Assembly: GCA_016786745.1 (NCBI GenBank)
Contig: JAEUVS010000019.1
Span: 1-62,305, forward strand
Origin: Chitinophagaceae bacterium
GTDB lineage: Bacteria > Bacteroidota > Bacteroidia > Chitinophagales > Chitinophagaceae
Direction: 5' to 3'
DNA length: 62,305 nucleotides
In this document: positions 1 through 62,305 of the stretch, piece after piece
How positions within the stretch are numbered: the first letter of the stretch is position 1
How the letters are laid out: each line of letters opens with the position of its first letter
The notes under the pieces: model-generated
What the model saw: only the letters and a program-made list of their open reading frames with translations
What the model was told of the DNA's origin: nothing
The model's database searches: none
Position numbers and translations under genes: made by a program

Positions 1-1124
1 TGGCTTAAAAACACTCGCTTATGGTCGTCCTTTGCTATGAGTGCACCTTGATAGGTTTGCTGCTGAACATTGAAATTTGTCCACCGAACCTTCGGCGTTT
101 CACCTGTATCCAAATAACATTCAATCGCCGCAGCCTTTCCATTGATATCGGATTTATGGTCTCCCTCAGGTCCCACCGTATCAAATTGCAAGAAAGCAGC
201 GAGATCGGGTAATTTAATAATCCTCATGTTGAGTGGAACATTCAGTTCGATGCACTTTTTATAACTAGCAACCCCTTCAGCATCATTGTCGAAAACCACA
301 ATGACATTATTTTGGACACCAATGCTAATAAGTCCCTTCACAAAATTTATCACATTACCTGTACCTGTAAATGGGTATCCCTCTTTCATATCAACATACG
401 AAAAGAAATCCTGGACATGCGGACGTAGAATGGAAAATGCATGTTTAATGATTGAAGCATCAGAACTTCCCTCTGTAACTATTAAAAATCTATTAGATTG
501 ATCCAGGGGTTTTATAAATTCATTACGAGGGGCCCATCCACTTTGCACAAGTCCATCAAAGTCCCATCTTATGGGTAATTCTAAGGCAGTTTGGTTGAAG
601 GAAAACAAATACAGTAGAGTATAGGGAGCGATGCGCTCATACTCGCCCTCAAAGATATGCGGCAAATAGTCCTCAAACTCTTTCGCTCGGTCTTTCAATA
701 ATAACAGAAGTTGCTGGATAAAATCTTTATCAAGTTCTCGTTTAATTTTTCGCTCGTCGTCCATAAGCATGGAAACATCACACCGGGTAAATAACTCCTT
801 GAGCATTTCAAAACTGGGGGTAACTGATTCGTCATCAAAATTATACTCAGCTATATCTTGATCATATTGTTTTTGAATAGCCCTAAGGGTATAACCTAAA
901 AGGTTGAGCCGTTCGATGACCTTCCACAAAGGGCTAGAGTATCCTTCATTGTATTCTGCAAACAGAGTCCATGAATCATCATTTTTCTCATGATCCTTTA
1001 CATACCAACTTGGAACGCTAGTAGCATCTTTAGGTTGATAAATCGGACTATGGTCGGTAAAACCACGGTTCTTACCCCAATCGATTTCAAGATTGCCTAC
1101 TGAAAGATGTATCATTGTTCCCAT
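1..1124 (-). CDS. HEPN/Toprim N-terminal domain protein, 3' end outside window
   Basis: About 374 residues are visible before the reading frame runs off the window edge; it has no stop or frameshift. The start MGTMIHLSVGNLEIDWGKN resembles the HEPN/Toprim-associated N-terminal domain family. A Toprim-like fold follows: VTEGSSD with the metal-binding Glu at about residue 218, and VVFDNDAEG with Asp 279 and Asp 281, the classic E...DxD pattern seen in OLD nucleases and topoisomerases. Family members are often found among defence genes and are thought to be nucleases, so an anti-phage role is inferred, not shown. I see no clear HEPN R-x4-6-H motif in the visible part. The ATG at 1124 was chosen because it yields the family-like N-terminus; an in-frame ATG lies 9 nt further in. 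The promoter must lie in 1125-1360. Confidence 0.8.
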   Translation of the reverse strand, partial: MGTMIHLSVGNLEIDWGKNRGFTDHSPIYQPKDATSVPSWYVKDHEKNDDSWTLFAEYNEGYSSPLWKVIERLNLLGYTLRAIQKQYDQDIAEYNFDDESVTPSFEMLKELFTRCDVSMLMDDERKIKRELDKDFIQQLLLLLKDRAKEFEDYLPHIFEGEYERIAPYTLLYLFSFNQTALELPIRWDFDGLVQSGWAPRNEFIKPLDQSNRFLIVTEGSSDASIIKHAFSILRPHVQDFFSYVDMKEGYPFTGTGNVINFVKGLISIGVQNNVIVVFDNDAEGVASYKKCIELNVPLNMRIIKLPDLAAFLQFDTVGPEGDHKSDINGKAAAIECYLDTGETPKVRWTNFNVQQQTYQGALIAKDDHKRVFLS

Positions 1125-1360
1125 GACAAATGTTTTCGAAGAGCAAAGATAACCAATGACCAACTGGTCATTTTATGTGATGACCCTGTAGGTTGCCGGA
1201 ATCAAGATTATATTCATTTGCTTCTATTTGATATCTTTGTTCGATTCCAGCTCTTATACATTGTTTCAAAGCATATCAAAATCAGGCAGGGGCCTGTTCG
1301 GGGGCCTACTCAAAAATCAGCAAGATTTGAAATTGATTTGCAAACAGATACGCTATAATA

Positions 1361-1382
1361 TTCGATTCCTGTCGGGACTACA
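1361..1382 (+). repeat. tRNA 3'-end-like sequence, possible attachment site
   Basis: The stretch TTCGATTCCTGTCGGGACTA followed by CA reads like the T-loop, T-stem 3' strand, acceptor 3' strand and discriminator of a tRNA gene. Upstream bases (TATAATA) cannot pair as the T-stem 5' strand, so there is no complete tRNA here. Isolated tRNA 3' ends are typical scars of tyrosine-integrase islands, and the defence-type gene lies directly to the left. The implied acceptor starts with A1:T72, which is uncommon, so the reading is tentative. Confidence 0.35.
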
Positions 1383-1433
1383 CTTAGGATTTACTCATAA
1401 AACGTTTTCCATTGTGGTTGTGTGAACTGCGCC

Positions 1434-1545
1434 AAACCAATACCAATTGCGGACGACGACGAATATGATCGCTATCTTCTTAAGAGAGTCATTTAAAGAT
1501 CTGACGGGTACAAACAAAGTTCACATAGTTGAGAACGACCAGGCT
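1434..1545 (+). pseudogene. decayed response-regulator receiver fragment
   Basis: One frame reads KPIPIADDDEYDRYLLKRVI and then hits a stop at about 1495; the shifted frame continues FKDLTGTNKVHIVENDQAG. Joined, they resemble the first 35 or so residues of a CheY-like receiver domain (the DDDE acidic pocket, then the beta2 VHIVENGQ-like segment). There is no start codon and no continuation after about 1545. It is probably a frameshifted remnant of a two-component regulator. Confidence 0.45.
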
Positions 1546-1720
1546 GGATTCAGTACACGAGAGCGTTTAAAATCCGACCGCTACCTGGACATACCAGTCG
1601 ACAGTCTCTTGAGCCAGGTGCAGTGGAGTTTACGACCAAGAACTGTTCATTGGTGAATCACTTACATTATCACAAGTTGTCTTTAGTTTAGGTAATTTCA
1701 CCCGAAGAAAAACCTATGCG
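1546..1720. other. gene-free stretch before the EamA gene
   Basis: No convincing coding frame, hairpin or repeat was found here. An open frame runs through 1447-1656 on the plus strand but loses all similarity to the receiver domain after about 1545. The promoter of the EamA gene presumably lies in the last 80 bases; I cannot point to clear -33/-7 elements. Confidence 0.4.
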
Positions 1721-2137
1721 ATGTGGTGGATATATGCGTTATTGTCAGCACTATTTGCTTCGCTTACGGCAATTTTTGCAAAACTGGGCGTAGCTAACAT
1801 TAACTCGAATCTTGCGACAGGAATTCGAACCGCCGTAGTTTTCGTTACAATCTCGATAATTATATTGATACGAGGGGACGCCAAAGGAATCGGTACGCTA
1901 TCAAGACATGAGCTCACCTTCCTCGTTCTGTCAGGGTTTGCAACCGGATTATCCTGGCTTTTTTACTTTAAAGCCCTACAAATAGGTGATGTTTCAAAAG
2001 TTGCTCCGGTCGACAAATTAAGTTTGGCGCTTACCATTTTATTAGCAGTCCTGGTACTTGGAGAAACTCTCACACTAAAATCCATGGTGGGAGCAATTTT
2101 AATAATCGCCGGTACAATAGTTTTAACTTTTAAGTAG
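1721..2137 (+). CDS. EamA-family small transporter (single DMT repeat)
   Basis: The 138-residue inner-membrane protein has four to five hydrophobic segments and matches the half-size EamA proteins of the drug/metabolite transporter superfamily, which carry one five-helix repeat instead of two and presumably work as dimers. Family marks visible are MWWIYALLSALFASLTAIFA at the N-terminus, the central SWLFYFKALQ, and the C-terminal PVDKLSLALTILLAVLVLGE with the conserved Pro and Glu. Substrate is unknown. The ATG at 1721 starts exactly at the family's usual N-terminus. The next gene begins about 60 bases downstream on the same strand, so the two may be co-transcribed. Confidence 0.85.
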   Translation: MWWIYALLSALFASLTAIFAKLGVANINSNLATGIRTAVVFVTISIIILIRGDAKGIGTLSRHELTFLVLSGFATGLSWLFYFKALQIGDVSKVAPVDKLSLALTILLAVLVLGETLTLKSMVGAILIIAGTIVLTFK

Positions 2138-2199
2138 AGCAGAACTGCGTTTTGAAGAGATATTCCAAATCGCTTCCAAGTTTTGATGTATCATGCGGC

Positions 2200-2949
2200 A
2201 TGTTCGGAGATATAGAATTAAAAAAAGACGAAGTTTTTAAAGAACAATCATCTAAACCAACAGATTTCCAATTCAATACAAAGGTTGCAGAGGTTTTCGA
2301 CGACATGGTCGATCGGTCAGTGCCGTTTTATAGCGAAATACAGCGCATGATCGCTGAACTTACGGCAGATCATCACAAGAATGAGGGCATAGTATTCGAT
2401 CTCGGATGTTCCACCGGAACTACAATTTTGCACCTGGATAGCATTATTCCACCCGATATACACATCGTGGGTGTCGATGAATCGTCTGAGATGTTAACCA
2501 AATGCGAGGAGAAGTTGAAACGGTCGGGTACTCGGCGGCCTATTAAATTGCTTCAGGCCGATTTAAATAAAGAAATTCCCATTTCAAATGCTTGTGTAGC
2601 TATATTATGCCTCACTTTACAATTTATCCGTCCCTTGAACCGGGAGAGGTTGCTTAAACAAATTTACAACGGGTTGCAAGCTGAGGGTGCCTTGATTGTT
2701 GTTGAAAAAATACTGGCTGAAGACAGTCAGTTTAATCGCGAATTCATCAAATACTATTATGACATGAAACGAAGGCACCACTATAGCGAGATGGAAATCG
2801 CGCAGAAAAGAGAGGCACTCGAAAATATACTGATCCCTTACAAGCTCAGCGAAAATATTACATTACTTCGCGACAATGGATTTCAGCATTGCGAAGTTTT
2901 TTTCAAGTGGTACAACTTTGCGGGGATAATAGCTAAAAAATCGGTATGA
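2200..2949 (+). CDS. cmoA: Carboxy-S-adenosyl-L-methionine synthase CmoA
   Basis: CmoA converts SAM and prephenate to carboxy-SAM, the donor used by CmoB for cmo5U34 in tRNA. The protein follows E. coli CmoA closely: VAEVFDDMVDRSVPFYSEI near the start, the SAM-binding loop FDLGCSTGTT, LTLQFIRP, and the YSEMEIAQKREALENIL segment containing the Arg that in CmoA contacts the carboxylate of the product. From the ATG at 2200 it is 249 residues, almost the E. coli length; a TTG at 2152 would add 16 residues without similarity, so I prefer 2200. No cmoB is present. Instead the next gene, overlapping by 4 bases, encodes a membrane methyltransferase-like protein, which suggests a use of carboxy-SAM other than tRNA or a lateral transfer. 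Confidence 0.85.
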   Translation: MFGDIELKKDEVFKEQSSKPTDFQFNTKVAEVFDDMVDRSVPFYSEIQRMIAELTADHHKNEGIVFDLGCSTGTTILHLDSIIPPDIHIVGVDESSEMLTKCEEKLKRSGTRRPIKLLQADLNKEIPISNACVAILCLTLQFIRPLNRERLLKQIYNGLQAEGALIVVEKILAEDSQFNREFIKYYYDMKRRHHYSEMEIAQKREALENILIPYKLSENITLLRDNGFQHCEVFFKWYNFAGIIAKKSV

Positions 2950-3668
2950 TAAGAGTCGGTAAATTTTTCTTTAAATACCGAAACTGGCTGTTCATCGTAT
3001 TGTACCTCCTGTTATTCGTTCCCTCTCCAACTTTGTTTAGTATAAAGTACTTCGGTAATAATTTTTACATCATTCCCCTCTCGCTTGGTCTGTTTACAAC
3101 GGTATGTGGTCAATTGATCAGAGGGTTAACTATAGGATTGGCATATATTATTCGCGGCGGTAAAGATGGGAAGGTTTATGCCGAACGATTAGTGACTGAG
3201 GGAATGTTTTATCACTGTCGTAATCCTCTGTACGTTGGAAACATCCTCATGCTGCTGGGTGTCGGCATTCTGTCAAATTCGCTGATTTACATTGTAGCAG
3301 TAATGCCGGTATTCCTCTTTATTTATCAGTGTATTGTTCTGGCGGAGGAACAATTTCTACGTGAAAAGTTTGATCACCGATTCGACCTGTATTGTAAACA
3401 GGTGAACAGGTGGATTCCTTCGCTTAAGGGCATCGTCAGCACAATCCGGGCTATGAAATTTCATTGGAAACGATGGCTTATAAAGGAGTATAATACTCAA
3501 TATGTATGGCTCACAGGGCTCGTGTTGATCATCCTGCTTAAATATCCGCAATTGACTGGGAACAATGATAAGAAGCGCAACTTGCTTCTTCTGATTCTTC
3601 TTCCTTTGTTACTGCTTTATTATGCCACTATTCGCTATCTCAAAAAGTCTGGTACGTGGCAAGAATGA
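2946..3668 (+). CDS. Isoprenylcysteine/phospholipid methyltransferase-like membrane protein
   Basis: The 240-residue protein has about six hydrophobic helices. The centre holds the ICMT/PEMT signature: VTEGMFYHCRNPLYVGNIL (the R-N-P-x-Y motif) followed by EEQFLREKFDHRFDLYCKQV and a W-I-P end, which together bind SAM in this family. Two further helices after residue 180 are not part of the minimal family core. Such enzymes methylate prenyl-cysteine carboxylates, phospholipid amines or small hydrophobic substrates. The start codon overlaps the cmoA stop (ATGA), implying translational coupling and hence that this enzyme may use or act beside carboxy-SAM. The true substrate cannot be read from sequence. 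Confidence 0.8.
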   Translation: MIRVGKFFFKYRNWLFIVLYLLLFVPSPTLFSIKYFGNNFYIIPLSLGLFTTVCGQLIRGLTIGLAYIIRGGKDGKVYAERLVTEGMFYHCRNPLYVGNILMLLGVGILSNSLIYIVAVMPVFLFIYQCIVLAEEQFLREKFDHRFDLYCKQVNRWIPSLKGIVSTIRAMKFHWKRWLIKEYNTQYVWLTGLVLIILLKYPQLTGNNDKKRNLLLLILLPLLLLYYATIRYLKKSGTWQE

Positions 3669-3730
3669 GTTAGGTGCAGAAGCGGCTGGTTATTCCATTT
3701 GAATTCAAGATTCAGGCATAATTTTAATCT

Positions 3731-4405
3731 ATGAAACTTCTTATCATAGAAGACGAAAAAGAGTTGGCTGAAACGATAAGCGCTTACCTGTCTGACGAGA
3801 ATTATCTTTGCGAAATAGCGTCAGATTTTAAATCGGCAATCGCAAAAATAGATGCCTACGAATATGACTGCATCCTACTGGATATCATGTTGCCTGGCGG
3901 AAGCGGCCTCAGGATTTTGCAGTATCTGAAGGAAGAAAATAAGAATCAGGGTGTCATCATTATATCGGCAAAAAATTCACTTGAGGATAAAGTGAATGGG
4001 CTTCAGGTTGGTGCCGACGACTACCTTGCCAAGCCCTTTCACCTCCCTGAACTGGCAGCAAGAATTTATTCGATAATCCGTCGTAACAATTTTGGGCGTA
4101 AAAATATCATTCAGTTAAAAGAACTTACCATCGATGTTCTTGCAAGAACTGTGAGTGTTAATAACAAGCAACTGTACCTGACAAAAAAGGAGTTTGACCT
4201 TTTGTTGTATTTTGTAAGCAACAAGAAGCGGGTAATTTCAAAAGGCGCACTCGCTGAGCACCTTTCGGGTGAGTACGCGGATATGTTCGACAACTACGAA
4301 TTTGTTTATGCCCATGTCAAAAATCTTAAAAGGAAGCTCACTGAAGCTGGGTGTGACGGGTATCTCAAAAATATTTACGGCACAGGGTATAAATTAGATG
4401 TATGA
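3731..4405 (+). CDS. OmpR/PhoB-family response regulator
   Basis: The 224-residue protein has an N-terminal receiver domain and a C-terminal winged-helix DNA-binding domain. Visible receiver residues are Glu7-Asp8, phosphoacceptor Asp51 in LLDIMLP, Ser79 in IIISAK and Lys101 in AKPF. The C-terminal domain shows LTKKEFDLLLYF and the end motif KNIYGTGYKLDV, typical of OmpR-like regulators that bind tandem repeats. It overlaps the following histidine kinase by 4 bases (ATGA), so the two are a cognate pair. The outer-membrane receptor downstream at 6154 is a plausible target, but the intervening HD gene lies on the other strand. Confidence 0.93.
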   Translation: MKLLIIEDEKELAETISAYLSDENYLCEIASDFKSAIAKIDAYEYDCILLDIMLPGGSGLRILQYLKEENKNQGVIIISAKNSLEDKVNGLQVGADDYLAKPFHLPELAARIYSIIRRNNFGRKNIIQLKELTIDVLARTVSVNNKQLYLTKKEFDLLLYFVSNKKRVISKGALAEHLSGEYADMFDNYEFVYAHVKNLKRKLTEAGCDGYLKNIYGTGYKLDV

Positions 4406-5445
4406 GTAAACTGCTGAACCGTTCCCTGAAAGCAATCATGCTGTATGCGGGGTTGATTTTGATCCTCAGCATCCCTATCTATTATCTTGCTATAAGTATT
4501 TTATGGCAGTACGAGATGGATGAGCATCATATTGTGCTAACTCCTGAAGCGAATCGGGAGGATGTATTTTTACTGATCATAGCCATCACTTCTCTAACAG
4601 TGTTATTTTTCGTCTTACTGCTCGGAGGATTTATCCTTATTAATCGCAATATAGCTCGACGGCTGTGGCAACCTTTTTATATAAGTCTTGGAAGTATAAA
4701 GAAATTCGATCTGAACCAGGCTCAACAGGTACAATTTCAAAAAACAGATATTGACGAATTTCAGGAACTGAACGAAAGTCTGGATCGACTACTGACGGCC
4801 AATATTGAAACATATCGTCAACAAAAAGAGTTTGCTGACAATGCATCGCATGAACTACAAACACCACTGGCTATTGCAAGATCCAAACTTGAAATGTTAC
4901 TGCAGAGCAGTGCGTTAAACGCCGACGAGAATAAAGCTATCGAAGATGCGCTCCAGGCAATTTCGCGTGCAGGACGTATTAATAAGAACTTGCTGTTGTT
5001 GACGAAAATCGAGAACAGTCAGTTTATGGACAAAGAAGCCGTTAATATTTCCGAACAAATCAGGGAAATTGTATCTCACTCTACTTATTTCTCGGAAGAC
5101 AAGGGGATAATCATAAACACGCAAGTGACCGACAACATTTATGTGACGGGAAACCGGATGCTTGTTGACATACTGTTACAAAATCTAATTAATAACGCCA
5201 TCCGCCATAGTCCGATGAACGGTTCTGTTTCAATTCTTCTTGATAATAAACAATTGGCCGTCGTGAATTCCGGGTCAAATTCGCTTGATCAGGACAAAAT
5301 ATTTGAACGCTTTGCCACAGCATCATCAGAGGTGCCTGGAACAGGACTTGGCCTGGCCATTGTAAAACAAATATGTTTGAGGTACAGCTGGAAGATTAAT
5401 TATGCTTTTGATCAGCAGAAGCACTTTTTTACTTTGCGTTTCTAG
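4402..5445 (+). CDS. Two-component sensor histidine kinase
   Basis: The 347-residue inner-membrane kinase has two helices at about residues 12-33 and 55-80 flanking a very short periplasmic loop of about 20 residues, so it likely senses something at or in the membrane. A linker leads into the H-box NASHELQTPLAIARSKLE with phosphorylated His150, then the N-box NLINNAIRHSP and the G2 box GTGLGLAIVKQIC of the ATPase domain. The G1 box is poor (AVVNSGS in place of the usual DNGxG), as often seen in short Bacteroidota kinases. It is translationally coupled to the response regulator upstream. Its 3' end overlaps the oppositely oriented HD-domain gene by 17 bases. Confidence 0.93.
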   Translation: MSKLLNRSLKAIMLYAGLILILSIPIYYLAISILWQYEMDEHHIVLTPEANREDVFLLIIAITSLTVLFFVLLLGGFILINRNIARRLWQPFYISLGSIKKFDLNQAQQVQFQKTDIDEFQELNESLDRLLTANIETYRQQKEFADNASHELQTPLAIARSKLEMLLQSSALNADENKAIEDALQAISRAGRINKNLLLLTKIENSQFMDKEAVNISEQIREIVSHSTYFSEDKGIIINTQVTDNIYVTGNRMLVDILLQNLINNAIRHSPMNGSVSILLDNKQLAVVNSGSNSLDQDKIFERFATASSEVPGTGLGLAIVKQICLRYSWKINYAFDQQKHFFTLRF

Positions 5446-6046
5446 CCTGCGTTTTTTCAATCCGGCGTTCAATTGTCCTGATATTTTCATCTTTCTGATC
5501 AGTAAGCTTTTGACGGCAGTAATCCGTATGGAATTGATGGCTTTTAAGAAATGTAAGGGTCCGGCTATCCCAATCAGAAGAATCAATATCTTCTCTTAGC
5601 TGCATCTCTCTTTTGATCAGGTCGTCTGTGATAATAAAAGCATCAGTACCCAGGTGGTAAGTGTCGGAATCGCAAATGATTTTCTCGATCAGTTCTCGTG
5701 GATGAGTGGGCATTTTTGTCGCGAGGATACATGCGCGAATTTTTCTCAAGATTATCTTTTCGATGTCTAAAGGCAACAGGTATTCTTCGGCGATTTTCCA
5801 ACTGATGTCTTCATGGCCCTCGACGACGGAAAATAAATGCCCGGTGTCATGAAACCATGCGGCAACTACCACTGAAAAATGGTCTTTCGGAGAGAGGCGA
5901 TAATATGATGAAAGCTCCTCGACATGTTGAACCACCTGCTGAGTGTGAGAAAGACTATGGAATAGCAGTGCCGGAAACTGGTTTTTTTCGTAAAGAGAAA
6001 TCACGTAAGATTCTACCTGCTTTGTTATCTGGTCCACGAGATCCAT
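5429..6046 (-). CDS. HD-domain metal-dependent phosphohydrolase
   Basis: The 205-residue soluble protein belongs to the HD superfamily: HSLSHTQQVVQHVEEL supplies the first His, AAWFHDTGHL the HD dyad, GHEDISWKIAEEYL the next His, and ICDSDTYHLG the final Asp. These residues bind two metals and hydrolyse phosphomonoesters or nucleotides, often with signalling roles. Substrate is unknown. It faces the outer-membrane receptor gene at 6154 divergently, with about 107 bases between the two starts, and converges on the histidine kinase. Confidence 0.87.
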   Translation of the reverse strand: MDLVDQITKQVESYVISLYEKNQFPALLFHSLSHTQQVVQHVEELSSYYRLSPKDHFSVVVAAWFHDTGHLFSVVEGHEDISWKIAEEYLLPLDIEKIILRKIRACILATKMPTHPRELIEKIICDSDTYHLGTDAFIITDDLIKREMQLREDIDSSDWDSRTLTFLKSHQFHTDYCRQKLTDQKDENIRTIERRIEKTQARNAK

Positions 6047-6153
6047 TTCGATAAAACTAATGATCGATTTGGAATAAATATGGCACGTGATCTTTTATCA
6101 GCCTCCATTTGTGTTCCAAATCATTACATACTATGCGCTAGAAATGTTGAGAA

Positions 6154-8559
6154 ATGCGAACCCGCCTTATAATCTACTTTCTGACATACGTGTTTTTTCA
6201 TACTAGCTTTGGTCAGGTATCGAAAGTAACTGTATCTGGTTTGATTAAAGATGCTTCAAGTAAATCTGTGTTGGCGTTTGTCAATGTCACACTTAAAACC
6301 ATAGATACGATTTTTATTACGGGTACCATCACCAATGAAGAAGGCAGGTTTACACTCAATGATGTTGTCTCTGGTAACTATTCCTTGTCGGTTTCATATG
6401 TAGGTTATCAGGAAAAAAGCATACCTATTATTGTCGGGCAATTGAGCAATTTTTTGGATATCGGGGTCATTGAAATGAGCCTACGTTCAGATTCATTGGG
6501 CGAGGTGACGGTTACATCAAAACAAGAAATTGTATCTGCAAAGATGGACAAGAAAACATTTAATCTATCAGAAAATATCAGTCAATCGGGCGGCTCACTG
6601 CTCGATGCGATGAGAAATCTGCCGGGTGTCACTACCCAGGACGGAAAAATACAGTTACGGGGAAGCGACAAAGTAATGGTTTTAGTGGATGGCAAACAAA
6701 GTGCACTCACGGGATTTGGTGGTCAAACGGGTCTTGACAATATTCCGGCATCTGCAATAGAAAAAATTGAAATAATCAACAACCCCTCCTCAAGATATGA
6801 TGCAAATGGCAACGCAGGGATTATCAATATCATTTATAAAAAAGAGAAGAAGGAGGGATTCAATGGCAAGGTTGGGATAGCCGGTGGCCTCGGAGCGTTG
6901 TGGATCAAAAAGGGCAATCTTCCGAGTATTCGTCCGCAGTATCAGGCTACTCCTAAGATCAATCCTTCATTGTCGCTCAATTATCGAAAAAGCAAGATCA
7001 ATCTTTTTTTACAGGCCGATAACTTGTTTACAAAGACACTGAATAAGAATGAGTTTGTAAATAGATTTTACGATAACGGCGATACTGTAATCCAACAGAC
7101 AAAACGCAATAGAACTACCAATTTCGTCACTGTTAAAAGTGGAACTGATTGGTTTTTGAATCCCGCCAATACCTTCACAATTTCCGGTTTGTTTGGGAGT
7201 GAGAAAATTCTTGACCGGGGTGACGAACCCTTTTTTAACGGCCACCTCACAGCGCGGAGACGCCTTTGGCAATTTCTTGAAGACGAATTAAAAACGACTG
7301 TTACCGCTTCTGTTACCTGGCAACACAAATTCAAGCGGCCCGGCAGGACCCTGAACACGAGTTTCAATTATACGTTTCATCGCGAAGACGAAAAATACTT
7401 TTTCACGAATATACTTCCAAGTTTCACCGGTCTGGATTCATTTAAACTGTTGTCCGACGAACATGTCGCCGATTTCAACCTGGATTATGTACATCCTCTG
7501 AAACAGGGTCGGTTTGAAGCCGGAATTAAATTCCGCAGAAGAACTATACCTGTCAACATGCTGTTCAAGCCCGGTCTAAATTCTCCGCTTGATTCCACGG
7601 CAGGTGGATATGCCAATTATTATGAAACAATACCCGCTGCCTATGCCAACTATATTTATGAGAGCAATAAGTTTGAACTGGAAGGTGGGATAAGGATTGA
7701 GTACGTGGGGATTGAGTACGACGTGAATCCAAACCACTCAGTTTATAAAAGCGATGGCTATAATTACTTTCAACCATTTCCCAATATTAGGATGGCGTAT
7801 AAAATAGATGACAACAATAAACTATCAATATTCTACAACAGGAGAGTAGATAGACCCAATGAGGTGGATATAAGAATATTTCCAAAATATGATGATGCCG
7901 AAATTATTAAGGTAGGCAACCCGGCCTTACAGCCGCAGTTTACGAATACGTTTGAGGTCGGTTACAAAACAAGTTGGGGTACAGGCTACCTGTTTCCGTC
8001 GTTGTATTATAAACGTATTAATGCAACAATTTCGAGGATCGGCAGCATTGTTCCTGGCAGCACGCTTATATACAATATTTTTCAGAATGCAGGAAAGAGT
8101 TACAATACAGGATTTGAAATCTTATTTTCTCAGAATATCGCTGACATAGTTTCACTGAATGTTGGTGCAGCCGGTTATAAAAATATACAGGACTCTTTTA
8201 CTGTTACAAACAGGTACCCGGTTGAAAACGTTTTTTCTGCAAATCGCGAAGAAATTTTTTCGGGAAATGTCAAGCTCAACGGGGCAGTTTATCTCTCCAA
8301 AAAAGTAGAGGTTCAACTAACGGCGATCTACCAGGCGCCGGACCTTGTACCGCAAGGAAAACTCTTTTCGAGATTTTCTATTGATGCAGGTGTTAAAAAA
8401 GCGATTCAGCAGGGCCGCGGCGAATTATTCGTGAATGCAACAGATGTTGCAAATACGCTTCAATTAAAAAGAGAAATTAAGGGAAATGGTTTCAGATACG
8501 TAAGTAATGATTATTTCGAAACCCAGGTGTTTAGAGTCGGCTACAGTTATAAATTCTAG
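6154..8559 (+). CDS. TonB-dependent-receptor-like outer-membrane beta-barrel protein
   Basis: The 801-residue protein has a signal peptide (cleavage probably after FHTSFGQ), a carboxypeptidase-regulatory-like beta-sandwich at about 25-110 (VSGLIKDASSK...YVGYQEKSIPI), a plug domain at about 115-230 (LLDAMRNLPGV, QLRGSDKVMVLVDGK, IEKIEIINNPSSRYDANGNA), and a long barrel ending in the aromatic VGYSYKF. This is the OMP_b-brl_3 layout common in Bacteroidota, where these receptors usually handle metals or small peptides rather than glycans, and no SusD follows. A two-component system lies nearby and may control it. The substrate cannot be deduced. Confidence 0.88.
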   Translation: MRTRLIIYFLTYVFFHTSFGQVSKVTVSGLIKDASSKSVLAFVNVTLKTIDTIFITGTITNEEGRFTLNDVVSGNYSLSVSYVGYQEKSIPIIVGQLSNFLDIGVIEMSLRSDSLGEVTVTSKQEIVSAKMDKKTFNLSENISQSGGSLLDAMRNLPGVTTQDGKIQLRGSDKVMVLVDGKQSALTGFGGQTGLDNIPASAIEKIEIINNPSSRYDANGNAGIINIIYKKEKKEGFNGKVGIAGGLGALWIKKGNLPSIRPQYQATPKINPSLSLNYRKSKINLFLQADNLFTKTLNKNEFVNRFYDNGDTVIQQTKRNRTTNFVTVKSGTDWFLNPANTFTISGLFGSEKILDRGDEPFFNGHLTARRRLWQFLEDELKTTVTASVTWQHKFKRPGRTLNTSFNYTFHREDEKYFFTNILPSFTGLDSFKLLSDEHVADFNLDYVHPLKQGRFEAGIKFRRRTIPVNMLFKPGLNSPLDSTAGGYANYYETIPAAYANYIYESNKFELEGGIRIEYVGIEYDVNPNHSVYKSDGYNYFQPFPNIRMAYKIDDNNKLSIFYNRRVDRPNEVDIRIFPKYDDAEIIKVGNPALQPQFTNTFEVGYKTSWGTGYLFPSLYYKRINATISRIGSIVPGSTLIYNIFQNAGKSYNTGFEILFSQNIADIVSLNVGAAGYKNIQDSFTVTNRYPVENVFSANREEIFSGNVKLNGAVYLSKKVEVQLTAIYQAPDLVPQGKLFSRFSIDAGVKKAIQQGRGELFVNATDVANTLQLKREIKGNGFRYVSNDYFETQVFRVGYSYKF

Positions 8560-8655
8560 ACCAATTATTCAGCTCGCAAGAGTTAAAGGTGTTCGAAGGT
8601 GAATATAATCTCCTCCTGGGGAATCACCAACGGCCAGGCAATGACCAGTTTGTTC

Positions 8656-8759
8656 CATCAAAATTTTCATTTTCAAGTTCTTTGAGACGTTTTTGCCTTT
8701 TTGAGTATTTCCCTAAAGGCAGTATCCTTCCAGTACTTTTTGAGGTGCGATCCGACGTG
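8656..8759 (-). pseudogene. Fragment copy of the DJ-1/PfpI gene at 19997-20707
   Basis: About 104 bases match the inside of the DJ-1/PfpI gene (20413-20516) at roughly nine positions in ten, including a shared uninterrupted run TTTCCCTAAAGGCAGTATCC. Translated, it retains KKYWKDTAFREILKKAK. One extra base near 8692 and one missing base near 8735 shift and restore the frame, and nothing beyond the fragment is similar, so it cannot encode the enzyme. It sits in the 275-base gap between the receptor and the BNR protein and is best read as a decayed partial duplication. Confidence 0.8.
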
Positions 8760-8834
8760 CAATAAAATAATTTCCCGGTTTTGGTGAACTTTTTCGGTTA
8801 TAAGTCTCTTACCAGATGTATCTAAACAACTAGT

Positions 8835-11201
8835 ATGAGACGACTGATGAATATCATTATTACCGTTTTTTATCTCTCCCTTCTTCCCGCATGTAATTCT
8901 TCCCCCACACAAACCTCAAAACAAATTTCTGGTTCCGACATCACATGGAAAGTAATAGGATTCGGTGGCGGTGGCAATACCTACTGCCCCACCGTAAGCC
9001 CGCACAACCCGAATATCATGATGCTCAGCTGCGACATGACAGGCTCCTACGTTACCCGTAACGGTGGACAATCCTGGAAAAATTTCAATATCATGGGCCC
9101 CGTGAAAGCATTCACCTACGACCCTATTGATTCCAATGTAGTCTACGCGATTTCAAGAGCTTTGTTCCGCAGCAACAACATGGGTGAAACATGGGAAATG
9201 GTCTTCCCTGCGCCGTCAGACATTGAAAAGGTAGTCACCCAGGGGGATGAAGCCACTGAAACAATCGTTACACACGATAAAAAAACAAAATCCATTTCAG
9301 CATTTGAAATAGATCCCTTCAACTCAAATATCCTGTACGCTGTTATAGCGGAAGACAATAAATATTTTTTTTGCGTGTCGACCAACCGTGGAGCAACATG
9401 GATCAAACAAAGAAGCGTTACACAACCAATAAAAAATATATTTCTACCGCCTGGTTCATCAACCAACCGCACCATCTTACTCGCTGGCACTAATACAGTT
9501 GAAGTACAAAAAGATCACACCTCGAAAACATGGAAAACTCCTGGCAACATCATCCAGTATACAGGCGGATATGATAATGCTAAAAAAAAATTTATTCTGT
9601 ATGCTATCGGTGGGAGATCCCAAACCAAAGCCGAACGCGATCGGCCCGGTGTTTATATCTCTGAAAATGAGGGTGAAACCTGGCAAAATCTTCAACCCAA
9701 TGTTCTCAAACTCGGTAGGAGCACTACCCAAAATCCCGAATGGAGAACAATTGCCACCAGCTCATCGCAACCCGCAACAATCTATCTTTCGTACAGCAAA
9801 TTATTGACAGGTGTCGACACGTTTTCGATGGGCATCCTGAAAAGCACCGACTATGGCAAAACGTGGAACTTTGCCTGGAAAGATCTCCTCACAAAACATG
9901 GAAACTTTTCTGATCCTAACTACAGCGGCGGATGGATCGATGAGCGATTCGATCCGATGTGGGGTGAAAATCCGTTTTGTTTTGGTGTTGCACCTAACAA
10001 TCCTGAAATATGTTATACCACAGACTATGGTCGGGTAACTGTAACTACCAATGGAGGAAAAACGTGGCAGCAGTGTTACACCGTTTCAGATGGAAAGGGC
10101 GGGTGGCATACCACAGGACTGGATGTTACAACCGGGTATGGCTTGGTGGTTGATCCGTTTGACAGTGCTCATTTGTTTTTACCAACCACTGACATAGGAT
10201 TAATGGAAAGCGTTGATGGTGGTAAAAATTGGAAGAGCTGCACAAAAAATAATGGTGTGCCGGAAAATTGGGTAAACACCACGTACTCATTAAATTTTGA
10301 CAACGAGGTTAAAGGCAAAGCATGGGCCGCGATGAGCGTTGTTCATGATCTGCCGCGTACTAAGATGTTTAGGGAACACGGCGTAAACGAGTTTGATGGC
10401 GGTATTGTACTCACGCTCGATGGAGGAAAAACATGGATGCCGGTGAGCGCTTCTATAAGAAGCGGTGCGGTGACCGACCTGCTGATTGACACCTCTTCTT
10501 CAAAAAATAATAGAACGCTTTATGCATGTGTTTTTGGCAAGGGCGTATACAAATCGACAGACGATGGTTTTACCTGGATAAAGAAAAACGCAGGTCTGCC
10601 AGAAAAAGATCCTTTTGCGTGGAGAATTGTAAAACGATATGACGACAATATTTTGTTTTTGATTGTAAGCAGGCGCAATACAGATGACAGTTATGGAAAT
10701 GCCGGTGATGGTGCAATCTATCGTTCCAGCGACAATGCGGAGACATGGAAGCGAATGGAATTGCCGCCTGGTGTTAACGGCCCGGTTAGTCTCGTTGTTG
10801 ATCCTGTTGATCAGAGAAAAATTATTTTTTCTTCATGGGGCAGAGTGTCGGATGACCGCTTCTCATCCGACACCTCCGGTGGAATTTATCTATCGAATGA
10901 TGACGGAAAATCGTGGTCGTGCGTACTTCATGACCAGCATGTTCATGATATTACGATAGACACAAGAAACAATGCATTTTATGCTTGCGGATTTAATAGT
11001 GCAGCTTACAGATCTGATGATCGTGGTAACAACTGGACACGTATTAAGGGTTTTGATTTCAAATGGGGCAAACGCGTTGATCCTGATCCGCGCGATCCAC
11101 ATAAAATTTATGTTTCGACTTTCGGGGGCGGTGTTTGGTATGGACCGGCGGCCGGCGATCCAAATGCTCATGAGCATTTATTTTCTCCTTCTTTCCATTA
11201 G
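8835..11201 (+). CDS. BNR-repeat beta-propeller lipoprotein (sortilin/GH74-like)
   Basis: The 788-residue secreted protein has a lipobox LLPACNSS with Cys20 as the likely lipidated residue. At least six Asp-box or BNR-like repeats are visible, such as RNGGQSWK, NNMGETWE, ENEGETWQ, STDYGKTW, TNGGKTWQ, LDGGKTWM, STDDGFTW, SSDNAETW and NDDGKSWS. They imply one or two beta-propellers, as in VPS10/sortilin domains, sialidases and GH74 xyloglucanases. The N-terminal GGGGNTY followed by CDMTGSY resembles the GH74 start with a possible catalytic Asp, but I cannot confirm the second catalytic residue. It stands upstream of the sigma/FecR/SusCD locus and may be the surface hydrolase or binder for that system. 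Confidence 0.75.
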   Translation: MRRLMNIIITVFYLSLLPACNSSPTQTSKQISGSDITWKVIGFGGGGNTYCPTVSPHNPNIMMLSCDMTGSYVTRNGGQSWKNFNIMGPVKAFTYDPIDSNVVYAISRALFRSNNMGETWEMVFPAPSDIEKVVTQGDEATETIVTHDKKTKSISAFEIDPFNSNILYAVIAEDNKYFFCVSTNRGATWIKQRSVTQPIKNIFLPPGSSTNRTILLAGTNTVEVQKDHTSKTWKTPGNIIQYTGGYDNAKKKFILYAIGGRSQTKAERDRPGVYISENEGETWQNLQPNVLKLGRSTTQNPEWRTIATSSSQPATIYLSYSKLLTGVDTFSMGILKSTDYGKTWNFAWKDLLTKHGNFSDPNYSGGWIDERFDPMWGENPFCFGVAPNNPEICYTTDYGRVTVTTNGGKTWQQCYTVSDGKGGWHTTGLDVTTGYGLVVDPFDSAHLFLPTTDIGLMESVDGGKNWKSCTKNNGVPENWVNTTYSLNFDNEVKGKAWAAMSVVHDLPRTKMFREHGVNEFDGGIVLTLDGGKTWMPVSASIRSGAVTDLLIDTSSSKNNRTLYACVFGKGVYKSTDDGFTWIKKNAGLPEKDPFAWRIVKRYDDNILFLIVSRRNTDDSYGNAGDGAIYRSSDNAETWKRMELPPGVNGPVSLVVDPVDQRKIIFSSWGRVSDDRFSSDTSGGIYLSNDDGKSWSCVLHDQHVHDITIDTRNNAFYACGFNSAAYRSDDRGNNWTRIKGFDFKWGKRVDPDPRDPHKIYVSTFGGGVWYGPAAGDPNAHEHLFSPSFH

Positions 11202-11274
11202 CGACAGGTGTCAATTGAAAGAATATTTATAGCTTTAACCGGCAGATATTTTTTTATTGGATTGTTATGTCGTT

Positions 11275-11916
11275 ATGAGTTTTATCGCAGAAAATTCACC
11301 GGGTGATGTAGAACTGATTGCTGCATGCAGGCAGGGAAGTGAACACGCCTTTCGTCAACTTTTCGATAAGTACTGGCATGACCTTTATCAGATTGCGATA
11401 AAAAGAATCGCATCGACCGAAGATGTGAAAGACATTCTGCAGGATGTTTTTTTATCACTCTGGAACAATATCGCAGATGTAAAAGTCGTCGACACACTTG
11501 GAGGATATTTATATGTTTCTCTGCGTAATAAAATCCTGAACTACTATTCCAAGCAGGATAGCCGTTTCAAAGCTTTGGCACATCAGCAATTTGTTGCCGT
11601 TGAATCTGAAGATATTGCTTGGGCGAATCTGCATGTCAAAGAGATCCAGCAGTTTATTGCGAACCAGGTATCGCGGATGCCTGCACAGATGAAACAGGTA
11701 TACCTGTTGAGCCGCGAGGAATATCTCACCAACGCAGAAATTGCACAGTTGATGGGTCTGGCTCCTCAAACTGTTAAAAATCAACTCTACAGGGCGCTTC
11801 AGAGGATCCGCGAGAACCTCAACTCACCCGATTCCCAGTTGAGGTTCATTATCATTGTTACGTCTGCATACTATTATTATCACACCCTACTGCTTCAGGG
11901 AAAGTACCCGGGATAA
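11275..11916 (+). CDS. ECF RNA polymerase sigma-70 factor (FecI-like)
   Basis: The 213-residue ECF sigma factor shows region 2 (AFRQLFDKYWHDLYQIA, then TEDVKDILQDVFLSLWNN) and region 4 with the helix-turn-helix NAEIAQLMGLAPQTVKNQ. The typical Bacteroidota partner, a FecR anti-sigma factor, begins 75 bases downstream and a SusC carrying an STN domain follows. This is the FecI-FecR-FecA transduction layout in which substrate binding at the outer membrane frees the sigma factor. I start at the ATG at 11275; a TTG at 11257 would add six residues without similarity. Confidence 0.93.
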   Translation: MSFIAENSPGDVELIAACRQGSEHAFRQLFDKYWHDLYQIAIKRIASTEDVKDILQDVFLSLWNNIADVKVVDTLGGYLYVSLRNKILNYYSKQDSRFKALAHQQFVAVESEDIAWANLHVKEIQQFIANQVSRMPAQMKQVYLLSREEYLTNAEIAQLMGLAPQTVKNQLYRALQRIRENLNSPDSQLRFIIIVTSAYYYYHTLLLQGKYPG

Positions 11917-11991
11917 TCACTAAAAAATATTTTTAATTTTTTGTGGCACTTCAGTTAATCTCAACTGTTATGGATAATAAAGGTTGGGCTT

Positions 11992-13134
11992 ATGCAAGAA
12001 TTGAAGGAACTGATCAGAAAATACAACGAAGGAACCTGTACCGCGGAAGAGAAGGCGTTTGTTGAAAGCTGGTACCAGCTTTTTGACCTGAGAAAAGGAG
12101 AAGAATTGCCACAGAGTGAGCTGTTGGATTTGAAAGAACAGGTTTGGCTTTCAATGCAGAACAAGCAAAAGGCGGTTGAATTAAGCGTTGTATCTAAAAC
12201 TCCTCATTACCGGCGTTGGTATTACGTTGCTGCAGCTGTAGTGGCAGCGGCGATTCTTGGGCTCAGCGTGTTTCAATTTTATTTCAGGGAGGGTGATCAA
12301 CCCTTGCGGCCCGTTCAGGAAGAAATTGCAGGCGGTGATGTTGCACCAGGCACGAGCAAGGCCCAGCTAGTGCTCGGCAACGGAAAAGTGGTGGATCTGA
12401 GTGCGCAAAATGAAGGCTTACTTACCGAAGCAGATGGAACCGTAATCGATCGCCAGTCGGGGAGACTGATCTATAATCAAAACGATGGTGAGTTGGAATC
12501 AACTTACAATACTTTGATTGTTCCAAAGGGTGGAGAATATCAATTGTTGTTGTCCGATGGCAGTAAAGTGTGGATGAATGCTGCTTCCTCCTTAAGATAT
12601 CCTACACGTTTTAATAGGAAAGAGAGACTGCTTTACCTGGATGGTGAGGCTTACTTCGATGTAAAAAGAAACACAAAATTGCCTTTCAAAGTGGTAACGG
12701 AAGATGGTGTAGTGGTAGAGGTGCTCGGTACCAAATTCAATGTGATGAGTTATAACGATGAGAAGTCTGTTAAAACTGCGTTGGAATCGGGATCGGTAAA
12801 AGTTGTTAGCCGGAACAAGTCGGTTCTGCTGTCGCCATCGCAGGTAGGTGAATGGCAAAAAGAAAATAAAAATCTCAATGTACAGGAAGGTGATCTCGAT
12901 AAAATATTGGCGTGGAAGAATGGGATGATTGAGTTCCGCGATGATGATATTGAGTTGATCATGCGACAGATCTCAAGGTGGTATGATATTGAAATTGTTT
13001 TTACAGGCAGGAAGTCGCAGGGGCGATATAGTGGCTCGATACGCCGTCAGTCGCAATTGTCGAAAGTGCTGGAAATATTAAAAGCGGGAGGAGTGCAATG
13101 TTATCTTGAAGGCAGAAAACTCATAGTTGAGTAA
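11992..13134 (+). CDS. FecR-family anti-sigma factor
   Basis: The 380-residue inner-membrane protein has a cytoplasmic N-terminal domain of about 70 residues (KELIRKYNEGTCTAEEKAFV) that binds the sigma factor, one transmembrane helix at about 77-97 (YYVAAAVVAAAILGLSVFQF), a periplasmic FecR beta domain (TLIVPKGGEYQLLLSDG, VWMNAASSLRYPTRF, FKVVTEDGVVVEVLGTKFN) and a C-terminal DUF4974 domain (IEFRDDDIELIMRQISRWYD) that contacts the STN domain of the transducer. It lies between the sigma gene and the STN-carrying SusC gene. Confidence 0.94.
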   Translation: MQELKELIRKYNEGTCTAEEKAFVESWYQLFDLRKGEELPQSELLDLKEQVWLSMQNKQKAVELSVVSKTPHYRRWYYVAAAVVAAAILGLSVFQFYFREGDQPLRPVQEEIAGGDVAPGTSKAQLVLGNGKVVDLSAQNEGLLTEADGTVIDRQSGRLIYNQNDGELESTYNTLIVPKGGEYQLLLSDGSKVWMNAASSLRYPTRFNRKERLLYLDGEAYFDVKRNTKLPFKVVTEDGVVVEVLGTKFNVMSYNDEKSVKTALESGSVKVVSRNKSVLLSPSQVGEWQKENKNLNVQEGDLDKILAWKNGMIEFRDDDIELIMRQISRWYDIEIVFTGRKSQGRYSGSIRRQSQLSKVLEILKAGGVQCYLEGRKLIVE

Positions 13135-13157
13135 GTAAGAGTTTAATTACAACAAAG

Positions 13158-13181
13158 CCGGAGACGTGGCTGCGTCTCCGG
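13158..13181 (+). promoter_or_regulatory. Strong hairpin between fecR and susC
   Basis: A perfect 9-bp inverted repeat (CCGGAGACG / CGTCTCCGG, loop TGGCTG) lies 23 bases after the fecR stop and 69 bases before the susC start. It is not followed by a run of T, so it is not a canonical Rho-independent terminator; it could be an RNA processing or stability element or a weak attenuator that separates regulator from transporter expression. Confidence 0.6.
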
Positions 13182-13250
13182 TAGAATGTTATGATTAAAA
13201 CAAAATACATATGGATGTAAGCTATTGTCTAACCAAAACTGTTCGAAGTT

Positions 13251-16200
13251 ATGCAAATTAACCGCAACTGCAAATGGAGTATAAGGTCGTATGTTCCCAT
13301 TGGCGCCTTAACCATCAAGATTATGAAATTAACTGCAATCATCTTACTTTCTGCAACGCTTCATGTGAGTGCGGCGGGGTTTTCCCAAAGCATTTCGCTG
13401 AAAGTTCGGAATGCTTCGCTGGAAGAAGTATTCAAAGAGATACGTAAACAATCGGGATTTGTATTCTTCTACAAAGCAGATCTTCTGAAGGGTGTACCCA
13501 AAATATCGCTTACGGCGAAACGGGCGGATCTCGCTGAAGTGCTTGACAGGTGTCTGTATGGTTTACCCCTGAGCTACGTTATTATCGACAAGACAATTGT
13601 GATCAAATCACGGGCGGAAGTTCTACAAAAAACACTTGAAGGAGAAAAACCGGTGGTAATTGATTTTGTAGTTGAAGGAGTAGTCCAATCAACTGATGGC
13701 GCTCCTTTAGCGGGCGCTTCTGTTAAGCTAAAAGGAACAGATTTCGGAACTGTAACAAACTCCGAGGGTCAGTTTTCGTTAAGCGTTCCAGAGAGGGGCG
13801 GAACGCTGATAGTTTCTTATGTGGGTTACAGTTCGTTTGAAATTTCAGTAAGCAAAGCCCAGAATGTACGCGTGCGGTTGATTAAACAGGAAGCGGCAAT
13901 AGACGAAGTTGTTGTAGTGGGTTATGGAACACAGAAAAAAAGTGACGTAACGGGAGCAGTAAGCTCTGTGAAGGGATCCGATCTTACAAGTTTACCCGTG
14001 CAGCGTGTTGACCAGGCTTTGCAGGGACGGGCTTCCGGAATTTATGTGTTGAATACCGACGGGTCACCAGGCGGAAATACAACGATCAGGGTGAGGGGGA
14101 TGAATTCTATCAACGGAGGGAACGCAGCATTGATAGTGATAGATGGTTTACAGGGCGGAAATCTCAACTCACTCAATCCAAACGACATCGCTTCCATCGA
14201 AATACTTAAAGATGCTTCGGCAACTGCGATCTATGGTTCGCAGGGTGCAAACGGAGTGATACTGGTGACAACGAAGCTTGGAAAATCGGGTAAACCCGTT
14301 ATCAACTATGGATACAATGTCGGCGCACAGAAGCTCCGTAAAAGACTTGAATTTATGGATGCTGCAGATTTCGCAAGAACAACAAACGCAGCAATCGCAA
14401 TGGAAAACGGATCGGGCATTCCTCCTGATCCAATATTCACCGATCAGGAAATACAGGAGTTTGAAAAAACAGGAGGCACTAACTGGCTGGATGTTATTTA
14501 CCGGACCGCTATAGTACAAAATCATAACCTTTCTATCAGCGGGGGTACAGACAATTTAAGATACCTGGTTTCAGGAGGTTACCTCGATCAGCCAGGTATT
14601 TTGAAGGGGTCTGAGTATAAAAGGATGTCGCTCCGCACAAACATCGAAGCGCATATGAATAGGTGGGCAACTTTCGGACTCAACTGGGCGGGTTCCAAAG
14701 AGATGGGTAATACTACTCTTGCAGGCGATGGCAACCCGGAAGTAGACTGGAGGGGAAATCCACTGAGTTCCGCACTGCGCTGGGCACCAACGGCAGAATT
14801 ATATGACGATGCAGGAAATTATGCGCGACATCCATTCTATGGCGCTTCAAGCGCCGGCAACCCTTTGGCAAATGCCATCGAGCCGCTGTTCGACAACAAT
14901 ACGATCATCAACAACATCAATACGTACCTTGATTTTAGAGTACTCGAAAGTTTGAAACTAAGAGTTTCAGTTGGCGGCTTATTCACCAACATCAACAACC
15001 TCAATTATTACAATCTAGAAACAAAACACGGTCTTTCCAGGAATGGATACGGAGAATCTTTTGTCGACGTAAAAAAGCGCTATCAAAATTCAAACATTCT
15101 TACGTACGACAAAATTTTTGCACAACATCATTTTACATTCACCGGCCTCCTGGAGCAACAATATGAAAGAAGCAACACCCAGGCCCTCGTTGCGCAGAAT
15201 TTTCTTTCGGACCAGACAAGGATATACGACCTGGGCTCTGCTCTGGATGTTGTGAATTCTTCAGACTCGTATGAACGCGTGCTCAATTCGTACATGGGCA
15301 GGGTCAACTATTCATTTGCAAATAAATATTTGCTCACGGCGAGTTTCAGAGCCGATGGATCTTCTGTTTTTGGGACCGACAATAAGTGGGGATACTTTCC
15401 GTCAATGTCGCTCGCATGGAATCTTGCGGAAGAATCATTCATCCGGGATCTGAATGTGATTTCTGAATTAAAGTTGAGAGGAAGCTGGGGTAGAACCGGC
15501 AACCAGGCAATATCGGCATATCAGACCATCGCTAAAGTATCATCGGGATATAACTACCCTTACAATGGAACCGATCAAACCGACATTGGTTTCCGGGTAA
15601 CCTCAGCAGCAAATCCAAAATTAAAATGGGAAACGACAACGCAAACAAATTTTGGCGTTGACTTTTCTGTTTTTCGTGGACGGGTAAACGGTTCAATCGA
15701 CTATTACAAAAAAACTACAAAGGACCTTCTCATGCCACGTCAGCTTGCAACAATGACTGGACTGGCAAGTGTTGTTGATAATGTGGGCTCGGTTGAGAAT
15801 AAAGGGATCGACTTATCTATCAATGGCGACATCCTCACAAACAATCTGAAATGGAATTCAGGCGTCACTTTTTCAGTCAACCGAAATAAAGTGCTTGACA
15901 TTGGCGACAACCCATATTTAAAATTTGTAACCACACTCGGCGGGTTTGGTATCGATGGCGGATTACTTTACCTGAAAAAGGGTGAACCATTTGGGCAGAT
16001 GTATGGTTACGGGTATGAAGGGATCTGGAGTACAAAACAGGCATCAGAAGCTGCTGCATATGGACAATTGCCCGGGGATCCGATATACACAGATGTAAAC
16101 AAAGATGGAACGATCGACGCATTGGACCGGATGGTGATCGGCAATGCGCTTCCGGATTTTGTGTTCGGCTGGAATAACAGGTTCACGTTTGGAAATTTTG

Positions 16201-16685
16201 ACCTGTCGTTTCTCATCCAGGGCGTGAAGGGGAATAATATTTTCAACACCCCTCAAATACGTTTAGAGTCAACTTATGAAGGCAAAAGTAAGAGATTGCT
16301 TGACCGATGGACGCCCGATCATCAGAACACAGACATACCGGCATTTACAGACGAGCTTACGAGGATAAATGCTAACCTCGTCAGCAAAATAGCCCTACCA
16401 GGCGATGAAGTAAATCAGACAAGTCATTTTGTTGAAGACGGCTCATACATTCGTTTGAAGAACATCAATCTTACTTATTCCATTCCGCCTTCGTTGTACA
16501 AAAAGCTTGGGTTTTCGAATGCAAGAGTTTATTTCAGCGGGATGAACCTCATCACGCTCACCGACTATTCTGGTTTTGATCCCGAAGTAAGTTCCTTTAA
16601 GGGCAACGATGCTCGTATCGGAATAGATTTCAGTAATTATCCAACTTCCAAAATTTACACTTTTGGAATAGACCTGTCATTTTAA
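13251..16685 (+). CDS. SusC/RagA TonB-linked outer-membrane transporter with STN domain
   Basis: This 1144-residue outer-membrane transporter has an extended signal region ending near VSAAGFSQ, an STN signalling domain at about 45-120 (SLEEVFKEIRKQSGFVFFYK, VPKISLTAKRADLAEVLDRC), a carboxypeptidase-regulatory-like domain at about 140-220, the SusC/RagA motif VVGYGTQKKSDVTGAVSSVK, the plug (LQGRASGIYVLNTDG, ASATAIYGSQGANGVILVTT), and a 22-strand barrel ending in FGIDLSF. With SusD as lid it imports oligosaccharides or peptides with TonB energy. The STN domain couples it to the upstream FecR and sigma factor. The ligand is unknown; the nearby phosphatase hints at a phosphorylated or phosphate-bearing substrate, which is speculative. 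Confidence 0.95.
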   Translation: MQINRNCKWSIRSYVPIGALTIKIMKLTAIILLSATLHVSAAGFSQSISLKVRNASLEEVFKEIRKQSGFVFFYKADLLKGVPKISLTAKRADLAEVLDRCLYGLPLSYVIIDKTIVIKSRAEVLQKTLEGEKPVVIDFVVEGVVQSTDGAPLAGASVKLKGTDFGTVTNSEGQFSLSVPERGGTLIVSYVGYSSFEISVSKAQNVRVRLIKQEAAIDEVVVVGYGTQKKSDVTGAVSSVKGSDLTSLPVQRVDQALQGRASGIYVLNTDGSPGGNTTIRVRGMNSINGGNAALIVIDGLQGGNLNSLNPNDIASIEILKDASATAIYGSQGANGVILVTTKLGKSGKPVINYGYNVGAQKLRKRLEFMDAADFARTTNAAIAMENGSGIPPDPIFTDQEIQEFEKTGGTNWLDVIYRTAIVQNHNLSISGGTDNLRYLVSGGYLDQPGILKGSEYKRMSLRTNIEAHMNRWATFGLNWAGSKEMGNTTLAGDGNPEVDWRGNPLSSALRWAPTAELYDDAGNYARHPFYGASSAGNPLANAIEPLFDNNTIINNINTYLDFRVLESLKLRVSVGGLFTNINNLNYYNLETKHGLSRNGYGESFVDVKKRYQNSNILTYDKIFAQHHFTFTGLLEQQYERSNTQALVAQNFLSDQTRIYDLGSALDVVNSSDSYERVLNSYMGRVNYSFANKYLLTASFRADGSSVFGTDNKWGYFPSMSLAWNLAEESFIRDLNVISELKLRGSWGRTGNQAISAYQTIAKVSSGYNYPYNGTDQTDIGFRVTSAANPKLKWETTTQTNFGVDFSVFRGRVNGSIDYYKKTTKDLLMPRQLATMTGLASVVDNVGSVENKGIDLSINGDILTNNLKWNSGVTFSVNRNKVLDIGDNPYLKFVTTLGGFGIDGGLLYLKKGEPFGQMYGYGYEGIWSTKQASEAAAYGQLPGDPIYTDVNKDGTIDALDRMVIGNALPDFVFGWNNRFTFGNFDLSFLIQGVKGNNIFNTPQIRLESTYEGKSKRLLDRWTPDHQNTDIPAFTDELTRINANLVSKIALPGDEVNQTSHFVEDGSYIRLKNINLTYSIPPSLYKKLGFSNARVYFSGMNLITLTDYSGFDPEVSSFKGNDARIGIDFSNYPTSKIYTFGIDLSF

Positions 16686-16696
16686 AACTTACGAAA

Positions 16697-18133
16697 ATGA
16701 AATTTCAAGCTATAAACCTGCTAGTTGCTATTCTATTCATCTGTACGATACCAGTTGGTTGTAAAAAACTGGTGGAAAAACCTATTGCCGTAAATACACC
16801 TGAAAATTTTTATCAAACACCTGCACAGGTAGAATCGGCATACGCCGCAGCAATGAATGAACTGTATACGGAATGGTCGGGGTACAATGGTGCGGGTAAT
16901 GATTTATTTATTAACGATGACCAGTTTTTTAATGGAGATCTAAATATTACAAGTTCGCACGCCGACGCGGCATGGGCCATGCATTATGGCGCAATATTGA
17001 ACGTGAACACAGCTTTGAAAGCAATAAAGAATGGAAATCTTTCAGCGTTCGACAGCGAGGTCGTCGACGAACTGGTAGGTCAGGGTAGATTTATAAGAGC
17101 ATACAATTATTTCACGCTGGTAAGGATGTTCGGCGGGGTTCCCCTGCTTACTGAAGATTCACCGGATCCGACCATTGAATCCATTGGTCGCTCTACAGTT
17201 GCGGAGACATATGCGTTAATCGAAAGCGATTTTCTCGACGCCATTGCTAAACTGCCTGACAATTGGCCTGACCAGCCAGGCAAGCCTGCAAAAGGTGCCG
17301 CAAAAAGTCTTCTGGCAAAAGCGTACTTGACCATGGCTACAGCCCCGCTCAATGAAACTTCCAATTACGCTAAAGCCGCGGCGCTGGCTGATGAAGTAAT
17401 GCAGTCCGGAATTTATCACCTCGAAGAACTGGTAGGAGATGTTTTCCAGGATAATCATAAATACGGCCCTGAAATGATATGGAGTCTTAATGCAAATGAT
17501 TTTGACCGCGCCACTGATCAGCACACTTATGCACCAGACTTTCTGGGTGGATGGGGCGGAGGAAAAGTTGAGCCCGCATTTGAGCAAAGTTTCCCCACAC
17601 AACCAAGAAAGAAAGCCTACCTCTTTACTGAATACAATGGTTTACCCTACACAGATCCATCGTGGTCGCCGGATAACTATCCCTTTATCCAGAAATACCT
17701 GAATGTTTCAGCAGAAGACTATGACAGAGGAAAATCGGTTCTGAATATTCCAATCATCAGGTATGCAGATGTATTGTTGATTTATGCAGAGGCAGCAAAT
17801 AAAGCTAATAGCGGACCAACACAGGCTGCGGTTGATGCAATCAATCTTGTAAGGCAGCGCGCAAATGGAAACTCAAATAATCCAGGTTACCCCGACCTGA
17901 CCACAGCTATGTCGGAAAACGATTTTGATGACGCGGTGATACAGGAAAGAAGTTTTGAATTATGCTTTGAAATGGACCGCTGGTTCGACCTGGTAAGAAA
18001 GAGAATCGTGAAGGAAAAGAATCCCACTTATCAGCAAAATTTTACTGACGACGATTATTTGTTTCCAATACCCGAGTTGGATCTGCGATTGAATGACAAG
18101 CTCGTACAAAATCCCGGTTATCCTACACCATAA
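16697..18133 (+). CDS. SusD/RagB-family surface lipoprotein
   Basis: The 478-residue lipoprotein (lipobox IPVGCKK, Cys22) is the ligand-binding lid of the SusC transporter 11 bases upstream. It shows the SusD order: an N-terminal helical part (NFYQTPAQVESAYAAAMNEL), TPR-like helices (GQGRFIRAYNYFTLVRMFGG, GAAKSLLAKAYLTMA) and the C-terminal signature (IPIIRYADVLLIYAEAANKA, INLVRQRANGN, IQERSFELCFEMDRWFDLVR, PIPELDLRLNDKLVQNPGY). The pairing and spacing with SusC are standard. Substrate is unknown. Confidence 0.95.
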   Translation: MKFQAINLLVAILFICTIPVGCKKLVEKPIAVNTPENFYQTPAQVESAYAAAMNELYTEWSGYNGAGNDLFINDDQFFNGDLNITSSHADAAWAMHYGAILNVNTALKAIKNGNLSAFDSEVVDELVGQGRFIRAYNYFTLVRMFGGVPLLTEDSPDPTIESIGRSTVAETYALIESDFLDAIAKLPDNWPDQPGKPAKGAAKSLLAKAYLTMATAPLNETSNYAKAAALADEVMQSGIYHLEELVGDVFQDNHKYGPEMIWSLNANDFDRATDQHTYAPDFLGGWGGGKVEPAFEQSFPTQPRKKAYLFTEYNGLPYTDPSWSPDNYPFIQKYLNVSAEDYDRGKSVLNIPIIRYADVLLIYAEAANKANSGPTQAAVDAINLVRQRANGNSNNPGYPDLTTAMSENDFDDAVIQERSFELCFEMDRWFDLVRKRIVKEKNPTYQQNFTDDDYLFPIPELDLRLNDKLVQNPGYPTP

Positions 18134-18152
18134 AGAAGCCGGCTTAAATACT

Positions 18153-18737
18153 TTGGTATCCGCAGTTTCACTTTCATCCGAAAAATGTCCTTCCACGCAT
18201 CATTTGACGTGGAAGGCATTTCGGAATGGGAATGTGGAAGCATTTGAAATGCTTTACTATTATTACTTCCACGAACTTTTTAACAACAACCGGAACATAT
18301 GCGCTGATAAGGAGATGATCAGGGATTGCATTCACGATCTGTTTGTTGAAATTTGGGAGAAACGAACCCGGTTATCAGTACCTTATTCGGTGAAGGCGTA
18401 TTTACAGATTTCGGTGAGAAGGAGGCTTATCAGGTCCCTGCGCGAGCGACGCCTGAGGCAGGAAAGGTTGGAAATTCCCGAGATGATCGCGCTTTCCAGT
18501 GAAGATAGTTTAATAGGAGAACAGACTATACTGTTTCGATCACGTCTTGTGGTTCGTGCGTTGTCCTGCCTTACCGGGAGACAACAAAAGGCTTTGTTCC
18601 TGAAATTCTATGCGGGTATGAGCTACCCGGAGATCGCGGAAAGTATGTCTATAACAAAGCGATCTGTGTATAATATTGTGGCAAAAGCAATCAGTATTTT
18701 ACAGTGTCGATTCAATCGTTCCGATTTCATGAAATGA
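18153..18737 (+). CDS. Second ECF RNA polymerase sigma-70 factor
   Basis: The ECF sigma factor shows region 2 (WKAFRNGNVEAFEMLYYYYF, MIRDCIHDLFVEIWEKR) and region 4 (LTGRQQKALFLKFYAGM, YPEIAESMSITKRSVYNIV). Its start is uncertain: a TTG at 18153 gives 194 residues and begins just before the conserved WKAFRNGN block, whereas an ATG at 18093 would overlap susD by 41 bases. No FecR gene accompanies it. It lies directly after SusD and ends one base before the phosphatase gene, so the uptake locus carries two sigma factors, one at each end. Confidence 0.85.
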   Translation: MVSAVSLSSEKCPSTHHLTWKAFRNGNVEAFEMLYYYYFHELFNNNRNICADKEMIRDCIHDLFVEIWEKRTRLSVPYSVKAYLQISVRRRLIRSLRERRLRQERLEIPEMIALSSEDSLIGEQTILFRSRLVVRALSCLTGRQQKALFLKFYAGMSYPEIAESMSITKRSVYNIVAKAISILQCRFNRSDFMK

Positions 18738-18738
18738 C

Positions 18739-19929
18739 ATGTTAAACAAAAAAGTATCCATGACAACAGGGATTAGAAGGATAGTGTTATTATCGATTAT
18801 ATCGGTGTGCAGCAATCTTTTGGTTGCACAGGTTATTAAAAGAGGACCCTATCTCAATGCTGTTACAGGTCAATCGGCAATTGTCCGGTGGAAAACCGGT
18901 GGGGCTATCAAAGCCAAAGTAACCTGGTGGAGGGAAGGCGAAGTAACCTCTTCGTCAACAGTTGAGAAGCGAAAAGCAAAGACGCACGAAGTAAAGATCG
19001 AAGGCCTTCAGCCAGGAACAAAATATTTTTACCGTACTGAAGAGCGGCACATATTTCCAATAGTAGACTCCACTCAGTTTTTTCGTACAGCGCCGGTTAT
19101 TGGTTCGCAATCATCGGTTCGCATATGGGCTTCTGGTGATTTTGGAGACGGATCAATCAACCAGCGGGATTGTTATCAGGCTATGCTGTCCGTATCAAAA
19201 GATCATTTGCCAGATGCATGGATATGGCTTGGCGACAATGCGTACGAGTCGGGAACCGAGGAAGAATATCAAAGGAATGTATTCGAAGTATACGACAGGA
19301 AATTTTTTCAGCAAACACCCATCTATCCAACCCCGGGGAACCACGATTACAGGGACAAAAGAGAAAATGGAGCAAAGAGGATTGCATACTACGACCTGTT
19401 TTCTGTTCCTGCATTCTATTCTTTTGACTATGGCAATGTTCATCTTATTTCACTGAATTCGGAAGAGGAAACAAAAAATGGATTTACAATTGCCGATTCT
19501 ACAAGTAAACAGATAAAATGGTTGAAGAAAGATTTAGAAACTAATCGGCAGAAGTGGACGATCGCTTATTTACACAGGCCGCCATATACGAGCGCCGGTT
19601 CGCACAATTCAGACAAAGAAATGGATCTTGTGCGACTGAGACAAAATATTGTTCCTATTCTTGAGAAATACGGAGTTGATGTATTAATCGCCGGGCACAG
19701 TCATGTTTATGAAAGAATAAGGGGCAATGCAGGCGTTGTTTATTTGGTCGCGGGATCTGGTGGACATATTGACAATGATGGAATCGGTTCGCCGCATCCT
19801 GCGACAATATATTCGAACAGCGAGATTGGCGGTTCTTTATTGATAGATGCTGTGGCAAATTGTTTAACCTTCAGATGGGTTTGTGCAGACGGAAAAGTTC
19901 GCGATGAGTTTTCGTTGCATAAATATTGA
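18739..19929 (+). CDS. Purple-acid-phosphatase-like secreted metallophosphoesterase
   Basis: The 396-residue enzyme has a signal peptide (cleavage near NLLVAQ), an N-terminal fibronectin-like domain at about 33-120 (RGPYLNAVTGQSAIVRWKT, GLQPGTKYFYRT) and a calcineurin-like domain with all the metal ligands of purple acid phosphatases: GDFGDG (Asp134), LGDNAY (Asp166, Tyr169), GNHDY (Asn201, His202), LHRPPY and GHSHVYER. Such enzymes remove phosphate from mono- or diesters in the periplasm or outside the cell. It starts one base after the sigma-factor stop, so it is likely part of the uptake locus and may process the imported ligand. Confidence 0.9.
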   Translation: MLNKKVSMTTGIRRIVLLSIISVCSNLLVAQVIKRGPYLNAVTGQSAIVRWKTGGAIKAKVTWWREGEVTSSSTVEKRKAKTHEVKIEGLQPGTKYFYRTEERHIFPIVDSTQFFRTAPVIGSQSSVRIWASGDFGDGSINQRDCYQAMLSVSKDHLPDAWIWLGDNAYESGTEEEYQRNVFEVYDRKFFQQTPIYPTPGNHDYRDKRENGAKRIAYYDLFSVPAFYSFDYGNVHLISLNSEEETKNGFTIADSTSKQIKWLKKDLETNRQKWTIAYLHRPPYTSAGSHNSDKEMDLVRLRQNIVPILEKYGVDVLIAGHSHVYERIRGNAGVVYLVAGSGGHIDNDGIGSPHPATIYSNSEIGGSLLIDAVANCLTFRWVCADGKVRDEFSLHKY

Positions 19930-19996
19930 AAAAAAACCGGGAGCTGCGAGAACGTATGTCCTACCGGTGAATGTTATTACTTTTTTTCCGGCCCGC

Positions 19997-20707
19997 TTAT
20001 AATCTTTTTGCGATTTGCTTTTTCAATTCACGCATCACCACCTTTGCCATTTTTTTAGAGCTGAAAGGATTTTGCCCGGTGATGAGGTTTCCGTCAACCA
20101 CAACGTGAGCCGTCATTGGAATAATTGCCTTTTCATAATCGGAACCGCGTTCTTTCAGCGCTTTTTCGAGATTAAAGGGAACTTCATTTTTCCGGCGCGC
20201 TAAACTTTCTTCAAACCAGTTGTAGCCGGTTATTTTTTTGTCTTTGATAAGATAATTTCCGTCGCTGAGTCTAACATTAATAAGGCCGCCAACGCCATGG
20301 CAAATGGCCGCTACTATTTTATCTTTTTCATATTGTTTGGCGATGATATTTTGAAGAACGACATTATCGGGAAAATCATACATCGTTCCATGTCCACCTG
20401 TTAAATAGACGACATCAAAATTTTCATTTTCAATTTCTTTGAGACGTTTTGCTTTTTTGAGAATTTCCCTAAAGGCAGTATCCTTCCAATATTTTTTTGA
20501 GGTTCGATCCAACGTGAAAAATTTTAAACTCTCGGGATCAACGGGTGTATCTCCGCCGCTTGGACTTGCAACAGTAACCTGGTATCCTCTTTCCTTTGCC
20601 GCATCATAAATATGCGTGAGCTCACTCAGCCACAAACCTGTCGGGTAATTTCCACTCGCATACAACTTAACGTTGGTAACGACGATTAAAAAATTTATAG
20701 CATCCAT
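19997..20707 (-). CDS. DJ-1/PfpI-family type 1 glutamine amidotransferase-like protein
   Basis: The 236-residue protein has the class I glutamine amidotransferase-like fold of the Hsp31/DJ-1 group. Visible marks are Glu29 in TGLWLSE, LTGGHGTMYDFP, the nucleophile elbow AAICHGVGG with Cys136-His137, and VVVDGNLITGQNPFSSKK near the end. Relatives act as glyoxalase III, protein deglycase candidates or chaperones in carbonyl stress. It is a lone gene on the minus strand, between the phosphatase and the NO locus. A mutated 104-base copy of its interior lies about 11.7 kb to the left. Confidence 0.9.
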   Translation of the reverse strand: MDAINFLIVVTNVKLYASGNYPTGLWLSELTHIYDAAKERGYQVTVASPSGGDTPVDPESLKFFTLDRTSKKYWKDTAFREILKKAKRLKEIENENFDVVYLTGGHGTMYDFPDNVVLQNIIAKQYEKDKIVAAICHGVGGLINVRLSDGNYLIKDKKITGYNWFEESLARRKNEVPFNLEKALKERGSDYEKAIIPMTAHVVVDGNLITGQNPFSSKKMAKVVMRELKKQIAKRL

Positions 20708-21030
20708 ATTGGTATTTACTTAATATGGCAAATATCAAAATTGAAAAGGTTCGGGAAGTATTTTTGTTTGGGGAAATTGCAAAAGGACTAATAAAACGCT
20801 GGTTTATCTCCATAAATACCCGGCTTGTTGATCCCAACATGACGTTTGGGTATAAATCACGGTTAAACGGATGCATTTTACTGATGTGAACGATGCGGCA
20901 GAACCCGGCAAATTCTCAAAATTTTACCTCGAACTTTTCTTTTCCAGGAACTCATTTGCATGATTACGGTCATTTGAGGAGATGATTTTTCCCCTATACT
21001 GAAAATTTTGCTCGTAAAGGGTTCGAATAA
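20708..21030. other. Intergenic region between DJ-1 gene and NO locus
   Basis: This stretch separates two divergent genes and must hold both promoters. I see no coding frame with family similarity, no hairpin terminator and no repeat apart from the palindrome that follows it. The sequence becomes AT-rich towards 21000. Confidence 0.4.
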
Positions 21031-21052
21031 TAAAAGTATTTAAGTACTTTTA
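21031..21052. promoter_or_regulatory. Palindromic operator before the NO locus
   Basis: TAAAAGTA-TTTAAG-TACTTTTA is a perfect 8-bp inverted repeat with a 6-base spacer, ending 21 bases before the ATG of the first gene. Its right arm TACTTTTA also resembles the Bacteroidota -7 element TAnnTTTG, so a bound repressor would block transcription. Rrf2-type regulators such as NsrR bind palindromes of this size, and two Rrf2 genes are in the locus; the link is inferred. Confidence 0.55.
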
Positions 21053-21073
21053 TGCTTGATATATTCTTCCAAA

Positions 21074-21442
21074 ATGACAAATAACGCTCCACTTATTTAT
21101 TCCTGCTCCGGCTGCTCAAGCGCTGCCCAAATGGCAAATTACCTTGCCATACAAATAGACAGGCTTGGCATTGCAGAGATGTCGTGTATTGCTGGCGTGG
21201 GAGGCAATGTAAAAAAGCTGGTCAAAACGGCGCTATCCGGCAGAAAGATCATTACGATAGATGGATGCCCCCTGGCATGTTCAAAAGCCTGCCTTTCCAA
21301 TCACTCGATAAAACCTGATATGGAAATAGAACTGACGCGGATGGGTGTTCAGAAACGGCAACATGAAGATTTTAACAGGGAGCAGGCAACATCGATCCTG
21401 GAAGAATTGAAAGAAAATATTACTCTGACATTCAATCAATAA
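21074..21442 (+). CDS. DGC-domain putative zinc-binding protein
   Basis: The 122-residue cytosolic protein has the DGC-family cysteine pattern: CSGCSSAAQMANYLA near the start, MSCIAGVGG in the middle and IDGCPLACSKACL, giving seven cysteines that can bind metal. The family name comes from the conserved Asp-Gly-Cys, here IDGC. Function is not established; such genes often stand beside NO-detoxifying or anaerobic-respiration genes. The ATG at 21074 was chosen over an upstream TTG because it begins next to the conserved domain. It is the first gene after the palindrome and is followed 12 bases later by the di-iron repair protein. Confidence 0.8.
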   Translation: MTNNAPLIYSCSGCSSAAQMANYLAIQIDRLGIAEMSCIAGVGGNVKKLVKTALSGRKIITIDGCPLACSKACLSNHSIKPDMEIELTRMGVQKRQHEDFNREQATSILEELKENITLTFNQ

Positions 21443-21454
21443 ATCAAGAAATAT

Positions 21455-22405
21455 ATGCGAACAATAGCCGAGAACATTTTAGATGTAACATTACTTGAGC
21501 CCAGGCAAAAACATCCTGCCATCTTCAACAGGTTCGATGCGTTGAGGGAAGGTGAAAGTCTCACGATTCACAACGACCACGATCCAAAGCCTCTTTACTA
21601 CCAATTGTTGGGTGAGCGGGGTAACACGTTTAACTGGGAATACCTGGAACAGGGCCCTGAATGGTGGAAGGTGCGAATCAGCAAGAACATAACTGGTGCA
21701 TCCGAAGAGACGCTAGGTGAAATCGCAGCAAAAGATTTGCGGAAGGCACAGATATTTAAAAAGTATGGCCTGGATTTTTGTTGTGGTGGCAAAAAAACTG
21801 TGAAACAGGCCTGTTCCGAAAAAGGACTCGACGTTACTAAGATCGAATATGAATTGCAGCAGGCTGATAAGAACCTGAATACGCGACCCGTACCCTATGA
21901 TGAATGGAGCCCTGACTTTCTTACGGAATATATTGTTAATACACATCATAGCTACGTAAGAAAATCACTACCGGACATTAGAATGTATGCAGCCAAGGTG
22001 GCAAAGGTGCATGGCAACAATCATCCCGAGTTGACGGAAATTCATCAATTAGTGGAAAACATTGGTAAGGAATTAACTGCTCACATGGAAAAGGAAGAAA
22101 CTATATTGTTTCCGGCCATTAAAAGACTGGTGTCATTTTTAAATACAGGGCAATACGTAATTGCTCCGAATGAGGGACCGATCAAAAATCCTATTTCAGT
22201 AATGGAAATAGAACATGAAACGGTTGGCAAAGCTCTTGAGAAAATCAGAGAGCTCAGCGACAATTATACTTTGCCGGAAGATGCCTGTGCAAGTTATAGC
22301 CTGTTATATAGAATGCTGGAGGAGTTTGAAGATGATTTGCATACACATGTTCATCTTGAAAACAACATTCTTTTTCCCAGGGCATTGGCACTTCAAAAAA
22401 ATTAG
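21455..22405 (+). CDS. ric: Iron-sulfur cluster repair di-iron protein (RIC/ScdA/YtfE) with DUF2249 head
   Basis: The 316-residue cytosolic protein has three parts. Residues 1-75 resemble DUF2249 (LLEPRQKHPAIFNRFDAL, IHNDHDPKPLYYQL). Residues about 90-130 form the ScdA_N domain with YGLDFCCGGKKTV. Residues about 150-316 form a hemerythrin-like four-helix bundle with the di-iron ligands (THHSYV, HPELTEIH, LTAHMEKEETILFP, IEHETVG, THVHLENNILFPRAL). RIC proteins repair Fe-S clusters damaged by NO and oxidants and are classic members of NO-responsive regulons. The DUF2249 fusion at the front is also known in Bacteroidota and denitrifiers. Confidence 0.93.
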   Translation: MRTIAENILDVTLLEPRQKHPAIFNRFDALREGESLTIHNDHDPKPLYYQLLGERGNTFNWEYLEQGPEWWKVRISKNITGASEETLGEIAAKDLRKAQIFKKYGLDFCCGGKKTVKQACSEKGLDVTKIEYELQQADKNLNTRPVPYDEWSPDFLTEYIVNTHHSYVRKSLPDIRMYAAKVAKVHGNNHPELTEIHQLVENIGKELTAHMEKEETILFPAIKRLVSFLNTGQYVIAPNEGPIKNPISVMEIEHETVGKALEKIRELSDNYTLPEDACASYSLLYRMLEEFEDDLHTHVHLENNILFPRALALQKN

Positions 22406-22521
22406 GTTGTGGAAAAGAATAGGCCGATCAAACGCAGCAAAGCCTTTGTGCAGTTCTCAAAAACGTGACTAACAAGGATCGTGCAGACAATCAGCTGAAA
22501 CTATTAATAAATTTCATCCAC

Positions 22522-23325
22522 ATGGTTATTAGTGCAAATACAAAAATTGCCACCATTTTAAAACACAACCCTGCCGCCCTGGACGCAATTGTGAGCATCT
22601 CACCGAAATTTGAAAAATTGCGCAACCCGATCTTAAGAAAATTAATGGCAGGCAGGGCCTCTGTTTCAATGGCAAGCAAAATAGGCGGTTGCCAGGTTAA
22701 TGATTTTTTTATAAAACTGAAACCGCTGGGATTCGATATCGACCATTTAACAACGGCAGTTGAAAACGAAAAAATAGCGGAGCCCGATTTTATCAAAACG
22801 TTGCAACCTGATCAAATTGTCGTATTAGACGTGCGCCCGGTTCTTGCTTCAGGCAAAGATCCCTTAAGCCTGATTCTCGAAAGCATTAAATGCCTGAACG
22901 ACGGTCAGGTGTTAAAGATCCAGAATAGTTTTGAACCAACTCCTTTGATGTTGCTGTTGCAAAAGCAAGGTTTTGATTCTTTTGCCAATCATATTAATGA
23001 TAACCTGGTCGAAACCTGGTTCTATCGAAAATCGGCAAAAGAACGATGGGAAGCCCCGGTAGTCGACGGCTCAACAAATTGGGATGAAGTCGTTTTAAAA
23101 TTCACCGGGCGTTACCACACAATCGATGTTCGGGATCTTGAAATGCCGCTGCCAATGCTCACCATTCTTGATGCTTTGGATAAGCTTCCCATCGGAAACG
23201 CTTTGTATGTTTATCACAAACGAATACCTGTATTTCTGGTGCCGGAACTGGCTCAAAGAGGTTTTGATTACAGAATAAAGGAAATCCGGGAAGGTGAAGT
23301 GCATCTGTTGATTTTCAGAAAATAA
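22522..23325 (+). CDS. DUF1858-DUF2249 protein of the NO locus
   Basis: The N-terminal 70 residues from MVISANTKIATILKHNPA form a DUF1858-like helical domain, and the rest holds two DUF2249-like modules (VVLDVRPVLASGKDPLSLI; TIDVRDLEMPLPMLTILDAL, then ALYVYHKRIPVFLVPEL). DUF2249 occurs widely in clusters for NO or nitrite metabolism, but its activity is unknown. I start at the ATG at 22522, which coincides with the DUF1858 start; a GTG at 22465 would add 19 residues. Its stop overlaps the start of the next gene by one base (TAATG), so the two are translationally coupled. Confidence 0.8.
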   Translation: MVISANTKIATILKHNPAALDAIVSISPKFEKLRNPILRKLMAGRASVSMASKIGGCQVNDFFIKLKPLGFDIDHLTTAVENEKIAEPDFIKTLQPDQIVVLDVRPVLASGKDPLSLILESIKCLNDGQVLKIQNSFEPTPLMLLLQKQGFDSFANHINDNLVETWFYRKSAKERWEAPVVDGSTNWDEVVLKFTGRYHTIDVRDLEMPLPMLTILDALDKLPIGNALYVYHKRIPVFLVPELAQRGFDYRIKEIREGEVHLLIFRK

Positions 23326-24629
23326 TGTTCTCGCAAAAAAGCAATACCGGCCCCGTTAAAAATCCCAGCCACAATGTGGTATTGCCTTTTTATATCTATG
23401 CAGCATTGGCCTTTGCCGTTTCCACGGCGCTTCTTTTTACTTCTTCTGGTTATTTCTCACAACATTATTTTCAACCGAAGATTTTAGCGATTACTCATAC
23501 GATGGCGCTCGGGTGGGGTACGATGATCATATTAGGTTCGAGCTACCAGCTATTGCCGGTGCTTATAGAACGCAAATTATACAGCAATATACTGGCACAT
23601 CTTTCATTTCTATTCGCAGGCATCGGCATTCCGATGCTGGTATGCGGATTTTATACCTTCAATATGCGGTGGCCTGCTCAATACGGAGCGCTATTGATAG
23701 ATGTTGCGATAATATTGTACCTGGTAAATGTGGTTGCAAGTTTTGCCAAGAGCAAGCAGGAGAATATTCATGCGTTATTTATGCTGACCGCGGGAATTTG
23801 GCTTTTTATCACAATTTTGATCGGTAGCTTGTTGGTGTATAATTTCACTTACAATTTCTTGCCAAAGGATTCGCTGCACTATCTCTCTTTGCATGCTCAT
23901 TTGGGCATTGCGGGGTGGTTTTTGTTGTTAGTAATGGGAGTCGGCACGCGACTGATCCCGATGTTCCTCGTTTCAGGGTATAATAATAAAAAGATATTGT
24001 GGTGGATGTATGGCTTAACAAACGCCGGGCTGATATCTTTCGCGTTTTCATTCTTATATTTTCCATCCAAACATATTTACCTGATTGATGTATCATTTAT
24101 TGCAATTGCTGTATTGCTGTTTGTATATTATTGCCGGAAAGCTTACTTAACACGTATCCGAAGGCAAACCGATGCACAAATGAAAGTTTCTTTGCTTGCT
24201 GTAATAATGATGGTGGTCCCTTTATTATTCCTTGTAGCGATCATATCGATATTGATGTTCACTGCTACTGATATAAACCTGGTAACAGCCTACGGATTCA
24301 CGATTTTTTTTGGATGGCTGACGGCAATTATTTTAGGTATGACATTTAAAACGCTGCCATTTATTATATGGAATAAAACATATCATGCGAGAGCAGGATT
24401 GGGACGAACTCCGAACCCTAAAGATTTGTTCAGTGCCGGTCTTTTTAATGGCATGGCACTATGCTACCTGACTGGGTTTGTGTGTTTCGTATTTGGCATT
24501 ATGACAGTCAACCCTCTTGCATTAAAAGGAGGCGCGGCACTATTGATCTGCTGCGCTTTTTTGTACAATGCCAACGTCGCTAAATTAATTTTTCATAAAC
24601 CAGGTAGGTATGAAAACTCAAACAAATGA
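23325..24629 (+). CDS. 12-TM heme-copper-oxidase/NnrS-like membrane protein
   Basis: The 434-residue integral membrane protein has about twelve helices. Conserved-looking His residues lie in helices: LAITHTMALGWGTMIILGSS near the start and SLHAHLGIAGWFLLLVMGVG in the middle, a spacing reminiscent of heme-binding helices of NnrS or cytochrome oxidase subunit I. NnrS is a heme and copper membrane protein that protects against NO stress. Family assignment is not certain, since no full oxidase active site (Tyr-linked His and a HH pair) is visible. Coupling to the DUF2249 gene and the neighbouring RIC and Nod genes supports a role in NO handling. Confidence 0.65.
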   Translation: MFSQKSNTGPVKNPSHNVVLPFYIYAALAFAVSTALLFTSSGYFSQHYFQPKILAITHTMALGWGTMIILGSSYQLLPVLIERKLYSNILAHLSFLFAGIGIPMLVCGFYTFNMRWPAQYGALLIDVAIILYLVNVVASFAKSKQENIHALFMLTAGIWLFITILIGSLLVYNFTYNFLPKDSLHYLSLHAHLGIAGWFLLLVMGVGTRLIPMFLVSGYNNKKILWWMYGLTNAGLISFAFSFLYFPSKHIYLIDVSFIAIAVLLFVYYCRKAYLTRIRRQTDAQMKVSLLAVIMMVVPLLFLVAIISILMFTATDINLVTAYGFTIFFGWLTAIILGMTFKTLPFIIWNKTYHARAGLGRTPNPKDLFSAGLFNGMALCYLTGFVCFVFGIMTVNPLALKGGAALLICCAFLYNANVAKLIFHKPGRYENSNK

Positions 24630-24933
24630 TAATATGAAATGCGCAACCGCCCTGGGAGGCTTGCGCGAGGTGCTGGACCCCGAGTTGAGCTTAAACGTGG
24701 TTGACCTGGGGCTTATTTACCAATTGAATTTCGAGGAGCGATCAAAAGAGATACTTGTTATAATGACCCTGAGTACGCCTTTCTGCCCAATGGGCGATTC
24801 CATCGTAAATTCGGTAAAGAACAATTTGACGGCTGGTTTCCCCGGATATGATGTGCAGGTCAGCCTGACATTTGATCCACCCTGGAGTTATCAAATGATA
24901 ACGAAAGAAGGACTTAATTTTTTAAACAGATAG
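24610..24933 (+). CDS. MIP18/DUF59-family metal-sulfur cluster assembly factor
   Basis: The 107-residue protein matches the MIP18/SufT/PaaD group: LREVLDPELSLNVVDLGLIY, LSTPFCPMGDSI with the conserved Cys, and VSLTFDPPWSYQMITKEG. Relatives help insert or mature Fe-S clusters. The start overlaps the upstream membrane-protein gene by 20 bases; an internal ATG at 24634 would remove the overlap and is possible. In this locus it probably helps rebuild Fe-S proteins under NO exposure together with RIC. Confidence 0.85.
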   Translation: MKTQTNDNMKCATALGGLREVLDPELSLNVVDLGLIYQLNFEERSKEILVIMTLSTPFCPMGDSIVNSVKNNLTAGFPGYDVQVSLTFDPPWSYQMITKEGLNFLNR

Positions 24934-24936
24934 TCG

Positions 24937-25368
24937 ATGCTGAGCTACACGTGTAAGACCGCTATAAAGGCCGTAATCTATCTCGCTTCAAAATTTGAAA
25001 AGGGCGAGAACGCGGGTATTAAGGAAATTGCCGAATACATCGATGCCAGTGAGCACACGGTCGGCAAATTACTGCAAACACTGGTAAGGCAGCGGATTAT
25101 TAACAGCGTAAAAGGCCCGTCCGGCGGTTTCTACATTTCCAGGGAACAAATAAAACAACCCATCATCACTATTGTTGAGGCAATTGACGGAAAACAGGTC
25201 TTTAAAGAATGCGGGCTTGGATTAAGTAAATGTTCGGCCGCGCATCCCTGTCCTATACACAATGAATACAAAGAAGCGAGGAACCTGGTAGAGAAACTAT
25301 TCACTCAAAAGAAAGTTGCCGACTTGCGTGAGCCTGTAAATAGCGGGATGGCCTATTTGTTCGGGTAA
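24937..25368 (+). CDS. Rrf2-family transcriptional regulator, Fe-S-type (NsrR/IscR-like)
   Basis: The 143-residue regulator has an N-terminal winged helix (CKTAIKAVIYLAS, IAEYIDASEHTVGKLLQTLV, VKGPSGGFYIS) and three cysteines, Cys92, Cys99 and Cys105, spaced C-x6-C-x5-C. Similar triads hold the Fe-S cluster in NsrR, which senses NO. It is the last gene of the plus-strand NO operon, 3 bases after the MIP18 gene, and likely controls the operon and perhaps nod. It converges with a second Rrf2 gene. Confidence 0.92.
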   Translation: MLSYTCKTAIKAVIYLASKFEKGENAGIKEIAEYIDASEHTVGKLLQTLVRQRIINSVKGPSGGFYISREQIKQPIITIVEAIDGKQVFKECGLGLSKCSAAHPCPIHNEYKEARNLVEKLFTQKKVADLREPVNSGMAYLFG

Positions 25369-25375
25369 AATTTTG

Positions 25376-25849
25376 TTACCGGAGTACTGGCGCTCCTTTC
25401 GGGGATTTTATTTCTTTGTTGCCAATGAATAGCTTTCCCTTACTTATTTCCTCAGCAAGATTTTGAATTGTCCTGGTTTCGAAAAGTTGAATCAGCTCCT
25501 GTTTAATGGTCTTATATTGATTATGCATCGGGCATGGCTTTCGCTCCGAGCACTCGTTTAAACCCAGGATGCATTTCGTTAAAACATCATCTTCATGAAC
25601 CGCTTTAAGCACTGCCCGAACAGGTAATTGTTTTGATTTTTCTGTAATGTAAAATCCCCCGTTGGGGCCATGAATTGAGCTGATGATCTTATTGTCCTTC
25701 GTTAGCTTCTGGAGTATTTTGGCCGTGAACGATTTTGGGGAATCTATGGCCCTCGCAATTTCGGCCAGCCCCAGTTTTTTCTCCGGCGAGCTTTTCTGTG
25801 CAATGTAAATGGTGGCTCTCAAAGCATATTCGGTTGCCTTCGAAAACAT
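25376..25849 (-). CDS. Second Rrf2-family regulator with Cys triad
   Basis: The 157-residue protein has the same design as its neighbour: winged helix (ATEYALRATIYIAQ, IARAIDSPKSFTAKILQKLT, IHGPNGGFYITEK) and Cys93, Cys100, Cys106 in the same C-x6-C-x5-C spacing followed by PMHNQYK. The two genes converge with only 7 bases between their stops. They are paralogues of moderate similarity, so one may sense NO and the other Fe-S status or redox. About 50 bases upstream begins the QueD-like gene's end, so this gene may be co-transcribed with QueD on the minus strand. Confidence 0.92.
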   Translation of the reverse strand: MFSKATEYALRATIYIAQKSSPEKKLGLAEIARAIDSPKSFTAKILQKLTKDNKIISSIHGPNGGFYITEKSKQLPVRAVLKAVHEDDVLTKCILGLNECSERKPCPMHNQYKTIKQELIQLFETRTIQNLAEEISKGKLFIGNKEIKSPKGAPVLR

Positions 25850-25901
25850 TACTCTCTGTTAAGATTTTGAAATTGGATATCTCGCAAATTAAACTATAAA
25901 A

Positions 25902-26345
25902 TTAAATTTCGCCTGCAATAGGATAACGTACCCATTCTGCATAAGAATCTTTGGTTTCAAACAATCGCAAAGCCAAAAGATTTATGCCTTCGGGAAGTAT
26001 CTGTTCAATACTTTTTTTAGCGTAAATGAGAAGATTTTCAGCTGAAGGCTCAACTTCCATTTGGAGGAGATTTTTAAATGAAGTAGCTGGACCTTTATCC
26101 AGGTAAGCGCGTGACAAGGCAATTTTATGATCCAGTTTTTCGATAACGGCCCGGTTCACCATTGATTTTAAATCTTTAAAATCTATGAGCATACCAGGTG
26201 AAGTAATATAGGCATCCTCAGGCACTGTTGATGTTACAGTAACATGCAGCTCATAGGAATGTCCATGGATATTTCCGCAGGCTCCCTTATGGTCATGTAT
26301 CGCATGCGCCATTTCAAAATGAAAAATTTTTGTTGCCTGCAGCAT
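25902..26345 (-). CDS. queD: 6-carboxy/6-pyruvoyl-tetrahydropterin synthase family protein (QueD-like)
   Basis: The 147-residue T-fold enzyme shows the zinc His in FHFEMAHAIHDHKGAC, the catalytic Cys in GACGNIHGHSYELHV (which also gives two more zinc His), and the C-terminal ELRL-like LRLFETKDSYAEW. QueD makes 6-carboxytetrahydropterin for queuosine; the related PTPS makes tetrahydrobiopterin. Both are possible. The ATG at 26345 fits the family start MLQATKIFHFEMAH; upstream in-frame codons would read through the regulatory region. It is divergent from nod, with 149 bases between starts. Confidence 0.88.
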   Translation of the reverse strand: MLQATKIFHFEMAHAIHDHKGACGNIHGHSYELHVTVTSTVPEDAYITSPGMLIDFKDLKSMVNRAVIEKLDHKIALSRAYLDKGPATSFKNLLQMEVEPSAENLLIYAKKSIEQILPEGINLLALRLFETKDSYAEWVRYPIAGEI

Positions 26346-26438
26346 TATTGATAGGTATTGGTATTTAGTATTTAGTATTAGGTGCCGGTCTATAACAACC
26401 GTGAATTGCGTGTTTTTCCATCGGATGAAGGAGCAAAA

Positions 26439-26470
26439 AATAAATAAGGACAAAATTATCCTTATTTATT
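26439..26470. promoter_or_regulatory. Long palindrome upstream of nod
   Basis: AATAAATAAGGA and TCCTTATTTATT form a perfect 12-bp inverted repeat with the 8-base spacer CAAAATTA. It ends 24 bases before the nod ATG, the same distance as the palindrome before the DGC gene. The inner AAGGA...TCCTT resembles the AAGTA...TACTT core of the other site, suggesting a common Rrf2-type repressor. As a transcript hairpin it would lack a strong GC stem, so an operator is the better reading. Confidence 0.6.
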
Positions 26471-26494
26471 ATATTTACCTAATAAATCTGCTTT

Positions 26495-28840
26495 ATGGAG
26501 AAAAGAAACTTTATGAGTTTCCTGCTGAACCCCAAAAACTGGTGGCTACCGCTCCTCGTTATTTTTTTGATCAGTATTGCCGGAGTCACAATGATTGGCG
26601 TACACACGTATAAAGAAGCTCCTCCTATTCCCGAATTTATTTCCCGGGACAATAAAACTTTTTTTTCCACGGAAGACATACTAAAAGGTCAGAGCGTATT
26701 TCAGAAATATGCCCTGATGGAATATGGAAGTATGTTTGGGGATGGTGCAAACAGAGGCCCTGATTATACAGCAGAAGCATTGCATCTCGTGGCAACATAC
26801 ATGAACCAGTATTATCGCGCCCAGTTTCAAAATGATACCACCAACGAATTTCTGAACGGGGGCGCTGCAGAACAGGTGAAAGCAGATATAAAGAGTAACC
26901 GGTACAGTAAAAGTCAAAACAGCGTAATAATGGGCGATGCACAAGTATTTGCCGCCAGGGAATTGGTTAAGCATTATTATCAAAAGTTCACGGACGCAGC
27001 ATCTCCAGGTGCATTCAAACCGGCCGGTTATATTAAGGATCCCGATGAACTGAGATGCCTGGCGGCTTTTTTCTTTTGGGGTGCATGGGTTTGCGGGGTG
27101 GAACGGCCAGGAGAAAGCTATAGTTATACACATAACTGGCCCTATGATAAAACAGCAGGAAACACACCCACTTCAGCTATCATTGTATGGAGCATTATCG
27201 GTTCAATGGGTTTGGTTTTTGGTTTAGGGATTGTGCTGTATTATCATGGCAAACTTGAAAAGCTATCGGATGAGGTTTATACAAAGAAAGCGGAGCCATT
27301 CATGACAAAAGGAGATATTGGCAAATTTCAACCAGATTCCGTTCAGCGGGCTACTTATAAGTTTTTTTATACAGCAATCTTACTTTTTGGAGTACAGGTG
27401 CTCTCCGGAATATTGACCGTGCACGATTTTGTCGGATTTGTGCGGTTCTTCGGTTTCGATATTTCGGAACCTTTGCCCATAACGGTAACAAGAAGCTGGC
27501 ATGTGCAGTTATCTCTTTTATGGATCTCGGCCTGCTGGATCGGTGCCTCATTTTTTATGATGTCTCTCGTTTCTCCAAAGCAACCCAGGAGACAGGTTAC
27601 TTTGATCAATACAATATACTGGCTCACTATATTGCTGGTAACCGGCTCATTGGCCGGTATTCTGTTGGGACCTAAAGGCATTATCGGCACAAACTGGTAT
27701 TGGCTTGGTCACCAGGGATGGGAGTATGTTGAAATCGGGAAACTGTGGCAAATTGTATTGGGTGTTGTATTTATTATCTGGGCCGTGTCGCTGTATCGCG
27801 GTATTAAACCTGTAATGAAGTTAAAACAACCATGGGCACTGCCGAACTGGTTAGTCTATGCTACTTTTAGTATCATTCTATTGTTGGTCTCGGGATTTAT
27901 TGCTACACCGAGAACTAATTTCGTAATTGCAGACTTCTGGCGATGGATGGTGGTGCACATGTGGGCCGAAGCCTTTTTTGAAGTTTTCACTACAGTGCTG
28001 ATCGGTTACTTCATGGTGTTGATGGGACTGGTAAGCAGGCAGGCGGCGATAAGAGTAATTTACCTCGCAACGTTGTTGTTTCTCGGCTCAGGGTTATTGG
28101 GCATTTCGCATAATTTTTACTGGAATGCAAAGCCGGTCGGGACAATGGCATTGGGCGCCGTGTTTTCAACATTGCAGGTAATTCCGTTGATATTACTCAC
28201 ATTGGAAGCATGGAGGTTCAGCAAACTCCCGAAGGTACTTGAAAGTAACGGCCATGATAATGGAGATGTCAGCAGCCGGTTTGGATTTTCGGAAGTTTTC
28301 CTTTTCCTGGTGGCTGTCAATTTTTGGAATTTCTTTGGAGCGGGTGTCTTAGGTTTTATCATTAATCTTCCTATTGCCAACTACTACGAACATGGCACCT
28401 ATCTTACGGTCAATCATGGTCATGCTGCATTAATGGGAGTATACGGCAACCTGGCATTGGCCGCAGTTCTTTTCTGTTGCCAGTTATTATTCAAGGCTGA
28501 AAAATGGAAACCTTCCCTGATTAAAACCGCTTTCTGGTCAATAAATGTGGGTCTGCTTCTCATGGTGGTACTGGATTTATTTCCTGCGGGCATATGGCAA
28601 TTCCAAACTGTTACTGAACATGGATTATGGTACGCCCGCAGTAGCGCCTTCATCGAAAGCACAGGATTTCAGACGCTCACCTGGCTCCGCATCGTGGGAG
28701 GATCTATTTTTACCATAGGAGGGGTAATACCATTAATATGGTTTATTACAAGCGGCAGAAGGAGATTAAAGAGAAATTCGTTAAAGCCCATACAGCAGGC
28801 GGTAGAAAAGAAAAAAATGAAAACCGAAATAGCAGAATGA
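26495..28840 (+). CDS. nod: Putative nitric oxide dismutase (Nod), qNOR paralogue
   Basis: The 781-residue membrane protein has the qNOR layout: N-terminal helix, periplasmic domain, then about 13 helices. Heme and FeB ligands are mostly kept: His336 in SWHVQLS, His488 and Glu492 in HMWAEAFFEVF, His539, and His641/His643 in NHGHAALMG. But the FeB His-His pair is His-Asn (SHNFYW, Asn540) and the Glu 21 residues later is Gln561 (FSTLQVIPL). In Geobacillus qNOR numbering these are H560N and E581Q, the substitutions described for NO dismutases of Methylomirabilis and HdN1. The quinol site is also altered: after His310 the expected Glu is Gly314 (Glu332 in qNOR), and the C-terminal Asp of the usual PGD is missing (RIVGG). 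Nod is proposed to convert 2 NO to N2 and O2 without external electrons. Activity is inferred from these residues only. Confidence 0.85.
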   Translation: MEKRNFMSFLLNPKNWWLPLLVIFLISIAGVTMIGVHTYKEAPPIPEFISRDNKTFFSTEDILKGQSVFQKYALMEYGSMFGDGANRGPDYTAEALHLVATYMNQYYRAQFQNDTTNEFLNGGAAEQVKADIKSNRYSKSQNSVIMGDAQVFAARELVKHYYQKFTDAASPGAFKPAGYIKDPDELRCLAAFFFWGAWVCGVERPGESYSYTHNWPYDKTAGNTPTSAIIVWSIIGSMGLVFGLGIVLYYHGKLEKLSDEVYTKKAEPFMTKGDIGKFQPDSVQRATYKFFYTAILLFGVQVLSGILTVHDFVGFVRFFGFDISEPLPITVTRSWHVQLSLLWISACWIGASFFMMSLVSPKQPRRQVTLINTIYWLTILLVTGSLAGILLGPKGIIGTNWYWLGHQGWEYVEIGKLWQIVLGVVFIIWAVSLYRGIKPVMKLKQPWALPNWLVYATFSIILLLVSGFIATPRTNFVIADFWRWMVVHMWAEAFFEVFTTVLIGYFMVLMGLVSRQAAIRVIYLATLLFLGSGLLGISHNFYWNAKPVGTMALGAVFSTLQVIPLILLTLEAWRFSKLPKVLESNGHDNGDVSSRFGFSEVFLFLVAVNFWNFFGAGVLGFIINLPIANYYEHGTYLTVNHGHAALMGVYGNLALAAVLFCCQLLFKAEKWKPSLIKTAFWSINVGLLLMVVLDLFPAGIWQFQTVTEHGLWYARSSAFIESTGFQTLTWLRIVGGSIFTIGGVIPLIWFITSGRRRLKRNSLKPIQQAVEKKKMKTEIAE

Positions 28841-28874
28841 TGAAAATGCTAATGAACAAAAAATCGTTTATGCT

Positions 28875-28908
28875 AAAAAAAGCCACCCGGAACCGGGCGG
28901 CTTTTTTT
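28875..28908 (+). terminator. Rho-independent terminator after nod
   Basis: A strong hairpin with arms AAAAAAGCC-A-CCCGG and CCGGG-C-GGCTTTTTT and an AA loop, followed by a T run, begins 34 bases after the nod stop. The flanking A and T runs make it usable in both directions, so it may also end the metallothionein transcript on the opposite strand, whose stop is at 28929. Confidence 0.9.
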
Positions 28909-28928
28909 AAACGTGATGGTGCAGCCTT

Positions 28929-29045
28929 CTACCCGCAATTCTCACATGTGCAGTTGTCGCCACAATTACAATCTACGCAGGTACAAACGGGATTGTTACA
29001 TCTTTGTTCGTCTTTAATGATTGTTTGATTCAATGTCGATTTCAT
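28929..29045 (-). CDS. Metallothionein-like 38-residue cysteine-rich protein
   Basis: Reading from the ATG at 29045 on the minus strand gives MKSTLNQTIIKDEQR followed by a tail with eight cysteines in 22 residues (Cys16, 21, 23, 26, 28, 32, 34, 37), arranged as CTC, CNC and CTC pairs. This is typical of small metal-thiolate proteins such as metallothioneins, and no Cys is outside the cluster. It would bind Cu(I), Zn or Cd in the cytosol. A TACTTTTG sequence (Bacteroidota -7 type) lies at 29076-29083 and a palindrome just upstream. The neighbourhood, multicopper oxidase and CopB ATPase, supports a copper role. It is too short for routine gene callers. Confidence 0.8.
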   Translation of the reverse strand: MKSTLNQTIIKDEQRCNNPVCTCVDCNCGDNCTCENCG

Positions 29046-29093
29046 AAAAATTTTGTTTTAATTTTTTGTTGAAAACAAAAGTAATCTGACATC

Positions 29094-29108
29094 TAACGAT
29101 CATCGTTA
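29094..29108. promoter_or_regulatory. Palindromic operator upstream of metallothionein gene
   Basis: TAACGAT-C-ATCGTTA is a perfect 7-bp inverted repeat centred on one base, lying 11 to 25 bases upstream of the TACTTTTG -7-like box that precedes the metallothionein gene. It is well placed for an activator or repressor acting at the -33 region, for instance a metal-sensing regulator. The cognate regulator cannot be named. Confidence 0.5.
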
Positions 29109-29150
29109 CATCCTTTTGGGAGATTGTTATAGAATTTTGTGCTTAACGTA

Positions 29151-29727
29151 TTAATGTGCTGCTGCATAAATTTCGAGACATTCCCGGGAACAAAAATAGT
29201 GTTCACTGCTGCCTGGATAAGTAATTGCCATTTCAGGGTTTCGTATCAGCATGCGGCAAACCGGGTCGACATAAAATGTCCTTTATCTTCGATGCTTAAT
29301 TCAAATACTTCCTTCTCTTTGCTGACATTTTTAAAAAGATGATTTCCCTTCTGGGTCCACATCTGCAGGGAGTTGTCGGATAAGGCCCTTTACAAATTCT
29401 TCGGAACACCAAAACGTGCCTGGTATTGCTTTAGCAGCGATCCTGGATGCCAGGTTAATTGCCGATCCAAAATAACTTTACGTCTTTTAAAACATGTCCG
29501 TAATGCAATCCTCCATGTATTTGGAGGAAGTTTTCTTCATATTCTTTCCGATCATCAGTGCAGTTGCCAGTAGTGAATCAGGAGACGTCCATACCATCAT
29601 AATCTCATCGCCTGTACGTTCATGGATCTCACTATCCCCGACACGACAATCTTCGGCAATTCTGATATACCTGTCAATCAGATCTGCCGCTGCAACAGCG
29701 CCATGAACTTCCGTAAGCGCTGTGTAT
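29151..29727 (-). pseudogene. Broken adenylate/guanylate cyclase with C-terminal YHS domain
   Basis: Fragments in shifting frames reconstruct one known gene type. First frame: GYTALTEVHGAVAAADLIDR ... IHERTGDEIMMVW, then a stop after KYMEDCITDMF. Second frame picks up EENFLQIHGGLHYGHVLKDV. Third reads FGSAINLASRIAAKAIPGTF, the cyclase signature. The last frame ends with VDPVCRMLIRNPEMAI ... YFCSRECLEIYAAAH, a YHS metal-binding domain. At least three frameshifts and a missing start show it is dead. Intact relatives couple a class III cyclase to a metal-binding YHS module, which fits the copper neighbourhood. The 5' end is cut at the inverted repeat 29726-29745. Confidence 0.85.
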
Positions 29728-29745
29728 CCCGATAGATATCGGGAT
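29726..29745. repeat. Short perfect inverted repeat
   Basis: ATCCCGATA-GA-TATCGGGAT has 9-bp arms and a 2-base spacer. It lies exactly where the similarity of the broken cyclase gene stops and upstream of the multicopper-oxidase gene. Palindromes with CCCGATA/TATCGGG arms are, as far as I recall, dispersed intergenic elements in some Bacteroidota genomes. It has no T run, so it is not a terminator. Confidence 0.6.
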
Positions 29746-29805
29746 CTTATGAAATTATATAAAACTCTTCCCTTAAACTATAACAACATCGCCTTACAGT
29801 CGAAG

Positions 29806-29813
29806 TAGCTTTG
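29806..29813 (+). promoter_or_regulatory. Probable -7 promoter element of the multicopper oxidase gene
   Basis: TAGCTTTG fits the Bacteroidota -7 consensus TAnnTTTG and lies 33 bases before the preferred ATG at 29847. No clear TTG -33 element was seen about 20 bases upstream, so the assignment is tentative. Confidence 0.4.
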
Positions 29814-29846
29814 CAGCATCAAAATAATCATTCACTACTAAACAAT

Positions 29847-31178
29847 ATGAACAACAAACCGACTAACAAAGTAATCGAATACGCACTGGAAGCCAGTGAA
29901 TTTGATTGGGAAATAAAGCCCGGCAAAATCATCCGCGCCTGGGGTTTTAATCAACAACTGCCCGGACCGCTTTTAAAAGCGAAACAGGGTGACACCCTCG
30001 TTGTAAAGGTGATCAATAACTTACCAGAGGCCACCATCGTTCACTGGCACGGGATCCGCCTGCCGGCTTCGATGGATGGAACAGGCGAAGTGCAAAAACC
30101 AATTGAACCCGGCGAAACATTCGAATACCGTTTTGACGTGCCGGATGCCGGAACTTTCTGGTATCACTCGCATCATAACGAAACGGTGCAGGTGGAACGT
30201 GGCATGTATGGCGGCATCGTAGTAAAAGCGGAAAATGATCCCATAGTGGACAACGACCGGATACTGCTGGTTGATGATATGAAGCTGACAAAAGGAAATA
30301 CGTTTAAAAAGGGTGGTGCTGTGAGCCGGTGGATGGAACGCCATGACGGTCGTGAAGGAGGTACCTGCCTGATTAACGGCAAGGAGGCACCGACTTTACA
30401 CATGAATGCAGGCCAGGTGGAGAGATGGCGGTTTGTAAATGCAGCCAGCGCCCGGTATTTTAAATTGAGTTTGCAAGGAAAACCTTTTAGAGTTATTGCT
30501 ACTGACGGCGGCTTGCTTGAAGCGCCGGGAACAAAAACAGAATTGCTCATCACGCCGGGAGAACGTTACGACATTATCGTTGGGCCATTCGACGAGGGAG
30601 AAACGTTCAATATCGAAACGCTGCCCTATAACCGCATGACATTCGCAAAATCTAAAAGGAAGATGTATGCCACGGTGCAGGTAGCCGAAGCAAAACCTTC
30701 AAAGGCCTTCATACCGGGTAAACTGAATGAAATACCCTCACTTGTGCAACAAAATGCAAAGGTTAATCGCGTTGTTAAAATGTCGGTGGGACCATCTTTG
30801 AAGCGTGGAATTGATTTTTTGGTAAATGGTGAAATGCATTGCAATGACGCGCCCGTGATGGTTGGCGATTTACAGGTTTGGGAAGTGTATAACACGAGCC
30901 TGATGGATCACCCCTTTCACTTGCATGGATTTTTCTTCCAGGTGCTGGAAGAAAATGGTAAAATGCCAGCATATAAAGCGTGGAAGGATACTTATAATCT
31001 GAAACCAAAAAGCAAAATCAAGATTGCGTGGATGCCGGATAACCGCCCCGGGAGATGGATGTATCATTGCCATATTTTAGAACATCATGCTGCCGGTATG
31101 ATGGCGCATTTTGAAGTAATTGATCCCGCGCAACCACGGAGAAAAGAGGTAAAAACCGCTCATGGATGCCATGTTTAG
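29847..31178 (+). CDS. Multicopper oxidase (laccase/CueO-type)
   Basis: The 443-residue protein carries the four copper motifs of three-domain multicopper oxidases in order: HWHGIRLP, WYHSHHNETV, HPFHLHGFFF and HCHILEHHAAGMM, which holds the type 1 Cys, two His and axial Met and the type 3 His. These enzymes oxidise Cu(I), phenols or metals and reduce O2 to water. No signal peptide is visible, which is unusual for the family; the start used here (ATG 29847) begins MNNKPTNKVIEYALEAS. An upstream TTG at 29811 lies inside the probable promoter and was rejected. The gene leads a plus-strand set with dps, copB and an FMN reductase. Confidence 0.9.
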   Translation: MNNKPTNKVIEYALEASEFDWEIKPGKIIRAWGFNQQLPGPLLKAKQGDTLVVKVINNLPEATIVHWHGIRLPASMDGTGEVQKPIEPGETFEYRFDVPDAGTFWYHSHHNETVQVERGMYGGIVVKAENDPIVDNDRILLVDDMKLTKGNTFKKGGAVSRWMERHDGREGGTCLINGKEAPTLHMNAGQVERWRFVNAASARYFKLSLQGKPFRVIATDGGLLEAPGTKTELLITPGERYDIIVGPFDEGETFNIETLPYNRMTFAKSKRKMYATVQVAEAKPSKAFIPGKLNEIPSLVQQNAKVNRVVKMSVGPSLKRGIDFLVNGEMHCNDAPVMVGDLQVWEVYNTSLMDHPFHLHGFFFQVLEENGKMPAYKAWKDTYNLKPKSKIKIAWMPDNRPGRWMYHCHILEHHAAGMMAHFEVIDPAQPRRKEVKTAHGCHV

Positions 31179-31319
31179 AAGTTAAATGCATGGTTTATCG
31201 CGCATAACCATGTTATTACTCGTACCTTTCATTTCCCCTCAACTTCCTATCCCACCAGTTCTTTCAAATATCCGTGATCGTTCAACGACCACACATATCA
31301 TCAATAAAAACTTAAGATA

Positions 31320-31793
31320 ATGAAAACAGAAATTGGAATTAAACCCGCGAACACTGCCGAGGTTGCGCAATCATTAAACATCTTACTCGCCGATGAGCAT
31401 GTATTGTACATCAAAACAAGAAAAGCGCATTGGAATGTAGAAGGTCCCGATTTTTTAACCATTCACCGCTTCTTCGAAGAACAATACAAACAACTCGAAG
31501 AGATTATTGATGACGTGGCGGAACGCATTCGCACAATAGGTCATTATGCAGAAGCCACTCTTGCTGGGTTTTTAGCCGAAACACACCTCAGCGAAGAAAC
31601 GCGGGAAAGAAATAATAGCGCCGGTTTCATCAAATCGTTACTCGAAGATCATGAAACTATCATCATTCACCTGCGTGAGAATATTGAACGTTACGATAAG
31701 GAATGGAAAGATGTTGGTACCAGCGATTTTATAACCGGATTAATGGAAACTCACGAGAAGATGGCGTGGATGTTAAGGGCGCATAAACCCTGA
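31320..31793 (+). CDS. dps: Dps-family DNA-protecting ferritin-like protein
   Basis: The 157-residue protein is a Dps: LLADEHVLYIKTRKAHWNVE holds the first ferroxidase His and HWNV signature, FLTIHRFFEEQYKQLEEIID the second His, Asp/Glu set, followed by the DDVAERIRTIG helix. Dps dodecamers oxidise Fe(II) with peroxide, store iron and shield DNA. The short N-terminal tail has few Lys residues, so DNA binding may be weak. It lies 141 bases after the multicopper oxidase gene, in an oxidative and metal stress group. Confidence 0.94.
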   Translation: MKTEIGIKPANTAEVAQSLNILLADEHVLYIKTRKAHWNVEGPDFLTIHRFFEEQYKQLEEIIDDVAERIRTIGHYAEATLAGFLAETHLSEETRERNNSAGFIKSLLEDHETIIIHLRENIERYDKEWKDVGTSDFITGLMETHEKMAWMLRAHKP

Positions 31794-31822
31794 TAGCATC
31801 TATCAAGGGGTTATATTCTAAA

Positions 31823-33913
31823 ATGGAGAAGCACCATCACCATCACCGGTATACGTGTCCAATGCACCCGGAGGTCATCAGGGATGCTCCGGGCAAATGC
31901 CCAAAATGCGGAATGGACCTGGTTCCTGTTGACGCAGCTCATGAAGAACACGCAGCATTCGATAAACATGCCGGACACCATACACACGATTTTCTGAAAC
32001 GTTTCTGGGTCTGCCTGGTTATTACTGTTCCTATTCTTTTTCTCTCACACATGATTCAAACCTGGCTTGGATTTACATTCAGGTTCCGGGGCGACCAATA
32101 TGTGTTACTCCTTTTAAGCACCTTCGTTTATATATATGGTGGCATGCCGTTTCTTAAAGGCATGGTAGATGAAATAAGAGCAAACGCTATCGGCATGATG
32201 ACCCTCGTGGCGATTGCCATTACTGTTGCATACATTTATAGCGCAGCCGTGGTATTTGGTTTAACGGGAATGGATTTTTTCTGGGAACTCGCTACGTTAA
32301 TTGATATCATGCTGCTGGGTCACTGGCTGGAAATGCGTTCACAAACGGCAGCTTCCAAAGCCCTGGAAAGCCTCGTTGCGCTATTACCCTCAATAGTCCA
32401 TGTGGAACGGAATGGAGTAGTTGCAGATATCAATTTAAAAGATCTCCATAACGGAGACATTGTCTTAATTAAGCCAGGCGAAAAGATTCCTGCGGATGGC
32501 ATCGTGCTCGACGGAACGTCGTACGTAAACGAAAGCATGCTTACCGGGGAAAGTGTCCCGGTTAAAATACAAAGGGATGACAAGTTGATCGGCGGTTCCA
32601 TCAATGGTGATGGAGCGTTGAAGGTAAAGATCACCGGGGCAGGAAGCGACAGCTATCTTAATAAAGTCATTACGCTTGTTTCTTCGGCGCAGGCATCAAA
32701 ATCCAAAACTCAGAATCTTGCCGATAAAGTGGCAAAATGGCTCACCATTATTTCAATCACTGTCGGTGTGGCAACCTTTATTTACTGGTTCACCCGCGAA
32801 GCCGATATGGCGTTCGCCCTGGAACGAATGGTTACGGTAATGGTTACCGCTTGTCCGCACGCGTTGGGCGTGGCTATTCCTTTGGTTGTTGCAATCTCAA
32901 CTTCGTTGTCGGCAACAAAGGGACTACTCATACGTAATCGTACAGCATTTGAACTTGCAAGAAAATTAAATACAATTGTTTTTGATAAGACGGGAACACT
33001 CACCCAGGGTTCGCATGAAGTGCAAAAAGTAATTTCTGCAGACAATAATTTTTCTTCGGATGAATTGCTGAAATACGCTGCTTCGGTGCAACAAAATTCC
33101 GAACATCATATTGCTCACGGCTTGCTGAAGAAGGCAGCAAGAAATAATTTATCACTATGGCCGGTTGAAGATTTTACCTACATGCAGGGTGTTGGAGTAA
33201 AGGGTAAGGTCAACGGCAACGAGATTATTTCTGCCGGACCAAATTATTTCAGACAAATCAATCAATCACTTCCTGTTCTTCCGGGTACAGTTGATCAGCA
33301 AACAGAAAGCGTAAGTTATCTTTTGATTAATGGCAAACTGGCGGGAATGTTTACGCTCGCCGATTCTATTCGCGGGTCTTCAGCGCAGGCAATTGATGAT
33401 CTGAAGAAGATGGATATCAAAAGTTATTTGCTTACCGGAGATAATGAAAGCATCGCAAGATCGGTTGCAGAAAAATTAAAGATGGATGGATATTTTGCTA
33501 ATGTCCTTCCCCACGAAAAACAGGATAAAATAAAATCTATCCAGGCGGATGGCCGGGTTGTAGCCATGACAGGCGACGGCGTGAATGACGCGCCGGCATT
33601 GGCACAGGCAGATGTAGGAATAGCAGTTGGATCAGGAACAGATGTTGCGGCTGAAACTGCAGATGTTATTTTAGTGAACAGCGACCCGAAAGATGTTGTT
33701 GAGATGATTTCGTTTTCGAAAGCCACCTATGGAAAAATGATCCAAAATCTTGCGTGGGCCGTTGGTTACAATGTAATAGCTATTCCTTTGGCGGCAGGCG
33801 TATTGTACCCGGGCTTTGTTTTAAGTCCTGCGATGGGCGCGGTGTTGATGTCACTGAGCACAGTAATTGTTGCTATCAATGCACAGACGCTGCGTAATAA
33901 ATTTGAAAAATAA
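31823..33913 (+). CDS. copB: CopB-type heavy-metal P-type ATPase (P1B-3)
   Basis: The 696-residue ATPase starts with MEKHHHHHRYTCPMHPEVI, a His run joined to a heavy-metal-binding domain (CPMHPE ... CPKCGMDLVP). Then come about eight helices, the actuator loop LTGESVP, the ion-binding helix with TACPHALGVAIP, the phosphorylation motif FDKTGTLTQG, and the GDGVNDAPAL hinge. The Cys-Pro-His in place of Cys-Pro-Cys and the His-rich N-terminus mark the CopB group, which exports Cu(II) or Cu(I) and silver. It starts 30 bases after dps and is followed 8 bases later by the FMN reductase gene, so one operon is likely. Confidence 0.94.
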   Translation: MEKHHHHHRYTCPMHPEVIRDAPGKCPKCGMDLVPVDAAHEEHAAFDKHAGHHTHDFLKRFWVCLVITVPILFLSHMIQTWLGFTFRFRGDQYVLLLLSTFVYIYGGMPFLKGMVDEIRANAIGMMTLVAIAITVAYIYSAAVVFGLTGMDFFWELATLIDIMLLGHWLEMRSQTAASKALESLVALLPSIVHVERNGVVADINLKDLHNGDIVLIKPGEKIPADGIVLDGTSYVNESMLTGESVPVKIQRDDKLIGGSINGDGALKVKITGAGSDSYLNKVITLVSSAQASKSKTQNLADKVAKWLTIISITVGVATFIYWFTREADMAFALERMVTVMVTACPHALGVAIPLVVAISTSLSATKGLLIRNRTAFELARKLNTIVFDKTGTLTQGSHEVQKVISADNNFSSDELLKYAASVQQNSEHHIAHGLLKKAARNNLSLWPVEDFTYMQGVGVKGKVNGNEIISAGPNYFRQINQSLPVLPGTVDQQTESVSYLLINGKLAGMFTLADSIRGSSAQAIDDLKKMDIKSYLLTGDNESIARSVAEKLKMDGYFANVLPHEKQDKIKSIQADGRVVAMTGDGVNDAPALAQADVGIAVGSGTDVAAETADVILVNSDPKDVVEMISFSKATYGKMIQNLAWAVGYNVIAIPLAAGVLYPGFVLSPAMGAVLMSLSTVIVAINAQTLRNKFEK

Positions 33914-33920
33914 AATTATT

Positions 33921-34583
33921 ATGAATCCGGAACAAATCAGGAAAGACGAACCGCTGCGCATTCTTATTTTCTCCGTTTCCATGCGGAAAGGTTCATTGAA
34001 TACTAAATTGGCGAAACTGGCAACGGGTGTTATTAAAGAGCTTGGGAGCACTGCTGACTTTGCCGATATGCAGGAGTTTGATGTTCCTTCCTTTAACCAG
34101 GACGCAGAGGTAAGCGGTTCGCGTCCGAAGGGTGCGGAAGAATTTCGCAAACGGCTCCTGGCAAACGATGCTTTTATTATTGTGTCGCCGGAATATAACG
34201 CTTCTATGCCGGGACTCATTAAGAATGCGATCGATTGGGTGTCGCGTTATCGCCCGCAACCGTTTAATGAACGGCATGGTTTGCTTATGTCGGCCTCACC
34301 ATCCATGGCTGGCGGCAACAGGGGGCTATGGTCGTTGCGAATTCCGCTGGAACATTTAGGTGCGAGAATTTTTCCCGATATGTTTTCGCTTGCAATGGCA
34401 CATGAGGCGTTTAATGCTGATGGACAAATCGCCAACCCTGTTTTAGCTAAGCGCTTCCGCGATAACATTGCGGCCTTTATGAGTTTGGCAGAAGCGGCGA
34501 AACATTATCCGTGCATTAAGAAGGCATGGGTTGAATTCCTGGGTGAAAAGCCAGACCCTGTGATTGACAGGGTTGATGAGTAA
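33921..34583 (+). CDS. NADPH-dependent FMN reductase family protein
   Basis: The 220-residue flavodoxin-like protein has the phosphate loop of this family (ILIFSVSMRKGSLNTKLAKL), the conserved IIVSPEYNASMPGLIKNAID segment that binds FMN, and SASPSMAGGNRGLWSLR. Such enzymes reduce quinones, chromate, azo dyes or flavin using NAD(P)H, and help against oxidative or metal stress. The start at 33921, 8 bases after the CopB stop, is preferred; a longer frame begins inside copB and is not supported. Confidence 0.9.
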   Translation: MNPEQIRKDEPLRILIFSVSMRKGSLNTKLAKLATGVIKELGSTADFADMQEFDVPSFNQDAEVSGSRPKGAEEFRKRLLANDAFIIVSPEYNASMPGLIKNAIDWVSRYRPQPFNERHGLLMSASPSMAGGNRGLWSLRIPLEHLGARIFPDMFSLAMAHEAFNADGQIANPVLAKRFRDNIAAFMSLAEAAKHYPCIKKAWVEFLGEKPDPVIDRVDE

Positions 34584-34624
34584 ATGATTGATAATACTTC
34601 CGTAAATGACAATTTTGGAAACTT

Positions 34625-34978
34625 TTATTTCACTTCTACTGTGTATGCCCTGGCTATGTTACTCCCACTGTTGATTGCAATATGAGTTTCGGTGTCACTC
34701 CAAAATGCTGCTCCGGCTTTTACGTCGAAAATTTTAGTTCCGTCGTGTGTCGTCACAGTTACTTTGGCGTCGGTAAGCAATATAGAAAGATGAGGAGCGT
34801 GTGTATGCTTCCCTTTTCCACAAATATCTTTTCCAGGGGTACTGACGAACTCGGTCACTTTTACTTTATCGTTCTCAACGATAACTTTAATAGTGTCTGT
34901 GTCAGCAATGCTTTGTTGGCTTTGTCCGTAAGTAGCAAAATAGAAAAGGATCGCAGCGGTAAAAAATAGTCGGTTCAT
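34625..34978 (-). CDS. Secreted small cupin-like protein
   Basis: The 117-residue protein has a signal peptide (FYFATYGQSQQ) and one small beta-barrel domain with GKHTHAPHLSILLTDAKVTV, whose His residues could bind metal as in cupins, and AGAAFWSDTETHIAINSGS later. It resembles single-domain cupins of unknown role. It converges with the FMN reductase gene (42 bases apart) and lies 94 bases downstream of the AraC-type regulator on the same strand. Confidence 0.75.
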   Translation of the reverse strand: MNRLFFTAAILFYFATYGQSQQSIADTDTIKVIVENDKVKVTEFVSTPGKDICGKGKHTHAPHLSILLTDAKVTVTTHDGTKIFDVKAGAAFWSDTETHIAINSGSNIARAYTVEVK

Positions 34979-35072
34979 AAAAAGGTTTTAGTGGTTGATA
35001 ATTTTATAACACACCAAAACTATTTTGAACAGCAACAGCTTATTTTGCTTAAACGTTCAAAAATTTTTCTTT

Positions 35073-35951
35073 TTAGGGAATGACGTTGTTCGTGTTTTTC
35101 CGGTAGTAAAGAGGAGATAATCCATACTTTTCCTTGAAGATCCGGCTAAAGTGGGTCAGGTTCTCGAAGCCGCTTTCATCGGCAATTTCACTCACATTTT
35201 TCTTACTTGTATCTAAAAGACGTTTGGCATATTCCAATCTTTTTTGAGTAAGCCATTTGCCCGGAGTGGTTTGATAGAATTCGTAGAATTCTCTTTTAAA
35301 AGTCCCAACACTTCGTTGTGCAATGCGGGCAAATTCTTCGACGGCTAAATTAAATGTGTAATTGGCCTCCATAACCTGCCATAGCGGTGTTTTGTACTGG
35401 TCGTCGATACTGTTAACATAAGCAAGCAGGTCCGCGTTGGCAGGGTTAGAAAGGATATTGAAGAGGAGTTCTTTAAATTTTAGTTCAAGCAGGGTTTCAG
35501 AAGGCGGTATTTTTTGAGTAAAATATGGAACCATACCGTAAAAGAATGCACGTGTTGTTTCGTTAACGTTCACGTCAATCAGCATGTCAGTAGATGGAGG
35601 TGGTAAATTTTTCAACGGCAAATATTGCCTGTACTCCCTGAACACCTGTCGCAAAAAATCATCCTGGAAGCAGAATGCAAGAACCTCCCAGCCCTCAAAA
35701 TCATATTTTTCTGCCTTATAGGCCGTTTTGCGAATAAACACTGAAGTGTTCTCGGTAAGGGTCCATGACTTTTCCCTGTGATGCATTGTCTTTTTCCCGC
35801 TGAGTGTAAATGCTATTTCATTGAAGTGAGAAAACACATGCACAACCTTTTCAGCCTGCGGACATTTATAATAAGCAAACAGCATGTCTTTTACGGCAAG
35901 CTGTTTAAAAATGTCCGTGCGTGTAATCCTGACGTCGTATGTGTTGTTCAT
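35073..35951 (-). CDS. AraC-family transcriptional regulator
   Basis: The 292-residue regulator has an N-terminal sensing domain of about 180 residues and a C-terminal AraC domain with both helix-turn-helix units: FARIAQRSVGTFKREFYEFY and VSEIADESGFENLTHFSRIF followed by KYGLSPLYYR. The N-terminus resembles the AraC_N exsA-type group that responds to a protein or small effector. Its gene is divergent from the biosynthetic cluster that starts at 36112, with 160 bases between, so it may regulate that cluster. Confidence 0.92.
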   Translation of the reverse strand: MNNTYDVRITRTDIFKQLAVKDMLFAYYKCPQAEKVVHVFSHFNEIAFTLSGKKTMHHREKSWTLTENTSVFIRKTAYKAEKYDFEGWEVLAFCFQDDFLRQVFREYRQYLPLKNLPPPSTDMLIDVNVNETTRAFFYGMVPYFTQKIPPSETLLELKFKELLFNILSNPANADLLAYVNSIDDQYKTPLWQVMEANYTFNLAVEEFARIAQRSVGTFKREFYEFYQTTPGKWLTQKRLEYAKRLLDTSKKNVSEIADESGFENLTHFSRIFKEKYGLSPLYYRKNTNNVIP

Positions 35952-36111
35952 ATCAACTTTGTTGACGGAAACCTATGGTAAAGTTAAAAATTGGCAGTTC
36001 ATCCCCCGAACTTATACCCGGGAAATTATTTTAAAAGCACATTTCACCCTAAATAGTTTTGCGCCTATTAAAGATGTACCTTACATAACAACGTGTTTGT
36101 ACATAAAAACC

Positions 36112-37152
36112 ATGACCCCGGTAGCTGCAAATACCAAAGAAGCAGAGCTTGTTCGAAGCATTGCTTCCAACTTCACCAGGCACCCCCTGCAGGTAAACGG
36201 CCTGATGGAGGCCGACGCCGAAATTATCCGCCAGCCACACAACGCCAATGAGTACCTCGTTCTGAAAACCGATGGCATTCACGAGGAGATAAAACATCAA
36301 CTTTATACGGATTCTTACCTGGTCGGGTGGATGGCCGTTACCGCACCAGTGAGCGACATTGCCGCTGTAGGCGCCACTCCAACCGGTATCCTGCTATCTA
36401 TGATCCTTCCGCGACAACATCAAACCGGGCGCCTTACAGAAGGTATCAACGACGCATGCAACCAGTATGGCATCCACGTGCTTGGTGGTGATACAAGCTT
36501 CGATAATTTTTTCTCTGTAAGCGCAACAGTAATAGGCCACGCCAGGCACAACAATGTGATGCTGCGAAGAGGAATGCAGGTTGGCGACTGCCTGTACACC
36601 ACGTCTCACCTCGGAACGGGAAACGCCTACGCTTACTCGCGCTTTTTCGATCGTTCTCTCCAAATTACTTTTCAACCAGAAGCCAGGTTAAAGGAAAGTC
36701 AGCTTGTTGCTCAATATGCCACCTCGTGCACAGATACCAGCGATGGTTTGTTTCCCGCACTCGCCGCAATGTGGGAAGTAAACAGGATGGGTTGTTCGAT
36801 AGATATTCCCCTACAAAAACTGCTATCACAGGAATCGCTTTTTGTACATCGCAACGCAAAACTTCCTGATTGGATGTTGCTTGCTGGACCGCATGGAGAA
36901 TACGAATTGCTGTTTACGATTCCGGCAGGTAAGCAGCAAGAATTTGAACGCGACGCTAAACAGGAAGGGTTAAGTCCGCTATACATTGGGAGGATAATAT
37001 CAGACGAAAAAATCCAGTTTATCACCGGTACCGCTGGTATTCAATGTCACCCTGCTTTTATTGCCGACATGTTTCATGAGGCAAACGAAGATATTCCGCA
37101 ATATTTTGAACTATTGAAGCAACAACATAACACGTGGAGTAGAAAAATGTAA
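36112..37152 (+). CDS. AIR-synthase-related (ThiL/PurM-like) ATP-binding enzyme
   Basis: The 346-residue protein belongs to the PurM/ThiL/HypE/SelD superfamily. Visible marks are VLKTDGIHEE (metal and nucleotide Asp), VTAPVSDIAAVGATPTGI (dimer-interface motif, ThiL has VNLSDLAAMG), LGGDTSFDN, and TDTSDGLFPAL. These enzymes use ATP to phosphorylate or activate a carbonyl or phosphate. It is clearly not purM or thiL by context. It is first in a compact same-strand cluster and stops 7 bases before the oxoamine-synthase gene. The ATG at 36112 is used because upstream in-frame sequence is the regulator's promoter and antisense region. Confidence 0.8.
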   Translation: MTPVAANTKEAELVRSIASNFTRHPLQVNGLMEADAEIIRQPHNANEYLVLKTDGIHEEIKHQLYTDSYLVGWMAVTAPVSDIAAVGATPTGILLSMILPRQHQTGRLTEGINDACNQYGIHVLGGDTSFDNFFSVSATVIGHARHNNVMLRRGMQVGDCLYTTSHLGTGNAYAYSRFFDRSLQITFQPEARLKESQLVAQYATSCTDTSDGLFPALAAMWEVNRMGCSIDIPLQKLLSQESLFVHRNAKLPDWMLLAGPHGEYELLFTIPAGKQQEFERDAKQEGLSPLYIGRIISDEKIQFITGTAGIQCHPAFIADMFHEANEDIPQYFELLKQQHNTWSRKM

Positions 37153-37159
37153 ACGGGCA

Positions 37160-38416
37160 TTGTTTATGAAACCTCGGAACCCCAACCTGCAAACCATGCA
37201 CCTCGAAACGCGGGGAATGAAACTTCCTGACCGCCTTGAATACTTCAGGCTATCGATGGAAGAAATGCGTCATACTTACAAGAGAACGGTGCTCACTGCA
37301 GCCGACCGCGAAGTTATTGTTGAGGATCCCTTCACGGGCCTCCACCGCTACATGCTGATGTTTGCTTCAAATAATTATCTCGGTCTCGCCAATCATCCTC
37401 ATGTAACAAAACGGGTGAAGGATGCGATGAACGAATTTGGCAATGGCATCGGCGGTCCACCGCTTCTTAACGGGTATATCAGGTTAATCGAAGAACTTGA
37501 AGAGCGACTCGCTGCTTTCAAGGGCCACGAAGCAGCAATAATTTTTTCTTCGGGGTTCATGGCTAATCTCGGTTTGATTTCCGCATTGGCCGAAGCCGGT
37601 GATACTGTTTTATACGACGAGCTTAGTCATGCATCTTTTCATGACGGCCTGAAGTTGTCGAAGGCCCGTGCCATTCCCTTTGCTCACAATGATATTAAAC
37701 AACTCGAAGAACTTGCGGAGCGGCAATCATTGGAAACTGAAGGAACTATGTATGTATGCATGGAAGGTGTTTATTCCATGAACGGCGATATTGCACCGCT
37801 AAATGAGATCACTGAAATCTGTAAAGCCACCGAAGCGGTGTTGATGATTGATGATGCACATGGCACCGGTGTGTTAGGCGAAGGAGGAAGGGGTACCGCG
37901 TTTCACCTGAACTGCGAAAAAGCAATAGATATCAACATGGGTACGTTCAGCAAAGTGTTTGCTACGTGTGGTGGATTTGTTACAGCATCCATTGCATTAA
38001 TAGAGTACCTCCGTTATTATGCACGACCGTATATGTTTTCGGCATCGGTACCACCGCCGGTTGCGGCTACTGTGCTTGGTGGACTTGAAGTGATGGAAAA
38101 CGAGCCATGGCTGCGTACACAGTTGCTCGCGAATGTTGAATATGCAGCGAAAAAATTAAAACCATTTGGTTTTTATTCGATGCCCCAGGCCGGTATCATC
38201 ACGTTAGCGCTACCGCCAAATATGGATATCCGGAAAGGCGCCTACCTGTTTCATGAAAAAGGAATTTTTCTTAATCCTGTGGAATATCCTGCAGTGCCTG
38301 CCAACCGGCAGCGGTTCAGGATAAGTATGATGGCGACACATACAAAGGAAGACATCGACCGGCTCGCTACAGCAGTAGAAGAGGTTTGGAACGATTCGCA
38401 GGCTTATTCTTTTTAA
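37160..38416 (+). CDS. Alpha-oxoamine synthase family (AONS/serine palmitoyltransferase-like)
   Basis: The 418-residue PLP enzyme shows SNNYLGLANHPHV, GNGIGGPPLLNGYIRLIEEL, FSSGFMANLGLISAL, LSHASFHDGLKLSKA, MEGVYSMNGDIAPL, IDDAHGTGVLGEGG and the PLP Lys in GTFSKVFATCGGF. The family condenses an amino acid with an acyl thioester with loss of CO2, as in serine palmitoyltransferase, AONS, KBL and CAI-1 synthase. The GPPLLNGY loop is closer to lipid-type members than to BioF. It is the second gene of the cluster and shares its stop codon base with the next start. Confidence 0.9.
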   Translation: MFMKPRNPNLQTMHLETRGMKLPDRLEYFRLSMEEMRHTYKRTVLTAADREVIVEDPFTGLHRYMLMFASNNYLGLANHPHVTKRVKDAMNEFGNGIGGPPLLNGYIRLIEELEERLAAFKGHEAAIIFSSGFMANLGLISALAEAGDTVLYDELSHASFHDGLKLSKARAIPFAHNDIKQLEELAERQSLETEGTMYVCMEGVYSMNGDIAPLNEITEICKATEAVLMIDDAHGTGVLGEGGRGTAFHLNCEKAIDINMGTFSKVFATCGGFVTASIALIEYLRYYARPYMFSASVPPPVAATVLGGLEVMENEPWLRTQLLANVEYAAKKLKPFGFYSMPQAGIITLALPPNMDIRKGAYLFHEKGIFLNPVEYPAVPANRQRFRISMMATHTKEDIDRLATAVEEVWNDSQAYSF

Positions 38417-39480
38417 TGATATACTATTCGCATATCAACGAAGACAGTCGCGTAGAGAGAAATCTTTTGCGCGAAAAAGAAAGTGCGACGCTCGTAGCAG
38501 TTGCCGGTAGCGGTGAACGAATATTAGCGATGCTGGATAACGACTTTATTAAGCATGTTCATGCTGTTGATATAAATAAAGAAGCTTTGTATCTCCTGCA
38601 GTTGAAGATCGCTGCACTAAAGGCGCTGACGGTGGAAGAATACCTGCAATTTTGTGGGTATTTTCCAATTAGCGGCGCTGCGAGGATACACTCCTACAAT
38701 GCCATTGCAGGTGAGCTTAACGCACAGTGCAGAAATTACTGGCAAAGTAATTCGCGGCTTATCGAAAAGGGCATCGTGAACGCGGGACATTTTGAACAGT
38801 TCCTTCAAAGAATTCGTCCTGTTGTAAACCTTTTCCTGGGAAAAAAGTTTCAGGGAATATTTTCAGAAGACGCCGCTTCGATAAAAGATTTTCCGCTCAA
38901 GCGATGGAATTTATTGCGTCGCCTGTTTTCCCTTCGCTGGGTGTACCTGCTTTTTGGCAACAAAGACGTGGCATTTGTTGGCAGGGATGCGGCATTGGAG
39001 CACATACCGGATGCGCTGAATGAAATAATATTACACGGAAATGCACCCGGGTCTTTCATTTCTCACCTTGTTTTTAAGGGACATTTAAGGGATATGAAAG
39101 AGGAAGACCTTCCACCTTCGTTGCATAGAGACGTCCTCGGGAAAGTAAAAAGCAGGCTTATAGTGCAGGCTGTTTCCATTACGTATCATGAAGCGGATAT
39201 CCTGGACTTCATCAAAGAACAGAACACATCTGTAACGACTCCTGTTTTTTATTCCCTTTCCGATATCCTCAGCTTTGAAAATGCGCGTTACATTCATCAC
39301 GTTGCTGAAGCTCTCGCAGAACAAGATCATACTATGGTGTGGCGTACTTTTTTGCGTAACCGGGTAAACGGTAATCGTGAACATTTCGGGAGCGCATTGA
39401 AAAACGTCAGCGAACATTCAACCGACGAGAGCACGATGATGTACCAGGTCTTTTCGTATTCAAACAACCTGGATCAATGA
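38416..39480 (+). CDS. DUF3419 BtaA-like 3-amino-3-carboxypropyl transferase
   Basis: The 354-residue protein starts YYSHINEDSRVERNLL, followed by ATLVAVAGSGERILAML and VHAVDINKEALYLLQLKIAA, the SAM-binding pattern of BtaA (DUF3419), which transfers the 3-amino-3-carboxypropyl group of SAM to diacylglycerol to start betaine-lipid synthesis. Later come EDLPPSLHRDVL and the Tyr/His-rich YHEADILDF. No BtaB N-methyltransferase is in the cluster, so the product would be a homoserine-type ether or amine without a betaine. The ATG at 38416 overlaps the previous stop (TAATG). Confidence 0.85.
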   Translation: MIYYSHINEDSRVERNLLREKESATLVAVAGSGERILAMLDNDFIKHVHAVDINKEALYLLQLKIAALKALTVEEYLQFCGYFPISGAARIHSYNAIAGELNAQCRNYWQSNSRLIEKGIVNAGHFEQFLQRIRPVVNLFLGKKFQGIFSEDAASIKDFPLKRWNLLRRLFSLRWVYLLFGNKDVAFVGRDAALEHIPDALNEIILHGNAPGSFISHLVFKGHLRDMKEEDLPPSLHRDVLGKVKSRLIVQAVSITYHEADILDFIKEQNTSVTTPVFYSLSDILSFENARYIHHVAEALAEQDHTMVWRTFLRNRVNGNREHFGSALKNVSEHSTDESTMMYQVFSYSNNLDQ

Positions 39481-40424
39481 GCACCGCCGGATATGATATT
39501 GTCCCATATTCCGAAGATCGTGCAGACCAGCTATTGCAGTTTGAAAGAGGTATTGTGCAGGGAAAACGTCTTCAATTAGAAATTATAAAAGATCATTTCC
39601 TTGACCGTGCGAGGGTATTTAAGCATTCACACGCACTTGTCGCGTTGTCTGACGGGCAGGAGGCGATAGGCAGTTTGATAGGTGCAGAAACGATTTTAGA
39701 GATTAACGGTGATCAAATACACGCGGGTTTTGCCTTTGATGCAAAAGTGACAACCGGCTCGCGGAAAAGAGGAATAGGACGACAACTTGCAAAGGAGTTA
39801 TACAGAACATTCTTTGAGCCAACAGGGCTAAAGCAAAATTTCATGACGGTTAAGAAGGAAAATACTGCTGTATGGATGTTGCTGTCGAAACTGTTGAGCA
39901 AAGTATGGGTATATGATTTTGTGTACCTCACTATTCCTGCATCCTCAAGATTACAAAACACGATCAGCGAAAATGGTGGAACAGTTGATTTCGGAGTCAA
40001 ACTTTTTGAGCCGGATGAGCTTTCCCGCGACTACTATAGAGAATGTGCCGGAGGTTTAGGATATCTGAATTCCCACAAACTGTACCGTTTGAGAATAAAA
40101 AAAATTTCCCCTGTGCTGAAATTGTCAATTACATTGCTCAGGAAGTTGCGTCCGCGGAAATACGGCAGTGCTCCTCACGAGGGAGAAATTCTATCGTTTG
40201 CAACACTATACGGACATACACCAGCAAACATCGGCGGTATAAATACAATTTTGGAGGAGATAGAGAACAATGGCATTGGGCAATTGCTTGTGTGCTGCAG
40301 AAAGGGTGATGCTATTTACCGGGCGCTGAAGAAGACAGCTGTTAACAATTATAATTATTGCATTGTGACTGATTTCCCGATAGGCGCGAATGATCATGTA
40401 TACATTGACGTAAGATGTTTATGA
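39477..40424 (+). CDS. GNAT-family N-acyltransferase
   Basis: The 315-residue protein has an N-terminal GNAT fold with the acyl-CoA loop SRKRGIGRQLAKELYRTF and FMTVKKENTAVWMLLSKL, followed by a C-terminal half of about 150 residues with no family I can name. The start overlaps the DUF3419 stop by 4 bases (ATGA). In this cluster a GNAT acyltransferase next to an oxoamine synthase recalls the bacterial ceramide synthase, which is also GNAT-like; N-acylation of an aminolipid is therefore a reasonable guess. Confidence 0.82.
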   Translation: MSTAGYDIVPYSEDRADQLLQFERGIVQGKRLQLEIIKDHFLDRARVFKHSHALVALSDGQEAIGSLIGAETILEINGDQIHAGFAFDAKVTTGSRKRGIGRQLAKELYRTFFEPTGLKQNFMTVKKENTAVWMLLSKLLSKVWVYDFVYLTIPASSRLQNTISENGGTVDFGVKLFEPDELSRDYYRECAGGLGYLNSHKLYRLRIKKISPVLKLSITLLRKLRPRKYGSAPHEGEILSFATLYGHTPANIGGINTILEEIENNGIGQLLVCCRKGDAIYRALKKTAVNNYNYCIVTDFPIGANDHVYIDVRCL

Positions 40425-40425
40425 A

Positions 40426-41826
40426 ATGAATGGATCATTTAATAAGACAACAATTAAAAAGCCAAATGCGGCCAGTGGAGCTCCTGTCGTTGGTAACACA
40501 ATCGGAGCGTTAAAAGATCCGCTAAGGTTCTTAATTTGTCTTAAGAACGAATATGGAGATGTTGTAACGGTACGCATTGGTGGTAAGAAGTATCATGTTA
40601 CGCAGAGTCCGCACGCCAGCGCTCACATTTTGCAGGAGAACGCGGGCAATTATATTAAACCTGGCGCGGCGAAGATGATGAAGCAATTCCTGGGTGATGG
40701 CCTCGCAACAAGTAATGGAAGCCTTTGGCTGAGGCAGCGTCGGCTGATTCAGCCTGCCTTTCATAAGAGTAAATTGGAAGGAATTCTAAACGTGATTAAT
40801 GATGAAGCCGGTCAGCTTATACAATGGTGGAAGAAGATTTCTCCGGGGGAGCCTATAAATGTGAACGATGGCTTATTGAAGTTAACGCTTGGTAATATCA
40901 GCAGAACGATGTTTGGTTCGGGTCTCAACGATAGGGGTGACGAGATCGCGGCGGTTATTACCCGCCTGATGGCCTGTGCTTCTTCATCTGTAAATTCTGT
41001 GATTCACCTTCCTCTTTCCGTGCCCACGCCTGGCAATCTACGCTTTCGAAAGGCCATCAGCGATTTCGAAAAAATACTCTATGATATCATCAATCAGAGA
41101 AAGGATAACGGTAACGGCCGGCACGCAGATTTACTTGACCTGTTACTGCACGCTTACGATAACGAGTCGGGCACCGGCATGAATGAAAGACAATTGAGAG
41201 ATGAAACGGCCACAATATTTATGACGGGACATGAAACAACAGCCCAAACGCTAAGCTGGATATTGTACAAACTTGCAGTTAACCCGCAGGTGTATCAACG
41301 GGTTAGGAATGAATCGGAAGCGATTGGTGGTGAAGTAACGGCGATGGATGCTTTGCAAAAGCTCCCTTACACAAAAGCTGTCATCGAAGAGACGATGCGC
41401 ATCTATCCACCTGTGTGGGTCATGGCAAGAAGAGCGGTACAGGACGATTGTATTTGCGGATTTCATATTCCGGCAGGTGCTACTATGCTTATTAATATTT
41501 ATGGGATGAATCACCATCCTGGTTACTGGAACGATCCGGAAAGCTTTATACCTGAAAGATTCGTAAACCCGGAAAGCGAAAGGCACCCATTCCTGTTTAT
41601 TCCTTTTGGAATGGGCCGCCGGTTGTGTATCGGTAATATGTTTGCTATGACCGTGATGCAAACAGTATTGGTGAAATTAGTGAGTGAGTTCAGTTTTCAA
41701 ACCGCAGAGGACCATACGCCCGTGCCCCGGCCCAATATAACGTTGCGTGCAAAAAATGGTGTTATCCTTAAGATCGGGCAAGCTATTTCCTCACCTGAAT
41801 ATGGAGGTTATGCAAATCACAAATAA
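40426..41826 (+). CDS. Cytochrome P450
   Basis: The 466-residue P450 has no membrane anchor and all hallmark motifs: I-helix TIFMTGHETTAQTLSW, K-helix EETMRIYPP (ExxR), FIPERF, and the heme loop FGMGRRLCIGN with the Cys thiolate. It belongs to the CYP102/CYP4-like group that commonly hydroxylates fatty acids or isoprenoids. No ferredoxin or reductase gene is next to it. It starts 1 base after the GNAT stop. Its oxygen need is of note in view of the predicted NO dismutase about 12 kb upstream, although no direct link is shown. Confidence 0.93.
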   Translation: MNGSFNKTTIKKPNAASGAPVVGNTIGALKDPLRFLICLKNEYGDVVTVRIGGKKYHVTQSPHASAHILQENAGNYIKPGAAKMMKQFLGDGLATSNGSLWLRQRRLIQPAFHKSKLEGILNVINDEAGQLIQWWKKISPGEPINVNDGLLKLTLGNISRTMFGSGLNDRGDEIAAVITRLMACASSSVNSVIHLPLSVPTPGNLRFRKAISDFEKILYDIINQRKDNGNGRHADLLDLLLHAYDNESGTGMNERQLRDETATIFMTGHETTAQTLSWILYKLAVNPQVYQRVRNESEAIGGEVTAMDALQKLPYTKAVIEETMRIYPPVWVMARRAVQDDCICGFHIPAGATMLINIYGMNHHPGYWNDPESFIPERFVNPESERHPFLFIPFGMGRRLCIGNMFAMTVMQTVLVKLVSEFSFQTAEDHTPVPRPNITLRAKNGVILKIGQAISSPEYGGYANHK

Positions 41827-42829
41827 TCGAATCGACACATTTTCGGAAGTTCTATTCCGGCGAGCTAACGAATATTTTTCCTCCCTGCCCGGGGGAAAGT
41901 ATGGCTCACCTGTATTTTTTGTCAAAGCGATCTTTTGGATGAGCATGTATGTTGGTTGTTACACGCTGTTTGTATTTTTTACCCGCAGTTACTCCGAGCT
42001 TATGTTGCTCGCTGTTGTTTTAGGTGTTTGTCATGTCTTTCTCCCGGTGAACATATCTCACGATGCTATACACGGAGCGGTATCTTCGAAAAACTGGTTG
42101 AATGATGTTTGCAGCTATGGCCTTGATATTACAGGTAGCAATTCTTTTATGTATAAACTAAAACATCTTGAAGCGCATTACAATAAGGAAAATGGTAGCA
42201 AGACGACAGCCATAGAATCGCAGGGACTGTTGTTACAAACCCGGCATGCTCGCGGTTCGCGGAATGTGCACGTCGTTTTTTACGCTTTGTATTCGCAGTA
42301 CATGATTTTCGTCAGGGACTTTTTACTTTTTTTGCGGTTGAGAAAACAGGTACCTGGGCGCGAATGGATAAAACTGGTGTTTTTTAAGTTACTGTATTGC
42401 ACAGCGTTTATTGTTTTGCCTTTCATGTTTGTGAAGTTACCCTGGTGGCAGGTGTTAACGGCGCTTTTGCTGATGTATCTTGTGGTTACCATTGTTCTGG
42501 TGATTATACTTTTGATGCCCACAGACAGGATGGAACATTCAAGAGCTAGTGGTAATCATGCCAACGAAAAATGGATCGTTGAAATACTGGAACATAATGT
42601 CGATTTTTCGCCGGAAAGTGCGGCCCTGAATTTACTTGCGGGCGGTGCCAACCTGAATGTAGTTCATTACCTGTTTCCTACTGTCAACCACGTTCATTAC
42701 AACAAGCTTGCGTCTATTATTGAACGAACGGCCCCCGAATTTGGTTTACAGTACAGAAAGCAGCTGGTGAGAGATGTTTTCGGAATTCACTTCAGGTATC
42801 TTAAGAATATTCAAAATGCTAATGGTTGA
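41810..42829 (+). CDS. Membrane fatty acid desaturase/hydroxylase
   Basis: The 339-residue membrane protein has about four helices and three His clusters at the expected places: HDAIHG, HLEAHYNKE, and NVVHYLFPTVNHVHYNKL, the metal ligands of di-iron desaturases such as front-end desaturases. The last block resembles that of acyl-lipid and sphingolipid desaturases. It would introduce a double bond or hydroxyl into an acyl or sphingoid chain. The start at 41810 overlaps the P450 by 17 bases; ATG 41801 is an alternative. The stop is followed directly by the lipid kinase start (TGATG). Confidence 0.87.
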   Translation: MQITNNRIDTFSEVLFRRANEYFSSLPGGKYGSPVFFVKAIFWMSMYVGCYTLFVFFTRSYSELMLLAVVLGVCHVFLPVNISHDAIHGAVSSKNWLNDVCSYGLDITGSNSFMYKLKHLEAHYNKENGSKTTAIESQGLLLQTRHARGSRNVHVVFYALYSQYMIFVRDFLLFLRLRKQVPGREWIKLVFFKLLYCTAFIVLPFMFVKLPWWQVLTALLLMYLVVTIVLVIILLMPTDRMEHSRASGNHANEKWIVEILEHNVDFSPESAALNLLAGGANLNVVHYLFPTVNHVHYNKLASIIERTAPEFGLQYRKQLVRDVFGIHFRYLKNIQNANG

Positions 42830-43764
42830 TGAATACTCCTGTATTTATTTTAATCAACAGGAATTGTTGCCAGGGAAAAGGCTGGAAAAAGTGGAACGCT
42901 GTGCGGGACCAGGTATTGAAGCGCCTTCCCGGCGCTGAGGAGGTAGTGACAGAGAATGCTGATGAGATGCATTCACGTTTATCCGGCATCGTAAAAGAAA
43001 ACGACGAGTCACGAATCATTTCTGCTGGAGGAGATGGAAGTATTCATGCATTAATTAATGCTTTATTAGATAGCGGGCAAAACAGTAAACACATTGTAGG
43101 CGCTATCGGCCTGGGATCAAGTAATGATTTTTTAAAACCGTTTAAAACGTTTATCGGCGACGTACCTGTGCGGGTCAACACATCAGCGCCGCCTGTTTAT
43201 CAAGATGCTGGTAAGATCGGTTACACAGATGCAAATGGTATTGAGCGGCAGAAATATTTTATCGTCAACGCAAGCGTAGGCGTTACCGCAGAAGGTAACT
43301 GGCACTTCAATCACCCTGGCTTTATTTTGAAATGGCTAAAGAAGAACAACACCAGCGCTGCGATCACCTTTGCAGCATTGAAAGCTATATTTACCTACCG
43401 TAACAAAACAGTAATTGCCAGGTTCAATGGCGACGAAAAATCAATTGTTGTTTCAAATATCAATCTTTTGAAGATTCCTTACGTTGCGGGCAGTCTTCAC
43501 TACAAGCAACCCATTTTACCCGATGATGGTAAACTGGGTGTAAATATGTGTGTTGACATGAGCAGAATCGAATTGTTTAAAACATTATTGCAATTGGAGA
43601 GGGGTAACTTCGCGGCAAGTGAGAAGCGGCTGTCGGCGATGGTTAACTGCTTTGAGCTCTCGTCTTCTTCTCCTTTGGTATTTGAATGCGATGGCGAAAC
43701 TTCACAATCATCCAGCATCAAAATATCTGTCGCACCCAAAGCCATAAGGTTGCTGGCCAGCTGA
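42829..43764 (+). CDS. Diacylglycerol/sphingosine-kinase-like lipid kinase
   Basis: The 311-residue protein carries the DAGK catalytic domain: FILINRNCCQGKGWKKW, the nucleotide loop ISAGGDGSIHALINAL and IGLGSSNDFLKPF, followed by a beta-rich second domain (KIPYVAGSLHYKQPILPDDG). YegS, DgkB and bacterial sphingosine kinases share this fold and phosphorylate lipid alcohols. In this cluster it may phosphorylate the long-chain product of the oxoamine synthase route. It starts on the last base of the desaturase stop and ends on the UbiA start. Confidence 0.9.
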   Translation: MNTPVFILINRNCCQGKGWKKWNAVRDQVLKRLPGAEEVVTENADEMHSRLSGIVKENDESRIISAGGDGSIHALINALLDSGQNSKHIVGAIGLGSSNDFLKPFKTFIGDVPVRVNTSAPPVYQDAGKIGYTDANGIERQKYFIVNASVGVTAEGNWHFNHPGFILKWLKKNNTSAAITFAALKAIFTYRNKTVIARFNGDEKSIVVSNINLLKIPYVAGSLHYKQPILPDDGKLGVNMCVDMSRIELFKTLLQLERGNFAASEKRLSAMVNCFELSSSSPLVFECDGETSQSSSIKISVAPKAIRLLAS

Positions 43765-44735
43765 TGAACAAAACGGCCCCACAATACCATCCCATCTCTT
43801 CGTTTTCTTTCTGGAAAGCATATTTTATCCATATGCGTCCATACCTGCTATTTATTTCAGGAATCGCGGGCGCAGCAGGAATTGCCATGAGCAGAACACC
43901 GGATATTCCGGCCTGGAAGTTATGTATTGCATTCATTCCATTTTTTCTTGGATATGGTTTCGGACAGGCGTTGACGGATTGTTTTCAAACCGACACCGAC
44001 CGGATTTCCGCACCGTACCGGCCGCTTTCGCAGGGAATTGTTTCTGTGATGTCGGTGATGATGGTTAGTATCGCGGGTTTATTGCTATCCGGTTTATTGC
44101 TCTTATGGTTGCATCCTTTTAGTTTTTTGTTCAGCGTAGTTTCCGTCGGGGGACTCGCCACTTATTCATTTGTAAAAAAACGCTACTGGTTTGGTGGTCC
44201 TTTTTATAACGCGTGGATCGTGGCGCTGCTGCCGGCGATGGGCTACTTTACGGGTTTGCCTGGTAACGTTTGGAAGTTTCCCGGGTATGGTTACCCGATC
44301 CTTATTATAAGCTTTTTCAGCTACGCCAATTTCGTTTTGATCGGTTACCTGAAAGATATCGAAGCGGACCGCGCCACTAATTACAAAACCTTTCCGGTCG
44401 TTTTCGGATGGCGCAAGACGATTTTCGCTGGTGATGTTTTTATGTTGCCTGCACTTTTCTTTTTCTGGTGGACATCGAGCCACGGTTATCCGCAGTTGCT
44501 GTTTGGCATAGCCGGTAGCGTTGTGATGATTGCGGGGCAGATAATAGCTCATCTCGCAAAAAAACAAGATGAGCAGGAAGCGCTCATTCCGATCCTCGCA
44601 ACAGTAAGAGGTTTCATTTTGCTTCATCTTGCAATCGTACTTCGGTACCAGGCTGACTGGTTGGTGTACGCTATTATTTACTATCTTCTATTTGAATGGG
44701 CGCTTTATAACCGTCCTTCAAAATACCAGGTTTAG
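43764..44735 (+). CDS. UbiA-superfamily prenyltransferase
   Basis: The 323-residue integral membrane protein has about eight to nine helices and two Asp-rich motifs of the UbiA superfamily: DCFQTDTDRISAPYRPLSQG after helix 2 (binds prenyl diphosphate) and LKDIEADRATNYKTFPV after helix 6. These enzymes attach isoprenoid chains to aromatics, chlorophyllide, glycerol phosphates or sugar phosphates. It is translationally coupled to the lipid kinase (TGATG), so its acceptor could be the phosphorylated lipid. Substrates cannot be told from sequence. Confidence 0.88.
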   Translation: MNKTAPQYHPISSFSFWKAYFIHMRPYLLFISGIAGAAGIAMSRTPDIPAWKLCIAFIPFFLGYGFGQALTDCFQTDTDRISAPYRPLSQGIVSVMSVMMVSIAGLLLSGLLLLWLHPFSFLFSVVSVGGLATYSFVKKRYWFGGPFYNAWIVALLPAMGYFTGLPGNVWKFPGYGYPILIISFFSYANFVLIGYLKDIEADRATNYKTFPVVFGWRKTIFAGDVFMLPALFFFWWTSSHGYPQLLFGIAGSVVMIAGQIIAHLAKKQDEQEALIPILATVRGFILLHLAIVLRYQADWLVYAIIYYLLFEWALYNRPSKYQV

Positions 44736-44795
44736 TACTTATCATTTTTGCCCATGCTGAACGGAACAGATATCTTTAGAAATAAAGAAATTGAC

Positions 44796-44993
44796 ATGAA
44801 CCCCAATAAAGCACTATGGGAAAAAGGTGACTTCACGCGTATAGCCGACACGATGCGTGAGAGCGGAACGCAATTTGTTTCGAAACTTGGTATTACTGCA
44901 AGCATGTGCGTTCTCGAGTGGAAGCGCCGGCTCGCTGTCCATTCCCGCTACTTTTCTAAAAATTACAGTGCGCAAGCGCCCATTAACATATGA
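44796..44993 (+). pseudogene. Truncated SAM-dependent methyltransferase
   Basis: From the ATG at 44796 the frame reads MNPNKALWEKGDFTRIADTM and LGITASMCVLEW, which matches the first 40 residues of a class I methyltransferase family that normally continues KVLDLGCGDGTT. Here the SAM loop is out of frame: the shifted frame gives FSSGSAGSLSIPATF, similar to the expected glycine-rich loop. The amidohydrolase gene begins at 44990 and the remaining 200 or so residues are missing. It may be the dead last member of the cluster. Confidence 0.75.
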
Positions 44994-46108
44994 ACGTTCT
45001 TTTCTCAAACATCACCGCCGCAATTTTATTTGCTGTTATATTCCAGGCGTGCTCATCGCCGGTGCCTTCAGATACAAAACCGCAAAGTGACTCCACCATT
45101 TATTATTCTGCGAACGATTTTAAAACGGTTAAAAAAACCGACGCGCATGTTCACGTGGATACGTACGATTCTGCGTTTATCATGCAGGCGAAGGATGATA
45201 ATTTCAATCTTTTTACTATCAATTGGGATGATGTGAATGAACCGCCGCCAATGGAAGACCAGCAAAAGTATGCATTGGCGCACCGCAAAAATTTTTCCGA
45301 TCGCCTTGAGTATGCGACAACAATATCCATCAGGAAGTTTAATGATAAAGACTGGCTTGATAAAACGCTTTCTTATATTGATAACTCAGTTTCCCACGGC
45401 GCAAAAGCGGTTAAGATTTATAAAGTGATTGGCATGACGCTCCGCGATAAACAGGGAAAACTGGTAATGGTGGATGATCCGCGGTTCGATTCGTTATTCA
45501 AATACCTCGAGAAAAATAAAATACCCGTTGTTGGTCATCTTGGCGAACCACGCAATTGCTGGTTGCCGGTTGATAGTATGACTGTTAAGGGCGACGCTTC
45601 TTATTTTACGGCTTTTCCGCAGTATCATATGTATCGTCATCCCGAGTTGCCTTCCTATGAGGATCAAATCAGGGCAAGAGATAACAGGCTAGCAAAAAAT
45701 CCTAACCTTACTTTCGTTGGCGCGCACCTTGGAAGTCTTGAATGGAATGTTGATTCGCTTGCCGCGAGGTTAGATAGGTATCCGAATTTCGCCGTGGATA
45801 TGGCCGCCCGCATTGTTCACCTGGAAGTGCAGGCCAAAAGTAACTGGCAGAAGGTGCATGATTTTCTTATTAAGTATAACGACCGCTTACTTTACGCAAC
45901 TGATTTGCTCATCGATGAAAAGATGTCAGCGTCAGATGCGAGGAAAGCCGCGCATGAAACCTGGGCTGATGACTGGAAATTTTTCGCGACCGATGAGAAG
46001 ATGACTTCGTCTCAGTTCGAAGGAAGTTTCAACGGGTTGAAGTTGCCGGCGGAGGTGATAGATAATATATATAGAAATAACGCGAAGAAATGGCTGGGGA
46101 TTTTCTAA
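44990..46108 (+). CDS. Amidohydrolase-family lipoprotein
   Basis: The 372-residue lipoprotein (lipobox IFQACSS, Cys21) belongs to the amidohydrolase 2 (ACMSD-like, TIM-barrel) family. Metal ligands appear as DAHVHVDTY, GHLGEP, GAHLGSLEWN and YATDLLIDE. A metal-bound water would hydrolyse C-N bonds or decarboxylate; the substrate is unknown. Residues WADDWKFFATDE lie near the C-terminal end. The MFS transporter follows after 4 bases, suggesting an operon. Confidence 0.87.
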   Translation: MNVLFSNITAAILFAVIFQACSSPVPSDTKPQSDSTIYYSANDFKTVKKTDAHVHVDTYDSAFIMQAKDDNFNLFTINWDDVNEPPPMEDQQKYALAHRKNFSDRLEYATTISIRKFNDKDWLDKTLSYIDNSVSHGAKAVKIYKVIGMTLRDKQGKLVMVDDPRFDSLFKYLEKNKIPVVGHLGEPRNCWLPVDSMTVKGDASYFTAFPQYHMYRHPELPSYEDQIRARDNRLAKNPNLTFVGAHLGSLEWNVDSLAARLDRYPNFAVDMAARIVHLEVQAKSNWQKVHDFLIKYNDRLLYATDLLIDEKMSASDARKAAHETWADDWKFFATDEKMTSSQFEGSFNGLKLPAEVIDNIYRNNAKKWLGIF

Positions 46109-46112
46109 CAGG

Positions 46113-47318
46113 ATGGCTTTTATGATCGGGCAGATGAAAATGAAGCCGGCCGAGTTTATTTTTCTTTCCGCCTGCACAATGATGCTGACGGCTCTCGGAA
46201 TCGACGTCATGCTTCCTGCGTTTGCTGCGGTTCGCTCATATTTTGGACTTAGTCATGATTCTACCGAGACAGCGAAAATTATCTCATTCTTTTTTATGGG
46301 GCAGATTGCGCAGATTGTTTTTGGTGCGTTGTCTGACCGATTTGGGCGCTTATCTATCCTGCGCATAGGCTTCCCTCTATATATTGTTGGCGGAGTGGTT
46401 GCGACTTTCGCCCCGAACCTTAGTATAATGCTGGGTGCTCGTTTCGTTGCTGGCATGGGTGCGTCGGCGGTGTTCATGACGACTATTGCCAGTGTGCGCG
46501 ACCGCTTTGTCGGCGACCAGATGGCTCGGGTGATGTCTAGGATCCTTACTATTTTTCTTTTTACCCCTGTGTTTGCTCCATTCCTGGGTATAGGTATTCT
46601 TGCAATAGCGTCGTGGAAAACGGTTTTTCTTACTCCGCCTTTGTTTGCGACACTTGTTTTCTTATGGTCGTTTCGATTGGAAGAGTCGTTACCCCGCGAA
46701 CAGCGTTCTTCCCTCGATTGGCCTACGATTGGGGAAGCTGTGAAAACCGTTTTAAGCAATCGGACGTTTTTACGTTACACTACCGTTACCACGCTTTTGT
46801 TTACCGCGTTGAGTTCTTATGTGGCGAGTTCCGAGCATATAGTCGGAGAAATTTACCTGAGACCGCGGTTGTTTGCGTGGATTTTTGCGGGTATAGGAGC
46901 AGTGATGTCGTGTTGTGCTTTGTTGAATTCACGGCTTTCTATAAAGTATGGTGCGCGGAGGGTGATTAAGTGGTTGCTTGGCATTTATACGGGTGCGGCA
47001 GCGTTGTTGCTGGTTTTTACGCTTTTGTTCGGAGATCCTCCTTCGATCGCTGTGTTTTTCGTTGCAATTGCTGTGATGTTGGGTATTAACCTGGCTGTGG
47101 AGCCGAATAGTAGTGCGCTTGCGTTGGAGCCGATGGGTTCGGTGGCTGGGATAGCATCATCTATATATGGTACCGTGTTCTTTTTTATCGGGTCAGCCCT
47201 CGGTGCGGTGATTAGTCATTTAATGACGGATACGGTGCTGCCTCTTGTGTGGAGTTTTTTTGTTTTTGGGGTGATGTCTGTGATACTTGTATTGCCCGAT
47301 TCCCGGAGAAAAAATTAA
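46113..47318 (+). CDS. MFS transporter, Bcr/CflA-type drug efflux
   Basis: The 401-residue inner-membrane protein has twelve helices, with MLTALGIDVMLPAFAAVRSYF in helix 1, the motif GALSDRFGRLSILRIGFPLY between helices 2 and 3, and RFVAGMGASAVFMTTIASVR. Bcr/CflA members export drugs such as bicyclomycin or chloramphenicol, and some export cysteine. It follows the amidohydrolase by 4 bases. Its last 107 bases overlap the oppositely oriented alpha/beta hydrolase gene. Confidence 0.9.
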   Translation: MAFMIGQMKMKPAEFIFLSACTMMLTALGIDVMLPAFAAVRSYFGLSHDSTETAKIISFFFMGQIAQIVFGALSDRFGRLSILRIGFPLYIVGGVVATFAPNLSIMLGARFVAGMGASAVFMTTIASVRDRFVGDQMARVMSRILTIFLFTPVFAPFLGIGILAIASWKTVFLTPPLFATLVFLWSFRLEESLPREQRSSLDWPTIGEAVKTVLSNRTFLRYTTVTTLLFTALSSYVASSEHIVGEIYLRPRLFAWIFAGIGAVMSCCALLNSRLSIKYGARRVIKWLLGIYTGAAALLLVFTLLFGDPPSIAVFFVAIAVMLGINLAVEPNSSALALEPMGSVAGIASSIYGTVFFFIGSALGAVISHLMTDTVLPLVWSFFVFGVMSVILVLPDSRRKN

Positions 47319-48108
47319 TTGCAAGTTGGGAGATTATTTCAGGGCGTTCGGAAAAAACTTCATGAGTGGTGTTGGGAAGAATACAAAGCTGACTATTCGG
47401 AATCAACCTATACAAATGAACTGCATGATCAATATTAATTTCATCCTTATCTCCCTGCGCAATCATTACAGGAACACGAATATTCGTTAAAACAGAATCT
47501 GAAAAATACTTTTCCTGGTACCACATCGCGTTTAAAAAGTTCATCATCTTCTTCCAATCTCTTTTCACTTCTTTTGTATACGCATCAACGGTCTCTTTAT
47601 TCCGCTCGCCCCAGGCCTCAAGCGCCTGCGGCACTACATCAGCGGCATTAATCCCAGCAGGCAACGCTCCAGCCAAACCATTATTCGCACCAACAGCAAG
47701 CGTCTTCTTTACTTTACCAGGATACTTTTCGGCCAGTAACAACGAAGCAATCGCTCCATCACTCCATCCCATAACATAAACAGTATCTAACGACAGAGAA
47801 TCAATAAACCCTGAAAAAAAATCTGTGAGAATTTCGTAACTCAATGTGTCCGGCTGCTCAGAACGTCCCTGCCCCGGACTATCAGGCAGGATCACCCGAA
47901 AATGTTTGGAAAGCGCGTCAACACATTTATCAAAATCACGCACACTCCTGTTAATACCACCGCCGGAAAGTATAACCAGGGGAGCGCCTTGTCCGTGCTC
48001 TTCGTAATAAATTTTTGTGTTAAGTATGTCTTTGAAGGAGGTCCGATCACTGATAGAATTGCAATGGCAAAAAAATATCGCTAATGCGAAAACCGGGGTG
48101 TATCTCAT
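47212..48108 (-). CDS. Alpha/beta hydrolase
   Basis: The 298-residue protein has a signal or lipoprotein-type start (FFCHCNS). The alpha/beta hydrolase core shows VILSGGGINRS (oxyanion hole), LPDSPGQGRSEQPD, the nucleophile elbow YVMGWSDGAIAS, and NTTHEVFSERPE with the catalytic His; the acid is probably the Asp in GDKDE. Substrate is unknown. The last 35 residues come from sequence antisense to the MFS gene and look like an extension past the natural end of the fold. Confidence 0.88.
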   Translation of the reverse strand: MRYTPVFALAIFFCHCNSISDRTSFKDILNTKIYYEEHGQGAPLVILSGGGINRSVRDFDKCVDALSKHFRVILPDSPGQGRSEQPDTLSYEILTDFFSGFIDSLSLDTVYVMGWSDGAIASLLLAEKYPGKVKKTLAVGANNGLAGALPAGINAADVVPQALEAWGERNKETVDAYTKEVKRDWKKMMNFLNAMWYQEKYFSDSVLTNIRVPVMIAQGDKDEINIDHAVHLYRLIPNSQLCILPNTTHEVFSERPEIISQLAINFFSGNRAIQVSQTSPQKQKNSTQEAAPYPSLND

Positions 48109-48132
48109 AACATCTAAGATACCTAAATCTGC

Positions 48133-48327
48133 TTACAGGCCGAACGGTGCATCCTGGGGTGTAAGCACAATGTCTTCCTCGATCTTTCTTAACGCCTGAA
48201 GTTCTTCCGCTGTAAAAGTAACATTCGCACTAAATGGAGTGTTCATCAGCTCGAGAAAAAACGTATCCTCTACATCCTTAAGATGCAGCATATATTTTAT
48301 GAGTAATTTCTGGTAATCGATAGACAT
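48133..48327 (-). CDS. Small conserved-looking hypothetical protein
   Basis: The 64-residue acidic peptide starts MSIDYQKLLIKYMLHLKDVE and contains FTAEELQALRKIEEDIV. It looks like a group of short Bacteroidota hypotheticals that begin with YxKLLxKYM. No function can be given. It lies 24 bases upstream of the alpha/beta hydrolase start on the same strand and may share its transcript. Its frame is open from ATG to stop with ordinary codon use, but short length makes the call uncertain. Confidence 0.55.
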   Translation of the reverse strand: MSIDYQKLLIKYMLHLKDVEDTFFLELMNTPFSANVTFTAEELQALRKIEEDIVLTPQDAPFGL

Positions 48328-48600
48328 AATTCAAAATAGTTATGTAAGCCCAACTTTCATAGTTTTCCGCCCACATTCAGGACCCACTATGTAGGTATAC
48401 TTATTAAACTAAGTGAATACCCTAGTTTTTTTAGGCCATGGTTGACTTTTAACCCTTATTTCCAGCAGGTTACGACTTGCCAGCATTTGTCACCCGCGCA
48501 CGGTTTTGATAATTAACATCTAAATGAAAAAATTAGCGCGGGAACTATAGCGATGACTTTCTGAAAAACTGTGCGGTTAATATAAGAATGTGGTTGCGAT
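48328..48600. other. Intergenic region without a gene
   Basis: This 270-base gap holds the promoter of the small minus-strand gene and the region after the second SusD gene. An AT-rich hairpin-like stretch around 48406-48432 is the only structure seen. No ORF with similarity was found. Confidence 0.4.
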
Positions 48601-48632
48601 AAAAAAGGCCGCACTGGAAAGTGCAGCCTTCT
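48601..48632 (-). terminator. Rho-independent terminator of susC/susD
   Basis: On the minus strand the arms GGCTGCACT and AGTGCGGCC flank a TTCC loop and are followed by a run of T, 19 bases after the SusD stop. It is a standard intrinsic terminator for the minus-strand susC-susD transcript. Confidence 0.85.
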
Positions 48633-48650
48633 TACCAAAAAACCATTATG

Positions 48651-50162
48651 CTAAAACGTGCCGTTTTGCGTAAGGTTCGGATTGTTATTTATTTCTCTCA
48701 GAGGAATTGGAAACAGTAATTGATTTTCTGTGAGGGTTTTGCCCCATACCGTTGTATGACCAACGAAATCATCGAACTCACCTGTAATATCGTTCCGCAC
48801 TTTACGTGTACGCAACATATCGAACCACGTTTTTCCTTCATAACACAGTTCAAGGTATCGTTGATTCCATACCTCTTCTTCGAAGGCGGTCATCCCCAAA
48901 TCGGTTACAGGACCGAGCCCAGCGCGTTCCCTGATTGCATTCACGTAGTCTTCGGCGAAATTATCCGGGCCTCCGTTTGCGCGATTTGATGCTTCGGCGT
49001 ACATGAGCATCACATCGGCCAATCTGTAAATCGTATAATTCAAATCAGATCGTGCAGTATTTGTAACCGCCTGCCGGTCGAACCATTTGTAGAGGTAATA
49101 TCCACCGAGATTCACACTGTCTCTTCTTGGATCTCCCGCGGGATAAGCCCCGGGATTTCCGGGATACCAGGTATAGAAAAACTGGCGCTCCTCAACCCGC
49201 TTGTCGCCGTCGGGATAGCTTTCAACAAATTGTCGCGTGGGCACCAATCCCCCAAATTCATCGGAATACACCGAGACGCGTTTGTATAACGCAAGTGTTT
49301 TCGCAGTCAGGTCGTTCGGGGTGATATCTGCCGCAAACTGTACCTGCCAGATAAACTCGCCTTTATTCTTGTTCGCTGGCAGGGTCATCTCTGAATACTC
49401 ATCGAACAATGTATAGCCCCCATTGTCTATTACTTCTTTCGATCTCGCTGCCGATTCAGCATAATACTGATCGCCACCCTGTACGGGATACCCGGCATAG
49501 GTGAGATAAACATCGGCGAGAAGCGATTTTACTGCGGACATCGAAACAAGTCCTGTCTGGTCGCTCCAGGGCAATGATGATTGCTCGGCGAGTAGCAGAT
49601 CAGGAATGATGATCGAATCGTATATGTCTTTTGCCGGCGCACGGTTGGGTCGTGCCTGGCTCAGATCATCTACCACTTCGGTTATTTTGGGCACGTCGCC
49701 ATACATGCGCACGAGATAAAAGTAATAGAGCGCGCGAAGGGTGTGCACCTCGGCGAGCATATTGCTTTTTGTTGCTTCGTCGAATTCTATTTCCGAAATT
49801 TTCTGTAACGACAGGTTGCAGTTGGCGATTCCGCGATATAGTGATTGCCACCAGTCGTCGATATAAAATGATTGGGCGTCGTAAGTAAGGTTGTAAAACC
49901 TGAATCCTTCTGTTTGCGGGTTGCCATCGGCTTTACCTGTCATAAATTCCATGAGCTCCGCGGTGTTGCCACCATAGCCACCTGCTCCACGGTCGAGCAC
50001 GGTTAATTCAGCATACGAAGCGTTGGCGAATGCCCGTGCAATTTCCGGGCTCGTTACCTCTGTTTCCGGTGTTAAAGCACCCGTGGGCGCCTCGTCGAGA
50101 AACTTTGTGCATGACGTCAATGTTACTGCCCATGCTATTAGTATTATATATAGCGTCTTCAT
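48651..50162 (-). CDS. SusD/RagB-family surface lipoprotein (second pair)
   Basis: The 503-residue lipoprotein (lipobox LTSCTK, Cys18) shows LRALYYFYLVRMYGDVPKI, AVKSLLADVYLTYAGYPVQG, IYRLADVMLMYAEASNRANG, AIRERAGLGPVTDLG and WNQRYLELCYEGKTWFDMLR, ending LLFPIPLREINNNPNLTQNG. It is the lid of the SusC transporter 20 bases upstream. Ligand is unknown; no glycosidase or sulfatase is directly linked to this pair, and GH5 lies 8 kb away on the same strand. Confidence 0.94.
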   Translation of the reverse strand: MKTLYIILIAWAVTLTSCTKFLDEAPTGALTPETEVTSPEIARAFANASYAELTVLDRGAGGYGGNTAELMEFMTGKADGNPQTEGFRFYNLTYDAQSFYIDDWWQSLYRGIANCNLSLQKISEIEFDEATKSNMLAEVHTLRALYYFYLVRMYGDVPKITEVVDDLSQARPNRAPAKDIYDSIIIPDLLLAEQSSLPWSDQTGLVSMSAVKSLLADVYLTYAGYPVQGGDQYYAESAARSKEVIDNGGYTLFDEYSEMTLPANKNKGEFIWQVQFAADITPNDLTAKTLALYKRVSVYSDEFGGLVPTRQFVESYPDGDKRVEERQFFYTWYPGNPGAYPAGDPRRDSVNLGGYYLYKWFDRQAVTNTARSDLNYTIYRLADVMLMYAEASNRANGGPDNFAEDYVNAIRERAGLGPVTDLGMTAFEEEVWNQRYLELCYEGKTWFDMLRTRKVRNDITGEFDDFVGHTTVWGKTLTENQLLFPIPLREINNNPNLTQNGTF

Positions 50163-50182
50163 GAGTCTGTTCGTTTAGTGAG

Positions 50183-53100
50183 TTAGAAAGAAAGATTTAC
50201 TCCGAAATTGAATGTGCGCGGACGCGGATACGGGAAGAAATCCTGGTTTTGCGTAAGCTGTCCGCCGAACGTGAGCACTTCCGGATCATATCCTGTGTAG
50301 TCGCTGATCAGAAAAACATTCTGGGCACTTCCATAAACGCGTAGGTGAGTAAGCCCGATCCTGTCGAGCACCTTCTCAGGGAATGTGTAGCCGAGCTCAA
50401 TGTTCTGCCCGCGTATAAAGGATCCATCTTCCACCCACCAGCTGTCAATGTGTGTCTGGTAAAACGATCCATAGTACCGTACCTCCGCGATTTTCGAATC
50501 CTGGTTATCCGGAGTCCATGCATTCTTAACAGTAGCGAGGCTGTTCGCGATTGCCTGCCTGTCTTCTGTAGAGTGTTTGAAATTAGCAACGGTATTCACT
50601 CCGAACACTGCCCTGATATCGAATTTGAAGTCGAAGTTGTAGATCTTGAAATCATTCAACAGGTTCATGGTGTATTTCGGATACGCGCGTCCAAGTCGTA
50701 CGATATCGGCATCATCAATTTTTCCATCTTCGTTTACGTCTTTCCATTTAAGGTCGCCGGGCTTCAGGTTGTAGCGGGCAGCCTCTGCGGCATCTTTTGT
50801 GCCCCAAACGCCTTCACGTTCGTAGCCGATAAATGTACCAATGGGCCATCCCACTCTCAACACATTCGTTTCGCCAAGGAACCACGGACCCGGGTAGATG
50901 TCGTCATTATTTGCACCGAGTTGTAAAATCTCATTTCGGATTGTAGAGAAATTAAATTCCGTTGTCCATTTAAAATTCGGATCGATGAAATTTCTCGAAG
51001 TGAATGCCGCTTCAAAACCAACGTTCCGCACACTGCCCACGTTTTCGAAAACTGTCTCGAGTCCGGATGTCCATGGAATCGGAGCTTCGAGAAGCAGGTC
51101 CTTTGTCGTTTTGTTGAAATAGTCAACAGCCACTTGTATACGGTTGTCAATAAATCCCATTTCCAAACCGATATCATACTGGTCTACTTTTTCCCAACGC
51201 AGGTTTGGATTGCCAAATTCGTTGCGGGTAATAATGGGCTGACGTTCTCCATTTAAAATAGTAACGCCCGATCCGAGTAATTGAAGAGAGCTGTAGGAGC
51301 CGATTTCCTGGTTACCTGTGGAACCGATACTCGCGCGCACTTTCAGTTCGCTGAATACGCGGCTGTTCTTCATGAAGTCTTCCTGCGAAATTCTCCACGC
51401 TGCGCCTGCAGAAGGGAAGAACGCGTATTTATTGTTCTTACCAAATTTCGACGAGCCGTCGTAGCGGCCTGTTGCAGTAAACAGGTATTTATCGTCGATG
51501 TTGTAGGTTAAGCGGGCGAAGTAAGAATTCATCGTCCACTGGTTATCGCCGGAGCGCGGAGGGTTGGCGATTGTACTTCCTGCCTGCAGGTTGTGCCATC
51601 CCCAAAAATCGTCAATGAAGTTCTGCGCCTCAGCCCAGTTGTTTTCAGAATAGCTTTTCTGGAACGAAATACCCGCGAGCGCGGTCATACTATGAGTTTC
51701 GTTGATTTTTTTGTTCCATGTCAGATAATTCTCCGACTGCCAATAGGTGTCCTGCCAATTTTCTATTGATGCCACACCTTTCTGGTCGAAGGAAAGAGAA
51801 CTAAGTCCGCGACCCGAGTAGAAGTTGTTCTTCATAGAATTCAGGCTAAAACCAAAGTCGCTTTTGAAATTCAGATCAGGAGTAAAATTGATTTGCGCAT
51901 ATACGTTACCGACAGCAATCTGCCGGTTTCTTAATGTATAACGATTTTTTGCTATGTTAACAGGATTGCTTCCACCTTCCATACCCGGAAAGTCTCCATT
52001 ACCACCCCATGTGCCATCGGGATATTTTACCGGAATGATGGGAAGCGCTTCAATCACCATCCTTGATACGTTCAATCCGCCATTTGCATCGGATACGAGC
52101 CTGCTGGTACCTTTTACAAGTGAAACACTACCACCAACTTTCAGCCAGTCTTTCACGTCGGCATCCACGGTAAACCTCGCCGAATATCTTTTGAACCACG
52201 ACTCTATCATCAGGCCATCCTGGTTAAAATATCCGAGCGACAAACTGTAAAGTGTTTTGTCGTTACCACCCTGCATATTGAGGTAGTGGTTTGTCATGAC
52301 TGCGGGCTTGTATACTTCTTTTTCCCAATTGGTGTTGTAGCGAGGTTTGCCGGTTTCGTCGAACAGCTCAGGAAAATTGGCGGGATCATTTGGAACATAT
52401 TTGCCTTGTGAAAATCCAAGCGAATCGTATTTCTGCGCATTCCTGTATGCGAGGTTATACACGTCCATAAATCCCTGCGCATCCAATGCTTTCAGGCTGC
52501 GCTGTAAAGTGTTCACTCCAACGTATCCATCATAACTGATTTTCGCCGGACCGCGAATACCGCGCTTCGTGGTAATAATAATAACACCATTTGCGCCGCG
52601 TGCACCATAGATAGCTGTAGCAGAAGCGTCTTTCAACACTTCTATTGTTGCTATATCATTTGGATTCAGCACGGATGCGGCAACGCCGATCACGCCATCT
52701 ACCACGTAAAGCGGATCGAGTGATGAATTGATTGAAGTAACGCCGCGTATACGCACTTTCGCTGCTTCTCCCGGCGCGCTTGTGTTGATACTTACATCAA
52801 CACCGGGCACTCTTCCCTGTAAGGCCTGCGTTACATCGGGCGAAGGACGGTCCATCAGCCGATCGGCTTTCACCGTTGCGACGGCTCCGGTGAGATCGGA
52901 TTTTTTTGCGGTACCATAACCGATCACCACTACCTCGTTGAGGGCGTCCTGGCTACTGGTTAATGCGATGTTTAGCGTTGGTGAAGAAGATGCTTTTACT
53001 TCTTTCGATTCGAAACCGGTGTAGGAAAACACGAGTGTGGCATCATTGCTGGGAACTGTGATCGTAAAATTCCCCTGGTCGTCGGTTGACGTGCCACCTG

Positions 53101-53242
53101 GTGAACCTTTAACTGTGACGCTCACCCCAACTAAAGGTGCTCCATCTACAGTATTCGTGACTTTTCCGGTTTTGGAAATTTGTGCAAAGCCAGTTGCACT
53201 GAACAGCGCGCATAATAGCGCTGCTAAAAGTTTGTGTTGCAT
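50183..53242 (-). CDS. SusC/RagA TonB-linked outer-membrane transporter (second pair)
   Basis: The 1019-residue transporter has a signal peptide (FSATGFAQ), a carboxypeptidase-regulatory-like domain at about 25-105, the motif NEVVVIGYGTAKKSDLTGAV, the plug (LQGRVPGVDVSIN, ASATAIYGARGANGVIIITT) and a barrel ending in FNFGVNLSF. Unlike the first SusC it has no STN domain, so it is not coupled to a FecR/sigma pair. It pairs with SusD downstream and would import oligosaccharides or peptides by TonB. About 280 bases of non-coding DNA precede it. Confidence 0.95.
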   Translation of the reverse strand: MQHKLLAALLCALFSATGFAQISKTGKVTNTVDGAPLVGVSVTVKGSPGGTSTDDQGNFTITVPSNDATLVFSYTGFESKEVKASSSPTLNIALTSSQDALNEVVVIGYGTAKKSDLTGAVATVKADRLMDRPSPDVTQALQGRVPGVDVSINTSAPGEAAKVRIRGVTSINSSLDPLYVVDGVIGVAASVLNPNDIATIEVLKDASATAIYGARGANGVIIITTKRGIRGPAKISYDGYVGVNTLQRSLKALDAQGFMDVYNLAYRNAQKYDSLGFSQGKYVPNDPANFPELFDETGKPRYNTNWEKEVYKPAVMTNHYLNMQGGNDKTLYSLSLGYFNQDGLMIESWFKRYSARFTVDADVKDWLKVGGSVSLVKGTSRLVSDANGGLNVSRMVIEALPIIPVKYPDGTWGGNGDFPGMEGGSNPVNIAKNRYTLRNRQIAVGNVYAQINFTPDLNFKSDFGFSLNSMKNNFYSGRGLSSLSFDQKGVASIENWQDTYWQSENYLTWNKKINETHSMTALAGISFQKSYSENNWAEAQNFIDDFWGWHNLQAGSTIANPPRSGDNQWTMNSYFARLTYNIDDKYLFTATGRYDGSSKFGKNNKYAFFPSAGAAWRISQEDFMKNSRVFSELKVRASIGSTGNQEIGSYSSLQLLGSGVTILNGERQPIITRNEFGNPNLRWEKVDQYDIGLEMGFIDNRIQVAVDYFNKTTKDLLLEAPIPWTSGLETVFENVGSVRNVGFEAAFTSRNFIDPNFKWTTEFNFSTIRNEILQLGANNDDIYPGPWFLGETNVLRVGWPIGTFIGYEREGVWGTKDAAEAARYNLKPGDLKWKDVNEDGKIDDADIVRLGRAYPKYTMNLLNDFKIYNFDFKFDIRAVFGVNTVANFKHSTEDRQAIANSLATVKNAWTPDNQDSKIAEVRYYGSFYQTHIDSWWVEDGSFIRGQNIELGYTFPEKVLDRIGLTHLRVYGSAQNVFLISDYTGYDPEVLTFGGQLTQNQDFFPYPRPRTFNFGVNLSF

Positions 53243-53523
53243 AAATTACCCCGTTTAGTTTGAATAAACATAATGGCTGAATGACTGCTGTACAGTAGGT
53301 ATGAGGGATTGTTACGGCTGGGGAATGGGGATAGTTATGAGAGAACCAGCAGAAAGTATTATACTACGAGGATGAATTTTGAAAAGTAGTCATACAACAC
53401 TGCAAATCGTTTTCTCAAAAAGGAAGCACAACAATAGTAAATGATTCGCAGATTATGAAAATTTATTTTCAATGCGATGGTATCCATCACTTACAACGTT
53501 GTTCAAAATTGTATTTTCGGAAA

Positions 53524-54609
53524 ATGAAAATCAGGCTGCTATCACTTCCTTTGTGGTCGATACTTGCACCGGTTGTTGCATGGCTGCTTTATTTAATCCA
53601 ACGCGATTCGTTTGGAACGATTTTTACAATCGCATTGGCTATAGTGTTGTCGCTTTCGGTAATGGCAGCGGTGCATCATGCGGAGGTTGTTGCGCATCGT
53701 GTTGGCGAGCCATATGGTACGTTATTGCTTGCGATCGCGGTAACGATAATTGAAGTGTCACTTATCGTATCGCTCATGCTGGCCGGTGGCGAAAGTACAG
53801 CTACACTTGCCAGGGATACCGTGTTTGCAGCTGTGATGATTATACTTACTGGCATAATCGGATTGTGTCTTCTGCTGGGTGGATTCCGGTTTAAAGAAAT
53901 GCTTTTCGGAAGAAACGCGGTGAATTCAGCGTTGGTGACGCTCACAGCCATCACCGTTTTGACATTGATACTGCCAAATTATACCACAAGTATTCCGGGA
54001 CCCGAATATAACGACAGCCAGTTGGTGTTCGTTGCGATTATTTCCCTGGTGTTATATGGCTCGTTTGTAATGGTGCAGACCGTAAGGCACCGCGATTATT
54101 TTTTGCCACCCGACGCTGAAGAAAATAAAGATGTGCATGAGGAACCGCCATCGATGAAAACAGCGGCACTAAGTACCGGCCTGTTGTTGTTGTGCCTCGG
54201 CGCTGTTGTGCTGCTCGCAAAATCTCTCGCGCCGGCGATTGAACAGGGTGTCGAGGGAATGGGCGCGCCAAAATCGCTTGTCGGTATTATTATTGCGACG
54301 GTAATCCTGCTTCCTGAAGGGTTCGCGGCAATCCGCGCCGCACAGCGTAACCGCCTTCAAACAAGTTTAAACCTTGCTCTCGGTTCGGCACTGGCGAGCA
54401 TCGGGTTGACTATTCCGGCGGTTGCCATGGTTTCAATGATGACGGGCTTTTCCGTTACACTTGGAATTGATATGAAATCTACCCTGCTGCTTATTCTCGC
54501 GCTTTTCACAATTATGTTATCATTCGGCACCGGCAGAACAACAGTATTGCAGGGAATTGTGCTGTTGATTTTGTTTACAGTGTATTTGTTTACCACGATA
54601 GTTCCATGA
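53524..54609 (+). CDS. chaA: ChaA-like calcium/sodium:proton antiporter
   Basis: The 361-residue membrane protein has about eleven helices and two inverted CaCA repeats: HRVGEPYGTLLLAIAVTIIE in the first and IIIATVILLPEGFAAIRAAQ in the second, each with a helix-embedded acidic residue, as in ChaA of E. coli. It exchanges Ca2+, Na+ or K+ for protons. The start at 53524 gives the usual N-terminus MKIRLLSLPLW; an upstream ATG at 53455 adds 23 residues without similarity. The stop overlaps the nucleotide cyclase start by 4 bases. Confidence 0.88.
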   Translation: MKIRLLSLPLWSILAPVVAWLLYLIQRDSFGTIFTIALAIVLSLSVMAAVHHAEVVAHRVGEPYGTLLLAIAVTIIEVSLIVSLMLAGGESTATLARDTVFAAVMIILTGIIGLCLLLGGFRFKEMLFGRNAVNSALVTLTAITVLTLILPNYTTSIPGPEYNDSQLVFVAIISLVLYGSFVMVQTVRHRDYFLPPDAEENKDVHEEPPSMKTAALSTGLLLLCLGAVVLLAKSLAPAIEQGVEGMGAPKSLVGIIIATVILLPEGFAAIRAAQRNRLQTSLNLALGSALASIGLTIPAVAMVSMMTGFSVTLGIDMKSTLLLILALFTIMLSFGTGRTTVLQGIVLLILFTVYLFTTIVP

Positions 54610-55697
54610 AACGGAGCACACAACTCAAGTTGAAACAACTGCGGGTGATCATCATCGCGTGGATGATCATGGGTTTCCTGATTTCCGTTTACGATTTCTT
54701 CGTGTTGGAAACGAGTATGTCGCTCGGGCCCTCCGGTGATTATTCTTTTTTGGAATCAGCCCTTCGTAATGTGGGGGCAGGGCTTGTCGGCGCCCTTCTT
54801 GGAGGAAGCACACTTGTGTTTTTTGTAAACGTAAAATACCAGGATAAACCTTATGGGTACACGATCATCACGGTGCTGGTGGTATTTCTATTCATAATAG
54901 CACTTATCTCCGTTTTAATGGGCTGGATCATGGTGCCCATAAAAACAGGCAGACCCATCAATGATCCCGTCTCGCGAAAGGCTTTTGTTGAATTCATGAA
55001 GGATAGTTCTCATGTGAAAGCCACATTGGCGTGGTCGTTCGTTGTGGGCATTACCCAGTTACTGTTGCAGGTGAATAATAAATTCGGACAGGCGAATTTC
55101 TGGAACATCATTCGCGGGCGTTACAACAGGCCAAAGGAAGAAAAGCGAATTTTCATGTTTCTCGATATCAATTCATCTACAGCTATTGCAGAACAACTGG
55201 GCGATGAGGCATACCATTCACTCCTGAAAGATTTTTTCGCAGACATCACCACCCCGATTCTCGAGAACAAGGGCAGTATTTATCAATATGTCGGTGATGA
55301 AGTGGTTATAGCGTGGAATTATGATGAAGGCAAAGAAAATATGCATTGCCTTAAGTGTTTTTTTGATATGAAACTTTATATCAACCAGCGGAAAAACAGG
55401 TATGTGTCACGCTATGGACTTGTGCCGGGCTTTAAGGCGGGTATACATTGCGGAAGGGTGATAGCGGGCGAAGTAGGAATTATAAAAAGAGACATCACTT
55501 ATTCGGGAGATGTTTTAAATACAACTTCGAGAATACTCGGAAAGTGCGGCGAACTGAACGAAGAGCTCATCGCATCCGACGATCTTCTCTCCGAAATAAA
55601 TATTCAAAAAGGTTTTGTTACGCGGCCGCTTGGTGGAATGAAGTTGAAAGGAAAGAACAGGGAAGTGATATTAAATGCATTGGTGCTTACTGGTTAA
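54606..55697 (+). CDS. Membrane-anchored class III adenylate/guanylate cyclase
   Basis: The 363-residue protein has four helices at about 14-32, 55-76, 87-110 and 139-156, then a class III cyclase domain from about 180. Metal ligands are Asp187 in FLDINSSTAIAEQLG and Asp231 in VGDEVVIAW. The substrate and transition-state part is YSGDVLNTTSRIL, with the Asn and Arg in place. The membrane part resembles that of other Bacteroidota cyclases. It is translationally coupled to the antiporter (ATGA), which suggests that ion flux or membrane state and cyclic nucleotide are linked. Confidence 0.88.
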   Translation: MKRSTQLKLKQLRVIIIAWMIMGFLISVYDFFVLETSMSLGPSGDYSFLESALRNVGAGLVGALLGGSTLVFFVNVKYQDKPYGYTIITVLVVFLFIIALISVLMGWIMVPIKTGRPINDPVSRKAFVEFMKDSSHVKATLAWSFVVGITQLLLQVNNKFGQANFWNIIRGRYNRPKEEKRIFMFLDINSSTAIAEQLGDEAYHSLLKDFFADITTPILENKGSIYQYVGDEVVIAWNYDEGKENMHCLKCFFDMKLYINQRKNRYVSRYGLVPGFKAGIHCGRVIAGEVGIIKRDITYSGDVLNTTSRILGKCGELNEELIASDDLLSEINIQKGFVTRPLGGMKLKGKNREVILNALVLTG

Positions 55698-55699
55698 GT

Positions 55700-56599
55700 T
55701 TACCTCTTCGTTAAACGTTCATACATATCACCTATCGAGCGCCTTATTGAAACTTTGTTTTCTCCATATACCGGGTGCCTGCTTAAATCTATTTGATTCA
55801 CCAGTTGCTCTTTTGTTTTTCCGGCCTTAATTCCCGCACTTACCTGGTCCAACATGTCTTTTAGGTAAGCACGTTGCCTGGTAAGATGTTCTGAAGTGGC
55901 AGGATCACCATGACCGGGAACTACAATTTTAACATCCCATCCCGCCATCGCTTCAAGCACATTCAGCCATTTTTCATAGTCCGCATGCGCGTCATCTACA
56001 TTATTACCCCAGGGGTTGCCGTTCACAAAAAGATCACCAGTCACCAGGATTTTTTCCTTCGGAAGATAAGCCACTCCATCGCCGGCAGTGTGTGCGGGGC
56101 CCATCTTTATCAGTTCAACCCTGTGAGTGCCGTCGTCGAACACGAGTCTTTTGTCGAAAGTGAGGGAAGGAAACTCGCGGCGGTACCTGCTCATATCTTT
56201 ACCGCTATAACCGGTGCCATGGTCCCATTCATACTGACCCAGCGTGTACATTTCTTCGGCTGTATGTTCGGTTGATACAATCGTGGCGCCGGTATCTTTA
56301 AAAACGCAGTTGCCGAATGTATGGTCGTGGTGATAATGTGTGTTGAAAAGGTACCTGATAGGTTTGTCAGTTGTTTTTCTTATCTCAGTGATTATTTCTT
56401 CCGCGCCCCATGGGTAGTTCGCATCAATGGCCAGCACGTAGTCGCGGAAAATTATCCAGACACAATTGGCGGATTTTTTTTGAAGTTCATCACCAAAATA
56501 ATAGAACACGCCGGGCGCGAGCTCCCGCACAGGTTTACTTTGGCTGAACGCGTTCGCGGCAAATGAAGTGAACAAAAAAATCAGTAATACCCGAAGCAT
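55700..56599 (-). CDS. Secreted metallo-beta-lactamase-fold hydrolase
   Basis: The 299-residue protein has a signal peptide (NAFSQSK) and an MBL fold with the zinc motif THYHHDHTFGN (His88, His90, Asp92, His93), the third His in GPAHTAGDGV, Asp in TGDLFVNG, and VPGHGDP. The family includes B3/B1-like lactamases, lactonases and glyoxalases; no Cys typical of B1 enzymes is seen at the third zinc position. Substrate unknown. It follows the next gene directly on the same strand and converges with the cyclase gene 2 bases away. Confidence 0.87.
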   Translation of the reverse strand: MLRVLLIFLFTSFAANAFSQSKPVRELAPGVFYYFGDELQKKSANCVWIIFRDYVLAIDANYPWGAEEIITEIRKTTDKPIRYLFNTHYHHDHTFGNCVFKDTGATIVSTEHTAEEMYTLGQYEWDHGTGYSGKDMSRYRREFPSLTFDKRLVFDDGTHRVELIKMGPAHTAGDGVAYLPKEKILVTGDLFVNGNPWGNNVDDAHADYEKWLNVLEAMAGWDVKIVVPGHGDPATSEHLTRQRAYLKDMLDQVSAGIKAGKTKEQLVNQIDLSRHPVYGENKVSIRRSIGDMYERLTKR

Positions 56600-56601
56600 T
56601 G

Positions 56602-57291
56602 TTACAATCCTGAAATATAATTTACCAGGTCAACAACGTCGTCTTTCTTATTGAAGTTTACATTGTTGGTTTTGAGATACTCTTTAACCTGGTCTTCTTT
56701 GCCCGGAGCTGCTTTTAAAATGTTCTTTTTGTTTGCCTGCACAAATTCGTGCTTGTCTGTTTCCACCATATAATATGTAGCCTTGCTCAGGATGATGGTT
56801 TCGTTCACATCGAGGTCGTAGTTGCGCTGAGACGTTTGTATCTGTTCAATATTTTCAATCGAGCTGCCACTGTTTGGTATACCAAACGCACCAACTTTCT
56901 GGATGTCGCCCACTTTCATCCTTTCATGAACGTACAGTTTCACTTTCCCCTTGGTAACCGATTTGAGACAAGCCGGGGTGAAGAGAAATACATCGTCGCC
57001 AATAATGATCTGGCTCACCGACGATTCATCGGCTAGCGCGAGAGTATCCTTGTTTTCGTCAATAAATTCGATGGTGGTGAGTATCCTGTTGTAGTTGAGC
57101 GGCCTTGTGAATCGCGCCCCATTTTTCATTTCTATCAGGCCACTTACAAATTCCGGGTACAGGTAAACGGCTTTATTAAGTTCTTCCCATCTGGCACTAC
57201 CACCTTTGATATATATTCTTTCGGTAGCCTGCGAAAAAACAGTAGTGCAAACAAATAATACCGGCAGCAGGCAAATAACAACTTTTTTCAT
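56602..57291 (-). CDS. Secreted protein of unknown function
   Basis: The 229-residue protein has a signal peptide (VCTTVFSQATE) and a beta-rich body (ELNKAVYLYPEFVSGLIEMK, YNRILTTIEFIDENKDTLAL, DDVFLFTPACLKSVT), with a short helical C-terminal part (FNKKDDVVDLVNYISGL). I do not recognise the family with certainty; it resembles secreted Bacteroidota proteins of unknown role. The ATG at 57291 was chosen because it gives a clear signal peptide. Its start lies 32 bases after the GH5 stop, and it ends 2 bases before the MBL gene. Confidence 0.7.
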   Translation of the reverse strand: MKKVVICLLPVLFVCTTVFSQATERIYIKGGSARWEELNKAVYLYPEFVSGLIEMKNGARFTRPLNYNRILTTIEFIDENKDTLALADESSVSQIIIGDDVFLFTPACLKSVTKGKVKLYVHERMKVGDIQKVGAFGIPNSGSSIENIEQIQTSQRNYDLDVNETIILSKATYYMVETDKHEFVQANKKNILKAAPGKEDQVKEYLKTNNVNFNKKDDVVDLVNYISGL

Positions 57292-57322
57292 AAGCGGCAG
57301 GTTGTGGTTATATATTCTCAAG

Positions 57323-58948
57323 TTAGTGTAATTTATCTGTAAACAGGTCAATCAGGGGCTGGTTGGCGTTTGAAGGGTCGGGAAGTGAACCATCTCCCCA
57401 ATATAGTCCGAAACTGCTTTCGTGGTAAGAATGATAGGTAAAGTGCAGGTTGTATTCTTCCAGCAGATCAATCATATCGTTCACCCATTGGATACCACCC
57501 TTATCGTTCATAAAACAATACACACCCGCGCCAAATTCACCACAATAAACGGGCACGTTCTTCTCCGCCGAAAAATCTCCGAACTTTTTAATGCCGGCGC
57601 GAAGGTATTCTTTGTTTCTTCTCAAAATGGGCGCGTCGGTTGTAATGAAATCTATTCTCAACATGCAGTATGAGTCGGCGGCCACATTCTCACCTTTCAT
57701 GTAACCGTTAATTTGGTACGAGTAACCCTGTTCTGGAATAAACAACCTGGTATAGTTGCTCACGTTGCAATCGCCCGTACTGCCCGAGATGAAGATGCTT
57801 GAATTGTCGCTGTTGCCTGTATTATTAGTAACGGCGCCTCCACCGGATCCGTCGATGCTCCAATAACTCCAGCCATTGTTGTTATTCAGGTTCATCGCAA
57901 TCACGGTCCTGGTAAAGTTTCCGTTTTCATCGAATTCCTTTATTTCGATGTCATCGAAAAATACGGTGCCCTGAACGTTTGCACCAACAAGCGCGGGCAG
58001 GCCCACTTTTATTTTAGGATCGGTGATCTTGTATTTTTCTCCTTCGAAGTGCGTCCAGTTTGTGGTACCCGCAGCAAGTTTGGGATTGTTGAAGGTTGCC
58101 GTATACCACGAGCCGTTGGTATAGCTAAAAATACTTTCATCGGGATATTTACCGCCGTCGCCGAGACCGGTCCAGTCGAACAGCTGGTGCGTATATGGAT
58201 GCGGGTCGTAATCGTGGAACTCATAGACTACGTTGTCGTCGTTGATCATCGGAAAATTCAGGTTCGCATCTTCGGGAGGGTTCGATTTAATATATATTGG
58301 CCTTTCTAAAAAAACGATGTGATTTTTATCTTCCTTCCTTATCTCAGTTGTAATACGCTGTGCAAGATCTTTCCATTGCTGCAGCGAGCTTACAGGTATC
58401 GGTTCGTTCACCAGGCCGAATCCAATAATCGTTGGTTCATCTTTGTATCGTTTTGCGATCGCGGCCCAAAGCGCCGTTAACCTGTTCTGATTTTCAACAA
58501 CATTCCATAGTGCGTCGCCCGTGCCGGCAGACTGGTATCCGCCCTGCGGGTAATGCATATTAAGAATAAGAAATACTCCGTATTTTTTTGCCCATGCCAC
58601 GTTCTGGTCTATCCAGTCCCAGCCTGTTTGCTTATAACTATAAGGGTTGTTATCGCTTTCGAAGGTTTTGTAGTTTAAATAAAACCTTACCGCATTCATG
58701 TGCATGTCTTTCAGCCGCTGATAATCGGCCTCGTTATGGTGAGTGGCAGGCACTTCTTTATTACTCCATACCTCGTTGCCAAATGCAACACCACGAAGAG
58801 TGATCGCGTTTCCATTTTCATTTTTAATGAGATTGCCCTCCGCATGTACGAAGCTGTTATTGCCATCATCAGGCCGGGATGTATTGTTTTTTTTACAGGC
58901 GGTGAAGAAGAATAAACCTGCCACAAAAACGAGTAATAGCCCTCTCAT
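57323..58948 (-). CDS. GH5 glycoside hydrolase lipoprotein with inserted beta-sandwich module
   Basis: The 541-residue lipoprotein (lipobox FFTACKK, Cys18) is a family 5 endoglucanase-type TIM barrel: NAVRFYLNY, ILNMHYPQGGY, acid/base Glu182 in GLVNEP, YEFHDYDPHPYTHQ, nucleophile Glu471 in VYCGEFGAG and FTYHSYHES. Between His/Tyr at 250 and the nucleophile strand there is an insertion of about 170 residues (265-440) with beta-sandwich features (SWYTATFNNPKLAAG, GTVFFDDIEIKEFDENG, YQINGYMKGENV), like a family 4/9-type carbohydrate-binding module. It would cleave beta-glucan, mannan or similar. It is the first gene of a three-gene minus-strand group. Confidence 0.88.
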   Translation of the reverse strand: MRGLLLVFVAGLFFFTACKKNNTSRPDDGNNSFVHAEGNLIKNENGNAITLRGVAFGNEVWSNKEVPATHHNEADYQRLKDMHMNAVRFYLNYKTFESDNNPYSYKQTGWDWIDQNVAWAKKYGVFLILNMHYPQGGYQSAGTGDALWNVVENQNRLTALWAAIAKRYKDEPTIIGFGLVNEPIPVSSLQQWKDLAQRITTEIRKEDKNHIVFLERPIYIKSNPPEDANLNFPMINDDNVVYEFHDYDPHPYTHQLFDWTGLGDGGKYPDESIFSYTNGSWYTATFNNPKLAAGTTNWTHFEGEKYKITDPKIKVGLPALVGANVQGTVFFDDIEIKEFDENGNFTRTVIAMNLNNNNGWSYWSIDGSGGGAVTNNTGNSDNSSIFISGSTGDCNVSNYTRLFIPEQGYSYQINGYMKGENVAADSYCMLRIDFITTDAPILRRNKEYLRAGIKKFGDFSAEKNVPVYCGEFGAGVYCFMNDKGGIQWVNDMIDLLEEYNLHFTYHSYHESSFGLYWGDGSLPDPSNANQPLIDLFTDKLH

Positions 58949-58994
58949 CCTGAAAAATTAAGAATTATCTTTAAAAATTATGTAATTAACGCAT

Positions 58995-60473
58995 ATGAGA
59001 AAATCACTGTTGGTTCTGTATTTCACCTGCGCGGCTTTATTTTGTTTCGCCCAGCCTGCAAGCGTTCAGGAAATCAATAAGATAGTCACTACGACCGTGG
59101 CAACGGAGCCCTTGCACTTCCTGGCGTCCGACAACCTGATGGGGCGGTCGCCGGCCAGGCCGGAAATTAATGTTGCGGCGAATTATATCAGGGACCAATT
59201 GAAAAGTTTTGGTGTGAAAGAAGTGGAAGGGCTAAGCGACTATTTACAGGATTTTGAATTGATATCCGTGACGCCTGCCAGTAGTGGTTCACTTTCTGTA
59301 AACAATCAGTCATTCGAAATAAAAGACAATTTCCTTCAATTGGGCGGGAACGATATCACGGTTACGGCGCCCTTGGTGTTTGTTGGTTATGGTAACAAGG
59401 AAGATCTCGACAATATTGATTTAAAAGGAAAGATAGCGGTGGCGAACTTCGGAGTTAACGATACATCAACTGTTCGCCAGGGTCTTAATAATATTAACGC
59501 GAAGGAAACAGCCGTAAGAGAAAAAGGCGCGATAGCACTTATTGAACGGTTTGCACAAAAAGATATGCCGTGGAATACGATCCAGGGATATTTGTCGAGA
59601 GATCGTATGGTGCAGAAGGTAGCCTCTATTCCTGTTTTTCTCCTGAACGCGGATACGGCGTTTATCAGTTCGCTCGATGCAAATCCGCAGGCGTCGCTCA
59701 CTACTGCAGGTAATATCATCAACAGGATGGCGGCAAAAAATGTTGCGGGCTGGGTGCAGGGAACAGACTCACAGTTGAAGGACCAGTTTATAATGCTCTC
59801 CGCTCATTATGATCATATTGGTGTGGCCCGCGAGGCAAGAATGGTAGACGGAAAAATGGACAGCATCTACAACGGCGCGAGAGATAACGCGATCGGCGTT
59901 ACGGCCGTGATTAATGCGGCACGTTATTTTGCGAAACATCCTCCCAAACGTTCTGTGTTGTTTGTTTTTTTTACAGCGGAAGAAATGGGTTTGCTGGGCA
60001 GCCGGTACTTTTCCGATAATTCGCCGGTACCACTTAAGAAGATAGTGTACAACTTAAATTGCGATAACGGCGGCTACAACGACACCTCAATCGTTACTGT
60101 TGTAGGGTTGGGAAGAACCTCAGCGGACAATGACATCAAAAAAGCATGCGCTGCCTATGGCGTTAAGGCCACTCCTGATCCGGTGCCTGAGCTGGCACTG
60201 TTCGACAGAAGTGATAACGTGAATTTTGCTGTCAAAGGAATTCCGTCGCCGACGTTTGGCATGGGCATTACAGGCTTCGATTCAATTGTACAGAAATATT
60301 ACCACCAGCTCGCCGATGAGGTAAGCACTTTCGATCTCCGGTATGCGCTCGTTTATATCCGTAGCTATATACTTGCGGCGAAAAACATCGCGGATAACAA
60401 ATCGCAACCCGCATGGATAAAGAACGACAAATACGAGCCAGCCTGGAAAAAATTATATACCTCTGCAGAATGA
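58995..60473 (+). CDS. M28-family zinc aminopeptidase, secreted
   Basis: The 492-residue peptidase has a signal peptide (LFCFAQPAS), a protease-associated domain inserted at about 105-250 (PLVFVGYGNKEDLDNIDLKG, GAIALIERFAQ), and the two-zinc site: AHYDHIG (His271), GARDNAIGV (Asp297), FTAEEMGLLGS (Glu329/330), NCDNGGYND (Asp357), with a final His near HQLADEV. M28 enzymes trim N-terminal residues of peptides outside the cytoplasm. It is divergent from GH5, with 46 bases between starts. Confidence 0.92.
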   Translation: MRKSLLVLYFTCAALFCFAQPASVQEINKIVTTTVATEPLHFLASDNLMGRSPARPEINVAANYIRDQLKSFGVKEVEGLSDYLQDFELISVTPASSGSLSVNNQSFEIKDNFLQLGGNDITVTAPLVFVGYGNKEDLDNIDLKGKIAVANFGVNDTSTVRQGLNNINAKETAVREKGAIALIERFAQKDMPWNTIQGYLSRDRMVQKVASIPVFLLNADTAFISSLDANPQASLTTAGNIINRMAAKNVAGWVQGTDSQLKDQFIMLSAHYDHIGVAREARMVDGKMDSIYNGARDNAIGVTAVINAARYFAKHPPKRSVLFVFFTAEEMGLLGSRYFSDNSPVPLKKIVYNLNCDNGGYNDTSIVTVVGLGRTSADNDIKKACAAYGVKATPDPVPELALFDRSDNVNFAVKGIPSPTFGMGITGFDSIVQKYYHQLADEVSTFDLRYALVYIRSYILAAKNIADNKSQPAWIKNDKYEPAWKKLYTSAE

Positions 60474-60639
60474 CAGGTTGAACATGAGGCGCAACCATCC
60501 TGGTAAAAAACTGAAGGCGATAGAACATATTAAACATGAACAGGAACATTATAACATCCATCACGGCACGATAGAGCTGAAATAAATACTGTAGATTTAA
60601 TCGGTGATATATAAAATTAATCTCACGGAACACAAAGAA

Positions 60640-62175
60640 ATGAAACGGTCCGCTTCTGTCTTTTTTCTTCTTTTAGTTTTTTCTCTCAGGATCTTTTCCC
60701 AGGATGCACTGCCACGCAGCATTCCTGAAATGCAGGGCGTATCATCGCAGTCGATCATTAATTTTCTTGATTCAACAGCCGTAGACGAGAACGAGTTTCA
60801 CAGCTTTATGTTTCTGAGGCACGGAAAAGTGATAGCGGAAGGATGGTGGAACCCCTATCGCGCCGATCTTAAGCATACGATGTATTCGTGCAGTAAAAGT
60901 TTTACAGCTACGGCCATCGGTTTTGCAGTTAAAGAAGGCAAGCTCAATGTTACAGATAAAGTCATTTCTTTCTTTCCTGACCAGCTTCCCGATACGGTTG
61001 GCGCTTTTCTCAGGGATCTCACTGTAAGAGATCTGTTGACAATGTCGGTGGGCCAGGAACCCGATCCGACACGCAACATTGTTATGGATACTAATTGGGT
61101 GCGTTCTTTTCTCGCTCTGCCCATTGTGCATAAACCGGGTACACAGTTTCTGTACAATTCGATGGCTACATATATGCTGTCGGCCATTGTTCAAAAAGTT
61201 ACCGGGCAAAGAACGTTTGATTACCTCACGACGAGGTTATTTGAACCGTTGGGAATCCAGGGAATTGACTGGGAAGTAGATCCTAAAGGTATCAACACCG
61301 GTGGCTGGGGATTGCGATTAAAAACAGAAGATATGGCGAAGTTCGGCCAGTTGTTTTTGCAGGAAGGAAGGTGGAAGAAGAAAAGAATTTTACCGAAGGC
61401 ATGGATAAAAGAAGCAAGCACTTCAAAAATTTTACAGCATCCTGAATATTCACAGGAGAAAAGAGATTCGAGCGATTGGGAGCAAGGGTATTGCTACCAG
61501 ATGTGGCGCTGCAAAAACAATGCATATCGCGCCGATGGAGCATTCGGGCAATTTATTATTGTAATGCCCGAACAGGACGCGGTGATTGCTATTACCTCAG
61601 AAACACGACATATGCAGGGCATACTCGATAATGTGTGGAAACACCTTTTGCCGGGAATGCAGAAGAAAAGAATGAAGCCGAATGATAGCCTGGCCCAGCA
61701 ACTGAAAGTACAGTTGAATTCTCTCGTGCTGCCGATTCCCGGCAACAGTAATACCTCCGACCAGGTAGAGCAGATTTCAGGTAAAGTATTTTCGGTTGAA
61801 CCGAATGACAAGAGAGTACGCACAATTTCATTTGAGTTCAATGACGAAGTATGTACAATGGTGATCACGAACGACTCCACCACCCAACGTATAAAATTCA
61901 CACCGCTTCGTTGGAATGAAGGCGAGACAGAGAGGCCGGGACCTTACCTTCTTTCGAGTGCACCTTCGGCATTAAAAGGGCTTCCGCCATTTAAGGTGGC
62001 GGGAGAATATAACTGGAGAGATGATAACAAGCTGGAACTCGTGCTCCGTTATGTTGAAAGCCCACACACAGAAACGATCACCTGCCAGTTTGAAGGAGAT
62101 AGTTTAAAATTTGAGTCGAAAGTTAGCTTTAACCCAAACCAGGTTAATGTTTTGAATGGGACTGCTCGTCCATAA
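60640..62175 (+). CDS. Class C beta-lactamase-like serine hydrolase
   Basis: The 511-residue protein has a signal peptide (SLRIFSQDA) and a beta-lactamase/PBP-like domain: Ser83-x-x-Lys86 in MYSCSKSFTA, YNSMATYMLSAIV for the Tyr motif, GGWGLRLKTEDMAKFGQLFL and ADGAFGQFI with the third motif. A C-terminal beta-rich domain of about 130 residues follows (VFSVEPNDKRVRTISFEF). The family includes esterases, D-aminopeptidases and transpeptidase-like hydrolases. The ATG at 60640 yields the signal peptide; the longer frame from 60604 does not. The 3' end overlaps the LuxR-type gene by 32 bases. Confidence 0.9.
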   Translation: MKRSASVFFLLLVFSLRIFSQDALPRSIPEMQGVSSQSIINFLDSTAVDENEFHSFMFLRHGKVIAEGWWNPYRADLKHTMYSCSKSFTATAIGFAVKEGKLNVTDKVISFFPDQLPDTVGAFLRDLTVRDLLTMSVGQEPDPTRNIVMDTNWVRSFLALPIVHKPGTQFLYNSMATYMLSAIVQKVTGQRTFDYLTTRLFEPLGIQGIDWEVDPKGINTGGWGLRLKTEDMAKFGQLFLQEGRWKKKRILPKAWIKEASTSKILQHPEYSQEKRDSSDWEQGYCYQMWRCKNNAYRADGAFGQFIIVMPEQDAVIAITSETRHMQGILDNVWKHLLPGMQKKRMKPNDSLAQQLKVQLNSLVLPIPGNSNTSDQVEQISGKVFSVEPNDKRVRTISFEFNDEVCTMVITNDSTTQRIKFTPLRWNEGETERPGPYLLSSAPSALKGLPPFKVAGEYNWRDDNKLELVLRYVESPHTETITCQFEGDSLKFESKVSFNPNQVNVLNGTARP

Positions 62176-62305
62176 TGCCATTCTTTACGGCGTACATCAC
62201 CAGGCCGGCCATGGATTTCGCTCCTGTTTTGGTTTTGAGCTTGTCCCTGATGGCTTCTACGGTGCGCGGACTGATCTCCACGATATCAGCGATTTCCTTG
62301 GTCGT
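62144..62305 (-). CDS. LuxR-type regulator, C-terminal part only
   Basis: The minus-strand frame open at the right edge reads TTKEIADIVEISPRTVEAIR followed by KTKTGAKSMAGLVMYAVKNG and a short tail to a stop at 62144. This is the second half of a NarL/FixJ-type LuxR helix-turn-helix, usually attached to a receiver domain. The remaining N-terminal part lies outside the window. Its stop lies inside the serine hydrolase gene, a 32-base convergent overlap. Confidence 0.9.
   Translation of the reverse strand, partial: TTKEIADIVEISPRTVEAIRDKLKTKTGAKSMAGLVMYAVKNGIMDEQSHSKH

Follow-up and report, generated by a model that had tools for sequence, protein, structure and literature searches.

A Nod-clade protein in a Chitinophagaceae genome, with a predicted Rrf2 operator and frequent nosZ company

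Results

Sequence support for a Nod-clade protein

From its alignment and its position in the tree, it is well supported that the protein encoded by the gene below is a member of the NO dismutase (Nod) clade and not a canonical quinol-dependent NO reductase (qNOR). The gene lies in a 62,305-nucleotide stretch of DNA from a Chitinophagaceae bacterium, which was analysed as a whole and is called the window here. We tentatively propose that the enzyme may convert NO by dismutation into N2 and O2, needing no external electron donor, a reading of the sequence that we hold with limited confidence.

26495–28840, + strand: nod, encoding a 781-aa qNOR-like protein whose FeB site carries N540 and Q561

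The reading frame is single and uninterrupted and starts with ATG. The Pfam domains PF00115 and PF22085 (COX1, NorB cytochrome-c-like) were found in the protein, and no NCBIfam family matched it at E 0.001. A sequencing or frame artefact was rejected, because there is one open frame and a relative (P0002) is 88% identical, with the others of the best 120 matches listed at 76–83%.

The top solved relative by sequence is the Geobacillus qNOR 3AYF (E = 2.3e-156). In the alignment of the two, H560 and E581 of the FeB site are changed to N540 and Q561, while H508, E512 and H559 are kept as H488, E492 and H539; the offset is exactly 20 for all five positions. The quinol-binding residues are lost, with E332 converted into G314, D746 into G736 (within the C-terminal stretch V734-G735-G736) and Y329 into D311, and the quinol-site His328 is kept as H310. 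Since both E332 and D746 are gone, no ordinary quinol site is left. The core residues H336, H488, H539, H641, H643 and E492 are all retained, and the heme c motif CXXCH is absent from the whole protein as inspected. Canonical qNOR identity was thus rejected: N540, Q561, G314 and G736 stand where such enzymes have the FeB His, the catalytic Glu and the quinol-site Glu and Asp. The first-pass annotation had named the H560N and E581Q changes, the 20-residue shift including the retained His488 and Glu492, the replacement of the quinol Glu332 by Gly314 and the missing Asp of a PGD motif, and every residue that it gave can be read off the 3AYF alignment.

In spite of these differences the fold is that of the quinol-dependent enzyme over its whole length. 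An AlphaFold model built with 39 sequences (mean pLDDT 79.8, pTM 0.82) has 3AYF as its best Foldseek match (TM 0.86/0.89, rmsd 3.1). The pLDDT falls below 50 at residues 538–542, so that the model gives no geometry for the N540 site. Plasmid-encoded qNOR-type proteins among the matches listed, with that of Cupriavidus necator H16 as an example, are 33–39% identical to the window protein.

Like the putative Nods of Methylomirabilis (DAMO_2434/2437), HdN1 and Muricauda ruestringensis, the window protein has the FeB His changed to Asn and the Glu to Gln, and it shares with them the lost quinol site, the qNOR-like length and fold and the lack of heme c. This likeness is judged by published criteria (PMC3413370, where loss of quinol-site residues is given as a mark of Nod).

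Census and tree of the family

The census comprised 352 rows of at least 600 aa, namely the window protein, those of similarity-picked loci and proteins among the matches listed (best 120 of 2036 and best 120 of 1778); being drawn from best matches, with some genomes present twice, it is biased toward Nod and redundant. Asn and Gln occur together in 343 rows and the canonical His and Glu in nine (six from Chitinophagaceae genomes, three from plasmids), and no row is mixed. This clean split means that the N540/Q561 pattern is not due to chance. The groups were drawn up by the N and Q residues themselves, and 17 positions switch between them. All 343 Nod-side rows have F541 and W543, and at the D746 position 340 of them have Gly or Ala and three are gapped, as against Asp in 9/9 canonical rows. 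Of the 343, 327 retain the His328 equivalent, an observation that speaks against the N2 and O2 proposal.

The five core histidines H336, H488, H539, H641 and H643 are present in all 352 rows, and together with E492 they are invariant across the 343 Nod-side rows, which points to selection. This bears on the idea that the protein is a degenerate or regulatory remnant, one that binds NO without turning it over or is dispensable. The resemblance of the adjoining operon and regulators to NO-stress genes would suit such a remnant, but the full-length open frame and the invariant core make it very improbable.

In a tree of 74 rows, built by a quick method that gave a long-branch warning among the nine canonical rows, a branch with a support of 100 parts these nine from the window, as expected for the Nod-clade placement proposed at first pass. 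The window protein stands beside its 88% identical relative, among Chitinophagaceae and other Bacteroidota. The tree holds Scalindua- and Algoriphagus-named rows and no Methylomirabilis or HdN1 reference Nods; the former two and Asinibacterium sp. OR53 (formerly Sediminibacterium) fall on the window's side. When a Planctomycetota Nod was used as query, no Methylomirabilis-named protein appeared among the best 120 matches listed.

Two further observations concern Nods from other phyla. Those of an 'Armatimonadetes' MAG (L059) and a 'Chlorobiota' MAG (L061) are sisters on very short branches, nested among the Bacteroidota in the tree, a placement that would reflect recent transfer or misbinning. 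Two Planctomycetota genomes (G471 and G475, of loci L095 and L099) encode a second, more distant Nod-like protein, 47–48% identical to that of the window.

The first-pass annotation had predicted a Nod in a Bacteroidota genome. Alignment, census and tree bear out the clade membership; as news it does not stand, since publications on Nods of Bacteroidota go back to 2012, and the window adds a member. The Muricauda Nod was described in that year (PMC3413370), nod in Sediminibacterium and Algoriphagus has been reported (PMC10264387), as has nod in Scalindua (PMC10359470), and a Bacteroidota Nod clade has already been described (PMC13386854). The Sediminibacterium and Algoriphagus Nods and those of lake enrichments (PMC13386854) are of the same phylum as the window's and, as judged from the Algoriphagus rows and OR53 of our tree, on the same side. 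The accessible text of PMC6636425 contains no mention of Bacteroid, Muricauda, Algoriphagus, Sediminibacterium, nosZ or Chitinophag. What is added here is the conserved nod palindrome with its tie to Rrf2 genes, the association of nosZ with nod and OR53 as a test strain. Among the literature matches listed, there was no report of a nod operator motif or of a count of nosZ with nod; relative to the published Bacteroidota Nods these two are additions, although PMC5723336 does mention NosZ in some carriers.

A conserved palindrome between nod and a divergent Rrf2 gene

The neighbourhood upstream of nod in the window is as follows.

21025–21066, no strand: second palindrome, with a ATAAAAGTATTTAAGTACTTTTAT core, upstream of the operon DGC-RIC-Rrf2a
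21056–21442, + strand: DGC-domain protein (Pfam search)
21455–22405, + strand: RIC/YtfE-type iron-sulfur repair di-iron protein with DUF2249 (TIGR03652, 250.7 bits, cut-off 204.7)
22465–23325, + strand: DUF1858/DUF2249 protein of the RIC operon (Pfam)
23325–24629, + strand: hydrophobic, probably multi-helix membrane protein of the RIC operon (by eye)
24610–24933, + strand: FeS_assembly_P protein of the RIC operon (Pfam)
24937–25368, + strand: Rrf2a, a second Rrf2-type regulator, at the end of the RIC operon
25376–25849, − strand: Rrf2b, an Rrf2-type regulator (PF02082, E 2.2e-22)
25902–26345, − strand: 6-pyruvoyl-tetrahydropterin synthase (PTPS)/QueD-like protein, between nod and Rrf2b
26439–26470, no strand: palindrome AATAAATAAGGACAA-AA-TTATCCTTATTTATT upstream of nod, predicted Rrf2 operator

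The nod palindrome has 15-nt arms that are 93% complementary, and it lies about 51 nt before nod, between this gene and the divergent PTPS-Rrf2b pair. Allowing up to five mismatches in the 120 nt upstream of nod, we found a 22-nt motif in 26 of 79 loci including the window, with starts at −48 to −64. After first-order Markov shuffling the motif turned up in a mean of 0.16 loci and in two at most, a control that flatters the motif because it was derived from the same loci in which it was counted. Of the 21 loci with a divergent Rrf2b-type gene 18 have the palindrome, as do 7 of the 57 without such a gene. More generally, 39/78 loci have an Rrf2 relative no more than 700 nt from nod, and 50/78 have one within 4 kb. 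In the genome that holds the window, there are two further motif matches (2 and 3 mismatches), both inside ORFs.

The Rrf2b protein has an Rrf2 domain with three conserved cysteines, and Cys93, Cys100, Cys106 and His109 are conserved in 48/48 aligned Rrf2 proteins. Rrf2b is predicted to be an Fe-S sensor that represses nod through the 26439–26470 palindrome, and the conservation of the palindrome, mostly beside divergent Rrf2 genes, predicts an NO-induced control of nod. In such a scheme, NO would attack the Fe-S cluster of the Rrf2 protein and the nod promoter would thereby be freed. An NsrR next to nod has already been noted for Cecembia calidifontis (PMC13386854). The second palindrome, at 21025–21066, is unlike that of nod and, going by its position, is possibly the operator of Rrf2a.

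Other parts of this neighbourhood recur beside nod to varying extents. A DGC relative follows nod within 600 nt in 16 of 79 other loci, and a PTPS/QueD-like gene precedes it in 10 of the 59 loci with enough flank. In the window the ORF of the latter extends to a TTG at 26453, and the ATG at 26345 was chosen as the likelier start. RIC/YtfE proteins are a family of NO-stress proteins. The membrane protein at 23325–24629 matches no Pfam family and has sub-cut-off heme-copper oxidase matches (PF00115, 19.7 bits; NF011053, 24 bits); it is possibly an uncharacterised NO-response protein, and its relatives occur near nod in 5/56 loci.

On the same strand after nod (29811–33913, +), there is a metal-handling gene group. 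It comprises a multicopper oxidase, named by profile match, and, as judged by eye, a Dps-like protein and a His-rich P-type ATPase for metals.

Other nitrogen-oxide genes in the same genome

The genome has 4.75 Mb in 168 contigs and is rated 100% complete, the window being contig C28. Three of its genes match PF00115 above the cut-off, namely nod and two whose sequence and surroundings led us to take them for subunits of terminal oxidases. A copper nitrite reductase (NirK) on C82 scores 174 bits, below the NCBIfam cut-off of 296.3, and matches NirK structures at E 6.9e-56; it would be an NO source for the cell. A full-length NosZ (946.5 bits) is encoded on C84, with genes for NosL, NosD, an ABC ATPase and a cytochrome c nearby. 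Relatives of nod were searched for in three other genomes of the genus, with no match.

NirS was considered as an NO source of the family and rejected. Cytochrom_D1 matches occur in 140 of 394 family genomes, 76 of them above the Pfam low cut-off (25.5 bits), and the best reaches 37.6 bits over short stretches; that of the window's own genome, taken with its neighbours, has 31.6 bits. These matches were read as other beta-propellers.

Company of nod across genomes

Among the 394 family genomes, nod was found in 26, spread over 16 genera, a canonical-type qNOR (by score) in 14 and a NorB-like gene (classed by score alone) in 18. At most two candidates were scored per genome, so that the qNOR and NorB-like counts, as well as the count of nod together with another NO reductase (at least 1/26, G415), are lower bounds. 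Three of the 26 nod genes are imperfect: a contig-edge fragment (G215), one split over contigs (G234) and one with stops flagged in the matched stretch (G186). A strong NosZ is present in 218 or 219 of the 394, the difference probably being G120, which has neither nod nor another NO reductase.

In the family nosZ accompanies nod: 25/26 genomes with nod have it, against 193/368 without (Fisher p = 4.7e-6, a value that ignores kinship). With canonical-type qNOR it occurs in 12/14 and with NorB-like genes in 15/18 genomes, both sets being lower bounds on the reductases, and so it accompanies nod at least as often as the other NO reductases. NirK (E <1e-38) was found in 10/26 genomes with nod and 46/368 without. 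The nosZ counts would fit an NO reductase that makes N2O with electrons from a donor other than quinol at the former site, filling the NOR slot in a NirK-NOR-NosZ chain in which NosZ then forms N2. The near absence of another NO reductase in the nod genomes (one seen in the 26, as a lower bound) is also in line with such a role, which we consider possible but rather unlikely, and which PMC5723336 had argued for this gene type in marine relatives, noting NosZ in some carriers.

A second set comprised the best 80 of 228 nod loci with their 80 genomes, some of them near kin (L054/L055; L078/L083/L085). NosZ above the cut-off was found in 66/80 of these genomes (31/41 and 35/39), and four more had split or partial strong matches. 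When the five non-Bacteroidota genomes (an Armatimonadetes, a Chlorobiota, two Planctomycetota and a Thermoanaerobaculia) are set aside the count is 66/75, for NosZ above the cut-off was found in 0/5 of them, which argues against the reductase role. A NorB-like gene (about 67 bits or more) is present in 13 of the 80 genomes with all candidates scored, again unfavourable to it, and a canonical-type qNOR match in none.

Gene placement speaks for N2O formation. Within about 9 kb of nod, there are nos genes in 10/80 loci (NosZ in seven, NosD alone in two, L071 and L092) and nirK in 6/80 (at least 55% identity to the OR53 protein), making 16/80 in all, as against about 0.25 loci for a gene placed at random; an 8-kb flank on both sides was available in only 44 of the 80. 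Four weaker matches (35–37%) to the NirK-cytochrome fusion of OR53 were left out of the count as probable matches to cytochromes. The presence of nosZ in 25/26 nod genomes, together with nos or nirK near nod in 16/80 loci, keeps an N2O-forming role open, and the association of nod with nosZ is no less compatible with such a role than with direct formation of N2.

Discussion

What the enzyme may make

The proposal of N2 and O2 is supported by the tree, the clean N/Q split, the loss of the quinol site, the presence of NirK, the tie between palindrome and Rrf2 genes and the RIC operon. Since the same two FeB changes occur throughout the Nod side and the quinol site is left without its acids, an electron-free reaction is the simplest reading, and N2 together with O2 are the products postulated in the literature. 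Quinol would then be unable to feed the enzyme, and the altered FeB site would pair two NO molecules and return N2 and O2. Expression of nod is likely induced by NO through the neighbouring Rrf2 regulator, and the purpose for the cell may be the removal of NO coming from its own NirK or from its neighbours. Release of N2 and O2 from NO by Methylomirabilis is stated in PMC11408285; no Nod has been isolated so far (PMC13386854), and O2 release is therefore inferred. Against the proposal stands that an enzyme making N2 directly would have no need of NosZ for its own NO, whereas nosZ is found in 25/26 nod genomes and nos genes near nod in 10/80 loci. The reduction of NO to N2O with an outside donor has difficulties of its own, because the acidic quinol-site residues are gone, no heme c motif is present and the clean N540/Q561 split suggests a different chemistry.

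The lost quinol site and the tie to nosZ would be accounted for at once by a dismutation of another kind, in which 4 NO give 2 N2O and O2 with no electrons and NosZ removes the N2O, so that the two enzymes together yield N2 and O2. The same overall chemistry has been reported for ammonia-oxidizing archaea, with no nod gene known there (PMC11408285). N2O made in this way by a Nod-bearing organism does not appear in the literature consulted, and for Methylomirabilis PMC11408285 states no evidence of N2O production or reduction, in contrast to the nos cluster in the window's genome; we regard this stoichiometry as unlikely. It is likewise unlikely that Nod serves in Bacteroidota as the oxygen-producing partner of a pair of enzymes, converting NO into N2O and O2 and handing the N2O to NosZ. 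If true, bacteria that look like ordinary aerobes would convert NO to N2 and at the same time produce oxygen of their own in darkness.

A test strain and its meaning

In Asinibacterium sp. OR53 (genome G231, locus L141, 5960–13819), nod is part of one island. The genes for a fusion of NirK with cytochrome c, a protein with an FGE-sulfatase domain, SCO1 and Crp come first, followed by a divergently oriented Rrf2 gene, nod and DGC. This order places the NirK-cytochrome c near nod, as would suit an NO reductase making N2O. The genome carries nod, NirK and NosZ together, and no other NO reductase was seen in it among the two of three candidates scored. NosZ can be blocked by acetylene. With no other NO reductase seen, the three product options would be separable in one culture experiment, which makes OR53 a good strain for testing the products of Nod.

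Taken together, more than a decade after Nod was proposed its products are still debated between N2 and O2, N2O, or N2O and O2, and each answer alters how N2O emission, and oxygen in sediments and groundwater without light, are accounted for. Nods of the Bacteroidota branch are frequent in the databases that we searched and occur in cultured strains, mostly together with a nosZ whose product acetylene can block, and this company makes the branch well suited to finding out what the enzyme really produces.
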